From the NCBI GenBank assembly GCA_001931875.2, contig MSJH02000773.1:83550-147549 (forward strand): a stretch of DNA of 64,000 bases, given 5' to 3'. Below are positions 1 to 64,000 of the stretch, one piece after another (the first letter of the stretch is position 1; the number at the start of each line of letters is the position of its first letter). The position numbers and the translations under genes are program-made. This DNA is from Byssochlamys sp. IMV 00236 (lineage: Eukaryota > Ascomycota > Eurotiomycetes > Eurotiales > Thermoascaceae). Under the pieces are notes generated by a model, which saw nothing but the letters and a program-made list of their open reading frames with translations, was not told where the DNA came from and made no database searches.

Positions 1-158
1 AGGGTCTATATATGTTTGAGTCTAACAACAGATTTTATATCTGGAATCAAATGGATGGAGATATCTGGGAGATTACCAAGTCTCAGGATTTTGACAAGAT
101 CCTGGAGACAATGTGCCAAAAGGGTCTTGAGCCATTGAAATTAAAAAACATTTCATAG
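1..158 (+). CDS. 3' end of an unidentified protein-coding gene (partial)
   Basis: An open frame enters from the left edge (first full codon at base 3) and runs 51 codons to a TAG at 156-158. The encoded tail is rich in aromatic and charged residues (RFYIWNQMDGDIWEI near its start, then KSQDFDKILE and GLEPLKLKNIS), which looks like real protein rather than random frame. I do not recognise the family. Only the last exon is in the window, so domain content, length and start cannot be judged. It is read on the same strand as the methyltransferase that follows about 1.5 kb downstream. Confidence 0.5.
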   Translation, partial: GLYMFESNNRFYIWNQMDGDIWEITKSQDFDKILETMCQKGLEPLKLKNIS

Positions 159-1715
159 TCTTCAGGGAAGGCTGTGGACTCTTTTTTTGCTTTTTGACCT
201 TCAGAAATTCATTTTATAATCTGACTATGGCATACTCCTCGCTCACTAGATACGAAAAAGCATTTCCTTCAATGGAGACGACAAAGTGTTGACATTAATT
301 GGACTGGTGATAGTACTTCTGTAGCTTCTGCAATCTGTAGTATGAATATGGTCAACCGTAGTCACTAAAGAGAACAGTAGTGCCTTCTATTTAAATTATC
401 ATATTGAAGACTTCGATGATAAGTCAACAAATCACAACCGGTAATCCTCCTTCTTACGGTATACCTAGGTAGTTGACTATTTATTGCCCGCGCCACGAGA
501 AAAGCCTCCTCGCGGGGAAAAAGGTGGGAAATTAACCTTATCTGGTACGTGGGGTAACCTGCATCATGATTCTGATATGAAGGCCTAAACGATCCAGTGC
601 ACTCGATCCTCCCTCCTGACTTTGCGCAGTGCATCGTATTGTTCTTCCCCGGGCGGCCCCAAGCCTACATTTATTTTCCTTTGCGGATACAGGCTGCCAC
701 GCTGACTTGGCAGATTATAGTTTGACCAGTTCTCTGAGCCGTTGATCGGGAGACTATCCAATAATACAGCTATAACCAAGTTCACGAAGTACCTAACAGT
801 GTGGTTCTTCGGTGATAGATCGTTCCAAAGGCCAAATTGCACTTTGCAGGCTAGCTACTGCGGCGGCTCATTCGATATGGTTTCCGAGAAAACGCTTCTT
901 TCAAAGGGATACCGAACATGAGACCTGGACTATACGCGATTGATTTTTTTTTCCAAGCCCAGCTTTACATTCTGTACAGGAAAGGTTCTGAATGACCTGT
1001 AAAGCATACCAAATCCCTATTTTCAATGACTATATCCGCCCGTGGTGAGGGCTTTAAGAGTAGTTAACTAGCATGCTGACATTATTTGTTCGCGCTTTGA
1101 CCAATATTTGAGTCTGAGCTAAGTAAGTACATAGATTATTTCTTGAATCTGCGGCTCATGCAGTCATCTACAGAGATAGGTCCTCCATTGCATAATTGCC
1201 GAATGATAGCCTGGTATTATTGCGGATCTTATTTGCTACATGCGTGGATATGCGCCCAAATTTGGGCTCGGAATAATTAGACTGTATCCATCCCAATCCC
1301 CTGTCATGCATTACGGATGTAGTCTAGGAGTTACATTTTCCAGGTATAGCGGATACTAACGGCCAATTGTCGACAGCATGCAGGGGGCTAACAAAAAACG
1401 GCGCTGCGCAGGGCCATGAATCACTGGCTTTTCCGGGCACACCGCGATAGTTCCCATACTTGAGAAGATCCTGCGCTAGTGTAGAACAAAGAATTGGGAA
1501 ACCCACCATCCTGCTCGATTCAAATCTTATGTTGGAAGGCCATAACGTAAGACAGGTCTAAATTCCCTGGAAGAACCAAGGAGAAACTGCTTCTATCAAG
1601 AATCCAGCTTTCGGATCTTTTTATAGAGAATAAATAAATTACATCTGTTCTACCCCTCAGCCTGTATCCTTTGTCATCTCAATTTCTCCGAAAACGGGTA
1701 CAAAAGTCCCAAGAG
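159..1715. other. Intergenic region, no supported gene
   Basis: About 1.5 kb between the partial gene at the left edge and the methyltransferase. Short frames are present on both strands, but none has recognisable protein sequence or a convincing exon structure. Its right end presumably holds the methyltransferase promoter. Confidence 0.5.
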
Positions 1716-2687
1716 ATGGCCGCACCGTTCTACGGACCGGTTGAGGTTGATCTAGCCGCAACAGACAACGATTCCGCCTACGGTGAAGAACTATCCTCCT
1801 ATACCGAATCACTGAGGTCAACTGTTCTGAGTTATCGCCAAGAAAATGGAAGATTATATCAAGGATACGGTGATGGCACTTATCTGATGCCCATTGACGA
1901 GCCCGAACTGTGCCGATTGGATCTAATGCATGAAATGATGCTGGAACTTATGGGCAGGAGACTATACCACGCTCCCATCGGTGAAACACCGCGGGATATC
2001 CTGGATCTTGGCACGGGAACTGGTATCTGGGCGATTGATATCGCCGATAAATTTCCCTCTGCTGTGGTTACCGGGGTCGATCTTAGTCCATCGCAGCCGG
2101 CCTTCGTCCCGCCAAATCTCCGTTTCATCGTGGAGGATATAGAAGACGAGTGGGAACACAGTCGTCTCTTCGATTTTATCCACGCACGCTACCTCGCGTT
2201 GTCTATCAAGGACTTCCCTGCACTTATACACCGATGCTATAACCACACTGCGCCGGGAGGATGGGTCGAGTTTCACGATTGGTCTTTCAACCAGATCTCT
2301 CAAGACGGGAGCACGAACGGTACTGCACTGGAGCAGTACTACAGAGTCACAACTGAGGCCTATGCAAAGGCTGGATATACCGTCAGTCCAGGGCCGCAAT
2401 TAGAGCAATGGTTTTACCAGGCTGGTTTCCAAGATATCCATGTCCAGAAATATGTAATCCCCATGGGCACATGGCCAAAGAATGAGCACTTGAAGAGCAT
2501 AGGTGCTTGGAACGCCTTTCAAGCACAATCAGGATTTGAGGCCGCTGCTATAGCAGTTATGACTCGGTTCGAATCATGGGGTCCCGCCCAGGTGAAGGAC
2601 CTCGTCCAGAGGACTTTGGACGATGTGCGGAATCGGTCCATCCATGCGATCTTCGACTTTTACGTAGTCTGGGGCCGGAAACCGTGA
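1716..2687 (+). CDS. LaeA-like / UMTA-type SAM-dependent methyltransferase
   Basis: Single-exon class I methyltransferase, 323 aa from the first ATG (GAGATGGCC context); the frame is open 15 codons further up but only from a TTG. The SAM-binding motif I, DILDLGTGTGIWAID, lies near residue 100. It is followed by the acidic motif VTGVDLSP and a post-motif FIVEDIEDEWE. The block PGGWVEFHDW near residue 185 is typical of the fungal LaeA/UMTA family, as is the N-terminal YRQENGRLYQGYGDG.YLMP stretch, which precedes the domain. Members of this family include the global secondary-metabolism regulator LaeA but also many enzymes of unknown substrate. Substrate is therefore not inferred; it is more probably a LaeA-like paralogue than LaeA itself. 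No intron is needed. Confidence 0.85.
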   Translation: MAAPFYGPVEVDLAATDNDSAYGEELSSYTESLRSTVLSYRQENGRLYQGYGDGTYLMPIDEPELCRLDLMHEMMLELMGRRLYHAPIGETPRDILDLGTGTGIWAIDIADKFPSAVVTGVDLSPSQPAFVPPNLRFIVEDIEDEWEHSRLFDFIHARYLALSIKDFPALIHRCYNHTAPGGWVEFHDWSFNQISQDGSTNGTALEQYYRVTTEAYAKAGYTVSPGPQLEQWFYQAGFQDIHVQKYVIPMGTWPKNEHLKSIGAWNAFQAQSGFEAAAIAVMTRFESWGPAQVKDLVQRTLDDVRNRSIHAIFDFYVVWGRKP

Positions 2688-2938
2688 TGAAAATGTCTCG
2701 AGCAGATGGATCATATGAGCGTCAGATGTTTTATGCAAAGACGGACCACAAGGGAGTTTGTTGAATTGGAGGATACCCATTTCGATCGTGAGTTAGTGGT
2801 TTAAATAGTTCTTTTGTCGATGTATATAGTGGTGGTTATAACAAGTACCTAAGAATAATAATAACATACTATTCTACCTTATTCGGACATCGCATCCGCG
2901 GGCGGTGTGGTTGCCGATGCTGCCAAGCTTCGCTTTCT

Positions 2939-3641
2939 ATGGCCGGACAGAAGCTCCCTTCAACCTTCGCAAGTAATAAGCAAACGACACGACATCAGCT
3001 AGGAATCATGGGCCGCATAATCATATCCAGAGGGCTCAAAGCTGTATCGCCCGCTCGCGGGTTCTTCTCTACATCACTTCTACGAATGCAGCCCGTTCTT
3101 CTTCCCCAATCCTCACAATTCCGCTGTACCATGAGCACGTCCGCGACGCAGCAACCGATCTACGCGCAGGGGGAGGAGGAGAACAGGCTGAATCCAGAAC
3201 TGAGCAAGCTCTTTGAGTCGGGATGGGAGCTAGATGAGAATAAGATGGGCCTCAAGAAGACGTATCATTTCAAGACCTATACGAAAGTGCTGGTACGAGG
3301 GCATCGCATCCGTCAAACGAGTTTAATTCCCCTTCTAACTAGGTGCGGTGCTACAGGATTTCGTCCAAATGGTCGGAATAGCGAGTAAATCGAAGAATCA
3401 TCATTCTCTTATGCAATTGGTAAGATATCCATCACAGGAAATAGGACAGTGAAGAGGATTGGGTTTCTGACAGGATTCTATGATGTAGGGACATGGACAT
3501 GTTTCGGTGCATTGGACGACTCATAATCCTCGCGGTTTGACGGCTAAAGATATCGACATGGCGCAATATTGTGATAACCAGGGAGGACTCATAAAGACCG
3601 TTGATAGAGGAGAAGCCGCAAAGTGCGGCCCGAAGCCATAA
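2939..3641 (+). CDS. Pterin-4a-carbinolamine dehydratase (PCD/DCoH family)
   Basis: Three exons: 2939-3292, 3357-3419, 3489-3641, all joined in phase 0. The core has LFESGWELDENKMGLKKTYHFK, then KSKNHH and HWTTHNPRGLTAKDIDMA. The HH pair and the later TTH histidine are the catalytic histidines of the family. The spacing from HH to TTH (14 residues) matches PCD enzymes although the usual HHPEW sequence is replaced by HHSLM. The enzyme recycles tetrahydropterin cofactor by dehydrating 4a-hydroxytetrahydropterin. A long basic, Ser/Arg-rich leader precedes the domain and resembles a mitochondrial targeting peptide. ATGs at 2939, 3008 and 3131 are all in frame, so the true start and compartment are open. 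Confidence 0.8.
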
Positions 3642-3807
3642 ACTGAGGCGTGTAACGGTACTGGACTGGGCACATGAGGACAGTCATTCATTTGTCGAGG
3701 AGATGTGCGCGTTATGCGGCAAACTTGTCTCATGGATCGGAACGGAGAAGCTGAGAAGTCGAGACGAACAGGTTATCACAAAACGCAGTACACGATATAG
3801 CCGCGTT

Positions 3808-4332
3808 TTAGTGCTTCCAGACCATTCCCAGTCTCTGGAAGTAAGAGAATAACGACCCCTTCGGCACGTATCCTCCATACATACATTGCCACCGCGCAGC
3901 AAAGGTCCCCTCGATCGGCCCCAGCTCCGCAAAACCTAGCGCCTCCAGGCACCACGGTGTCAGAATGACCATGATTCCTAGAGCAATGACTGCGCAGTAC
4001 ACCGGATGCTCGCGAGCAAAGCCCATCGCTTCGTATGTGGCTTTGTCGAAGGCTTCTTTTACAGCCGTGCCCATGGATGCTCCAGCTTTCAGAACTTTTA
4101 TCAGGCTGCTCAAAAGGGCTTCTGAGACGCAACTGTTCCAGCCTTCAGTGCGGACTATCTCGTCGAGTTCTTTCTTCGTGTAGATATCGACTGACTCGGC
4201 GTCGAGGAGGACGGTGAGGACATCGTCTGCAATTTTCTGAATCTGAGCCATCTCCTCTCCTAAGTCGCAGTCGTATGCTCCGCCTGATAGGCAGATGAGG
4301 AGTGTATCTTTGAGATCTTTGATGATGTCCAT
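3808..4332 (-). CDS. Small conserved fungal membrane protein of unknown function
   Basis: An intronless 174-aa frame beginning MDIIKDLKDTLL. The N-terminal two thirds is a helical, acidic stretch (KIADDVLTVLLDAESVDIYTKKELDEIV). It is followed by one hydrophobic segment near residues 122-137 (HPVYCAVIALGIMVILTPW) and a C-terminal block reading GFAELGPIEGTFAA, then GGYVPKGSLFSYFQRLGM. From memory that C-terminal block recurs in many small fungal proteins, some annotated as interferon-induced 6-16 (IFI6/IFI27)-like. The function is unknown. The frame is open upstream of this ATG, but 4332 gives the natural start with the protein's first helix. It is convergent with the PCD gene. Confidence 0.65.
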   Translation of the reverse strand: MDIIKDLKDTLLICLSGGAYDCDLGEEMAQIQKIADDVLTVLLDAESVDIYTKKELDEIVRTEGWNSCVSEALLSSLIKVLKAGASMGTAVKEAFDKATYEAMGFAREHPVYCAVIALGIMVILTPWCLEALGFAELGPIEGTFAARWQCMYGGYVPKGSLFSYFQRLGMVWKH

Positions 4333-4758
4333 GGTAACGAATATGAACCAGACGCGTATATTTATTTTCGCAAAGCGGGAAGTATTTGAGCATAAGAGAA
4401 TGCAAACTGTTCGTAATCTGCACTCCACGGGACCTCCCCTCTCCTTATACTTCTGCCCTGGCGGAATTCGCCTCAGAGACCCCAGGCCATGATTACTCTC
4501 AGCGGCAATCTCCGTCTGCATAGTGGGATGTTATGCAAATAACGCAAATACTGTAGCGCAGCGGTAAGAGAGCGAGAGAAAATGATGTTATTTTTGGGTG
4601 GACTTTTGCCTATTCTTTTAGCTTTAATTATAATGCAGCCGTTCTACACAACGATGGTAACTACACACACATTGCTAGAACTCTCCAAGTTATTTCATAG
4701 ATCAAATAGCCACTTCACCATTCTCCTTCTTGCAAGCTCATAATAGATCTTCTTCTTC
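4333..4758. other. Intergenic region between two minus-strand genes
   Basis: About 430 bp holding the promoter of the small membrane protein and the 3' flank of the GFA-domain gene. No gene is supported. Confidence 0.5.
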
Positions 4759-5476
4759 TCATTTCCGCGACGTAGGCCCAGCTTCCCACTGCTCAGCTTC
4801 CTGACACCCGCTGAAATAACTCGGCCGATTCTTCAACCAACATTCGATTTCAGGCTTGTACAATTCAAGACTATATCATGAGATCAATCAATAAATATAT
4901 AATTCACAACAGCCACTTAAAAATTTTGGGAATTCCCTCCCCAGAAGCGACACCTGGATATATCCACTTACCCGTTCTCAATCAACACCGGCCTAATCAC
5001 AATCGTTCGTCCCTCGTCCGCCAACGGGACAGTGTACAATGTACACCCGCAGCGCTTACAGAAGTACTTTTCCTTTGGGAATCCGCTCCCTGTCTCGGTG
5101 ATTGTGTACGTCGTGACGAGAGATTCGGGGTCGTTGATACTGAACCGGGAGGATTGGTAGCGTGCTGTCTGTGCAGAGGTCAGCGCATTATACTTAAGAC
5201 ATTATATTCGAGTATTGAATGTTGTTTAGATATAAACTCTATAGTGGAAGTAGATAGGATAGAATCAGAACCACTCAAGGCTCAGATCCAACCTTGCCGT
5301 AAAATAAAGCTCCGTAGCAAAGGCCTGGAAGAAACTAAACTCACGATCTGACATGGTCCTCCAGCGCCAAGTGCGCAATCGCTGCAGTAGCAGCAAAACA
5401 CAATCTTAGGTTCTCCTTCTACGGTGAAAGAGACGCCTTTGCAGAGGCATGTGCCTGTCCGGGTGGCTGTTGACAT
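4759..5476 (-). CDS. GFA/CENP-V domain protein (Mss4-like zinc fold)
   Basis: Three exons: 5476-5345, 5168-4972, 4870-4759, 146 aa. Exon 1 has the zinc-binding start TCLCKGVSFTVEGEP and FCCYCSDCALGAG. Exon 2 has FPKEKYFCKRCGCTLYTVP, the second CxxC pair. This cysteine pattern defines the glutathione-dependent formaldehyde-activating (GFA) family, whose fungal members are mostly uncharacterised; no substrate is inferred. Exon 3 is short (LELYKPEIECWLKNRP) and joins in phase 2 at an ATAG acceptor; other acceptors give early stops. Intron 1 is unusually long (about 175 nt). An upstream in-frame ATG at 5509 would add 11 residues; 5476 is preferred because the family domain starts right after it. 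Confidence 0.8.
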
Positions 5477-5495
5477 GGTAACTTGCACTGTATAA

Positions 5496-5648
5496 TGAGT
5501 CAGTCCCAATGTGGAATTCTGTTCAGGAACTGGCTGTTGTGGTACCAGTTCTTTATATATTTTTGGTCATCCCGGAGAGATATAAGATGAGTTTTGTTCT
5601 CTGGCGATGCATGGGTCAAAAGCTCAAGTGTCCAATTTGACTGACTCA
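5496..5648. promoter_or_regulatory. Two TGASTCA (Gcn4/CpcA-type) sites upstream of the GFA-domain gene
   Basis: TGAGTCA lies at 5496-5502 and TGACTCA at 5642-5648, both upstream of the preferred start at 5476. These match the core bound by the general amino-acid control factor Gcn4/CpcA. A TATA-like run (ctttatatat) lies between them. Function is inferred from the motif only. Confidence 0.3.
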
Positions 5649-7055
5649 CACTCTCACCGGTACTCATTAAAGGCAAGCTTACAACACAACACCACCTTTG
5701 CAGAAAATCAAATTTTAAGATAATTCGTCCCCTATGTATACCTTGGAAAAAGATGCGGATGTATTCCCTAAACGAGACAGTATTGCTTGTATCTAGATTG
5801 TATATCTATTTTGTTTTCAGTTTCTCGTTTCTAATTCGGGAAATATGGATAAGTGCCCGGGCCGTGGTCGTAACGATAGCCTCTCAACTGAGAGGCTGGG
5901 AGAGAAAGGATGGCTATACCATTTCCCTTCATAGTGGTCTGATGCGTTCAGCTGTCTATATTAAGTAAATTCAAAATGGAATGAATGATGATTCATCTTC
6001 TTAAAGATTTATATTAGGTCTGTTGGATTAGTCGCTGTAGATACACGCAACTGGCACCAAAGTTTATTTTTGAATGACAAGTCATCTTAGAATGGGAGTA
6101 TAATGGAAAATATACCGCCACGATGAGGAGATTCTCCCATTGCAGCTCAACGAGAACTAACCTAAGAGATATAAACTATTATTCCCCTAAACCATACCCA
6201 TGAATAGGTAGGAATAAAATACTTCAGATCAAGTATTCACCCGGCTCTCTCGTAATAACCATCCCAGAGTAACGTACTGTACATAACAGGACGATAAACC
6301 TGAAATAAAGACAGGTCCGTATTAACCAGGAAGAAACAATATAACACAGCCAGCCCATGACACCTACTACTGCAAGCTTATTCGATGCGAGTCAGCCTGT
6401 GAAGAAACATGGAAGCAAGGATGTGGTATATTCCGGGGAGCGTGCATCTGCACTGCAGGTGCATACGTTATCGTTCAGGAACGGGTTGCTTTTTATAGAA
6501 AGCATGTGTCTCTACCGGGGGCAGCTGAGCTCGAAGATTGGTCTACATGTGGTCAATTGGACCGGGGGTTCCTATCGATTCACACACCAACATAAGAACC
6601 CTTGGTGTTGAGAATGGTTTAAGGCTGCGGATAGGTAGCTATTATTGGCGAGCACTTATCGTCATATAGCCAACTGGATAGTAAAGGGGAGTTTTCAGCT
6701 GGTATTGAGTCATTTCCGGACTTTGTATGTGATCGTTACATAGCTGGGAACTTGGCAATCTGTATCAGAGCGGCAAGGGAATTTCGTGGCACATCCTGTC
6801 CCATTCTACTAGCTTGATAGTTTCGTAGCACGACAGTAGGTAGCCAAGGATCCCGGGCCGTATCGATTAGGAATCTTGACTCTTCCATGCCGCGCAATTG
6901 CCTTACATTGGCTTCTGAAACTTTCATGTTACTCCCGCATATCCCAAGGCGGCAAAGCAAAGGACGAGCTCCTCTTAGTCATTAAACGAATCATAACCAT
7001 TACGGGAGCCCCAACATGGTAAGAGGACAAAGAGACAATCTTACTTCCTCCTCAG
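5649..7055. other. Intergenic region, no supported gene
   Basis: About 1.4 kb between the GFA-domain gene and the 3' end of the kinase-like gene. ATG-initiated frames at 6357-6611 (+) and 6736-6960 (-) have no recognisable features and are not called. Confidence 0.4.
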
Positions 7056-7996
7056 TTACCACTGCCAGCGTGAAGTATCTTTATCCCAGTCACTATCACG
7101 TTCATCCGTAGAGGGGTCCGGCTTGGCGAGATCGAAATCCGCAATCCAGTTGGCACCGAAGATAATGGGACGTTCGGGATTACCGGCCTTCTCAAAGGGT
7201 CCGATAAAGTAGCTATATAGAGTAAATTAGTCAGTTCGTCACCTTGTCGTTGGGATAATATAGCAATAACGTACAGTGTTTGCGTCTCCTGGTGCCAAAC
7301 TAGGCTACTTGCCCCGCACACACGGGGGAACCATCCGTTCTCATGCAGCTTACTACATAGTCGACAATGATTATATCCAGTATCGAAAACAGAAGAAACA
7401 TTAACTTACGGTAGAGCCTCAAGAAAAGCTAAGCGAACCTGCTCCCTTTCGTGGACTTCAAGAGCCCAAAATGGGTCAGCGCCATTGCCGTCTCCGAGGC
7501 GCAGCCCTGGGACGATCTCCCACACAAGCCAGATAATGAACCCACCCGGAACTAGCCCCGAGCGATCCTGTTTATCAGTCTTGTATCCGAGAAGCTTTGG
7601 TGTGTGACTCGAGCCCTTTTCAGTGAGGTCCCGGTAGGCGATCAATTCTGGGGGGTTGTATGTTGTGGCTTGTCGGCTTCTGGTATCCGCATCATCCATT
7701 TCAGTCTTCCGATGGGGAACTTGAATGTAGATGCGCATGAAAGCTTTCTTAGTCCGGGCTTTGGGATCGCAGCATAGGTATTTGGCCGAGGCGAAAGAAC
7801 GGAAGCCATACTCATGGTTTTCCTCCTCGTTAACCTGATAGTCATGCTCGTTCAACTTCTCAAGGATCTTCCACCGGGAAGGGACGGGTTGATCAAGGGT
7901 AATGATAGTTCCAGGGTTAGGGCCCTTACGAAACCAGTATGAGGACGACATTGGAGTTGCTTTGGATGCTTTGGAGATGGGTTTCTTGATGCTCAC
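7056..7996 (-). CDS. Uncharacterised fungal protein with kinase-like fold
   Basis: Three exons: 7996-7410, 7352-7275, 7212-7056, 273 aa. It resembles fungal phosphotransferase-fold proteins. There is an N-terminal lobe region, then LIAYRDLTEKGSSHTPKLLGYKTDKQD, the hinge-like stretch IIWLVWEIVPGLRLGD, and a C-terminal SLVWHQETQTLYFIGPFEKAG ending IADFDLAKPDPSTDERDSDW. No catalytic HRD loop or DFG motif is visible, so phosphotransfer activity is doubtful. Junctions are canonical and phases add up exactly. An in-frame ATG at 7951 is an alternative start. The function of this family is not known to me. Confidence 0.65.
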
Positions 7997-9902
7997 TGAA
8001 GCTCATGTGGGGCAGACTGGCAGCTATAGCGCCTTGCGCTAGCCGTATTGGGAGGATAACTGGTGGCTGAATTGCCTAGATTTCCTGGCCGACATTATCT
8101 ATTAATGTATTATTATATTCAAGATGGACCTTGACAGGTCAAGACCCATGGTGCTCATCACCCTCAGGCGCCACTTCTCAAGAGAACGCATGGTGCCCGG
8201 AAAGGTCTCTCGACAGATGTTCCTCATTTGTCACCTGATGGAAACTAGAGAAACCATTCAGCGCTTCCTGGAGGGATCTTGTACTGTACGTTCGAATGAA
8301 CTGTGTCGCCATGATAACTTCCAAAAATAACCCCTCGCATGAAACCCCATGGAAGCAGTCGGGTTGGATTATTATTAGGAGGTCACACACCCGCCGGCCC
8401 CTCCCTTAAATTTAAAAGCCCATCTAGCTTCGGGGAACACTCTGTCGGGATGACGGTTGGGCGTGAGCTTTGATCCCGCTCCCAGATCTGCGCCAAACAC
8501 CAGTCCTGCACATCTGAGGCCAATCATTCAGCGCGACAAGGCGATCCGGTGCGCGGCCGCGCAGATGGAGAACGCCGCCAATACAGGCTGGGAAAGGCGC
8601 CGGCGCTTAACGACAGACCAAACAACGCGCCTTTGCGGGATGATTGGAGGGAGAGGATGGAGCTTGGTGGCATCGTGTTTTTGGATCCAGCAGGCGTGAT
8701 TCGACAGCAGCAACGGGAAGACAGGCGCTTCGAGGATGCAGAGTGGTGAATCCTGCGTGATGCATTTTAGGTGCGTGAGAGAGAGAGAGAGGGAGGAGGA
8801 AGTGGGAGGAACACGAGAGACTGTCGGGGTGTTGGTGACTGCCCTGTTACAGTACAATACGTATTTCAGTACCGGTACCGAATAACATACTCGAAGTACT
8901 AGGTGATGGACGGACGACCAACATAGACCACAATGTCAAGCCAGTCAAATAAGCGTGCATGCGCACAGAGCCCTTAGAGATCATGTCCAGTCAGGGGAAA
9001 CATACTATATTTCTATTTTCAATAAGCTCCGGTAGATAACGCTAGTTACCAGAAATCTCATATATCCCTCGTACTCAGCATACCGATGTAACGGTACGGA
9101 AACATCCCGAGATACAGCTCAGTAAGAACGACCCCGGCCTTTCGATTCTTCACAACGCGACGATCGCATGAGATAAAGTGAAAAGCATACAGGGACCGTT
9201 ACTCCAATGAGGGCTCTTTCCATCCCTGCTCATTTTCTGGCCCGCTCCAGGCATCACGGAGGCTGGCGGGTTGGACCGCTGTCACCGAAGACAGTGCTAT
9301 TGTTGACAAGGTTTTCTATGGCTGTATACCATATACAGTATGGAATAGTAACTTTAGGGTATATTGAAATCATTATTTGTATTGATATTGGCGCCGAATC
9401 CACAGGCAGTAGCTCGAATCCGAAGGACTCCTGGCGTTCTCTGGAGCTCAATCAGCACTAGATACACGATATCGCGTATTGCGGCCAGATGCGATTGCCC
9501 ACCTTTTTGTCAATAACTGCCTCCCGTAATTGCCCTTCTTATGAGCAACAGCCCCTGTGCAATGGCATCGAGTATAACCCAGTCACAGTAGGGTCCCTAG
9601 AGAGACAAACATAATAACAAAGGAAAGTATATAAGTCCTGTAGAAAGCAGAGGCTACAAGAAGAAAAGAAAAGTTAAGGATAGGCCCCATGTCTAATACC
9701 CAAAGCCCACAAGGACAAAATTATCAAGACATGAAAAAAAAAACGCACTTCATAAACGCCTTTTTGCTCCGTACGTATTCGTGGTATCGTAAAGCGGCTG
9801 GGGAGCTCAGAAACCATAACGATTCATGGTAAGGTTGTTTCTTCGAATATTGAAGAAGCAAACACGGACGCCATGGAAAGAGCAGTGCATAATCTGAACC
9901 GT
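7997..9902. other. Intergenic region with a GA-rich tract; no supported gene
   Basis: About 1.9 kb. Overlapping short frames on both strands near 8450-8860 are low-complexity and mutually exclusive. No spliced gene could be assembled. Confidence 0.4.
8777..8800. repeat. GA-rich simple repeat
   Basis: Seven GA dinucleotides followed by GGGAGGAGGA, in non-coding DNA. Confidence 0.7.
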
Positions 9903-10720
9903 TCACGAGTCGTCCGTCTTTCGCCTCTTCCCCTTAGGAGGAGGTTCAAGTGGCGTCCGCTTAAGGGTCATAGTCCGAGTGACCACCTGTCGGACACTGA
10001 CAGGCTTCCCGCCTGCACTTGTCGGGGTTTCAAAATATCGAAGCTTCCACTCCGACGGTGAGAATGGTGATCTGAGTGACGTTGTACTCCTTGGAGTCTC
10101 TGTCACTGGAGAGCAGGCTACCGATCCCGGAATCCGCAGACGCCGCAGTGTTGCTCTCTTACTTGCTGGCTGTGCCTGCGGGAATGGGCAAGGTGGCGGC
10201 AACGAAGATGCTGATTTAATCGTCTCTTTTGCCGGGAACGAGGTACTTGTTGCACTGGAAGGCTGCGATGTTGACGAGGTGACAGGCTTTTCCGGTACAA
10301 GCTTTGAGAAACTGACTGAAGGGCTCCGCGGACTGGTAAACACGGGAGTAAGTGCCTTCAGGAACTCCGTGTACGCAAGCGGAGGAGTGATCGGAGTCGA
10401 ATTACACTCCTCTCCTTTGACTTTTGCTGAGGGCTCTGAGCTAGAGCTACTGTGAATCTCAGACGGAAAGGTTGCGCTCTTCGGCGTCTTGAGAGGATGG
10501 AGAACGGGTTTAGTCTGCCCCATGGTGTCTCTGAACGGCGGTACGGCAGAGAAAGCTTCACAGGCAATTGCTCTCAAGTTCAGGATCCGGAGAACAAGCG
10601 AGAGGTGCTCTTCTAGATCAAAATCCCGATCAGATAGTTGAGGCAGGCCCGGTGGGCTGGCTAAAGACTCCCGATGGCGAAGACAGCAGGAAGCCGGGTG
10701 AAGTGAGGGAGGAGATCGGC
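9903..10720 (-). CDS. Ser/Thr/Pro-rich protein with basic C-terminus (5' end unresolved)
   Basis: The minus frame is open from about 10720 down to the stop at 9903. The first ATG in it is internal (10577 gives 224 aa), so an upstream exon is likely. Above the ATG the frame reads SDRDFDLEEHLSLVLRILNL. Below it come low-complexity Ser/Pro segments separated by blocks that look conserved: TPPLAYTEFLKALTPVF, ATLRRLRIPGS, SEWKLRYFETP and KPVSVRQVVTRTMTLKRT. It ends in a nuclear-localisation-like KGKRRK. From memory such blocks occur together in an uncharacterised protein of Aspergillus species; the function is unknown. A Ser-rich stretch in a different minus frame (about 10640-10790) may be a further exon or the sign of a frameshift. 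Confidence 0.55.
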
Positions 10721-10799
10721 TTTAAAGCAGAGCTAGAGCGACCAAAGCCTTGGAGCAAGCTTCGTGCTCTACGGTCACAGGGTGTCCTTGAGCCTGTCT

Positions 10800-12682
10800 A
10801 GTGGCGAATAACTAGCCAGTAGTGGGGGAACAATGGACGTTGTAAAAAGAAGAATCAATCCAGTGACAAGTCGACAGTCTCGTATGGAAACCCCCGTAAT
10901 TATACGGGTTATGTATGGTGTTCCGGACGGTAAAGTTACCGATCTGTGTATGGTCCTTGTCAGCCTCGGAGTCGCCGTTTGATAAAGAAGCGCCCGCCCC
11001 AAATGGCGTCGCATTGCGGCGCAGGCAGTCGATTACTCACCGCAGATTAAACAATGAAAGTGGCAGTTTGCCGCGTTGGTTATCTCCTTTGTCGTTTTGT
11101 TCCGACCGTGTTGGGCGACAGCAGTCGTGGCTTAGACTATTGCAAAAGAAGAATCCTAAAAGTTGAGACCAGACCTCTGAACCAGCAGATGGTAAGAAGG
11201 ATAGAGAATATCCGATAAATGATGAGGGTTACGAGATCTCAGAGAATTAGAATCACCTGGTCTTACCATCATGTTTATAGCTCCTCGCAGCTCGACCGTA
11301 TTCCTTAACGGATACTCCCCTAAATGAATGTTGATTTATCGCGCGCTATCTGTAGCAAGCCTCCTCGAGCGTACTTTACGAATCGCCTCTTGAAGCTTCC
11401 CAAGACGAATATGATCTCGATCCTCTAACCCCAGATCGATTACCTTGCAGCTTCTTCCAGGCTTCTGGTTCGCTGCGCACGCGCTGTTTGCTCGACCCGG
11501 CGGCTCGCCCACTATGCTTGGGCCCCATATCAGGGCCAAAGGGTCGAACTTGTGGCCCTTGTCTCCCAAGTAACCGGAGTCGCAGATTATAGCTTCAAGT
11601 GCCAACACCTACTGAGCGCCGAGGAAATACGGTGCAATCCGGCGAGGTTGTAAGCGGCTGTGACCAGAACCAACAGTGCCAGGACTGTCGATAAGATACA
11701 AAACTGTGGGTATAGTTTCGATGATCCATCTAGGAATTCAAATCTCTCCATAGTTAACTATCCCATCTATCTCTGTAGTTGATTCCATGTTGAAACAATT
11801 TGTGTTGTGCCAAGAGCTTCCATTTCTCGACACCGTCTGATCTATGAAGAGATCCATCCGTGCGATTGGTCTTTGCTCAACTTCATGAGTGTTTACTTGT
11901 TTCCTGTTTAGTTCTCAAGATCTCACATTGGGTCCTTCAGCTCATCTGCCTAGCCGCCTGTTTCAAGCAAATTCCTCCAGTAAATTCCCGCCTCTACGCG
12001 CCCATGCATAGATGCTCGTGCGTCCAATCAAGAACAGATTAACTTGTTGACGATTTCAATCTGGCACTTCTATGCAGGGTCTATCCGATGAAACAATAGA
12101 TCTCTTTCGGATGTCGCAGATCTGCCTTGTGAAGAAAGGTCAGATAGAGACATGGTGATTGTACGCAGGACGGCGTGGAAGGACTCCGCCATTAACTGCC
12201 TCTGTAGGGAGGCTCCAAGGTTGCCTTGAAACCGTGAAATCTACTTAAGGAAGAAGGTTCAGAAGGAACAACTTTCGAAAAGTAGGCGAGCAAAGGGCAC
12301 GAAATGTAAAATGAAGTACTGGACGGAATCCGATTGAGGTGTTCTCCAAAAGCGGTAGGCGTAGTACTCTAGAGAGACGTCCGTATACTACGACGGGTAA
12401 TCTCGATGATAGATTATAGCATGAGCTACTAGAAAGGCAGTGGGTAGTGAATTGAGTAATGTTCTCAATTGTTTAAACGAATGTATCAGACATTATGTAG
12501 TAATAATAAGGCTCATCGTTATTCAACCTGTTCCAGCTAACAATACAAAAAGGGGAACGTGTGGTGAATCGAAAAGAACGTTATGCCAGACCGGACCCAG
12601 ACACGATGACAACCTGGTAGTAATTGATTACGCCGATTAAGTGAAATTAAACACGGCTGGCATAAGATCACCAGCTTTGTGT
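10800..12682. other. Intergenic region, no supported gene
   Basis: About 1.9 kb. The frame at 11336-11608 (-) lacks an ATG start and recognisable motifs. Nothing else is convincing. Confidence 0.4.
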
Positions 12683-13489
12683 TCACAGGGCGACAGCAAT
12701 GGCGCCGAAGACACCAGCAACAAGAGACAGCGCAATTCCAGCACCAGAGAAAACGGAGCCAGCGCCACCAGTGAAAGGAGTGACAGTGCTGCCAGGAGCA
12801 GAAGGCTTGGGAGGAATGGGGTGCACACCAGTGCCGACAGGAGCAACACCAGCAGGGACCGTAGGAGCCGGGCTGGAAGGAACCAGAGGAGCAGGCTGGT
12901 TAGGAACCACGGAGATGATAGAGCTCTCAGGCGCAGCCGGAGCCGGAGGAGCGGGAGCAGTCCAAGCAGGGGGAGCGGGAACAGTCTCTGCAGGAGGAGC
13001 AGGAGCAGTCCATGCCGGAGGAGCGGGAGCAGTCTCGATAGGCACAGTGCAGGTCTCAGTGATCGGAGTAGGACCGCAAGTGTGGCAGCTCTTCACGGTA
13101 GAAGTGAAGCCAGAAGGCATGTGGTGAGGAGGACGAGGGGCCGTGCAAGGGCAGGCCTCAGTGATTGTGTAGGTCTTCGAGATAACACCGGTAGGGCAGA
13201 GGTCCTTGAAGACAGTGGTGTACACAGTCTGCTCAGGAGGGGCGGGAGCAGGAGTCCACACCGGAGGACTAGGAGTAGGAGTCCAGGCTGGAGGAGTAGG
13301 ACGGTGGTGCTCGCACTCGTCGCAGTAAGTCTGAGTCTCCGTGCGAGTCACGACCGAGGCAGAGACGGGAGTGCTGCACGAAGCCACCTGCTCGAAGGAA
13401 ATGGCGATGGCAGGGTTTCCGTTGTTGACCTGCGCGTTGACGGCAGCGGCCATGAGGCCCAGAGAGATGGCACTGTAGACAGACTTCAT
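12683..13489 (-). CDS. GPI-anchored proline-rich cell-surface protein
   Basis: Intronless 268-aa secreted protein. Residues 1-19 are a signal peptide (MKSVYSAISLGLMAAAVNA, cleavage after Ala). The N-terminal half has paired cysteines (TYCDECEHH, KDLCPTG, EACPCTAP, SCHTCGP, ETCTVP) and fungal wall-protein phrases such as TVYTTVF and KTYTITE. The middle is a proline/alanine repeat with alternating PAPPAWTAPAPPA and PAETVPAPP units. The C-terminus is a small-residue stretch followed by about 20 hydrophobic residues (GIALSLVAGVFGAIAVAL), the classic GPI-attachment signal. It is therefore predicted to be linked to membrane or wall glucan. The specific role (structural, adhesive or other) cannot be read from sequence. 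The Arg-rich frame on the opposite strand is its shadow. Confidence 0.85.
   Translation of the reverse strand: MKSVYSAISLGLMAAAVNAQVNNGNPAIAISFEQVASCSTPVSASVVTRTETQTYCDECEHHRPTPPAWTPTPSPPVWTPAPAPPEQTVYTTVFKDLCPTGVISKTYTITEACPCTAPRPPHHMPSGFTSTVKSCHTCGPTPITETCTVPIETAPAPPAWTAPAPPAETVPAPPAWTAPAPPAPAAPESSIISVVPNQPAPLVPSSPAPTVPAGVAPVGTGVHPIPPKPSAPGSTVTPFTGGAGSVFSGAGIALSLVAGVFGAIAVAL
12930..13040. repeat. Degenerate GC-rich tandem repeat encoding Pro/Ala units
   Basis: Repeated GGAGGAGCGGGAGCAG-type units inside the GPI-protein gene encode alternating PAPPAW and PAPPAE/PAPPAP segments. Such tracts commonly change length between strains. Confidence 0.6.
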
Positions 13490-15205
13490 TTTGCTGGATT
13501 GGGTGTCGGCTGACGGTTAGTATCGTTCTGGGACCGCGGCGAGAAGAATTAAAGAGGTCAAAAGAGTGACTTTAAGAGGAACCAAAAAAGGTAAAATGAA
13601 TGAAAGACTGCTGGATTGTCGACTGCTGGTTGATGAGAATAAGCAAGACTTCGGGGAGTCATCGAGCTGCTTTATCTCTTTCCTGTAAGCCCGTGCGGTG
13701 TTGTTGTCACGTCGTTGGAATGCTTGGGTGTATACAGAATCACAACACATACTTCCCCAAATGGAAGGACTAGCTTGGAGAGAATGCCATCAAGAATGGA
13801 CTAGCCGACAGCTCTTGGAGCATTCAGAACGGGTGTTCCTGAGCGCATTCTACCGCAAGTCTTGCCGAATGGTCAGACAGCCTCTTTGGCCACATTCTTC
13901 GTCTTCACGAAGCAGGATCACAATGGCGGCTGGTATGGACAGTACAACATGCTCGCACGAGGAATCTTATTCATAGCTCAGTCATGGCCCCTTTGCGACA
14001 GGAGTATGTGACGTAAAGCAACCACTGCTTACGATTGAACCGTCCAGGCCTGGGCTCAGGTACCGAGCAATACCCCAAACCTGCTCTTGAGATATTATGT
14101 ATGGGGTAAGAGATGTGAACCCCTTGCGGAGAATGACCACCGAGTGGCCGTGGAGGTCCCTACGACATTATTGACACAGCTTTTTCTCGTACAAATTCGT
14201 AACCAATGATATTTGAAATCTATCCAGACAGAGTTATTCTGGGAAGCAAGCTATGTAAATCGAGCCTTACCGGCTACATTATACCGGTGTGACCAGGATA
14301 TGTATCCCGTCATCGACATTCCCTCCTCATCGCCCTCACTGAAGAGGACCCAACGAAGAGGAAACTTCCTATCGGGGAATACGTTCATCTCCAGAACCAT
14401 ACGATCTGAAAAGATCATGGCAACACATCGTCGTAGAGTTATGAGCTGAACGATGGTCGTGGCAGGTTCTGTTGGTTTTTTGATCTGGAGAAGAAAAGAA
14501 AAAAATCCCAAATCGAGTTCTGCGGTTGGAGTTTTTATGGCCGGCTCTGAGTGGGTCACGTGTAGCGCGTCGGGATTATGTTCTTCCGCCGGCTTCTCCG
14601 GATCAACGAAACTATTATTATTATTGTTGTTGTTGTAGAGAGAAAAAGGATACGGCTGCATTATTATTTATTTTACTCCTGGACTGTCACGTAAACATGA
14701 TGCTTATTATTGTATGTTCATCGCTATTAACGTCTCTCGCGGAGACGGTGTTGTTCTATACTATGCTACACTGGTTATCGGATAGGTAACCACGATCAAG
14801 ACTCGGACCAGGAGTCGACTCTCGTCGCCGGCCATGCCCATACCCCGAGGTTACTGCTGCTGGAGACAGCTCACTCATTTTCAATTCTTCAGAATCGTCT
14901 GGCTCTGATGAGCATTCCTGTGTTGAGTTCTGATTTTGATAATGGCAGATTCGCCCTCACAGATCACAAACGCAGTGGGTATCACAAAGTGCGAGCTCTT
15001 GTCGCTGACGGACGCATCTCGCTCCGGGATGGAGCCTTCTCATGTCTGGTCTCCGGACACGCAGATGTGCTAGTCACCGGGAGGAGCTGATCGTCAAGAG
15101 GATATAAATATAATCGAAGAATAACTAACCCCGTTGTTAGGTGCTGACCATAAGAGGGAATTCTAGGATATCCGTTCACTCACCTGTACGAAGCATCGTT
15201 TATGT
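13490..15205. other. Intergenic region, no supported gene
   Basis: About 1.7 kb with the GPI-protein promoter at its left. Frames around 13700-13976 and 14251-14661 are not supported. The latter starts with poly-Asn that comes only from the trinucleotide repeat. Confidence 0.4.
14613..14636. repeat. TTA/TTG trinucleotide microsatellite
   Basis: About four TAT-type and four TTG-type triplets in a row in intergenic DNA. Confidence 0.8.
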
Positions 15206-15748
15206 TCATGTGTGGCTACCAATTGCAGCCTGTCTGTGGTTTGACCTCCACACGCCTCCGCCAACAGCTGCGGTTATGCCAACTGCAATACCAATCATGC
15301 CCCCCACGATCAGCAATGCTAGGAACACCTTGACAGCCAATCTCTGCTCCTTAGTCATGGCGTCAAACCAACCGCAATGTCTCTTGTCTTCTTTAGCCCA
15401 TATCTTGGACGCTCGGTTGAGATCCACGGACTGTTTATAAGCAGAACGCCCACCGCTCTCAAGGTCCTGCGAGGAATATTCACGGCTGATGATCTTCACA
15501 TCAGCCTTGAGGTGCTCTTCTGAAGGCTTCGTGTCCGCATGGCTGTAGAAGGGAGAGTACGGTTTTGCTCCGACCCTCGGGTCGAAATCGGGCATCTCAT
15601 CGGCTGATTCAGAGTTGGGGCTGTGTGTATTGGCGGGAGGTAATGTCTGCGCGACTGGAGGAATGGCGATTGTGTCCTCGCCATTGTTGGTCTCGTTTGT
15701 ACTCCGGATAACGCGCGCACCGACGACTGGTTTCTCTGAATGAGACAT
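15206..15748 (-). CDS. Single-pass membrane protein, conserved fungal type, function unknown
   Basis: Intronless 180-aa protein starting MSHSEKPVVGARVI. The first 130 residues are hydrophilic and disordered (FDPRVGAKPYSPFYSH, SREYSSQDLESGG). Next comes CGWFDAMTKEQRLAVKV and then a single transmembrane helix near residues 142-163 (FLALLIVGGMIGIAVGITAAVGGGVW). A short polar tail follows. The juxtamembrane Cys-W-F plus glycine-rich helix ending GGGVW is a layout I associate with small ascomycete membrane proteins of unknown role. No enzymatic motif is present. Confidence 0.6.
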   Translation of the reverse strand: MSHSEKPVVGARVIRSTNETNNGEDTIAIPPVAQTLPPANTHSPNSESADEMPDFDPRVGAKPYSPFYSHADTKPSEEHLKADVKIISREYSSQDLESGGRSAYKQSVDLNRASKIWAKEDKRHCGWFDAMTKEQRLAVKVFLALLIVGGMIGIAVGITAAVGGGVWRSNHRQAAIGSHT

Positions 15749-18700
15749 GGTGAAGAATACAGGAAAGGTAGGGAATGAGGGGACAGCGCAACCCTAGGCA
15801 GCTGTCGGTCGAGATCAACCGCGTCGATGATCGCACGGTATTATCTTGCTGCGATATGTGCAGGAAGTGAAGGAGACGCCCGCGCCCAGGTACAAGACCG
15901 TCTCGACGACGAGGAATAATATGTTTTTGCGGTAGGGATATGGTGGTGTAGAAACGACGGGAGTGAAGGGTTGAGACGACTAAGAGAAATAGAACGCGTT
16001 GTCGTCGCTTCCGTCTATCACCGCAGACCTCGATTGTCACAACAAGAAGTCGCGGGTCTAGAACAGCGTCACTGTACGAGAAGAGCGGTCTCGAGACGTC
16101 CGGCGGATGATATCACAAGGTTTCTCCGACTGCGCAATATGGCATTCCTGGAGGTTCGGACACACGGATATGATCAAGCTGTCTCACTCACAACTCCGCA
16201 TTCCAAGTGCCTTGACAAATCACGGTTATCGGGCACCTCAGTTTCGGTGACGCTGGATGATACTCGACTCGTTTGCTCACGTTCCAATGGCCTCAACTGT
16301 CGACGCACAAGATGATAGAAAAACTGGAGTACGGGGTACACAAGAAGAGTCGGACGTTGCCAGGTCGGGGCCCCATTATCTTTATCTATCTGCGATACGC
16401 CCAAAACACCTCCTTAAGCTCGGTCCCGCAGCGTGGGATTAGAGACCTTGTCGATTCTACTCTACTGAGCGCTATGAGCGCTAAGGCTGCAAGCTATGGA
16501 TTAATCCTGGTCCACCGTCGAGCATCTGCACATCCTTCAACTTCTCCAAGGTTCTTGCCGCTGTCTCGAAAAGGGGTGCACGTATGCAGCGCTACTGGCA
16601 TCGAGTACGGAGTACAAGTGGTCGCTCCAGGGTTCTAACAGGCCGGCAGCATCAAGAACTCTAGTTTTTTCGCGGTCTCCGACAGTTTGCGCACTGTCCT
16701 GTATCTAAAGCCAGCTAAGGCTCTCAGGTTCAGACGGTCGCCTGGACAGGTCCCCCTCTTGGCTTGCAATCCCAATTAAAATTATCAATATGACAGGCCG
16801 CGACCATGGCCTGACATAAGGACATTTTGAAAAACTGATTAGGAAACAGTTCTGGACCCCGCCGATTCTCAGATCTACGCACTAAAGACCGACGGCGCGC
16901 GTGAATCTCTATGGGCGGCAGAAGACATCGCGTGGTACACGTCAGTTACACGGGACAAGGGAATAGGAGGTGGCAACCGATCTGGAAGTGGATGAGCGAG
17001 AGATTACCTCTTGCCAATCTATCGGGCCCAGATGTCAATCAGCGATGCTGTGCCTTTCGGGTGCCATATGCTGGTCATGATATGGGCATTATTATCATGC
17101 GAATGTCCAATCCAAAGGAGATCTCTCCGTTTTGCGCTTTGTCGCCCCTCTTGCGAGGGTCCTGAACTCAGGACAGATACAATGACGGCCCTCTCCCCAG
17201 AACCGATAATTGACTAGTGGCACATCTAGACTTGAGATGGTTACTGCTCTTTGTGTGTCCACAATTTTTATCTCGCGGAAGGGAGATCCATGTTCCACTG
17301 GCGCGGTCTAAAACAGGGGCAAGTTGATGTTATAGGCGGACTCTAAATTAGACAGATAGGGGCTTCAGCTTGGCACTGCCCCAAAAGTTTGGAACCATGG
17401 AGCGGTCAATGTAAGGGGCCGTCCCTCTCTCTGGGCGGATATCAATCAAGTATCGTGTTCATCACAGCGAGCAAAAAAGAGCCGACCTTGGCGCCATACA
17501 CAGGATACCTCGCGCAAGCTTTGGTCTTCGCTGTACTTATGAAGCTTCTCATGATGCAACCCGGGTAGATAACGACCCGGCAATAACATCCAAGACATAC
17601 TACCGACTATTTCTTGTAGGCTGAGAATATCGACCACTTCGTGTCTCGTGCGCGTTTACAAGCCAATGGTCAGCGTCGAAGTCGGAACTCCATTCTAACG
17701 CAACCCGACTGCGAGATCTGCGACACGTGTTGTTGCGGAGCGATGTGTTTTATTAATATTCCATAGTGCCAGGGATTATTATGGACCTCCCTACCGTGTC
17801 GCCTTAGCACAGATCATGCTGGTATCCGGTGAGTTATAAACTTGTTTTTTGGACGAGTTCTCGGGCACGTAATAATGCTGGTCGAGCCTATGCAGCTACC
17901 CCGGCGATATTCAAACTTGGCTTTTATAGCCCGTTAGACTAAACGTCAATGACGGTGTGAGTTTCACAGCAACCAACCACTCCTCTCGCTGTTGCTCGTG
18001 CGGATTATATTCGAATTTTGGTCAAAGCTCTAGTGAATACGAGTACGCGCAGGGAGCTAAACAAAGCTAAGTAACCCGATGAAAAACCGAGATAGGTAGG
18101 CACCGGTAAACATGCGCCATAGCGCTGCAGGTTCCTAGTTCCCAGGTCGTCCATATTCCCGAAAGCGAGCTCGCTGTCGACGGTCGGACAGATGGCGTTT
18201 TTGGTTTTTTGGCATTTGGTTTGTTCGAAATTGTGGGGAGAAACTCCGCGGCGGAGTTCTTAGTTTATTCGAGAATAAGGTTAGAGTAGTATACTTAGAT
18301 AGGCTAAGAGAGGGTCCCTGTCTGGTTTCGATTGTGTCCGGTTGATCTCAGTGTATGCTCTAGAACAAACAAACAACGCGTATTTAGATAGATAATTTCC
18401 TGAAGATGGACGAGTTAATAAGTGTTTCTTCGTATGTATGTAGTAACTAATCGGTTGAATGGTCTTGTGGTGAGTGTTACTGTAATTTCTCACGAAGCGG
18501 AGCAGTAATCTGTGTGCATACTCTAGAATATATATATTTTGGAACTGTAGACAACATCCATTGCTCCCATACTGTAAATATTTCTACACCACAACATACA
18601 GCAAACAACCAGTGAAGTAAACGATTCGAATTATCATAGTTAACTATACTATTGTAACTGCAATAACTATCTACACACCTTGATCTGGTGGACGGAAAAA

Positions 18701-20081
18701 ACGTCTTCAGGCAGACAAATATCGATCGCAAAACCTCAAAATGCTAACTGTGCAAGGACGAGTACATCTTCGCAACGAAAAGCGCAAGTAACAATAAATA
18801 CGCCAACGAGGAAATACTATTCGATCTATAGTTTCTAAACGAATGGTTACGAGGAAACGCGCCCATTGCGCTACTTACGGGCTAGGTGTATATCTATCGG
18901 GATTACGAGTGAGTAATTTAGACCGGAAGCAAGACGTAGCATCTTAGCACAGGACTCAATCGCAGCATATCAAACACGATGGAAGAGAGTATGCAAATTT
19001 GCATATCTTTTAGTTGGAATACTGCAAGTTCATTCATGAGTGCGTATAGTACATACATGCGACGTGAGTAGCCAATTACAACTACAACTACCTCTATCCC
19101 GATCTCTATCGGTTGTTCCAAAAAAAGGGCAGTACTGAGATGGATACTGTATTGATCTAGGTGGAAGGAGATACTAAATGTGAGGGATCGACTTGGATAG
19201 AAGGCGATGCTACGATGTCGCTTTCTTACCCCTGGTCCTCGTACTGTACTTTCCTGGCTATCCGGAACAATATCTCAGTCATGAATACTCGAATGGGCAA
19301 AGGAACTCTAATTGTTAATAGTGAGTAGATACTTCGAATCATCGATATGGAATAATACATCATATGTACTCTTGATATCTGTACGATCAAAAGGCGCGGC
19401 GAGATGAAGATCGAATTTGTAATAGTAGCCATCCTTAATTATCCTGTGTACTGGACCAGCTCCATATTCCTATTTATATCTCTGCGACACGACAAATCCT
19501 CTAGATCACGAACTCACTCCTGCGTTTACGTGAGTCTTCAAAGGGATATAAAATACCTTGGGGCACGCGAATACGCGTCGCAGGTACGCACTCTATCGAC
19601 TCGAGTAACTTTTATTACATATATCCCTTGCATACCTCTTCATATGCTCTATCCGTGAAAGATAATGTCAGGTGACAGCATCATGGATACAATGATATAA
19701 TTAGATGTGTACGACACAGATGAATGCAACTTGAAGCGATAGGGCTTATGGCATTGTGTGGGTTAATCAAAGTAAGAGATGTGCATGAATTGTTGTTACG
19801 CGATGAGGACGACGACGATGATGTATTTGGAATCTACGATATGTTTGCGTATTCCGCTGATATGCATTAAGGCTGTGTACCTGGCATTCAATATGATATA
19901 AATCGTGAATTATAAATAGAATGTCCTGATGTGAACTGGACTTCTATCTACTGTAATGCTGTGGAATGTGCATGATTCGTGACTGTTCCTCCTCATCTCC
20001 TCGAGTACCTACGTGTCGCGCCGCGCGAGGAATGCCTAGCACCCCTTCCTGGCTTCTACTTGACGCGCCGCCGCGTCGAGG
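15749..20081. other. Gene-poor region; AT-rich between about 18.2 and 19.95 kb
   Basis: About 4.3 kb without a credible gene on either strand. The part from about 18200 to 19950 is visibly AT-rich, with many TA dinucleotides and only short frames, and may be old, mutated repeat DNA. No terminal repeats, transposase or reverse-transcriptase motifs were recognised. Confidence 0.4.
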
Positions 20082-21348
20082 CTAATTTTGATCATCAACG
20101 AGAAAATCTTCCCTTTTAATCCCACTTCGATCGCACATTAAGCGGAAGATACCATCTCTCTTCTCCCAGAGTTTCAGAGGTTCGTCCATCTCTGCGATAC
20201 GACCCTGGTCCATCACACAGATGCGATCGTACTCGATGATCGTGCGCAACCTATGCGCGATGCACAGAAGTGGTTTTTACCTTTGAGCCGTAGGCCATTG
20301 TCCGTTGGATCTTCTGATCGGTTTCAAACTCCACAGACGAAGTGGCCTCATCGCAGACGATGACCCGAGAACCACGGACTAGGGCTCGCGCAAGAGCCAT
20401 GAGCTGTCGCGCTTGGAAACTTTCACACTTTCTAGCAGTTCATTCTTGGTGGCCTCCAGGGTCTTATTGTCACCCTCAGGATGTGCCGTCTGTTCTGACT
20501 CCTCGATGGCTTTCCCGCCAGCCTTTGCACGGCCAGATAACTTCATTGCTTTAGTGAAGATCATATTGATCAAAACAGCCCTTGCTTGTCCGCCAACCGT
20601 CATTCCATGATAAAGGTACTGATTCATGGACAAGCTAGTGACAACCAACCCAACATAGCGGTGATACCGATAGTCATACCAATGCCACGACCTACTGAGG
20701 GGGCTGGGCCATGACCTAGTTTAGAATAATAAGCATCCGTAGCAAATGCAATCAGATAACGTGTCGTATATGGTGCAAAGATTTGTAGGAGAGCAGCGAG
20801 GAGGTTGCCGACTCCGCCGATCCAAAATTCGACTTTGAAAGTCTCATAGACAGCCCAGAGTAAGGGATAAGTGTCACCACGCTCCAAACGTCGTCGGAAC
20901 GAGACATCGAGCTTCTCTGCTAGTACACCCACGGATCTATCCGGGTTGACGGTCCATATATCCTGGATTTCGAGATGTCGGAGATAGCCAACCTGACAGG
21001 AAGATCTCAGCTATGCTCCTCTGAAATAGAAACAGAAGGAAAATCCATACTCACATTCATCAATGGCCACATCCATTGGAAATTTATGATGCTAAGAAAG
21101 TTGGCCCCATATTCCCTAGATACCGTCCGCTCAGATGAAAGTGGAGGTATCTTCTGAAGCCTCAAAGGGTTCAGCAGCGGATACCATTTGCAACCCTGTT
21201 TCGCTGGTTTGGCATCACTTGGATTTTGAGTACTATCACTTGTACCTGACTGTGAAGTGGTTATGGGCTCCACCTTTTCCTTGTCAACCTGCAATGTTTC
21301 ATCCAGCTCGTCTGTCGCGCGAACAGACCCTTGAAGTGTGCCCACCAT
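20082..21348 (-). pseudogene. Broken ABC multidrug transporter (ABCC type), internally deleted
   Basis: The two ends of an ABCC-type exporter survive. The N-terminal exon starts at 21348 and holds FLSIINFQWMWPLMN. It splices to a second exon with GYLRHLEIQDIWTVNPDR and transmembrane-domain-1 sequence. A one-base loss near 20665 shifts the frame at TAMLG, after which TSLSMNQYLYHGMTVGGQARAVL continues. Near 20420 the sequence jumps straight to the end of nucleotide-binding domain 2: RQLMALARALVRGSR, then the Walker B VIVCDEATSS. Most of the expected roughly 1,300 residues, including NBD1, transmembrane domain 2 and the NBD2 Walker A, is therefore missing. A further one-base insertion near 20278 breaks the frame before the H-loop. 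The remaining tail (DRICVMDQGRIAEMDEPL) is readable only in another frame, to a stop at 20082. It cannot make a working transporter. Confidence 0.85.
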
Positions 21349-23026
21349 GGCTGTAGTTGTCGGCTGTCCTATGGCAGTTTCCTACCGGGAACGCTTTTGG
21401 ACCTCTGGCCTGCGTGTGTGTGTGGGTACACAAAAAGACCAGAAAGCGACAGCTGCCAGCGTAGACAAGGGGTACACCATGGGGATGACAGCCATCCTTA
21501 AAAGCAGGCCGTCTCGTCTATTAAGCCTGGCAGATATTCTACGTCGGGGGTTGGCGTTGTCACTGACATCCGATAGGCAGGTCCAGGCTCACCCAATCGT
21601 ATTTTTCTCTTTTCAACTAGTCATCGGTGGTTTTATCGTCCGATTGGGAGTGGCTATCAGGGAGAGCTGCGAGTCAAGTCAAGCAAACGAGATCCGTTGA
21701 CCGAAGCCAGCCACGATTCGAGAAGCGGGAGGCCTAAAGATCTTGCGACGATCGTCGACATCAAAATCAGCATTTAGGGCAAAAGAAACAATTACCCGGA
21801 AGTCAGTCAGACTGTGCAGATCACACCGACAAACCCCCGCGTTCGCTGTACCATGCGGGATGCCCGCATTCGGGAGATAGGGAAACCTGCAACATTGACA
21901 TTCCTTTGCAGTCTGCATGTACAGTAAAAGAGAGCCCCACATAGACTCCTCTGTCGATACTTTTGACAAGTCTGGCTCGCAATTCTCGCTGCTTAACGAT
22001 GCATTTGGCGTAGCTCAATCGGGGTGAACAGTGACTCCGGGCTCGCTTCGCTATGTATCTGGTCAAGTAACGCAGTCCAAGCGGATTCTTGTTTAGCAGT
22101 CCGCGCCTACCTAAGCTTTGATTAAGACGAGACCGAGAACTTGGTGCCCCAGACGCGTGCGCGAGCACTTGTATCTGATCGATTTCCATGACTGTGACCA
22201 CGGCGTGTATGAGATTGTTCTGTTAGCGCACGAAGAATCCAACGTTGTATTGCACGCAAGGCCGGTGCATAAAGTTCTTTTACCAGAGGCCAGATACCGG
22301 TTCTCCGACGGGTCCTCATCTTTGATGCTTATTGCAGCGGGGTTGTTAGTGACTTGATGATGCTTGATCCTGCGCGCTGGTGAGTAGCTAGCACGCTTAT
22401 GTCGACACAAGACTCGAGGCTTTATCCTGTATGAGACTAGTGAGGGGATTATACATCACCGTGACATGATATTCAATGGGCTTTCCAGGTAGAAACTTGT
22501 CTCTTTGTGGTAATTAGCACCGTCGAAACATGAGTGTCGGATATGTTGATGTGTGTTTAGTGCCAGTCCCGAAGTGAGCCCGCATCCCGAGAGAAGAAGA
22601 GATGCACGCTGAGCACATCAGAATCAGAAGCGCTGACGACGCCCTACGAAATACCCCTGCCATGAGCGTATTTCTGAGATAGTATTCGCAGACTACTCCG
22701 TAATCAAGTTTGATGTTTCACTACACATATTTTCCGGCTGCAGCCTGCGGACCATCTTTTTGTTTTTCACACCGCTGGTTTCTATATCAACTTGCTCTAT
22801 AGCTCTGGGATCAGACTCTAACCACGCTTGTAAAAACATGACCTGTATTCACTATTGATTACCTCAAGACTACGTTGACAACAGACAATCGGTGACAGCA
22901 GGTCAGTAACATTGATGATTATATATGATACATCCCGGATGAGCGATGTCTACTGGGTTATTTTGTGTGGTAACAGATGTTGAGTCTTGGAGATGACACA
23001 AACGTCCACAAATAGGGGTATAGCCC
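21349..23026. other. Intergenic region, no supported gene
   Basis: About 1.7 kb between the transporter relic and ornithine aminotransferase. Overlapping frames around 21700-22410 carry no recognisable protein sequence. Confidence 0.4.
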
Positions 23027-24550
23027 TTACGCCTCGACGGTGATCTTGACCTTCTTCTCGGGGGGCGGAATGACTTTGTCTTCTGCCTCACCCTTCAGGC
23101 TGGGAAGCTCTTTGACAGCTTGCTCAATGATGCTTAAGGCGGTCTTGATCTCTTCCTCAGTAATAACCAACGGGGGTGCCAGGCGGATGATGTTCTGGTG
23201 AGTCGGTTTGGCCTGGCAGAAATCAGTAACGGGCTTCCAAGAGTTTATCGGTGAGTTGCGGGACAAAAGACTTACCAGCAAACCCTTCTCCTTCATCAAC
23301 ATGCACAGATCCCATGCAGTGTGTCCACCAGTCTGGCTTTCATCGATAACGATGGCGTTGAGCAGACCCTTTCCGCGAATAGTCTGAATCACCGGGCTCT
23401 GCAGTGCCTTCAGTCCGTCGCGGAAGAGCTGTCCAAGCCTCTCTGCGTTTTCAACCATGTTCTCGTCTCTGACGATCTCGAGAGCTCGAATGGCAACAGC
23501 ACATCCGAGAGGGTTACCGCCGTACGTCGAACCGTGCGTGCCGGGCTCGACCGTAAGCATGACATCCTTGCGGCCAAGGACACACGAGACTGGGTACATG
23601 CCGCCTGAGATGGCCTTGCCCAGCAGAACGAGGTCAGGCTTGATGCCACTCCATTCATGGCAGAGGAGCTTTCCAGTACGGGCAATTCCGGTCTGGATCT
23701 CATCACAGATCAAGAGGGCATTGTACTCGTCACACAGCTTCCTGGCTTCCTTCAGATAGTCTTCATCCGGCACGACAATACCAGCTTCACCCTGGATCGG
23801 TTCCACCAAGAATGCTGCAAGGTTCGAACCGGCCTTCTCGAAGGCTTCCCGGAGAACAGCCTTGTCATTGAAAGTGATAGGCTTATCCGTGCCAGGAATC
23901 GTGGAACCGATGTTGGGAAGGTAGGGGCCGTAGTTGTCGCGCGATTCGGGATCAGACGACATGGAGATCGCTGCGAACTAGCAGAGCCTCAGTATACCAA
24001 CTAGTGTACGTTTATCTGCTCTTGGATCATATCTTACCGTTCGCCCGTGGAAGTTGTCTGCTGCACTCAGCACCACCGCCTGGTTCTCTGGGATCCCCTT
24101 CACCTTGTAACCCCACTTTCTGGCGATCTTGATACCAGTCTCGACAGCTTCAGCCCCCGTGTTCATCGGCATGACCATGTCGAATCCGAAGAACTTGGTG
24201 ACGAATTCCGCAAACTTGGGGAAGACGTCATTGTAGAAAGCTCGCGAGCTCAGCGTGAGCTTGGAAGCCTGATCTGTCAGAGCCTTGACGAGCTCGGGGT
24301 GGCAGTGACCCTGGTTCACAGCAGAGTAGGCTGACAGGAAATCGAGGTAGTGACGGCCCTCTGGATCCCATACGGACGTGCCAGAGGCGCGAGCGAAGAC
24401 GACTGGAAGGGGGTGGTAGTTGTGAGCTGCATACTCCTTCTCCGCCGTAATGGCAGCTTCCGTGGAGGCAGCATGGTAGTTGGAGGCCTTGTCCGAGGCG
24501 GTGGATTTGAGGCCAGCCGGCTGCGACCCAGACGTTGCAATTGGAGACAT
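23027..24550 (-). CDS. otaA: Ornithine aminotransferase (ornithine-oxo-acid transaminase)
   Basis: Three exons: 24550-24038, 23977-23276, 23212-23027, 466 aa. This class III PLP aminotransferase converts ornithine plus 2-oxoglutarate to glutamate-5-semialdehyde plus glutamate, linking arginine breakdown to proline. Visible landmarks are [16 protein letters not shown], the cofactor-contact [28 protein letters not shown] across the first junction, the PLP aspartate region [16 protein letters not shown], and the Schiff-base lysine in [14 protein letters not shown]. Also present is [15 protein letters not shown]. There is no mitochondrial leader, in keeping with cytosolic fungal enzymes (Car2/OtaA). 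Intron 2 is 63 nt, a multiple of three, and has no in-frame stop, so retention would insert 21 residues. The N-terminus and length fit the family. Confidence 0.95.
23213..23275 (-). other. 63-nt stop-free, frame-preserving intron in ornithine aminotransferase
   Basis: It starts GTAAGT and ends TGCCAG with a CTGAT branch-like element. Splicing gives KGLL joined to [15 protein letters not shown], as in family members. Retention keeps the frame open. Confidence 0.75.
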
Positions 24551-25157
24551 GCTGGCGGCAGCACAGGTCGGTGATGATAAGATCTGGTCGATTGAGGTTA
24601 TACTCGAGATGAAGGGCGGATAGTGATGATCGTCCCACGTCAGCGGGGAAGTAGAGGAGTTTTGAGACAGAATAATGATCTCAGTCAGGAGGATAGGAAG
24701 AAAAGAACGGAACGGTCACCCCGACGCGCAGAAGTGGACTGTTGTCCATTCCGCTGGACGGCGAAAAGTCTTTTCATGGCGTCCATATCGACTAGACCTC
24801 TAAGTGCAGGTCTATCCGCGATGCCTCCAGACTGTAATCCTCGGAGGGGCCGCACCGGTTATGATCCACCGCTAACGAGAAGCCTTGACACATTCGCGGA
24901 GATGGTTTCCAATTGCGCCTCGTGCTATTCGTCGCCTGAGAACCTGATCCAGAGTCCTTGTATTCCAAGTCTCAGTCGTGAGGCCAACCAGAATAATAAT
25001 ATAATAATAACATAACTGGACCTTGACCGCGTGCCCGTTCATACACGACGTTAGCGCCGCCACCCCGTGTTGTTGCTGGTGTCGATCTCCGCGGCCAACC
25101 TTTGCATTCCGCTCTGGATTTGTGTCCTCATTGGAATCGCTATGAGCGCGCGAGATC
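24551..25157. promoter_or_regulatory. Shared upstream region of ornithine aminotransferase and GPI mannosyltransferase
   Basis: About 600 bp between two divergent genes, presumably holding both promoters. No specific binding site was recognised. Confidence 0.4.
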
Positions 25158-27653
25158 ATGTCGACAGCCTCGTCTGAGCTGTCGCAGTCTTCTAGCGACA
25201 CGGATAGTCGCGAAGGACGTCCAGTCGCCCGGCGGATCCAGCGCCAGGGGATTCAGGAACGGCTCGACACTGCAGCGCCGCAGAATATTCTCTTGTCCTT
25301 GATCGCATTTCGCATCCTCAATGCCCTGTGCGTGCGCACGTTTTTCCAGCCAGATGAATTCTTCCAGTCTCTGGAGCCTGCATGGCAGCTCGCGTTTGGC
25401 AAGGACAGTGGTGCATGGATAACATGGGTAATTAGTTGAACGTTGGTTGTGACGGTGCATCGCTAATAGGAGCTTGCCAAAGGAATGGACACACCATCTG
25501 CGGTCCTCGATTCACCCGATATTATTCGCAGCTGTATATTATGTCGGCGATATCCTGTCATGGTGCCTGCGTCTCTCACCGTTGACGCGTGCGGAGGTGC
25601 TAGTCGTTGCGCCAAAGATCACGCAAGCGATCATCGCGGCCGTGGGGGATTATTACACTTGGAAACTAGCGGGCAAGGTTTATGGACAAGGTAGCAATGA
25701 AGCATGGGCAGTGGTATGTGGACAATGCCGGTTGTGATGCGAAGGTCTATACTGACGGTCTGCAGCGGATGCTTACCGTCGTAAGCCCATGGCAGTGGTT
25801 TTGCTCTACGAGGACTTTGTCCAATTGTCTTGAAACAACCTTGACCGTCGTCGCATTGTACTTTTGGCCATGGCGATGGACTATTGCGCCTCAGAATAAC
25901 AAGAGTGAGGATGAGGACGACGATGACCTGATTACCAACAGTGATATGAACGAAGAGCCAGAGGAGCGCAATGAGTCTGGGAGGTATGTGGTCCACATGA
26001 ATATAAAATAATTTATTTATCCTCTGACGTTTCTTGTAGTCTGCGCAAGTGCCTGCTCCTTGCTGCCCTCGCATGTGTGCTGCGGCCCACGAATATCATC
26101 ATCTGGATAACGCTTGCTGGCTTCATGCTATCCAAGGCTACCAGGGGAGAATGCTTGATCATTGCCAGAGAGGCTACCATTTGGGGGTAAGTTGCGGAAA
26201 CCCATCATTTCTCACCAATTCTGACGGTAGTAGATCTTGCGTCCTGGGCTTCTCAATTTTTGTCGACTCTCTTTACTACGGAACGTGGACCTTTCCTCCC
26301 CTCAAATTTCTATATTTCAACATAGCTCAATCACTGGCTGTGTTCTACGGTCGGAATGATTGGCATTACTACATATCACAGGGATTTCCTTTGCTTCTTA
26401 TAACGGCGTTACCTTTCGGACTGGTCGGACTATACCAGGCTGTCTCTCCTTGTACTCGTCCGCACCAGGATCACGCGGCAGCATCGATCAAGCGCCAGCT
26501 GGGCTGGGTTTGCATCATCATGCCATCTGTCCTGTCCCTCATTTCACATAAGGAAGTCCGGTTTATCTACCCTCTGCTTCCGTGTTTACACGTTCTGACG
26601 GCACCTCCATTTCTGGACTGCTTCCTGCCTGCGATCGCGAGCTCGTCCGCGGCGCACACGCCTCGCAGGCTTATTCTTCTTTTCCTTCTACTGGTGAATG
26701 TGACTATTGCGCTCTATACTACACTTACGCACGCTTCTGGTGTCATTGATGTTCTTTCGTATCTCCGTGGTGAGCACGAAGCGCACTACCAGGCTCAGAC
26801 GCAACCCCCGCAGTCATCCCTGACCCCTGTTCTTCCTTCGAGTTCACCAAACATGACAGTAGGATTCCTCATGCCCTGTCATAGCACCCCATGGCGATCA
26901 AATCTGGTCTTTCCCTCCATCCGCGGCTGGGCTTTGTCGTGCGAGCCTCCCGTGGGTCTCAACCAGACACAGAAGGCTGCCTATCTCGACGAAGCAGACC
27001 AGTTCTACGCTAACCCGAGTGACTTTCTTCGAGCAAACATGGTTGGGGGTCTCCGACACATTCCGCGAAGACCGTCCTACCTTGCACCTTTTCCTTCCCT
27101 TCAGCGACCACAAGAGCTTCCTACGACACTCAAGGACGAAAAAGGCATGCCCCGGTTCATACATGAGTGGCCCGATTATCTTATCTTCTTCGCCCAGTTA
27201 GAACCAACCATGCAATCCCTTCTGCGGGGCAGCTCCTACGGCGAGTGCTGGCGAACATTCAACACCGCATGGCATGACGACTGGCGACGCCGGGGTGACA
27301 TCGTTGTATGGTGCCTTGATCCCAAGCTGCAGCAAGATTCGCGCGACAGTGCTCGGAAGAAGGAGCAAGCCCGTCGAGACAAACAGTTCGACAAGATAAT
27401 TGAGACATTCAGAAGGCAAGGAAGACCGCAGAAGTCGCGCTGGCAATGGCCTTCCTGGTCTTATTCTGGACTACACTGGCCTCGTTCCTGGCCCTTTTCC
27501 AAGCAGAAGAGAAGTATATTCGAGCTTCCATCTGACTGGTTCTCGAGAAGGAACAAGAAAACAAACTTCTTAAGCGATCTTAAGCTCCCTTCCTGGCCCT
27601 TCTCATCGAAGAAAAAGAAGAAGTCGATTCTCGACCGCGAATTGTGGGAATAG
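25158..27653 (+). CDS. gpi10: GPI mannosyltransferase 3 (GPI10/PIG-B, GT22 family)
   Basis: Five exons: 25158-25427, 25483-25713, 25766-25983, 26040-26186, 26234-27653, 761 aa. It adds the third mannose to the GPI anchor precursor in the ER from dolichol-phosphate-mannose. Family blocks are [22 protein letters not shown] (luminal loop with the acidic DE pair), [43 protein letters not shown] and [18 protein letters not shown]. Several hydrophobic helices follow, and [13 protein letters not shown] is the typical conserved late block. An acidic insert ([10 protein letters not shown]) follows the [10 protein letters not shown] helix. The C-terminal 100 residues are basic and low-complexity ([23 protein letters not shown]) and exceed the usual domain. 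The upstream ATG at 25142 is out of frame. Confidence 0.93.
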
Positions 27654-28425
27654 ACTGATACTGGGAGATAGCGAGCCCGTGCGCTGTTCCATTTATATAT
27701 GTCTGAATTTTGTATGTGGCAAACCTACCTCAACTGGTTAATGTAGACGCGTGGAGGTCAGATACTCAGGACATCGGCATCTAGAAGTAAATAGACAGGA
27801 GTACATATTCATCTAATTAATTTTGCTTTTATGACAAGAAAAGGACTTTCCATTCCTTCGAGCAAGACTAGAGTTTTAGTATGTTGAATCTTGCTATAGA
27901 TTAGTTATACTCTGAACTACCGCTGCTGAATCAACAGCAGCAATTGGCTTTTGGATGGCTTTGTCATTACAGATCTATGTGCGGATTGAGAAAAGAGCAG
28001 TGGGCTTATGGACTTGGTATGAAATTGACAGTATAAAATTGACCACAAGAGCGATTCGGCTCCCAGGAACATTGTTGTCTCCGAGAGGAAGAGCCTTATC
28101 CTTCCTGTTATCCCTTCGCACTAGCACATCACTGGTAACTCATTGCCACTCTCAACATCGCGCGACGTTTTTCCCTAAGGAAAGGAAGCCAGCTATAATC
28201 AGAGTCACCAGGTTTGATCACAGACAGGTTTATTGCAACCGAAGATTGATGATCCCATGTCAATAGACCTTTCCCGACCAGGCGTTGACACTCTGGCCGG
28301 AGATTTGAGCAGTGTTCTGCGGAAACTACGATCGAATGATATATAGCGTCGAGGTTCATATATTTTGCATTGTACATTCACTGGTACCAAACATCAATAT
28401 GCAACTATTCAATACAACCAGGGTC
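27654..28425. other. Intergenic region between convergent genes
   Basis: About 770 bp between the 3' ends of the GPI mannosyltransferase and aspartate kinase genes. No gene is supported; it forms the left border of the amino-acid cluster. Confidence 0.5.
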
Positions 28426-30497
28426 CTAGTAAAAGTCAATATAATGATGATCATAGAGGGAATTCAAAGGACGCGAAAAAGGGTCCCCACCTTTAATAAA
28501 GTTATTTTCTTGTTCTACATGAGTCGGGATCTGCAGTGCCCGTGCATGAACGACATTGATTGCCTGCATGGCATCTTCAGCCTTCACAACAAATCTACAA
28601 ATAGCAAATAGGCAAACATTAGCTGGGGCCAGGATGATATATGTAAGTTGGAGTGGAAAGCACATACGAAATGTTTATTTCGCTTGCCCCTTGGCTGATG
28701 AGGTAAATATTGATTTTTGCGGATGCGAGTGCCGAAAATATCTCGTCTTGGGTTTGACCCGCGTCAGTTGAGTGCTTTCCTTTACTTATCGAATCTTTTG
28801 CAGACGAGCCTTACTTGCAGTGCCAACCATATTGCGCATTTTCTGGCCAATAACAGAGACAATATTCATGTTTTCCAATATCGTTACCTGTTTTCATCAA
28901 TGAGCCACCATCGATTTGGGATAGAAAAGAGCAGAAGGACGAATACTGACCGATCCAAATTCCTGCAGATCAAGTACTAATTTATTGGTGATGGTCGATG
29001 CTTGGATTGCAAGACTGACGTTTCGCTCACTCGTGGTGACCAAATCTGGAACTATGCCATTTCGTTCTAGCTGACAGAATACAGAAGCCAGGAAACCTTG
29101 CGACTTGGTGGTCCGGCTAGATGTGACGTTGATGAGAATGAGACCTTCTTTGCTTGTAATGGCAGTTGGACGTCGCCTGCTTCGAGATTGCCCATGGTAT
29201 CCGTTGGAAAGCATAAAAACATCGTCTGGCGGACTCTCCTGCACTGTTTCCTTCACCTGGTGATCTGTCTCTGGAGTGGATGGGTAGATCACGGTTCCTG
29301 ACCCGCTGGGATTAAGTACGTTTTTCAGTCTCAAGACTATCTCCGACTTATGTAGTTGTTCCATTGTGAGGGGATGGATGACCTGCGCGAAAACGAGGCG
29401 TAGTGTTAGAGCTCAAGCCGTATGCTATTCCTGATGATGAAAGACCCTGCTTTCCGGACTTACCTCGCTGCCAAAAAAGGTCAATTCTGCAGCTTCTTCT
29501 GCGGTGACAGTCGCCAGCACTCGCGCCGATGGTACTTTTCTGGGATCCGCGGTAAATATTCCATCAACTTCTTTCCAAATTTGGTATTCCATGGCAGCCA
29601 GGCCTGCTGCACACATTGCGCCACAGAGGTCAGAATACCCTCTACCAACACACCGGAGGAGTGAGTGAGGCATGAGGCCGAAATAACCTGGACACATATG
29701 CCATGGTGAGTTGATAAATAATAAATCTACATATCGTCTAAGAGGGTATACATACCAGTGATGACAGGCACCGCATCTGTAGATTCAGATACTACTGACC
29801 CAATCCTGCGTGAGAGTCGATGGTAGAATTCTGTTCCAAGGCGTTCGAACTGCGATTCCTGTTCTGGCAGAGATCCGCCGAACACTTCTGCAACAATGTT
29901 ATCCAGGTTGATGACTCGAGCAGGAATGCCCTCCTTGATGGTCAACGCAGCCGCCACGATCTTGCACGCCAATCTCTCTCCTAATGAGAGCACGCGGTCT
30001 TTGGAGCGTGCAGACAGATCTCCCACGACCTGGAGACAGGGAAAAAACAATTAGTACAAAGCAAAAAAAGACAGTTACCACTGCCCTTTCGAACCAAGAC
30101 GTACATGGGCTGCAAGAAGGAATCTGCGAATTTCTTCGCAGTCATTGACCACACTCAGTGTGGTCTCACTGAGGAGCAGGTCGCTAGTATCGTTGGAATA
30201 GGCCCGAAATGACTGCAATTTATCCAGATGGGCATCGCGGATACTATCAATTGTCGCATTGATATGACCGATTGATTCCACTCCGACGATCTCGGCACAT
30301 CGAAGACAGTCGAGAAGCAGACTTGTCGTGCCGCTGGCCTTCGTGGTACCGGATAATGCAGAACAGACGACGGCGACATTGTATGTTTTCAGATACGAGG
30401 GAATGATCGTCCCACACACTTTGTCCAGCAATTTTCCGAGGCTCGTACCTCCATATTTCTGGACAATCCATGGCTTTGGGTCAGGGCGAATGGTCAT
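28426..30497 (-). CDS. Aspartate kinase (Hom3-type)
   Basis: Seven exons: 30497-30105, 30029-29756, 29687-29464, 29382-28951, 28887-28815, 28746-28668, 28594-28426, 547 aa; all phases close. It phosphorylates L-aspartate, the first step to homoserine, methionine and threonine. Landmarks are the substrate-binding start WIVQKYGGTSLGK, ARSKDRVLSLGERLACK, CVGRGYSDLCGAMCAAGLAA, the nucleotide loop EVDGIFTADPRKVPSARVL, FFGSEVIHPLTMEQ, and two C-terminal ACT-type regions (SVIGQKMRNMVGTA; NIYLISQGASEINISFVVKA). Compared with housekeeping fungal enzymes the N-terminal stretch VVCSALSGTTKASGTTSLLLD is diverged (the family normally has CSARS), suggesting a paralogue. It is divergent to the acetate-transporter gene and one of seven contiguous cluster genes. 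Confidence 0.92.
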
Positions 30498-31047
30498 CTT
30501 GGCTTCGTGAAGGCTACTGCTTAGACTCTCAGTCGACGAATGATCGGATGGCTTATCGCATGTGAAGGAATATAAACAAAAGCCAACAAGATGCAGCCGA
30601 GTGAGGTAAGTTATCACAGATTTGAGACTTTTGCTTTCCTAAGTCCTAGAAAAACCAAAAGAAAGAAGTAAATGTCGATGACGTAGAAACGAACTGGTTC
30701 CAGAGCCCTATCGAGATCACGGTGTTAGAAACTCTTATCTACATACTTCACCCTGCCCGAACTGCAAAGACCGAGGTCACCGATTCGGGCTTCGTATCAA
30801 AGGATCGCCGTGTGCAGCCAAGAATCGATCCATGAACTGAACAGCCAACTATCTATAACGACAACAGTGTATTTTGGCTATCAAACTCTGGCGATCTGCA
30901 CGTTATGATAGGCTGACCTGAGCGGGCAATGCTATATGTAGAGCACCTTCTCCAACGAAACAATACTTTCTGTCTATTGAACCAAGGATCACGACAACTT
31001 AAAATAGACCGAAAAAGTTATACAACTGTAGACAGCCCAAAGCAATA
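30498..31047. promoter_or_regulatory. Divergent promoter between aspartate kinase and GPR1/FUN34 transporter
   Basis: A 550-bp intergenic region serves two divergently transcribed genes. A TATA-like TATATTCC (minus strand, near 30570) sits about 75 bp upstream of the kinase start. A shared region favours co-regulation. Confidence 0.45.
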
Positions 31048-32203
31048 ATGCATTCGACGGACATGTGCGAATCCAAGTCTGCCGAGCTCCCAGTGCAGAA
31101 TTTGGAGATTAAATTCGGCCTCAACAAGTCCTTCGCGAATCCAACGCCAATGTGAGTCTGTTCCCGGACCTGCTACAGAAGCTCATCAAGCCTCACTAAC
31201 GTGTATACAAGTGCGGTGTTAGGCCTTGCGATAAGTGTTTCGACGCTTGGCTGCGATCTCATGGGATGGAGAGGAGCTGGTGGAGATGGCGCTGCGTCAA
31301 CGTAGGTTTGCTTGCCCTTTCGCACTCGCAAATTCCTATGACCTTGATGGTTGCAGAACTGATCAATTGTTTTCTGCAGAGGAGCTTATTTCTTCATGGG
31401 TGGACTGCTTATGATTCTGGGCGGGTTTCTTGAGTTTATCTTGGGAAACACGTTCACATTCTTTCTATTCTGTGGCTACGGTGAGTGGCTTCAATATATT
31501 CACAGGCTTGTGAGTACTAATATGACGGACTAATCGCTTCAATGTGGACAGGAGGGTGGTGGTTGAGTTTCGGTGCAACGCTCCAGCCTTTCTACGGAGC
31601 GTATGGAGCTTATTCGCCCGATGTCTCTGACCCTTCGAAAGGACTTCAGACGACTGGATTCAATGCGAGCTTTGGTAGGGAGCGTCTCTTAATTTCTTCT
31701 CTCGCACACCTTCTCTCGAGGCGGAATATCCTACTCCTATTTCCAGCGAGGGAGACAGATGGCCAACAACCTTGTTGCTAACGATCAATACCAGCATTCC
31801 TGCTCGTATTTATGGGAATTTTCTCCCTCGCTTGTTTCCTAGGCTCATTGAAAGTCCATATTGCGCTTGCCGTGGTGGAGCTCAGTCTCACCATAGTCTT
31901 CGCGCTGCTGGCGGGTGCTTTCTGGGAGGTCGCTATGGGAAATGCCAGTGTTGCCTCGAACCTCCAGACGGTAAGTACAGTGACTTTCCTCGTTTTGATT
32001 CACTGTGTGTCCGAATATAAATCTAATTTTGCTGCCATTTATGATAGGCCGGCGGAGCTTTTCTTTTCGTCGCGGGCATTGCGTCCTGGTATATCCTCTT
32101 CTCGCTTACCCTGAGCTCGGTGGGATTTCCCTTTACACTTCCCGTGGGCGACCTCAGCCGTTTCCTCACGAAGGAAAGAAAGTTTAGTGACGCTTCAGTG
32201 TGA
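31048..32203 (+). CDS. GPR1/FUN34/YaaH family acetate transporter
   Basis: Six exons (first 31048-31151, last ending at the TGA 32201-32203), about 250 aa. After a short hydrophilic N-terminus come the family signature FANPTPIAVLGLAI and six predicted transmembrane helices: AVLGLAISVSTLG, FFMGGLLMILGGFLEFILG, TFFLFCGYGGWWLSFGATL, FLLVFMGIFSLACFLG, VVELSLTIVFALLAG and FLFVAGIASWYILFSL. The block GGWWLSFGATLQPFYGAYGAYS is characteristic. Fungal members (Ady2/AcpA) carry acetate across the plasma membrane, and others affect ammonium export or acetate sensing. Its location inside the O-acetylhomoserine gene group suggests acetate supply or by-product export, since gamma-substitution of O-acetylhomoserine releases acetate; this is inference. 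Introns: GTGAGT-type donors, phases all consistent. Confidence 0.88.
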
Positions 32204-32960
32204 AGTTATGTGGTCCTGGGACCAGATAATTGAAGTAGGCGGGGAAAGACCAAGTAATCTGAAAATTGAACTCGAAGGTGGAGTGGTACGCAAGACGCTG
32301 GTTGAAAAGGAAATTGTGCTGGACGAATACTTTCAAGTCACGCAGTTCGTCTTGTCGAGATAGTCATTCTGGATTCTGATCACGGTTTTGTTCTCGGTAG
32401 AACTATATATAGCTACGATAATAATTGATAATGGTGGATATTCGGGCACTCCACTCCTTGTTTTGTCTGCAAATAACAAGTATAACTATTTCAACATAGA
32501 TAACCTAGAGACATATGAATTGCCTAACAGACAGCCATAAACTGCGAACTTAATTTGTATGGCGACTCTTTCGAGATTTCCATTGCTTTCTCCAATGTCT
32601 GTGTCTGAAGGGACCACTTCAAGTCAGTATGGAGGGCTGAGTTAAAGAGTACAGATACATATGGTGCTCTTATCCTCCCAGGGGTTGTCTTGATTCTGCG
32701 AACTGGATCATCTTTGGAACAATTGGTGCCTGTCTCATAGCTACTTCATCACTCATTGCCTTCTCAAAGACGTATCGTATCTCTTCGATATTCCTATCAA
32801 ATATTTACAATACCACAACAGCCCAAGAATAAAAGCTTCTTTCAAATTTCTCCTATATGAATCTCCAGGTTCGACCATGCCCCCACAAACCTGGCATATA
32901 AGTTTCTGTATGAATATTCAAAGATATGGAAATTTCGTCTGTCTTCTACCTCGATAGCAT
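32204..32960. other. Intergenic region between convergent genes
   Basis: About 750 bp between the 3' ends of the transporter and the semialdehyde dehydrogenase. No gene is supported. Confidence 0.5.
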
Positions 32961-34191
32961 TCACACGTATCCCCTGATCGCGGCAATTTCGGCGTTCAGA
33001 ATAGACGAACCCGCAGCACCAATGACGGTATTGTGTGAGAGGCAGACGAAACGGATATCAAAGTAGCCGCCATTGCCACTTCGGACCCGGCCCACACTGA
33101 CTGTATAGCCGTTAGATATGTTGCGGTCCAGTCTTGGCTGCGGTCGATCAGGCTCATCGAAGACTCTTATTGTCTGCTCTGGTGCCGAGTGAGCACCCAG
33201 CCTATAGGCCTCGGATTGGTGCTCTTGTAACGCCTTCTTGACTTGCTCAGCAGTTGGCGGCGGTCTGTTCTTGAAGCGTAGCGACACAAATGCCATATGG
33301 CCATCTGTAACCCCGACTCGGGTGCAAGTAGCGCTCACCCGTAGACCACTCTGCTCCTCGAACGCGGTGGAATCACCGTTTATAGAACCGAGGATCTTCT
33401 GCGCCTCGTTCTCAAGCTTGTCTTCCTCGCCACTAATATATGGGATTACATTATCCACGATATCCAGAGAAGGGACACCAGGATAACCAGCTCCCGAGAT
33501 AGCTTGTTCGGTGAAGACTTCCACTTCCTCAACAGGACCAAACTTGGCTTGCAGAGCGGCGAACGGAATAACGATTCCAATGACGGCACAGTTCGAATTG
33601 CATACTATGAAGCCTTTCTTTAAACCAAGCTCCTTGCGCTGATGTGGGATAATCTCCAAGTGCGACGGATTCACGGTTGGAACAACGAGTGGCACAAGGG
33701 GATGTTTGCGGTAGTTCTTTGCATTCGAGAAAATTGGAATTTCAGCCTTGGCAAATTCCATCTCTAGATAATAATCAGTGAATAAGATCTTTGCGTTCTG
33801 TAGACTTACATGGGAAGTAAAAAGAGACAAGAAAACGAATGGGGGAGATACCGATATCGCCCGCAACATCGCTATCCAAACCGGAGAATACCAGGTCACA
33901 ATCGCTGAACTCTGTAGCTTTGCAGGCTTGGATGACAAGTTCGCCCAACTCTTTCGACATGGGGACCGATTGCTTCCATATGACCGCATCTTTATACTTC
34001 TTGCCCGCCGAGCGAGACGAAGCCCCGACCTTGTGTAATACGAGAAATGGGTGATGCGCGAGAAGAAGGATGAATCGCTGGCCGACGGCGCCGGTCGCTC
34101 CAAGGACACCTTGTATAGTCAGCGATGGGTCATAAGACTCTCTTAGAGGTTCAGACCTACCGCACTTCTTCTTTGTGACTGCAGGTGACAT
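32961..34191 (-). CDS. Aspartate-semialdehyde dehydrogenase (Hom2-type)
   Basis: Three exons: 34191-34161, 34109-33852, 33763-32961, 363 aa. It reduces aspartyl phosphate to aspartate-4-semialdehyde with NADPH, the step after aspartate kinase. The nucleotide-binding start [20 protein letters not shown] is split by intron 1. The phosphate-side motif [18 protein letters not shown] crosses intron 2. The catalytic cysteine sits in [11 protein letters not shown], and [30 protein letters not shown] and [18 protein letters not shown] follow as in fungal enzymes. The C-terminus [18 protein letters not shown] is intact. Nothing indicates loss of function. It is probably a second copy beside a housekeeping gene elsewhere, given its cluster setting. 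Confidence 0.94.
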
Positions 34192-34874
34192 AGTATATAG
34201 ATGGTTTTGGCTGTAGAAGATTGCCTTGTTATCAAAGATATTCGAGTCTCTCTACCTATTGAAAGTGCCAGTAAGGAAAGCGCAAAACCAAATGGCAAGG
34301 ATCGCTATCCAATACAACTTTTATGTATAAAAAAGGCAAACAACGCTCGTGTCAAAAGAGTTACACACCAACGCCGCTTTCGCATCTAGCGGATAGCTGG
34401 GGTAAAGGCGACGGAGAATATCACCGGCCCCAAAGCTGAGATGCCGTTGCTCATGCTGTAAAAGGAATAGCTAGGAATAATTGATAGTGGTTATGAGCAA
34501 GTTTTATTACTGTATCTCTATTTCTTTTGTTTTTATTCGTGTTTCGATCGCATCCTAACTTCTTTCGTTCTACCTCGGTTTCTGAGATAGTTTCTTTCCA
34601 TTAACCCTCTCAAGGGACGATCTGATGTCATTCATATTCCTATTAGCCCCGTATCCGTGCGGCTTATCAGTTGGCGCCATACTACAATAGAGCGTATAGT
34701 CGCAAATCACCAAACACCGCGACTCTGATAAGCAAGAGTCCAAATCCCGCATATCCCGGCGATTCTTCTCCAGGAGAGAGATTAGTTCTCCCGACTGAAC
34801 CCACAATCACCGACACTTCTATCTTTTGATTGAAACTGAAGAGAGTATCAGTCAAGCTACTTGTGTGAGGCCCA
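34192..34874. promoter_or_regulatory. Divergent upstream region of semialdehyde dehydrogenase and Zn2Cys6 regulator
   Basis: About 680 bp between divergent starts, likely carrying both promoters. No clear site was identified. Confidence 0.4.
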
Positions 34875-37505
34875 ATGGACAAACAAACCTCTGAGAAGCC
34901 GAAACGGAGCGATACTCGGAAAGGACCAATTGCTCCGCCGGTCAAGTTAGCCTGCCTCGCTTGGTACGCTTTAGTTTCTCGAGTGCTAAGTTTAGCGGAT
35001 GTAGAGTATTGCTCGGAAACTGACTTTCCGGTGAAGTAGGCGCTCACGGATACGTTGCGACGGCAAAGAAATATGTACAAATGTATGTTGATCTGAATCA
35101 AAAATAATAATAACAACCATTATAAGTGACGCGCGCATAACTAATCGATCTCTAGTGCCTGAGAAAGGGACAAGAATGTGCATATACGCCTAGTAGACGC
35201 GGAGGCGCTCGAACGAGCCGCCGTTTCACGCAAAACGGCATGCAGAAGAAAAGCGAGAATAAACAGGCTCGACTCCGTAAGTACTCGGATGGAAAACAAA
35301 AAAATGAAGGAAGAAGAATAGAGAACACTTGTTTGATCCGTGCGGCTAATGGTTTCCCGCAGTCCCAATCGAACAATACATTGAACCAGGGGCCGGACTT
35401 AGCAACCTCGATGACAATTTTCAGGACAGCGACTTGATATTTGACAGCATTTTTCACCATGATCAAGATGCTATTATGTCCGACTTTCAGCCACTTCGAC
35501 CAGTATCACCGGTGGTGCGGGCATACCAGAGTGATCGTGACGTGTAAGCGTTCTGCTGCCGTGGGCCAGGCGTTCAACAAAGGTCTAACATTTTACTGTA
35601 GACTGGAAGCATACTATGTTTACATTCATCCATATTTCCCTATACTGCCTCCCCCAAATTCGATACCCACTGATCGTCCCATTGCCGTTTCTGAAAGCGA
35701 ACAGAATCTCAACAATGCTGATTACGAGCCTTCGTCACCTCTCAGCCTCGGCATCTTGAGTATATTATCGTTGATTCCTCATCCAGATGACCCGAACCCG
35801 GGTAGTGAAGAGGCTGTCTTATTCCGCAGGAATTATGCCGAGTGTCTGGCCCAGTCAGCTTTGGAAAGCATCAACATTGAAACTGAAGTACCGGCGTCCT
35901 CGACGTCGCCTGCGCAGGTTCTTTCTGAAGTCTCAGATGTATATCAGCGCGTTCCTTTCCACCAGAATGTTCCAGTCGAGTTAGAGAGCATAATCGCCCT
36001 TTCTATCTTGAGCATATATGAATACGCACAGCGAGGAAACATCAAAAGGATGCGCCAGCGAGCCGGACAGGCTATCATGGCAGCTATGGATATGTGTCTT
36101 CATAGTGAGCCAGAAATGGAGAAACCGGATGAATTCACAGAAGCAAGGCGCCGCGCTTGGTGGATGACGGTAGGCTCTCATCCCCAGCCCTGGGATAAAT
36201 CTCGCGGCTAACACCAATCGACAGTACATCTGTGTATGTCAGGGATCAATTGTCAGTGTCACTGTAGGTCGGCCGCTCTCTATGTCTCGTCTATTGTTAT
36301 CTGCGGCTAATCAAGAATGATCGAGGAACCGACAATATCTATTCATGACCCGAGATTTACTACTCCATATCCTACCATTGGTGCAGACTCGACTGTAAGC
36401 ATGGCTCTAACCGACTTTCATCCGTTTTGACCACCCTCACTCACACTCCAAATACCAGGCATGGTCCTTCTTTATCGATACCCAACGTGCGATCGTTTCT
36501 GCAACAGTGGCTGTTGTCGAATTAAACAAAGCTCTGAAAGCGGGAACTGGCCTTCAATCGAAGCTGGAGCGCAACCGCGAGCTTGACAATGAAATGAAGC
36601 TGCTAGCTGCCAAAGCCGACGCGTATCTCCCACCACATCGCAGTACGAGCTTGCTAGATCCGGAAGAGTCCATAGTTGCAGATTGCTTGAAATTAATAGG
36701 GCGTATCAAAGTGAACAGGTTGGCAACCCCTGATTCTGCTCTTGAAGACGGAGGAACTTTTGCTCACACTCTCTCCAGCGCAAGGATCAAACTCCATCGA
36801 TACAGTGCTTTCTTCGACCTTCCACTGTTCTCGCAGAAACACTGCGACTTGCAGCCATCAAAGATGCGCGAGGATGGTTCAGGATCAGGGAAGTCTCCGA
36901 TATGCTTATGCTCTACCTCGACCGCGTCCCTCCCTCTGCCACCCGGCTTGTCCTGGAAAGATATGAGCTTGCCAGATACGCCCTCTTCCCTTGCATCAGA
37001 TATGGGCTTGGGTGTTAGGGACCTTCTCGGACTTGGAAATCAGATGTCGACCAAGATTTGTCTCAAATCGGCGTTGAACATTGCTCAGTGCTTTGACAGA
37101 CTCCCATATCCTAACCCCTATGGCTCGCTTGGTGCATCCATTTCTCTAACATCGAGGAATCCAGCATGGAATACGGCTCTGCCTCGCACCATGCCGTCCT
37201 TTGCATGCTGTGCAATGCAGAGTGGTTATTCGATGCTGATGGTCCGTCACAAAGTAGAGCTTATGCACCCCAAGAATTCTACGACCAATCCCACAGTCGC
37301 CAAATTATACAGCCAGCTGCACGAGGGTCTACAATCTGTCGTTGGGGCTCTCGAGAATTATTCCATAGCATTCGAAGCGCTCACGGGTATGAGGGGTACG
37401 TGAAATGAACCATTACCCTCCTGGACACTAAAAATCTTACTGATTGGACTTTCAGATCAAATAAAAATGATGATAGGCTCTTTTGATCCCCCTAGCGAGA
37501 GATAG
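34875..37505 (+). CDS. Zn2Cys6 fungal transcription factor (Ctf1-like middle region)
   Basis: Nine exons: 34875-34963, 35037-35082, 35156-35276, 35363-35543, 35602-36169, 36225-36263, 36326-36394, 36459-37395, 37456-37505; the total of 2,100 nt gives 699 aa. Exons 1-3 encode the zinc cluster ACLACRRSRIRCDGKEIC, then TNCLRKGQEC, matching C-x2-C-x6-C-x5-C-x2-C-x6-C exactly, followed by TPSRRGGAR. After an acidic linker comes the fungal-specific regulatory domain: LEAYYVYIHPYFPILPPP, AWWMT, ISIHDPRFTTPYPT, RIKLHRYSAFFDLPLF and PSFACCAMQSGYSMLM. These resemble the cutinase-regulator (Ctf1) group. A basic cluster precedes the linker. It lies in the middle of the aspartate/O-acetylhomoserine genes and is the obvious candidate for their local regulator. 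Confidence 0.88.
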
Positions 37506-37994
37506 GACACGAGGGTCTGTGGAGCAGAGGGGAACTAGTTTGGTGTTGTGCACTACTGAGGCAAGAAAGGGAACGGGAGCCACTATGGAGTCAGTAGTGG
37601 ACTCGAATGTTAGTTTTATTTCTACAGTCCATATACTATCTTGTACCCACGGGCATCTGCAATTGAGCAGATTAGTTTAGTCTGAACGTAATCCATCGTG
37701 TCTCTTGCTCCGCGTGTTTGTCTTATTCCTCTCTTCAAGGCGGTCGACGCCAGCGGGCAGATGCAGCGAGAACCTTATACTGCATACCTATATCCGTGAA
37801 GAAAACGCTGTAGGAACTGTAGTCGCTGCAGGTATCCATAGAATCCGTAAGGGCTTTATGGTAGTCGTCCAATTCAACTTATCGGATGAGAAATTCCCGG
37901 GATGTTGATGGGTTACCCATTCCTATTTCCATGCAAGAAGCATCGCCTTCTGTTATCTTTCGTTGAACTAGACGGAGTTTCCAGATGGCCACAA

Positions 37995-38072
37995 GATCAG
38001 TGTTGTTATGTGGTTAAACCGATCGGTGTTTGGCTCGGGTGTTTGTGATCGGTGTTCTAAAGCCGGTGTTTG
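37995..38072. repeat. Three 26-bp tandem units (GATCRGTGTT) upstream of the sulfhydrylase gene
   Basis: GATCAGTGTT at 37995, GATCGGTGTT at 38021 and GATCGGTGTT at 38047 are exactly 26 bp apart. Each unit also has a half-unit about 13 bp on, and GGTGTT occurs at 38025, 38038, 38051 and 38065. The array ends about 230 bp before the start codon at 38303. Confidence 0.7.
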
Positions 38073-38088
38073 GGCAGATAATTACCTA

Positions 38089-38106
38089 TCGATGTTGAGA
38101 CATCGA
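38089..38106. promoter_or_regulatory. Inverted repeat TCGATGT/ACATCGA with 4-nt spacer
   Basis: Perfect 7-bp arms separated by TGAG, about 200 bp upstream of the sulfhydrylase start. It may be a binding site for a dimeric factor; unproven. Confidence 0.35.
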
Positions 38107-38302
38107 GATAACTCACACGAGTTAGATAAGGGACTTGGTTTATTTCTTTACTGAACTCATTGTTATAGAAGGATATATTATCCCAGATGATTCCGCAAAT
38201 ATCAGCACGTTTAACACATTAAGACAATCATCTTCTCTCTCACGATACTAGCTCGGTAGCTACTTGCCATCCTTCTTCCGACAAGAAACTACTTCAGCCT
38301 CG

Positions 38303-39976
<1,674 letters not shown>

Positions 39977-40834
39977 AGACTTTAGACTTTAGACTTTTCT
40001 TTTCTTTTTTTTTTTTTCTATCGCAGTAATGCGATTTTCTGGTTTTGTCTTCTAGTTTCCAATTTATGGTTGTGAATACATCATCTATAGTATACTACAA
40101 TGTCCATATCCATAACGTGTCTGCTCACGAGATTTTAGAAATTTTAGTTAAGCAAACAACATGTTATTTCGTAAGTCCAAGATATGGGGTTATTCTTTTG
40201 AGGTTAAACATGATATTCCATTGTTTTCCCCAGTAGATCATATCATTTTTACGTTTCCTAATTTTGACAATAGAATAAGGCAAGAATATTCACCGAGTAT
40301 GATCCCATTTGTGCAATTCTTGGTTAATATATGTCGGCGCACGAAGGCTATTACATAATGACCTGTCTTATTATCTGTTTGTATCAGGCTGTTGACATAG
40401 AACCTGCTAGATCCGTGTAATTTGGAGAGAAGTATGGGGTGTACTAGAGCAAAGAAAGCAACCTAGCGATCTACTAGGTGGTTCGGTCATGATCTTAGTT
40501 CCGCGCCATTTAAAGTTCGAGAGTATATATTGAACTGTCGAAACAAGGAGAATGCCTTGATCGATTTAATTTTAAGAGGTTCGATAATGTACTGTACACC
40601 GGCTTATACTCCGGGACCAATCGCATACTGAGTGGAATTATGAAATTATTGTTATCCATTATTACCAATGAGATTTTTTGATTCACTGGGTTGCAGTCTA
40701 CCGTTCGCTTCCCGTCTCGTTCACTTAACACGCATCAACTGCTCCGCATTTAGTGCCTTGCAATGAAAATGGATTTTCGAAAATGTCAAAATGCAATGCG
40801 CTGAGTTCCATTTGTTCTCTATTTAAGATCCCCC
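39977..40834. other. Intergenic region between convergent genes, AT-rich
   Basis: About 860 bp between the 3' ends of the sulfhydrylase and nitrilase genes. It begins with a long pyrimidine tract (39990-40019). No gene is supported. Confidence 0.5.
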
Positions 40835-42343
40835 TTACGCCTCTTTAAACGACACATTTACGCCTGGTTTTGTGTTGACGGTCAAGGAGCTAGAAAAGAG
40901 ACGTCAGTTTCTCAGCAGAACACTCGCCAAAGGTAGATAGATGGATTTCTTACAAGATATCCGGCCGTGAATAGCTACCGACAGGGTCGAAGTCCAACTG
41001 CGCGAGGCAGATTTTGATTAGTCCCGAGAAAAATCTCTAACGCCCTTGGATTGAAACTCACCCGAGCCTCTACGATATCGGACTTGTTCAACGTTGCGAG
41101 TATTATTTCCTCTTTGTCCCACACTGGCTGTGAGACAAAGGTGCCAAGAGGCCCAACCACGCAGGAACCGCCATGACTCAGGATGTCGTCTGGCTCCCAT
41201 CGAGACCCATCGGGCTTGCGGTCGTGGTGCTCCGGTGTAAATGGGGGGTAGTCAGAAGGAAAATCGGATACCTTGCGAAGAAAAGTTCGATTAGCGAGGG
41301 ATCTCTTTTCTCCCTGTTTCTTAAAAGAAGAAAAGATTTAAGGGAGGAGGCATGAAAAGATTACAAACCTTGCAGAATTGGTTTACTGAAATAACAAAGC
41401 ATCGCCCTTCTTTCGCAATATGTTGCATTGTTGCGATCCAGCTTGGCAGGTCGTCGGCATTGGGGGCGATGTATATTCTGACCATTGAGTAAGGTTGCGG
41501 TCTTGCGAGGTCAAGTGATAAAAAGGGGGAAGGGGACTCACTCGATCCCTTGTTGGTATAATGCCAGGCGTGCAGCAGGCATGTAATTCTCCCAGCTAAG
41601 TGTATTGTCAGAATGAGCCATTTAATCATCGACAAAGAAAAAGAAAAAGATTGGTTTTGTTACCAGATGAGTCCTCCGACTTTGCCAATATCAGTGTCGA
41701 CGACATCCAACCCGTCACCGGCGCCTCTACCCCAAACCAACCGTTCAGCCGCCGTTGGGATCAACTAAGAATCCATCAATTAATATGTCAAAGCTAACAG
41801 AAGGTATATAGGTAGGTATTGTATACTTTGCGATGTCGGCTCAAGACGGCACCGTCGCGACCCAGAAGCAACGCTGTGCAGTAGAGAGTCCCTCCATCTT
41901 TTTCTATAATTCCCACTGAAAGGTAAACGTTGTTTTCCTTGGCTATCTCACATAACTGATCCATTTCTACCGAAGGAATCGTAACAGCTGAGTTGTAGTA
42001 TTTAGCATACCACTTGCGGCCTGCTTCCGGTATTAGACAGGCAAACAATTTCACGATAGAACGCGGGGTCCACACGAACCTCGAGGCTCTCGCGCGCCAA
42101 TTGTTGCATCAAAAGCGTACCTCCATGGATAGGCCGACAGGAAACCCTCCCTAAGACCCCTTAGCTGCCAATTTTCGTAAAATTCGAGGGGGCGAAAACG
42201 CACGGGAAAACGACGAGGTTAGCTCCTGCTGCTGCTGCTTTCGAGGTAAACTCGGCCACTTTCTGTATGCTTTTTGGCAAATCAAATGAGACAGGAGCAG
42301 CTTGGATAGCTGCAACCACGATGCTGTCGGACGATTGAGACAT
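40835..42343 (-). CDS. Nitrilase (carbon-nitrogen hydrolase)
   Basis: Assembled from eight short exons, about 350 aa, starting [17 protein letters not shown] (an upstream ATG at 42391 is possible). The catalytic triad is complete once spliced. Glu is in [19 protein letters not shown], split by intron 1 after TTCCC. Lys is in [21 protein letters not shown]. Cys is in [19 protein letters not shown]. Later blocks are [29 protein letters not shown] and [24 protein letters not shown]. The last are [14 protein letters not shown] and [12 protein letters not shown], then a stop at 40835. These mark a true nitrilase (nitrile to acid plus ammonia) rather than an amidase or cyanide hydratase, though substrates cannot be read from sequence. 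It lies between the sulfhydrylase and the homoserine acetyltransferase, and is divergent to the latter. Confidence 0.9.
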
Positions 42344-42837
42344 GTTGTTCGGGGTGGATTTCGTCTGTGTCGGGCGCCGATATCCTGTCATATGGAAAAT
42401 ATAAGTGAGTACTAGAGATGGCTATGGTATGCTATTTTAAATAGCACGCGAAACGAAGGAAAGACAGGAGAAGAAACAAGAGACTTGAAAATACTGGGAA
42501 TGCCGGTAAAAGGTGCAAATAGTTTTCCATTGGCTCCGCGGTGATACTGATAGATATCTCGGGGCTTATCAGGAACGAAGATCAACTAAACCCGATGAAC
42601 GGGCTTTGCAAGGCGAATCAGCAAACGCCGAATGAACAGCCCAGTATTACGTATCGCTAATTGTTCCATTCTATACAAACTGTTAACAATGGGGATATTC
42701 GCCCTTGTACAACATGAAATAAAACTTAAGAAATATGCAGTGGAAGGTATTCTGCCATCCACGCCATCACCCATCTACGACGTTGCTCTTAGAAGACAGC
42801 TATTATGGCTATCGGCAAGTTTTAGATCCTCCCAGAT
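42344..42837. promoter_or_regulatory. Divergent upstream region of nitrilase and homoserine O-acetyltransferase
   Basis: About 490 bp between two divergent starts; likely shared control. The acetyltransferase start may lie further upstream in this region if it has a short first exon. Confidence 0.4.
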
Positions 42838-44267
42838 ATGCTTTCTGCTTTGACATACAGGACTAATATCAGCTTAATAGCACTTGACTACAAACCAGAG
42901 CAGCCAAATCCTTTTACAGAGCTCATCTCTGGTCAGCGCATCGCACTGATCCCGTCTTTAACACTTGAGTCCGGGCATGTGCTGAAGTCGTGCCAGGTGG
43001 CCTACAAGACCTGGGGCCAGCTCAATTCAACCCGTGACAATGTGCTGGTCATCTGTCACGCATTATCTGGGAGCAGTGATGTTGCAGATTGGTGGGCGCC
43101 TCTCATGGGCCCAGGAAAAGCCTTCGACTATACCCGGTTCTTTATCTTTTGTGGAAATGCGCTCGGATCGCCATACGGAAGCTCATCGCCCTTGACAATA
43201 AATGTTGACACTGGACTGCCCTATGGCCCTGAATTCCCACCCACCAGTATTAGGGACGATGTAATGTGCGTACTGAAATGGCTATCTCCGAGTATACTAT
43301 ACACTGGACTTTCATTGCTAACTTCTTCCGCGGAAGAGCCCAGAAGTTAGTCCTCGATGCATTGGGCGTTTCGTCCGTCGCTGCAGTGATTGGAGGGTCC
43401 ATGGGAGGCATGACAACGATCGAGTGGCCTCTCTGTACGCCGCCCGGCTTCGTTAGGACAATTATCCCTATTGGAACCTCAGTTGCTCAGAGCGCTTGGG
43501 GGATTTCATGGTCCGAGGTCCAGAGGAGATGTATTCGCTCAGATCCTCTGTTCCGTGACGGTTACTATGAACCAAACCAGCAGCCGACATCGGGTCTTGC
43601 GACAGCGCGCATGGTGGCTATGTTAACCTACCGTTCAGGGGAGAGTTTCGAGAAGCGATTCGGCAGAAAACCGTCCAGCCAAACCAAGTGTTTAACACCA
43701 CCTGCAGAGCCAGCAGCATGTAACGGCTCATCATCTAAACTGCCAGTGAAACCACCATCACCGGCCTTGGGCAACTTGACTATGAGGCAGTTTTCTGCGC
43801 AGGACTATCTCGACTACCAAGGAGCTAAGTTTCTGCGTCGCTTTGACGCAAACTGCTATTTACACTTGATCCATAAAATGGATATGCACGATATTCGGCG
43901 TGGTCGAGTCTCCGAAGACTGTTATTCCTGTTCGAATGGCGAGGGAACGCTTCCAGACAACATCACGGCCAAAGTACTGTCTCGCGTACCGCCGCATGCC
44001 TTGGTCATTGGAATCGATTCTGATGTTCTTTTTCTCCCTGACCAACAATACCACCTGGCTGCTTGTCTTCCAGACGCCACCTTGACGATGCTGAAGTCGT
44101 CAGACGGACACGATGCATTTCTGCTTGAGTTCGAGCAGTTGAATCATTTGATTATTGACAGGCTGAAATGGCTGTTCCCAAACATGTACGAAGGGTTCAC
44201 GGAGAGAGTAGCTGAGGTTGAAATGCCCAATTCGACGAATAAAATCAGTGTGGGTGAGCTGGACTGA
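42838..44267 (+). CDS. Homoserine O-acetyltransferase (Met2-type)
   Basis: Two exons: 42838-43269 and 43344-44267, 451 aa. This alpha/beta-hydrolase-fold enzyme acetylates homoserine with acetyl-CoA to give O-acetylhomoserine, the substrate of the neighbouring PLP enzyme. Landmarks are PNPFTELISGQRIALIPS, LESGHVLKSCQVAYKTWG, VICHALSGSSDVADWW, FFIFCGNALGSPYGSSSP, the nucleophile serine in AVIGGSMGGMTTIEWPL, and IPIGTSVAQSAWGISW. DYLDYQGAKFLRRFDANCYLHL follows, with Asp in VIGIDSDVLF and His in SSDGHDAFLLEFEQL completing the triad. The intron joins RDDVMC to KLVLDALGVSS. A Ser/Pro insert (PPAEPAACNGSSSKLPVKPP) is typical of fungal Met2. The extreme N-terminus is uncertain. Confidence 0.92.
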
Positions 44268-44479
44268 TGGAGACGGCCTCGAATTTGAATGCTGTGTGCA
44301 TATACCTAAGGCAGATGAAGATCGTACAATACGTGGGTTAGAACTGTAATGGGAAATGGATTGTGTGAGATTGGTTCCACCGCGCCTGAGTGAATGATCT
44401 ATCTATGCTACTCAACCCCGTACCAAAAACCCTTCCCGGCATTCGTTCTCACAGCAACTTAATGAAAGAAGAACCCACT

Positions 44480-44770
44480 TCACCCTTCTTCTTCAATCAC
44501 CTCCAAGATCCCTACCTCGCTCTTCTTCTTGATCCATAGCTCTTGTGCACGACTCCTCTTTTCAATCTTCCATTTCGTACTCAACGCCCTCTGTCCAGAA
44601 CACGACGTATCAGGTCGTGGGGAACCATAACGTTGCAAAATGGTACCATCGTTGCGTGGCCGGTGCTTTTCTTGGATCTTTCGTCGAAAAGCATCCGATT
44701 TTCCGTGCTGGAGACCATAGAGGAAACCGAGGGTCCCTAGGATGGGAAGCACGATGATAAGGTGGTTCAT
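44480..44770 (-). CDS. Small membrane-anchored hypothetical protein
   Basis: A 96-aa frame from ATG 44770. An N-terminal hydrophobic helix (MNHLIIVLPILGTLGFLYGL) is followed by a strongly basic, charged remainder (KSDAFRRKIQEKHRPRN; STKWKIEKRSRAQELWIKKK) and an acidic end (LEVIEEEG). The layout fits a tail protein held at a membrane by its N-terminus. I do not recognise a family. The frame is open 30 codons further upstream from an ATG at 44860, but the helix-first start is preferred. It lies just beyond the 3' end of the homoserine acetyltransferase gene. Confidence 0.45.
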   Translation of the reverse strand: MNHLIIVLPILGTLGFLYGLQHGKSDAFRRKIQEKHRPRNDGTILQRYGSPRPDTSCSGQRALSTKWKIEKRSRAQELWIKKKSEVGILEVIEEEG

Positions 44771-46233
44771 GGTCTTATGTTTTGTCTTTCTAGAAAGGTG
44801 TAATTTCCGATTATTAAATGGCAGTTTGGATGTTTTATGTGCAGATATAAATTGCTGCATGTGGGGAGAGAGTATTCAGCATCTTGTCTTGTCCTTTATA
44901 TAAATCGACTAAGCGGGTTTACTCTCCATTTCTGAAACCGGTCTTTGTGATGCCATAAAAGGGCTTCTGAGGCGACACTGGACTGCCCATGATAAAGACC
45001 AGTTCATCCTGGGAGCATTTGTTGTCACTTGCGATCTGTATATCCTTTGTATTCACTCTAAAAGGTATATGCCAGTGCTAATCATTGCTAGGTAGTTCTG
45101 GAACAATATCCACCTTCGGGCCAATATCCTTTTACCTCCTGATAGCACTTCCCTTACAATCTATCCTAGAGAACCTAGCTTTTACAACAATCGACTTTCT
45201 CGTCGGTACAATCCTTTGAATCATCAATCCCTTCCCGGAGTATCACCACCACCCTTTGCCGCACTACTCTCCGATGGCAGAGACCTAGCCTGATCTTCCA
45301 TTTCTGTTGTTGCTTCTGTTCTTTTAGACCCTGTGCCATCTCTCCCTTAGACTCGCTTCGTGCGACTGCTTCTTATCAAACACCCACTGCAAGATTTTCA
45401 TTTTCGAACATTGAGATCTTGTGTACCTGGTGGACCACAGCTGATTTCTATATGACCGCAAGTGTACCAGGTGACAAGGATGGGAGTCCGAGAATACTGG
45501 AGCATAAATCCCGCTTCTGAAGCCTCTGGAATTGCGTTCAAGGCCCTTCTTTGAGATGAACTATGAGGTAGCCAGCGGAGTGGGGGCGGCTTAGGAGAAG
45601 TTGTCAAAATAGCGATGATAGATGGAGGCTGTAGAATGCATAGATAGATGCACGAGGGATAGAATCCGTGGAGCTCAACGTGTGATTGAGTATCGGAGTC
45701 TAATTAAAGTAGCGGTCTTTGTCGAGTAATCCAATATCGTGGTTCCAGGAAGAATGGACTGAGTTCGTGTGTAGCATAGTTGATGCCCGTAGCAACGGTA
45801 CTTGACGGAGAGAAGCGCTTATATTTTGTAGAAATGTCGATAAGTACCATAGTATACCCCTCACAACTGAAGCTATCAATCGAGATCTACCGATATAAAT
45901 CCCAGGAACATGCCAGAAGGAGATCAGTCCATCGTTTATAGTTCTGACAGCCACCTGGATAGCTTATTCCCATATCAGGTGGATCAATCCGTGGATACTA
46001 CATCTTTATGTGCCCATGAGCTACGGGATCTATACCGGGCGAGTACCAGAATACATTATAGGCAACGTAAATAATGCACGAATCTTAAATTTGATTCTTA
46101 TTTTTCCTATCTTCCATCTGTAAAACATTGCCCCGGTGGGCCCCAGACATCATCATCGGGATTCCTATTCCACAAAAACGTTAGTAGAAGTCATCAATTC
46201 TATCAGGGAATTAACACACCTCAAGAGAGTCTC
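44771..46233. other. Intergenic region, no supported gene
   Basis: About 1.5 kb; short frames at 45398-45607 and 45700-45954 have no supporting features. Confidence 0.4.
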
Positions 46234-46593
46234 CTATTCGGCCCACTGCCATTCCATGGGATCAACCATCTTGACGTTGTTCTTAAAGACACGCCGAAAC
46301 CACGCCTTTGCCTTGTAACGGATCGACCTTTCGTACTTCCTCCTGGAGATGTACTCGAAGGACATCTTGGCTGCACAGCTGGGGCATGGCATGTTGCGCT
46401 TCCATATATGCGGGACGTAGATCAAGGTCGGAATGCGAGGGTAGTACATGCATATGTGCCCACAGGAGAAATGATGCTCGACGAAGCGTTCGAAATGGCT
46501 GTCTGGGAGTTGACGATTGCCCATGCGACGGAGACGATGTTCGTCGAAGGATGAAGGGGTAGACCGAGCACTGGTCTCTAGTCCGATAGGCAT
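46234..46593 (-). CDS. Small Cys/His-rich hypothetical protein
   Basis: Intronless 119-aa frame starting MPIGLETSARSTPSS. The middle reads FVEHHFSCGHICMYYPRIP and NMPCPSCAAKMSFEY, giving a possible C-H-C ... C-x2-C metal site. The C-terminal third is basic (RRKYERSIRYKAKAWFRRVF). No known domain is recognised. It and the next minus-strand gene (47423-47932), both small with Cys/His pairs, may be distantly related. Confidence 0.45.
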   Translation of the reverse strand: MPIGLETSARSTPSSFDEHRLRRMGNRQLPDSHFERFVEHHFSCGHICMYYPRIPTLIYVPHIWKRNMPCPSCAAKMSFEYISRRKYERSIRYKAKAWFRRVFKNNVKMVDPMEWQWAE

Positions 46594-47422
46594 GGCGAGA
46601 GAGTTTTTGATCTTGATCTTGTGGGATTTTCAAAGATTTGATCTGTTCAAGTAGCAGGGAGAATGAGTAGGTGTCTGAGGAAGAGCTCCGGAGCAAAAAA
46701 TGAGAGACAGAGATGCCATGTTAACTCACACTGGACGCTACCCTGTCGGCATGGCGATGGACGACATCATCATGGTAAATAACGAGCCAATGTGTTACCT
46801 GAAGAGACAGGGGGAATGTCTAATGAGGTGAGCAGTCTTAAAAAAAAGCACCTTCACAGGGATGTGAGGAGGGTTCTTTCAAAGGAAAATGAAGAATTAC
46901 AGTCTAGTCTGAGATAATGACTGGGTTTATCAGTTATAACTACAGAGATGTGTCCTAGAGCAAGAGATGGAGTATCAAATAGACATTGTTTATTGCCGCT
47001 ATCTAAAAGCAAGGCAAACAAGTCAAGCTTCCATGGAATTCCAACTCGCCATCCGTATGGCATTCCTTAGGTACAAACAGTAAAGCTGGCATCGGCCCCC
47101 CAATCGATATCTCAAAGCCAAATTCGTGCAAGAGGGCCGAACTGCAGAACCGATATTCAAATCGTGTCCACCGAACCAAAGCTGTTGAGTACAGGCTGAT
47201 GTTATTTTTTTGCTGTTCCGTTTTCTTGCTTTTTTCTTTTTTTTTTTCTTTTTTTTTTCTTTCTTTTGTCTGTGTTCTTCAGAGAATCAACTTGAGGAAG
47301 CCGATAGTCAGCAAAGTCCTTAGATATCTTATATCCAGGAACCAGAAATGAAGAAACTTACGAGGAATAACCGTAGTCAGAAAGGAGGATAAATCTTCGG
47401 ACTGCTCCAGTACTCCATCGTC
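46594..47422. other. Intergenic region containing the polypyrimidine tract
   Basis: About 830 bp; no gene supported apart from the low-complexity tract. Confidence 0.45.
47203..47269. repeat. Long T/C (polypyrimidine) tract
   Basis: A run made almost only of T and C, with three T stretches of eight or more, in non-coding DNA between two small genes. Confidence 0.7.
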
Positions 47423-47932
47423 TCACTTCTTAACCGGAGAGCCAGCGTCGTGAGCAGACAGATCCTTGCTCGCATCATCTTCCTCGGATCCATCGTCCTC
47501 ATCGTCTTCGCCGACATCAAGCTCAGCATCGGTATAGAAGATCGATTCCCAATCTTCCTTCGGTTCAGTGCTCGCGGCACCTTCCTTGCTGAACATGCTC
47601 GTCATGAAATTGTCGGTCTGATCGGTTCCGGTGTCTTTCTTCATAACTCTCTTCACGCGTGGCTGGACTCCCGTAGAAACAGAAATGGTCGTCTGAGGGC
47701 ACCCATTGATAACGCACTTCGGGCAATTAGCGATAAGCATGTTGTTTGAAACAACGAGGCTGGAGTAGATTTTGTTGTCCTTGCATTTCAATGCCTGGCG
47801 AAGGGTCTTGGAGTCACGCTGGGCGAGACTGGTCCCAGATTCTCCGAGAGCCTCTGGCTCGAAGCAGACGTCGATTTCCCATTTATCGACGTGCTTGCAG
47901 TTGGTGTAGCTGTAGACTGTGTGACGGCACAT
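47423..47932 (-). CDS. Small hypothetical protein, Cys/His N-terminus and acidic C-terminus
   Basis: Intronless 169-aa frame starting MCRHTVYSYTNCKHVDKWEIDVCFE. Cysteine and histidine pairs at the start and the later MLIANCPKCVINGCP suggest a small zinc site. Residues 130-160 are very acidic (VGEDDEDDGSEEDDASKD), followed by a basic end (GSPVKK). No family or function is recognised. The ATG is in good context and the frame is long for this region. Confidence 0.5.
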   Translation of the reverse strand: MCRHTVYSYTNCKHVDKWEIDVCFEPEALGESGTSLAQRDSKTLRQALKCKDNKIYSSLVVSNNMLIANCPKCVINGCPQTTISVSTGVQPRVKRVMKKDTGTDQTDNFMTSMFSKEGAASTEPKEDWESIFYTDAELDVGEDDEDDGSEEDDASKDLSAHDAGSPVKK

Positions 47933-48630
47933 GGTGATGATAAGGAGTGTATGCGGTTGCTGAGATCTATAAAAGAAAGCCTGTTTTTGGGGTTTATCTC
48001 AATTTGGAAGGAAGGGATACTAAAGGAGTGACAGTGATGATAAGAAAGAGCAAGCTTTAACATCGAGCGTGTGAGGATTTGAAGAACATGTTTCGTGGGT
48101 CACCTGTCATGTCAACAACGACTAAGCACATGCCGACTAAGCGGCGATGTCATAGAACGTGTCGGAAAGAAGAGAAAGACAGATCTGGAGTGAACAAGAG
48201 AAGGGTTACACATATAACTAACTTTATGCCTTAGAACGTGCGGGCATGTCTGCCCTTCAGGCGGGCCCGGTATAGCTATCCTATAGATCTTTATGTGGAG
48301 GCAGTATATATCCAGCAGACATATGGATATAAGTATGAAGTGTAGAAGGGAATGCAACTGGGCCAAGTTAGAATTATCAACGGATAGACCACAGCCATGG
48401 CACCAGATACTATTGATTAGATTTTGAAAGTCTCTAAGGGCAGAACTACAATCTTATTCTCATAATTCCTATTCAAGTAGTCGGCATGCCCCGAACTTCA
48501 AGACAATATCCAAGAGACGACATAAAAGGAAAGATATGCAGAGCCCAAGAAAGAATCGCATCTACTTTCACTCGAGACAGCACACCACCAAATCAAAATC
48601 CAAGTCTTACTCCCTGATATCAATCGTTTC
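47933..48630. other. Intergenic region, no supported gene
   Basis: About 700 bp holding the presumed promoter of the preceding minus-strand gene. Nothing else seen. Confidence 0.45.
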
Positions 48631-49050
48631 TCAAGCCCCTAGACCACCGCCAAACACCATGCCCGCTCCGGCAACCAGGAACCCACATAGAGTAATAAGA
48701 GACTTCCAATTCAAGCCGCTCTTCATGTTCCAACCGTGCAGTGAATTTGCAGAATTATGATATCCACCGCCTCCAGACCCATAGCCTCCTCCCCCACGCC
48801 CACATGCGCCGCACCTGCCGCCACCTCTGAGTTCAGGTTCGGGGCTTGGTGTTGCTGAGAAGTCATCGGTACTCTTGATCCCATCACTGAACTCAAGAAG
48901 TCTATCGTTGTGGTTGTTGTGATTGGCAGTGTGTGGAGGAGACGGCAGGACAATTGCCGGTGTGCTGGTAGGTGATATGGTTGTATATCCGGCAATGGAA
49001 TGCGCCGTGGTTATTGGGACACTGAATGATGGAGATACGGAGGAAGACAT
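48631..49050 (-). CDS. Hypothetical Ser/Gly-rich protein with C-terminal hydrophobic segment
   Basis: Intronless 139-aa frame starting MSSSVSPSFSVPITTA. The N-terminal half is Ser/Thr/Pro-rich. A glycine-rich segment follows (RCGACGRGGGGYGSGGGGYH). It ends with a hydrophobic helix (SLITLCGFLVAGAGMVFGGGLGA) that could be a tail anchor or GPI-type signal. The start lacks a signal peptide, so if GPI-anchored an upstream exon would be needed. No family is recognised. Confidence 0.45.
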   Translation of the reverse strand: MSSSVSPSFSVPITTAHSIAGYTTISPTSTPAIVLPSPPHTANHNNHNDRLLEFSDGIKSTDDFSATPSPEPELRGGGRCGACGRGGGGYGSGGGGYHNSANSLHGWNMKSGLNWKSLITLCGFLVAGAGMVFGGGLGA

Positions 49051-49925
49051 TATGGGACTGAGAAGATCACTGGTAGTGGCACTTATTTTGCTCCGGGATA
49101 GCTCTCCTGGCTGATCTCCAGAACGAAGAAGGCTTGATTGAGAAACTATCTCCGGACCAGATGTAGCTTGAAGTAGTTCAATTATTTGATTCGAAGCGAC
49201 GATGGGGGTTCAAGAGGGAGATATATCCTCCATAAATAGGCAGCATCCGAAAACAGTCAAGGCAAATTCAATTATCAGAGTGAGCAATAAACAAATTAAC
49301 CTGTAGAGCCACACTGTGTCTGTATTTCTTCTTTGTGAATGCCGTTTCTCCTTTGTTGGGAACGGCAATCGTTGGATATCCTTTGTTTCACGTACTTCCC
49401 GTGAATCTTCAAGCAAACAGAGAATTCCTCTAAGATGACAAACCGAAACATACTAGGAGAGAGTTATCATCTGTGGATGCTGTATATTCCCTAAGAGGGA
49501 TTCTACTAAGCCAACCGGAGCAAGTAATCAGACAGATTGATATATAGGCCTATTTAACTGACCTACTGGATATCCTCTAGTCCTGTTATATTAGATAGTT
49601 CTCCAAGAAAAAAGCAATTCTCTGCGATCTAACTCCATTAGCGCCCAGATGGTCCGCTGTATTAAATCGTCCACTGATCCTGCTGTACAGGCGGAACGAA
49701 AGTCTGAACAATATAGAGGAATAGATTCTCTCTGAAACGCAGAACTATCGCAGAAAATCAAGAGCCTCTCGCAGTATTTTCGTCAGTGTACCCCTCTGCG
49801 TTTAGCCAAGCCAACAGGCCCCAAAACTGCTTCAATCGATCACCGCCGTAATGTCGGTCTTTATACCAGCCAAGTAACGTGACTTCGATAATATATGTCT
49901 CTCACATTTGATGACTTCCGCCAAA
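49051..49925. other. Intergenic region, no supported gene
   Basis: About 870 bp; nothing recognised. Confidence 0.4.
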
Positions 49926-50144
49926 TTATCCGTCTTCAGCGGCCTTGATTGCTTTCCGGGCCAACCATCTTCGATATAGGAACAGAGCGAGGAAACCGCA
50001 TGCGACGAGGAAGACAATACAGAAAACGAGAACGACTCCGGGCTCTCTGGCTGCCCAGTTATGACGATGATGACGACGTCTACTGAGGTCAGGGCCACCG
50101 ACACCAGGGACAGTTGCATGTTCGATAAGACTGATAGCAGCCAT
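49926..50144 (-). CDS. Small single-pass membrane protein, hypothetical
   Basis: A 72-aa frame starting MAAISLIEHATVPGVGG. An Arg/His-rich patch (SRRRHHRHNWAAREPG) precedes one strong transmembrane helix (VVLVFCIVFLVACGFLALFLY) and a basic tail (RRWLARKAIK). Composition and the clean helix suggest a genuine small protein, but it could be the last exon of something longer. Function is unknown. Confidence 0.45.
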   Translation of the reverse strand: MAAISLIEHATVPGVGGPDLSRRRHHRHNWAAREPGVVLVFCIVFLVACGFLALFLYRRWLARKAIKAAEDG

Positions 50145-51821
50145 AGCTAGGTTGGTAGAGGAAGGCTGTGGAGAAATGATGGTTAGAAATGATACTTAAA
50201 TCGGGTTAATGTATCCAACGGACTGAGAGCTAACGGGTTATTGTACAGTGATTATCGTGAGGAGCAGATATGGTGTGAGCATCTGCCAGGTTCAGAACGA
50301 CCTAAACCGATATATGCAAGGCTTTAACGACAAAACTGCTGGGATAGAGGACAACGACTCGCAATGGAAGTTGAGATCGAATGACATGGGGAGAACGAAC
50401 CTGCTGTAGCTCCGATCAATCCCTCCGAGGACACACTCCGTTGGATGAACAGCAGCACTTGACGCGAGGCTTTACTTGAGGGGAACGGACGGGAGTGTGA
50501 TGGAAGAGGATTGAAGAAACTACGTGGGCAGGAGAACTCATCGAGCCAGAGACTACCTAGGTAGATGGTGCAGATGCTGACCTGCTACTAGCAAATCTTC
50601 CTTGGATTGGCAGCATCCAGACCGGGGTATCCCATGGCTAGATTTCTTCTCTTCCGGGGTGCACGCAAGTCTTACGATCGGGTGATGGACATGGATAATT
50701 ACTAGAGTATCGTATAGTTAGGTAGGTATCATGAGCTTTTCGTATGTGGCTACATACACCAAAGACTTCTCGTCCCCTTGTTACCAAAGATCCGTATGCT
50801 CAGATTGGAATGACTGAAATTGTTTACTTATAAGCAGAAAATTCCATCGTTAATTGTCCTCAAGCCGTCAACGATGCCGAAGAAGTATGTAATCCAGCTC
50901 AAGCTCAAGCTCCAGCTCCAGCTACCCCGCAAACCACTCAAGCTTCCCGCCTGAAGCCCCATCGTACGGCGTCCACCCAGCCCTACCGAAGCCGAAGTAG
51001 TACTATGTTTTCGCAAGACCCCAAACCAATACAACCGGAGAGAGAAACAACGTATACGGGTAATTATGTCCATATTTCGATCCTCAGCGCGCCTTGATTC
51101 TACAAAGACATCGGGTCTCATTCTGGTGTCCGACCGCATCCGCCAACCATGGTTCTCTCTCTAGGAAGCTTTTCGCGTGCTCGAAATCGCAGTGAATTTG
51201 AAACCACACATAAAGCGACACTGGAACCAGACGGAAGCCAATTCAGGTGGAGAACCCATCTTCTGCGTCATTACTGGATCATCCACCGAAGAAGCTCCAT
51301 CGTCGAGGGACAATGGGAGTGTTCAAGTACGACAATCGAGGTACTCGTACGGATCGACAATCTCACTTTAAGCATTGTCTCTGACGGCTAAATTGACTAT
51401 GCTGATTCGCTAGAATCACCATGACTATCCCCTGGGATTGTGAGCATGAGCCTAGATAGGTTGGCATGGACCGGATGTGGTGCATGCAGACCAGGATACT
51501 GACAAGGCTCGGATGCGTTAATAATATGTTATCCCACTTGTTTGCTTAGACGGGCAGGGGAAAACTAGACATCATTTGAGTGTTTCTCTATGGCTCATGT
51601 TGTTCGTCTCGTCTTGACTTCACATACATAGTCAACCCAAAGAAAATAACGCAAAACTCCAGATGCATATGCATGTCTATCTATTATGCCACGAAAAAAG
51701 GAAAAATCTTTGTTCTTCGGTCCCTTCCATCAACAATGCAGGTCATATGGGCGTAATCGTCGTAGACCAAATCCTCCTCTATTCAGAGCTCCCTTTTGGG
51801 CTCAACACTGACATTATTCCA
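50145..51821. other. Intergenic region, no supported gene
   Basis: About 1.7 kb; overlapping frames around 50830-51390 on both strands are not supported. It contains the hexanucleotide repeat below. Confidence 0.4.
50895..50924. repeat. Hexanucleotide repeat (MAGCTC)5
   Basis: Five consecutive 6-bp units CAGCTC/AAGCTC, the last ending in A, in non-coding DNA. Confidence 0.75.
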
Positions 51822-53615
51822 TTACTTTCTCAACACTTTCTTCGTCGCCCACTCCTGCATATTGAGACCTCTCTTCGCAATAAGAAATGTCAGAGCGCCA
51901 CCGAGCATAAACATTGCGGAGCCTGTTTGAATAAAAAATTAAGTCCGCGTACATAGGATATTAAATAAGGCGGAATCAGCAACGGGGTTAATGTCGCTTA
52001 CATATAGTAAATGTCCATCCTGCACCGATACTATTAATCATAGGAACGACGGCCGCACTCGCACTCGCGCCGAAGATATACTGAATCACATATTTCCCGC
52101 TGATGACTTCAGTCTTGTGAGCTGGAAGGACCTCTGTAGTTGCAATAGAATGTTTAGTTAGATCTTGCTCGAGGGGAAAGGGGTCATTGTTTACGTTAAC
52201 GTACCAGCTGTATAAGTATTCAACCCATTAAAAGTCCCCATCAGACCCCAACCGGCGAAAAAGGCACTAATTATCGGAACAGGCATTCCACCCACACCCT
52301 CCTGTAAGGTCCAGCCGTAGATCAGGGTTGCGGCAGGTAGCATGGTCAGAACCCATAGTAGACCGCTATGCAGTCGGTCTTGTGGTATTCGGACGCCGTT
52401 ACGCTTCTTGATGTATCTCTTTACGGTCCGATCTGACAATCTGCCACCGACGAGGCTTCCCACTAAGAAACCGGCGCCAGGGGCAAGGTAGAATAGACCA
52501 CTAATCAGAGCCGTTGTGAGATTAAATCGAGGACCGAAGATGCTCCGTACAGAAGTGAGCAGGGAATATTGGAAGAAGGCGAGTAAACCACAGGTGAAAT
52601 CCTGGTTGTGTTTCTGTTAATTACGGGACTCTCATCATCATTGTGGCTCAGAGCGAAGTAAGTACGTACGGCGAAGAAGATGTTCGGATACACGAAGAAA
52701 GTGAACACACGGATGGGGTTCATTGCGTAAAGAACCGATAATAGCGACGTGGGAGGTTCTTTCTTTTCCGAATCTGATGTTTCGGCGCTGTTTATTTTTT
52801 CGATATCCGGGACGAAAAACACCGCCATGACAAAACTCAGTGCGGCCATTCCGAGTTGTACCCAGAATATGACTCGCCAGTGGGCGAAAGTGACGATGAC
52901 TCCGCCAATACAGGGAGCTATATTGCGTTAACTTTCTATCATGATGCATGGAAAGCTATCTTCTCACCAATAGCAGGACCGCTCACGGAGCCGGCCATGA
53001 AGAATCCCACGGCGGTGCCTCGGACAAGCTGGCCCTCATATCAGCATGTGCTTGACTTCGAAAGATTGTACAACCATTGATTCGCGTTCGCATACGTACA
53101 GGAGGGAATATATCAGCCAAGATAGACTGGCCGGCAACCATAAAGTACGTGCCAGTGAAACCGGACAGGATACGCATTGCGGTAAACATTGCCATGTTGA
53201 TCGACAACGCGGTACCGATCGAGCAGAGACAAAGAAACATGACAGCGCAATTGTACGCCCATCTGCGACCAATCAGTCTGCCAATTGGGATCCAGAATAG
53301 CGACGAGAAACCCATTGCTATCAGAACGCCCGAATTGGTGGCGGCTATCTTCTCGCTGGTTGTCGAGAACTCCTCGGCGATCTCAGGCATTGCAGTGAGA
53401 AAGGCTGTGCTGAAAAATGTAATCACGAAAGTCATCCAGCTGACGGTAAACAGAATTACATATCGACGCCATTTCGGCAGCCTGAATGATGGCTTATCGA
53501 GCATGTTCCCGGCCGGAGCCTGGGGGCGTTCCGGATTCAAGCTGGCCAGAGCATCCTTCGTCCCCGGTGTGCTTGGTGGACTCAGACTGTCGCATGAGGG
53601 TGTTTGAACAGTCAT
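51822..53615 (-). CDS. MFS transporter, DHA1 type (drug/metabolite exporter)
   Basis: Six exons: 53615-53100, 53034-52968, 52917-52670, 52601-52205, 52133-52002, 51922-51822; the total of 1,461 nt gives 486 aa. A disordered N-terminus of about 55 residues precedes [22 protein letters not shown]. The helix 2-3 loop carries [20 protein letters not shown], the MFS motif A region. Helix 5 has [26 protein letters not shown], continuing across the junction into [28 protein letters not shown], the antiporter motif C-like segment. [23 protein letters not shown] marks the second half. The family exports drugs, toxins or metabolites with proton exchange. It is about 7.5 kb from the amino-acid cluster, so membership is uncertain. 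Confidence 0.88.
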
Positions 53616-54778
53616 GAGGAAGGAATCAAGCAAATTCTACGAATAAGTGAACTGCCACTCCAAACAGGATATCCGGAGATAAGACTCCTGTGATCATCGG
53701 CAGACCGCGGAATAACCAGACGAAATCGCACCAAAACAGAAGGAAAATGGAAAATAAAACGAATTATCTGAGTCTGTGGCTGAAATCATTGAAAATAACG
53801 TATATAAAGAACCAAGCTCTTGTGCAACAGAAGTAATCAATGCGCCCGGTGTCGAGTTTTATCTCGTCATTGCCATCGGGCGAAACGCCGAACTGATATG
53901 TATCTCTAGACCAGCTCGTCGGGCCGAATTGTCGGTTTCCATAGCCGGTCCCTGAGATAGGAGCCTATGGCGTGGAAGGGAAGACGGCAATGAATCCATT
54001 GTGGGCCCGCTTGACTCATTTCTCACCACAAAGCGAGTTTAAAATTCTGATGAAGCATTGCGCGCGCTTCGGGGTCTTTTCGGGACGCCGACGATGGACC
54101 TGGCTGAGAACAAGCGGTGGTACCTGGCGCCAAGAAAATTGCTGCAAACGTTTATTTTTCGAAACGATAGTCTATCCAGGTTGTTCTGCTCAATTAGCTG
54201 CTTCTCGCTTGGTGTTCTCTGCCAAGAGGATCAATCTCTTGGCTGTTCAGAGGCATTGGTCCACGGCCTTTGCCATCTTGCGGTGAGTTGGCCATGTGGG
54301 AAGCAATCCAAGGGTTTTCACCGTTGCGTAAGTTGACCGTTTCTATTCGGTATCTTTTCCGTTTCCCGAAGCGTGGAGGAGTGATCCGTCGGGCATAAAA
54401 GTGTAGATATGGACCCACTCGATATGTCTTGGTAGTATAAACATGACTCTAAATCCACCACTACTATGCTTCCGCATGGCTGCGAAGGTTGAGTTGTTGC
54501 ATGTAGATCTGAAGATACGTCCATTTTGCCCTAGTATCTACACTCCAATAAGTTCCATATCTAATGCAGGTATGGGGGTTATACGTAGCCGCTCATGACG
54601 TTGTAAGTTGTTACCTTGAGCTGTGCATTACTACCCGTCCTGTAGAATTTCGACTGCATTGCCATCCTCTAGGTCTACACTGGGATTAGTTCAACCAGCT
54701 CGCTGAGAGAAAGCGTTCCTCGAAGAAGACGAATAGATTTGTCGCATCTAGACGAATAAGTATTCCCCCAAGCCACAT
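53616..54778. promoter_or_regulatory. Upstream region of the MFS exporter with TATA-like and TGACTCA elements
   Basis: About 1.2 kb. A TATATAAAG-type element (near 53800, minus orientation TTTATATA) lies about 185 bp upstream of the start, and TGACTCA at 54012-54018. No gene is supported. Confidence 0.35.
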
Positions 54779-55573
54779 TCAATGTGATTTTGGCAAGTAA
54801 ACACTCATCTCAAACCCATTGGTAAAAGGAAGAGTCATATTCTGAAATCCATTCTCGGGGGTTCGTAGATATCCCAGCAGGTCCGCGTATCCCTCAGAGC
54901 CAGATATTGTGTTGTCGGTCAGCACAACTGCGCCGTGTCGAAGACGAGGCAGGACAGTCTTGAGTGTTGGAAGAGCAAGGGTTGACCAAACTATATACGT
55001 TCGTTTAGCGCAAGGAAATCAAAGACCGATGACACGGTATCACTCACTGTCAAGAAGGAGGAGATCAATCTGGGGCAGCCCGTCTTTCAGAGTCTCAAGC
55101 AGATCTCCCTCTCTTAGATCAATCTGGTCCTCAACCATCGCACCACATTGCGCCCAGTACTTGCGTGCGATGTCCGCCTTTTGCTTCTCTTTTTCCGTCG
55201 CAATCACAATTCCGGATTTACCTGTAGCGGCTTTCGTTTTAGCGACAGCAAGAGCAAGATAGATGGTGCTGACTCCGAAGCTGGTCCCTGCCTCGATGAT
55301 ATTCGTGGCCCCCATCGCGTTGATGAGCTGGTAGGTGAATTGGCATTTATCTTCGTCCAGTGCGATGAACTTGTCACGCATGAGCTGATCAAATTCATTT
55401 TGAGGGCTGCCACTGGGCTTTTGATCCTTCAGATCACCCAGTACTTCTGTTGAGAAGACTTTTCCTTTCTTTGCAGAAGACATGGCAGCTTCCTGCTCCA
55501 GTGACTTCTGATGGAGTTCAGAGAGGAGCTCCAGGACATGCTGCGGAGCATCGACGGGCGAAGGGGCTGACAT
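54779..55573 (-). CDS. SAM-dependent O-methyltransferase (catechol/caffeoyl-CoA OMT-like fold)
   Basis: Two exons: 55573-55048 and 54990-54779, 245 aa. Residues about 60-80 (NEFDQLMRDKFIALDEDKCQFTYQL) precede the SAM-binding motif IIEAGTSFGVSTIYLALA. Then come VIATEKEKQKADIARKYWAQ, a second motif with the ribose-binding acidic residue, and IDLREGDLLETLKDGLPQIDLLLLDI, which crosses the intron. The end is HGAVVLTDNTISGSEGYADLLGYLR. The fold matches the small Mg-dependent or predicted O-methyltransferases common in fungi, often beside secondary-metabolite genes. The substrate is unknown. Its upstream region has TGACTCA at 55764-55770. It is a neighbour of the MFS exporter and on the same strand. 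Confidence 0.85.
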
Positions 55574-56741
55574 GCTTGCACCGCGAATTTGGCTTGGGTT
55601 CAGCCAGAAAGGAGGAGATCAGGGACGTAGCGATGGCAAACAACAGGAGAATGTTGGACAACAAGTTCTGCTTGAAGCACAATGCGGGAGACAATATAAT
55701 ATGCACGCTATATACCCTAACCATCTCAACTGGCGCGGGGACACGGGAGGGTCTAACCCGGAGTGACTCAACGTTGGAGAGTCATAATAACTAGACTGAA
55801 GCCAGCATTCTTAAAGAAACTAGGAATGGTTTCCCTTATTGCATTATTCTCTGCTTCGAAGGGGTTTTTTTGCATTCGGGGGAATAGCACTGTGTCCTAA
55901 CAGAATGACTTTAGCTTTGTACGGCATTTGGTCTGGTCCTTACTCGGTTTGACAGGCTGCTAGTCACATTATCCTCGAGAATGATCGTTACAAGTTTCAC
56001 ATTTGTGAGTAAAGCTCCTCCAGCATGGAATTGATAAATGCTCTCCGCGCTGACAACCAGTTCCTTACATTTGCAGTATCGAAACGGCGCTTAACCAGTC
56101 CCCTCCTCTTCAAGCGGCCACGGATGCGCTGCTAGAGGATCTCAACGGTACTGGGTATATTGGTTGTACAGACCGAATCAGAATGCTAATGGGACGAATG
56201 CCCGTCGAAACAGTCTGTCTCATCCGTGGTCGATGGGCAATTGGCTCGGGATGATGTGACCGTAGTGATTCGTCCACGGTCGCCAAGCGCCTTCATGGTC
56301 TGATGCTCAACATACACAGTAGTACCCTGCCAGTTTATCAGTATATGGCATCCATGATTCATACAGGAGAACGTATGATAGCTGGAGTCATGAAAATTCA
56401 CAACACGCGCTTTATCGAGTGGAAGCATTAAACACACTACTCTCCAGTTGATTGACCCATCTCCGTCCTGTACGACTTCATTCTCTCCAAGGTCATCAGA
56501 GAGCGATTAATTAAATCAATTTAACCCAGCAGTAACAATTGCGCTAACTACCTAAGTCGCAGCCCTGTCGCGCTGAACTGACAATCAAGTAGCCTGTCCC
56601 GAGACATTCATAGCCCACTGGCGCTTTTCAATATAAGCCGAAGTACCCAAGCCCCGCGACGCTCCAACTTTTCTCTACAACATCACCACCAACCCCGCGT
56701 CGTCCTCATCGACCACGCGTTATTTCCCTCAGCCCTGCTGA
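55574..56741. other. Intergenic region between divergent genes
   Basis: About 1.2 kb holding the O-methyltransferase promoter at left and the DUF6314-type gene's promoter at right. No gene is supported. Confidence 0.45.
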
Positions 56742-57569
56742 ATGGACATACCACAACTTTCAACCCCAAAGACCAAAATGACGCCTCCAGACCACTCACA
56801 GCAACAACCAGATTCGAGAATCCAACCCAACATGATGCTATCCTCCAAAACTCCCGCGTCGGCTCCCTCCCCGCAGCTTCTCTCCGCGCTATTCACTTCC
56901 CTCTCGCGACCGTCACGACCATGGCGTCTGACGCGCACTCTCCGCAGCGATAGCCCAGCTGAGATCAATGGGGAATTAACAGGGACTGCGACGTTTAGTT
57001 TCCTTAAAAACGGCTCTGATTCTGCGAGAGACATGCTCTACAGAGAAGAAGGTGGGATGCCAAGTACGCTTATTCGCGGCATGGCAGGATTGCGATGGAC
57101 GAAGAAATATATTTGGCGATTGCGCGAAGATGGGGCTGGGATTAGTGTTTGGTTTGTGAAAGTAGGCGGGGTGGGATCGCAGACTCGGACTCGGACTCAG
57201 AATCAGGAGTTTGAGGACGAGGCTGATTATCTGTTTCATGAATTCGAGTTTTCAGACTCTTCTTCGGGGATCGATGAAATGTGTGTGCTGGCTTCGGAGA
57301 AACAGGATCAAGATAAAGACACCTCGTCAGGATCGATACTTGTCACCCCGCCTGTACCACCTCTTCCAAGCTCGGGATTAGGCTCAACGACGACAACGGT
57401 CCTGACGGCTCGCGGAAACCATCTTTGCGTTAATGATATGTATCGTACAGCGTATTCGTTTCGCATTCGATCTGACACGGGTGAGGTGCTCAGCTGGGCG
57501 AGCCGACATGTTGTGAAGGGGCCAAAGAAGGATCAGGATATCGTGAATTTGTATACTTTGGAGGAATGA
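56742..57569 (+). CDS. DUF6314-type protein of unknown function
   Basis: Intronless 275-aa protein. After a 60-residue Ser/Pro/Gln-rich leader comes SRPWRLTRTLRSDSPAEINGELTGTATF, then RDMLYREEGGMPS, KKYIWRLREDGAGISVWFVKV, DYLFHEFEFSD and GNHLCVNDMYRTAYSFRI. It ends SRHVVKGPKKDQDIVNLYTLEE. This beta-rich sequence of W-R-L, Y-R-E-E-G, I-S-V-W-F and H-L-C-x-D-x-Y motifs is what I associate with DUF6314, a lipocalin-like family present in fungi and bacteria. The function is not known. A QTRTRTQNQ stretch comes from a short CGGACT repeat. The leader may be over-long; later in-frame ATGs are at residues 13 and 31. Confidence 0.75.
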   Translation: MDIPQLSTPKTKMTPPDHSQQQPDSRIQPNMMLSSKTPASAPSPQLLSALFTSLSRPSRPWRLTRTLRSDSPAEINGELTGTATFSFLKNGSDSARDMLYREEGGMPSTLIRGMAGLRWTKKYIWRLREDGAGISVWFVKVGGVGSQTRTRTQNQEFEDEADYLFHEFEFSDSSSGIDEMCVLASEKQDQDKDTSSGSILVTPPVPPLPSSGLGSTTTTVLTARGNHLCVNDMYRTAYSFRIRSDTGEVLSWASRHVVKGPKKDQDIVNLYTLEE

Positions 57570-57911
57570 ATGATGTAAAGAGGTCTGGGGGCTGTTATCG
57601 GATGGCAGGTTTCGACGGCTGAAAGGAATGATTTATGGATTGATACCCTTGTTTATTGAGTGCGATGAGATATTTGTTTTAATGCATAATACTTGGATGG
57701 ATGGTATGTATAATAAAAGAGAAGTTCTCCTCTATGCAATGTGCAAGTCCAATGGAAATATGTTGGGTGATGCTATCATATGAATCATATATCATGTCAT
57801 CGCTGTGGTATATAAACTATCGGTCATGAACATACGTACCCAGACACGATCTCTCCAACCGTATCATGTACATGTACTTACAACTCCAAGTCGCCCCAAA
57901 ACTCCACGCTC
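57570..57911. other. Intergenic region between convergent genes
   Basis: About 340 bp; nothing recognised. Confidence 0.5.
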
Positions 57912-59793
57912 CTACAGCGTGTAAATGAAGTCTGGGCGCTTATCCCCCAGCATTTCGATCTCATGCGGGCTCAATCCCTCGATCCAGTGATTGCGCTCTC
58001 CCCGCCGCCTCTTCCCATTTTCAATTCGCAGCAGAACTTCCTGCAGGATGGAACCACCAAGGAGGAACAGCACGAGATAGGCCATAACAGTGCCGTGTCC
58101 AGGATAGAAGCGGGGAGCATCTTGACCGCGGTAGATGTTTGAGGATACGACGCCGTTGAGATTACCCCAACCGATGATGATACCAATGGTAACGCCACGT
58201 TTGTAGACTCCTTTTGAGAAGAGTCAGTGAATCTTGTCCTGCGACTGGCAGAGAAGAGAAGAAGGCAAGACTTACCTTCGGTGTTGTTGCTGGCCCATGC
58301 AATAGTGTTGGAGATACATGGGTAGATGCCCATGGCGCCCAGGAATACACCGGCATAGCGAGTACTGGCGGACTCAGCGCCTAGCAACATGGCGAAACCA
58401 ACAATTCCTACAATCGAAACGGCAATGTTACAGATCCCGCGCTGGCGAGTGCGGTCTGCGATGAGACCAATGGCGATTGTGACAATAGCTGCGGCTGCGT
58501 ACGGGGGTACACTGAGCAGCTGAGCTTTGATGGACGAGTATCCTGTTTTCCGTCAGATACGATACTTGTGATGCTATATAACTGAAGGGGAATTACCCTA
58601 TCGAAATATGTCAGCATACAGTCACAGATATCGGAGATGGTGAACTTACTAGTTCCTTGATGATGGTGGGAGTGAACAGAGAAAATGCATAGAGAGGTGC
58701 GTCGGCGCCCATGTAGATCATAGCTCCAGTCCAGGTTTTCCAGTCCCGGACGCTAGCCCAGAAGTACGACATCTTGAACTCCTCATGTTCCGCACTAGAC
58801 TGCTCATCAGCTGCAAGGCGCCGGAGGACTCGCTTCTTGTCCGCGTCAGAGAGGAATTTGGCCTCGTCTGGGAAGTCGTGGACCATCCAGAACGAAAGCA
58901 CACCAATGACAATGGTAGCAAGCCCTTCGATGATAAAGATCCAGGCCCAGCCAGGTTTGCCGCCGATTCCATCCATTTCACCGATAGCAGCGGCGAGCAG
59001 ACCACCGAAGCTTCCAGCTAGAGCAGCAGCACTGAAAAAGATTGCTAGCGACGTGGCGTTAGCAAGCAATACAAGGAAATTGCATACATGAAGGGAGCAT
59101 AAACATGCACCTACCCATTCGAACACCAAACTCAGAACGTTTGTACCAGCAAGAAAGGTAGTATCCAATGCCAGGGAAAAGCCCAGCCTCAGCCAATCCG
59201 AGAAACCAGCGGGCAGCCATGAGACCGGAAAAATTGTGTACAAGGCCCATGGTAGTCATACATATTCCCTAGCACAGTAATTTGATCAGTGGGTGCTAGA
59301 CTGCATATCGTGGCTCATCTTTCATACCCAGAGAGACATGATGATCGGAATGAAGACACTAGGCCGCAGTCTCTTAAGGAGCACATTGGTGAGGGGCTCA
59401 AAGACCGAATATGAGATAAAGAAGACTGTCAGAGTCAGATTATACTGCGAATTGGTCATACGCAGGTCCTCCTGTAGGCCTTCGAGCTTGGCATTTCCAA
59501 TATTGGTACGATCTAGGAAGGACGCCAGGTAGAGCAGACAGAGCCATGGGATGAGCATCAAATCTAGCCGCCAGAGCAGTTTGCGATCCTGCGCCAGTCA
59601 AGTCAGCCACGGTAACAAAAGCGGAAACAGTGAGGGAGGACACTACAATTTTCGCCTTCTCTTCCTCACTCAATCCATCATCAGGATCGTCGATGAATTC
59701 TGCCCGAGTTGCTGTTGGCTTCGACTCCAGATCCTTTTCCAATTCTGAAGCAGGACGGTTCTTGCCCGCGCCAATCGTTTGCGACTTCTCCAT
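57912..59793 (-). CDS. MFS permease, anion:cation symporter type (allantoate/nicotinate-like)
   Basis: Exons: 59793-59647, 59588-59328, 59268-59115, 59044-58650, a single base at 58597, 58542-58276, 58210-57912; the sum of 1,524 nt gives 507 aa. Family blocks are DRKLLWRLDLMLIPWLCLLYLASFLDRTNIGNA, YSVFEPLTNVLLKRLRPSVFIP, RWFLGLAEAGLFPGIGYYLSCWY, FFSAAALAGSFGGLLA, GKPGWAWIFIIEG and KRGVTIGIIIGWGNLNGVVSSNIY. These are the Dal5/Tna1 signatures for uptake of small organic anions such as allantoate, nicotinate or pantothenate; the exact substrate is unknown. The one-base exon restores frame between FTPTIIKEL and YSSIKAQLLSVPPY, completing the conserved Gly. Without it the protein would truncate shortly after that point. 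Confidence 0.88.
58543..58649 (-). other. Two back-to-back introns separated by one nucleotide
   Basis: Intron A (58649-58598, 52 nt) starts GTAAGT, has branch element TGCTGAC and ends ATAG. Intron B (58596-58543, 54 nt) starts GTAATT, has branch element TCTGAC and ends ACAG. The single G at 58597 (minus strand) joins to GA of the next exon to make the Gly codon GGA. Confidence 0.7.
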
Positions 59794-61353
59794 GGCGGCC
59801 ACAGAGTCTCAAGAGAGGCGCACAGGTAATTGACAGGTTGGAGGGTGTTTACCCGGCTGAGGAGAGGAGAGGAGAGCCGTTTTAAATGCACGCTGCGCGC
59901 TGACCGCGTACAGATCACGCACCGGCTAATTGGTCGTACTGCATCATAGCGGCAACAGTCAGAAGGAAAGAAAAATACATCAAGCTTGATTAACCTGGCC
60001 TATCATCATACAGAGAAAGAATACTGGACCTGGCCAGATCCTGTGGTCCGGGACAAGCATTGGGCCATCTTTCTGGATATCTCTCCCCACGGGACGCTAA
60101 GACTTTGCACTGACCATCCCCAGCGTGGGGAAGCGGGGTTGGATTTTTAAGCAGAATTGAAACGATCGACATGACTACCTAGGTATGTATTCACAGACGG
60201 AGGGCCTCTTCGGGCATGCAATTTGTGGCTGCACGACAGTCGGGGAGTACTCCGTACATGTACTGACGGGAATTCTCCTGTCTCTTGGAGATCAGTCAGG
60301 GAATTTCTGAGCCGTTCATAAAGTCCACCTGGAATAACCAAATCAAATCAAATTGGTCTTCTCTCAGTTTCGCTCCGCAACCGGTGAGCATTCCAGATCT
60401 ACTTAGCGGCTGGCAAGACGCCTCCTGAGCATCCGGTGATCTTGGCAAAATGCCCTTAACGGAGAAAAGACGGTTGTTCGCTTAAGGAAAGGAGGACGAA
60501 CTTCTGGATGACAACCCATGGTCACACGTGTGAGCGATCTGGGAGCAATGCGCAGATCAGTTATTTAACCGGTGAAAGAATCTTGCAGAATGATAGAAGC
60601 TTAGCTGCTAAGAGAAACAGGTGTCTTCTCATGGATAGGAGTGCGTACCAAAGAGATCTCCTCCCCGAGGGCAGGGCTCATCTTCTCCCAGAAGAGGACA
60701 GTGATAAATAATGATGGTGATTCCGAAAACCGTAGCAATATCTCCGAAGTGGCTTTTTCTCGGTGTAAACAAGGTCCATGAGGCGCCATAAGCGGCCGGT
60801 CCGTCCTTTTTCTTTTCGCTTCCATGTTCCCTGCGGGGAGAAGGGAAGCGGGGAAGATTTTGGCGGCATCTTTAGGTAGCTCGACTCTGCGATGGCAATA
60901 ATGCCGATGGGAGACCAAGTGCCGAAAGAAGGGGAAGATGCATTTTGCGCTGATAATAAGCGCGGGGTTCTCAAAGTCGGGGACATCCCGAGGTTATGAT
61001 GATCCTAAAAATATATTGTCTGGAAATTCTACATAGGGAGTGAACAACCCTTTTAAGCCTTACTGAGAACATTATTACTTGCATTATTTAACCCGTTTAT
61101 CAGGACTGCATAGCTTGCCCGCTGCCTGGGTGTTTTTGAGATCTGACCATTTACATCGGTTTTGATTCGTCAGTATAGCGAACCAAAGTATAAGGCTGAT
61201 GTAGACTTTTAAAGAAGAAGCCTCAAAAGCAGCGGCTATTCTGGCTGCATATCTAATTTCAAATACTAAGACATGAAAGGTGTTGGATTACAAAGAGCAA
61301 GAAAAGCAAAGCTTTCCTTGTATCGCTATCAAGGCTCCTGTCTAGCGGAATAT
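59794..61353. other. Intergenic region, no supported gene
   Basis: About 1.6 kb with the permease promoter at its left and the 3' flank of the dihydroxy-acid dehydratase at its right. Short frames at 60508-60986 are not supported. Confidence 0.45.
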
Positions 61354-63223
61354 CTAGATGGGTCCATCTGTCACACAACCATGGCTGGCATCGCTGACCA
61401 GGGTGGAATACTTCTTTAAAGTTCCCTTCTGGTATCTGAGTGGAGGTGCTTTCCACTCCTTTCTTCTTTTATCCAGTTCTTCAGTCGGGATCTCCAGATT
61501 AACCACTCTTTCCTCAGCATCAATCACGATCTTATCACCGTCTCGCGCCAGCGCAATCGGGCCTCCCTCCATTGCTTCGGGCACAATATGACCGATCAAA
61601 AATCCATGGGAACCGCCAGAGAATCTCCCGTCTGTGAGCAGCGCGACGTCCTGGCCAAGTCCAGCGCCCATAATGGCCGCGCTGGGTTTAAGCATCTCAG
61701 GCATTCCCGGACCACCCTTGGGACCTTCGTACCGGATGATGACGACCGTCTTCTCGCCCTTCTTGATCTCCCCTCGCTCAAGGGATTCGATGAATGCGTC
61801 TTCGTAGTCGTAGCACTTGGCTGTGCCCTCGAACCGTAGGCCTTCCTTGCCAGTAATCTTGCCCACGGAACCACCTGGGGCCAGCGATCCGCGGAGGATC
61901 TGGAGATGGCCGGATGGTTTGATGGGGTTGCTCAGGGGTCGGATGATGTCCTGATCAGCAGGGAAATCGGGCCACGAGGCTACATTCTCCTTCATTGTTT
62001 TGCCGGTGATGGTGATTCCTGAGCCGTCGATCAGGCCTTCCTTTAGAAGGTATCTGAGGATAGCTGGTGTGCCGCCAATCTTGTATAAATCGTGCATAAC
62101 ATACTTTCCAGATGGCTTCAAATCAGCCAGGAATGGCGTCTTATCGGACACTGCTTGGAAGTCATCGATAGTCAACTTGATGCCGACAGAGTCAGCAATA
62201 GCAATTAGATGCAGAACAGCGTTTGTACTGCCACCCAAGATGTTCACCACAATCATTGCATTCTCAAATGCTTGACGTGTCATGACATCCCTGGGCTTAA
62301 TGTCTTCCTTGAGCATATTCTTAACCACCTCGCCAATGTTCTCACATTCGACCAACTTCTTGGGATCGTCTGCCGGACAACTACTGCTCCCGGGAACTGT
62401 CATACCCATCGTCTCAATGGCCGTCGCCAGCGTATTGGCCGTGTACATGCCACCACAGGCACCTCTGCCAGGGCAAGCATTGCGAATGATATCGAACCGC
62501 TCTGTCTCGTCGATCTGGCCTGTGATATACTGCCCATACGACTGGAACGCACTGACCAGGTCCAACTTTTGACCCTTTGCACTGCATCCGGGCTTAATGC
62601 TACCGCCATAGATCATGACACTAGGCCGGTTCGTGCGTCCCATTGCCATCAACACCCCAGGCATATTCTTATCGCAACCCGGCAGCGACACGTTCGCATC
62701 ATACCACTGGGCATTCATTACAGTCTCAATGCCATCAGCGATGATCTCACGACTCTGCAAGCTGTATCGCATTCCTTTTGTGCCCATACTGATCCCATCA
62801 GACACCCCAACGGAGTTGAATCGCATAGGGACCAGACCCGCCCGATGGATAGAATCGCGCACGATCCCAGAAAGGTCGTGCAGGTGCATGTTGCATGGGT
62901 TACCCTCGAACCATACAGAGGAGATACCGACCTGCGGCTTCGACATATCCTCCTCTGTTAGGCCGGTCGCATACAGCATTGCTTGTGAGGCACCCTGAGA
63001 TTTGGGTTGTGTTATTGTCGATGAGATTCTGTTGAGGCCATCGTCGGACTTATAACGGCGCGAGGTAGGCAGAAGGCGTCTGACGATTAATGTCAGGTTA
63101 GCATTTTTTCGCGATTCTGAGGAGAGATTCGAAACATTACGATAGGAGATTCTCGTACATGCTGTTGAACTGAGCTCGTCGGCTTGATGCCAGAGCTCTA
63201 GCTCTGATATGCGTCGCGAGCAT
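61354..63223 (-). CDS. Dihydroxy-acid dehydratase (Ilv3-type, mitochondrial)
   Basis: Two exons: 63223-63159 and 63079-61354, 596 aa. It dehydrates dihydroxy-isovalerate and dihydroxy-methylvalerate in valine, isoleucine and leucine synthesis. Exon 1 gives a basic, Ser/Arg-rich leader ([19 protein letters not shown]) typical of mitochondrial import. Cluster-binding cysteines are in [35 protein letters not shown] and [17 protein letters not shown]. The rest ([52 protein letters not shown]) is intact. The [14 protein letters not shown] loop reads [19 protein letters not shown]. Aspergilli often carry several copies, so this may be a paralogue; fungal clusters making dehydratase inhibitors can carry one as self-resistance, but no such biosynthetic gene is seen here. 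Confidence 0.94.
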
Positions 63224-64000
63224 AGTTCGTGCTTGCGGATACGTGCACGGGGACAGTGTTTAAGGGGAAGAAAATTGATGAAGAAAAAAAGAAAGAGGAA
63301 AAAGGTTTACTGTGTTCAAGAACCAAGCCTGTAAGAAGACTCATGGCCACACAGCCGTGACTAAGATGACAGGGCTCAATAACGTAGGATAATTGATGTG
63401 TTGCTGGGTTGTTGCCCTCATTCCGGAGTTGCGACCCAACTCCGGCCTCCGCCCTGAACAAGCTCGGTGGTGGCCGGACTGGATCTACTTAGCAGCTTGA
63501 TCTTCGCCCCCATGCAGGGGTTGTCGACTCATACACCAATTGTATAACTGGTTATTCACTTCCTTCCTATTATTAAGATTATCCACCACTGCAGTGCGTC
63601 GCGCCGCCATTTTATATAGGATCTAGACAATCTTGACGATCTGTAGAATAAGGATCCGGTGCGATCAAGCACCTGGATAAGATTTCAGATTCACGTATTT
63701 CAAGTCTACTGAGTGCTTATTGCATCTCAATTAATTATGTGTATTCGAATAATATGCATACACCCCGGGCGCAGAAAGTGGATGATCATAACTAATTTGG
63801 GTCGACCTCTATTCGAACTCCGCTGTGTCGAAATAAACCGCAATATAGCAGTGCTCATGTTGGTGAGACTTTTGAGAGATGCAGATTTCCTCCCCTGGAA
63901 AGATCATCATTGCTACAGCTAGCGTCCGCAGCAAAGGCACGTTTGGATCCTCTTCAGGTGGGTCTCATTAAGATCAATGATCGAGGCTATAATCTGAATA
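63224..64000. other. Upstream region of dihydroxy-acid dehydratase to window edge
   Basis: About 780 bp; no gene is supported. The left part presumably holds the dehydratase promoter. Confidence 0.45.

What the first reader, a model, noticed from the sequence alone, without database searches (positions are those of the whole stretch)
28426..44267. Seven-gene aspartate-to-O-acetylhomoserine cluster with its own regulator, acetate transporter and nitrilase
Aspartate kinase, GPR1/FUN34 acetate transporter, aspartate-semialdehyde dehydrogenase, Zn2Cys6 regulator, O-acetylhomoserine PLP enzyme, nitrilase and homoserine O-acetyltransferase sit side by side with no unrelated gene between them. All appear intact by eye. 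These steps are normally scattered in fungi. Established precedent: the fusaric acid cluster (FUB3 aspartate kinase, FUB5 homoserine acetyltransferase, FUB7 PLP enzyme) and the loline cluster (LolA aspartate-kinase-like, LolC PLP enzyme) bring such genes together to make an O-acetylhomoserine-derived metabolite. Here the set is more complete (it adds the semialdehyde dehydrogenase), while no PKS, NRPS or terpene enzyme is visible and homoserine dehydrogenase is absent. I infer a dedicated pathway to a non-protein amino acid or related small molecule.
Basis: partly seen in the sequence, partly recalled or inferred. Interest (0 to 1): 0.8.

Follow-up and report, generated by a model that had tools for sequence, protein, structure and literature searches.

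The report
Seven-gene fungal acetylhomoserine and nitrilase cluster
A mould carries, side by side and separate from other copies in its genome, a set of genes that turn aspartate into acetylhomoserine together with an enzyme that splits nitriles, and part of this pairing is kept in distant fungi, which points to a dedicated pathway, perhaps for taming cyanide.

Summary
Seven intact, spliced genes lie at 28409-44267: aspartate kinase (AK), GPR1/FUN34 transporter, aspartate-semialdehyde dehydrogenase (ASADH), Zn2Cys6 regulator, O-acetylhomoserine (OAH) PLP enzyme, nitrilase (NIT), homoserine acetyltransferase (MET2). Other copies of the four pathway enzymes exist elsewhere in the genome. AK and PLP fall in clades far from those copies; FUB7 groups with one of them, not with this PLP enzyme. 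The decisive new fact is linkage: in 33 of 35 organisms named in both homologue lists, AK and NIT relatives have contigs of identical length; in two, gene numbers are adjacent. NIT is NIT4-like (catalytic tetrad, Arg95, Asp317 kept), but position 224 is Asp in 99 of 101 clade members. Cluster promoters are rich in GATA-type nitrogen-regulator sites (23 seen, 10 expected); promoters of four ordinary copies have 0-1 each. I favour a nitrogen-regulated cyanide/nitrile pathway: OAH plus HCN gives 2-amino-4-cyanobutyrate, which NIT hydrolyses, with acetate and ammonium leaving. No enzyme activity was tested; no PLP-clade hit was named Colletotrichum, although that genus keeps the AK-NIT pair.

The parts
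28409..30497 (-). Aspartate kinase (AK), 531 aa, 8 exons; far from the genome's other AK on C742 (43% identity)
   Evidence: exact exon placement; Pfam AA_kinase and ACT on orthologue P0241
30498..31047 (.). Divergent promoter AK/GPR1, 7 HGATAR sites
31048..32203 (+). GPR1/FUN34/YaaH (ATO-type) transporter, 249 aa, 6 exons
   Evidence: PF01184 100.8 bits; the 6 other genome matches are partial, 32-50% identical
32961..34191 (-). Aspartate-semialdehyde dehydrogenase, 363 aa, 3 exons; looks like a young duplicate, 82% to C827 over its longer segment
34192..34874 (.). Divergent promoter ASADH/regulator, 6 HGATAR sites
34875..37505 (+). Zn2Cys6 regulator, 679 aa, 10 exons; canonical C-x2-C-x6-C-x5-C-x2-C-x6-C
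   Evidence: exon 2 starts at 35037
37506..38302 (.). Upstream region of the PLP gene, 7 HGATAR sites
38303..39976 (+). O-acetylhomoserine PLP enzyme (OAH sulfhydrylase superfamily), 474 aa, 4 exons; distinct clade
40835..42343 (-). NIT4-like nitrilase, 325 aa, 9 exons; catalytic Glu/Lys/Glu/Cys, Arg95 and Asp317 equivalents kept, Asp at position 224
42344..42837 (.). Divergent promoter NIT/MET2, 3 HGATAR sites
42838..44267 (+). Homoserine O-acetyltransferase (MetX family), 452 aa, 2 exons

Best explanation
A dedicated, nitrogen-regulated metabolic cluster that makes O-acetylhomoserine (OAH) from aspartate and spends it on fixing cyanide. Proposed steps: AK and ASADH make aspartate semialdehyde; the homoserine dehydrogenase encoded elsewhere gives homoserine; MET2 makes OAH; the PLP enzyme replaces acetate by cyanide, giving 2-amino-4-cyanobutyrate (gamma-cyano-alpha-aminobutyrate); the NIT4-like nitrilase hydrolyses the nitrile to glutamate (and/or glutamine), releasing ammonium; the GPR1/ATO transporter exports acetate or ammonium; the Zn2Cys6 regulator and a GATA factor switch the set on. 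A close variant with the same purpose: NIT acts on beta-cyanoalanine made from cysteine and HCN, giving aspartate, while OAH recaptures the released sulfide. INFERRED: the nucleophile (cyanide), the nitrile substrate, transport direction and regulation.
For: NIT's best solved relative is Arabidopsis NIT4: 303 bits against 164 for the next. Catalytic tetrad, Arg95 and Asp317 kept; [quoted passage not shown] Fungal NIT4-like enzymes NitTv1 and NitAb had their highest specific activities on beta-cyanoalanine (PMC7503981, abstract, passages and part 1 of the discussion). Partial precedent: Nit4 beside duplicate amino-acid genes in a bacterial cluster raised on cyanide-containing residue (PMC8567248, passages). 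23 HGATAR sites in 2,524 bp of cluster promoters against 10.2 expected (2 of 2000 shuffles reach it); four ordinary copies have 0, 0, 1, 1 in 600 bp. Acetate is a by-product of gamma-replacement and ammonium of nitrile hydrolysis, which fits an ATO-type transporter (recalled chemistry).
Against: No activity was tested. The PLP clade is not a constant partner: no row named Colletotrichum is among the 120 PLP hits listed although that genus has many AK and NIT rows; PLP and NIT share a contig length in 5 of 6 shared organisms, PLP and AK in 4 of 6. NIT differs from NIT4 at two of three named specificity positions (169 Leu to Ala, 224 Ser to Asp). No beta-cyanoalanine synthase was noticed in the cluster. 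None of the 80 best bacterial NIT loci had an OAH-enzyme, AK, ASADH or MetX match at E<=1e-6 in the flanks held (up to 8 kb a side, many shorter). In the bacterial precedent cyanide itself is assimilated through a cyanohydrin and NitC, not through Nit4. The GATA test was made after a word scan that itself was not significant (8 of 100 shuffles reached it), and several other window genes also have 4-5 sites.
Confidence: 0.4

Rival explanations
1. OAH-derived non-protein amino acid or small natural product: the PLP enzyme joins OAH to an unknown carbon or nitrogen nucleophile (as FUB7 and LolC do, recalled), and NIT trims a nitrile or amide of the product.
For: Copies apart from the ordinary ones, with a regulator and a transporter beside them; several Colletotrichum AK relatives carry the source name 'FUB3'; the PLP enzyme forms its own clade with conserved differences from the others.
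Against: No PKS or NRPS match on the contig; PLP is not a FUB7 orthologue (50% identity; FUB7 is 72% identical to the genome's copy C834). A nitrilase is an odd constant partner for such a product.
Confidence: 0.3
2. A backup sulfur/methionine module: extra OAH supply and OAH sulfhydrylase for growth under sulfur or cyanide stress, with the nitrilase a neighbour of separate function.
For: PLP scores above the OAH/OAS sulfhydrylase subfamily cut-off; ASADH is 82% identical to another genomic copy.
Against: AK-NIT contig lengths agree in 33 of 35 shared organisms, so NIT is not a chance neighbour; other OAH-type enzymes exist in the genome.
Confidence: 0.15
3. Plant-nitrile use: NIT detoxifies plant beta-cyanoalanine or arylaliphatic nitriles, and AK draws the aspartate formed into the homoserine branch.
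For: NIT4-like residues; NitTv1 and NitAb also take arylaliphatic nitriles (PMC7503981); many NIT-clade genera are plant-associated (list; ecology recalled). Needs no PLP partner, so it fits Colletotrichum.
Against: Does not by itself explain cluster copies of MET2 and PLP in this fungus.
Confidence: 0.15

Closest known systems
Fusaric acid (FUB) cluster of Fusarium
   Same: Dedicated aspartate kinase (FUB3), homoserine acetyltransferase (FUB5) and OAH PLP enzyme (FUB7) (functions recalled and from the finding)
   Different: No PKS match on this contig; PLP enzyme is not a FUB7 orthologue; nitrilase, ASADH and GPR1 transporter added. FUB3 and FUB5 sequences were not at hand for a tree
Loline (LOL) cluster of Epichloe
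   Same: AK-like LolA and OAH PLP enzyme LolC (recalled)
   Different: LOL sequences were not compared; other LOL genes were not searched for
Plant and fungal NIT4-type nitrilases (AtNIT4; NitTv1, NitAb)
   Same: 45% identity to AtNIT4 (141 of 314), catalytic tetrad, Arg95 and Asp317
   Different: Asp at 224, Ala at 169; linkage to an aspartate kinase. NitTv1 and NitAb sequences were not compared
cio cluster of Pseudomonas pseudoalcaligenes CECT5344
   Same: Nit4 nitrilase grouped with amino-acid biosynthesis genes (CysM3, DapA, MetF, SerC, HisC, ArgD) and raised on cyanide-containing residue (PMC8567248, passages)
   Different: Bacterial; other amino-acid branches; holds a terminal oxidase (CioA); that strain assimilates cyanide through NitC, and its authors doubt a 3-cyanoalanine route from cyanide
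Bacterial gamma-cyano-alpha-aminobutyrate formation (Chromobacterium violaceum; OAH sulfhydrylase of Bacillus stearothermophilus CN3)
   Same: Cyanide fixed into gamma-cyano-alpha-aminobutyrate (Brysk and Ressler 1970 seen only as a reference inside PMC13320846; the Bacillus enzyme is recalled)
   Different: No gene cluster with AK and nitrilase known to me (recalled)

Membership tests
Fusaric acid (FUB) cluster | PKS (FUB1) in the cluster | tested here: not met
   None of 27 listed ketoacyl-synthase matches in the genome lies on the window's contig
Fusaric acid (FUB) cluster | FUB7 orthologue | tested here: not met
   Window PLP 49.8% to FUB7; FUB7 71.9% to own C834 and sister to it, support 98
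Fusaric acid (FUB) cluster | FUB3 / FUB5 orthologues | not tested
   Sequences not among the returned proteins; only source names 'FUB3' on Colletotrichum AK relatives
Loline (LOL) cluster | LolC-type PLP enzyme with LolD-type decarboxylase | not tested
   No LOL sequences at hand
NIT4-type nitrilase | Catalytic Glu-Lys-Glu-Cys | tested here: met
NIT4-type nitrilase | Lid arginine (Arg95) with Asp317 | tested here: met
   Arg in window and 92 of 101 clade rows (8 gaps, 1 Gly); Asp in window and 93 of 101
NIT4-type nitrilase | Leu169 and Ser224 specificity residues | tested here: not met
   Ala and Asp in the window; Ala in 85 and Asp in 99 of 101 clade rows
NIT4-type nitrilase | Activity on beta-cyanoalanine | not testable with these tools
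   needs enzyme assay
Dedicated metabolic gene cluster | Other genomic copies of the pathway enzymes exist | tested here: met
Dedicated metabolic gene cluster | Linkage kept across species | tested here: met
Dedicated metabolic gene cluster | Co-expression | not testable with these tools
   no expression data
Starship cargo | DUF3435 captain near the cluster | tested here: not met
   The three genome matches found are pieces of one stop-riddled stretch on C640

The most novel reading that the evidence does not exclude
A fungal cyanide-assimilation gene cluster of a kind I found undescribed: aspartate-derived O-acetylhomoserine is used as a carbon acceptor for cyanide, giving 2-amino-4-cyanobutyrate, which a subtype of NIT4-like nitrilase with Asp at position 224 turns into glutamate, under GATA-factor nitrogen control, with the AK-NIT pair kept across several classes of Pezizomycotina.
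Probability: 0.27. Interest if true: 0.8.

Novelty: new variant of a known kind. Interest (0 to 1): 0.58.

Why it matters
Fungal cyanide handling is mostly discussed through cyanide hydratase and rhodanese (recalled). A conserved cluster that joins the aspartate family pathway to a NIT4-like nitrilase would explain why these ascomycetes keep a spare aspartate kinase, give an assayable function to a nitrilase clade of about a hundred listed sequences, and show an OAH-type enzyme used for something other than sulfur and alkaloid chemistry. Five full-text searches aimed at such a link (12 papers listed in all) showed no title or abstract start that describes this cluster; the library lacks most subscription journals.

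Tried and rejected
Rejected: (1) 'These are the only or housekeeping genes': other copies found for the four enzymes. (2) 'PLP is FUB7'. (3) 'The regulator is broken' (my own misreading, CLAW): the acceptor that starts exon 2 at 35037 restores the zinc cluster. (4) Starship cargo. (5) Bacterial neighbourhoods of NIT relatives as a clue: 0 of 80 loci (the best 80 of 590) with a partner gene at E<=1e-6; three PLP matches at E 0.008-0.83 only; the NIT positive control matched 80 of 80. (6) Shared CGG/CCG dyads between promoters: no spacing in more than 2 of 4; shared 8-mers: 4 seen, 1.26 expected, 8 of 100 shuffles reach it. (7) One search used the wrong family (PF12482) and says nothing here. 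(8) Repeats in 26-47 kb: nothing notable.

Rows dropped before counts: one search used 93 of 120 NIT rows, 116 of 120 AK rows and 18 of the first 31 PLP rows; the rest bear no usable organism name or are bacterial. AK row P0290 has a cut name. 'Same contig' is inferred from identical longest-contig lengths, not from reading contigs; some are megabases long. One more NIT-AK pair of equal length lies between two differently named Colletotrichum strains and is not counted. One counted NIT row (P0231, C. noveboracense) is a badly modelled protein ranked below the 101-row clade. Trees used 36 of 120 PLP hits, 39 of 120 AK hits, 38 of 120 NIT hits. The three protein searches scored only the about 8000 candidates sharing most words and listed 120 each.
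Full report
WHAT IS THERE. The window is part of contig C770 of a 47.4-Mb, 840-contig assembly, a fungus by its genes. Its nearest named relatives in the protein searches are Paecilomyces variotii: AK 100% over 96% of the query, NIT 98%, PLP 95%. Seven genes lie between 28409 and 44267. Exact exon placement gave complete proteins with GT-AG introns for seven of seven. The regulator's zinc cluster first read CLAW; the acceptor three bases upstream gives CLACRRSRIRCDGKEICTNCLRKGQEC, the canonical motif, and a Pfam Zn_clus hit of 31.8 bits. The genes are arranged around three divergent promoters (AK/GPR1, ASADH/regulator, NIT/MET2) plus the PLP gene. The left neighbour is a Glyco_transf_22 gene. 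Neither a ketoacyl-synthase nor a condensation-domain match lies on C770 (27 and 33 matches listed elsewhere in the genome).

NOT THE ORDINARY COPIES. Genome searches found other copies: AK on C742 (43% identity), ASADH on C827 (82%) and C139 (56%), MET2-like on C762 (61 and 41% in two segments) and C789 (28%), PLP on C834 (54%), C415 (57%) and more distant ones. C415 and C139 stretches have GC 0.387 and 0.384, against 0.48-0.52 for the seven other paralogue stretches and 0.482 for the window, and may be foreign contigs. Homoserine dehydrogenase (PF03447) has one match in the genome, outside the window. ASADH is the one cluster enzyme that looks like a young copy of an ordinary gene; its nearest solved relative, 5jw6, scores 666 bits against 499 for the next.

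CLADES. In a 41-row tree the window PLP falls in a 22-row clade on a stem of 0.51 (support 100), whose named rows are ascomycetes (taxonomy recalled). FUB7 (PDB 8eqw) is sister to own C834 (support 98), 72% identical to it and 50% to the window enzyme. In a 41-row AK tree the window AK groups with Paecilomyces, Talaromyces stipitatus, Penicillium expansum and Aspergillus cavernicola (support 100), and the 40 rows other than own C742 are parted from it by a path of about 1.9 changes per column. These two quick trees carry SH-aLRT support only. The NIT tree (40 rows, bootstrap and SH-aLRT) shows one fungal clade of 35 rows on a stem of 1.17 (100/100); Paecilomyces with Penicillium canariense, and Rasamsonia with Thermoascus, are separate small groups whose relations are unresolved. 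No tree was made for MET2, ASADH, the transporter or the regulator.

LINKAGE. Protein hits are listed with the length of the longest contig. Some shared contigs are short: C. noveboracense 14 kb, C. falcatum 27 kb, Xylariaceae sp. FL0594 48 kb, Sporothrix curviconia 54 kb; others are megabases. Gene numbers are adjacent in Anthostomella pinea and Xylaria grammica and two apart in C. jinshuiense. PLP and NIT share a contig length in 5 of 6 shared organisms (Lepidopterella on 20 kb, Rasamsonia, Dendryphion, Tricladium, Parahypoxylon), PLP and AK in 4 of 6. In Fusarium kuroshium and F. euwallaceae the AK gene model runs on into an ASADH, so these two genes are probably neighbours there. AK-NIT thus looks like the conserved core, and the seven-gene form here a fuller version. 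No row named Colletotrichum is in the PLP list, so the PLP enzyme seems not to be a constant member.

THE NITRILASE. Its best solved match is Arabidopsis NIT4 (303 bits; next 164). It is identical at 141 of 314 aligned positions and keeps Glu76, Lys163, Glu170, Cys197, Arg95 and Asp317. [quoted passage not shown] The window enzyme has Ala at 169 and Asp at 224; among the 101 clade rows (P0121-P0221) Asp224 is in 99 and Ala169 in 85, while 12 of the 19 next rows have Gly at 224. This fits a small amino-acid nitrile as substrate, with a pocket rim unlike plant NIT4; an Asp there could hold the amino group of a longer substrate (inference). NitTv1 and NitAb, characterised fungal NIT4-like enzymes, were most active on beta-cyanoalanine (PMC7503981: abstract, passages and part 1 of the discussion); no row named Agaricus or Trametes is in my NIT list, so they are not shown to belong to this clade.

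PROMOTERS. A word scan found GATAAGCC in three of four promoters, in itself not significant (8 of 100 shuffles gave as many shared words). I then counted HGATAR, the AreA/NIT2 consensus (recalled): 23 in 2,524 bp; 10.2 expected, 2 of 2000 order-1 shuffles reach it; 15 ORF-free stretches elsewhere in the window average 3.7 per kb, and 0 of 50 overlapping 600-bp windows there reach the cluster's 9.1 per kb. In 600 bp upstream of the copies on C742, C827, C762 and C834 there are 0, 0, 1 and 1; C789 and C801 have 4 each, C613 none; eight other window genes have 0, 0, 0, 1, 5, 2, 4 and 4; the seven cluster genes have 7, 7, 5, 5, 6, 3 and 3, divergent pairs sharing sites. The test was post hoc, and 'upstream' of the other copies is counted from the first matched segment, not from a mapped start.

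MECHANISM. A set that makes OAH, an OAH-type gamma-replacing enzyme, a NIT4-like nitrilase, an acetate/ammonium-type transporter and nitrogen-type promoters fits cyanide fixation: OAH + HCN to 2-amino-4-cyanobutyrate + acetate, then hydrolysis to glutamate and ammonium. A beta-cyanoalanine version (NIT returns aspartate, OAH recaptures sulfide) fits the AK-NIT core equally well and needs no special PLP enzyme. In Pseudomonas pseudoalcaligenes, Nit4 sits with amino-acid genes in the cio cluster, whose products rise on cyanide-containing residue; but that strain assimilates cyanide itself through a cyanohydrin and NitC, and Nit4 serves 3-cyanoalanine when cyanide is present (PMC8567248, passages). 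I give 0.40 to a cyanide/nitrogen function of either kind, 0.30 to an OAH-derived natural product, 0.15 each to sulfur backup and plant-nitrile use.

NOVELTY. Clusters with AK and OAH enzymes are known (fusaric acid, loline; recalled). The pairing with a NIT4-like nitrilase was not described in the titles and abstract starts that my searches listed (some searches listed only the top 25, 15, 15 and 15 of 34, 32, 50 and 218 papers). I rate it a new variant of a known kind.

Noticed in passing
G000 C415:7000-16802 and C139:25000-34999 (L054, L060): Two stretches of GC 0.38-0.39 carrying ordinary metabolic genes in an assembly whose seven other sampled stretches are 0.48-0.52; the 47.4-Mb assembly may hold a foreign, AT-rich organism.
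   Followed up: partly
P0320, P0350, P0359: Fusarium gene models that run aspartate kinase straight into aspartate-semialdehyde dehydrogenase (P0359 only part of it); probably two neighbouring genes joined by the gene caller, but a true fusion is not excluded.
   Followed up: no
window 23027-24715 (-): Ornithine aminotransferase-like frames about 4 kb left of the cluster (by eye).
   Followed up: no
window 61354-63306 (-): Single-frame dihydroxy-acid dehydratase-like gene (by eye); between it and the cluster an MFS frame and an O-methyltransferase frame (Pfam) and further MFS-like frames (by eye).
   Followed up: no
G000 C640:57482-58856: The only DUF3435 (Starship captain type) matches found in the genome, full of stops.
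   Followed up: no
P0244, P0245, P0351: AK relatives in Talaromyces stipitatus, Penicillium expansum and Aspergillus cavernicola have missing or odd segments in their models; the gene may be decaying in some Eurotiales, or the models are poor.
   Followed up: no
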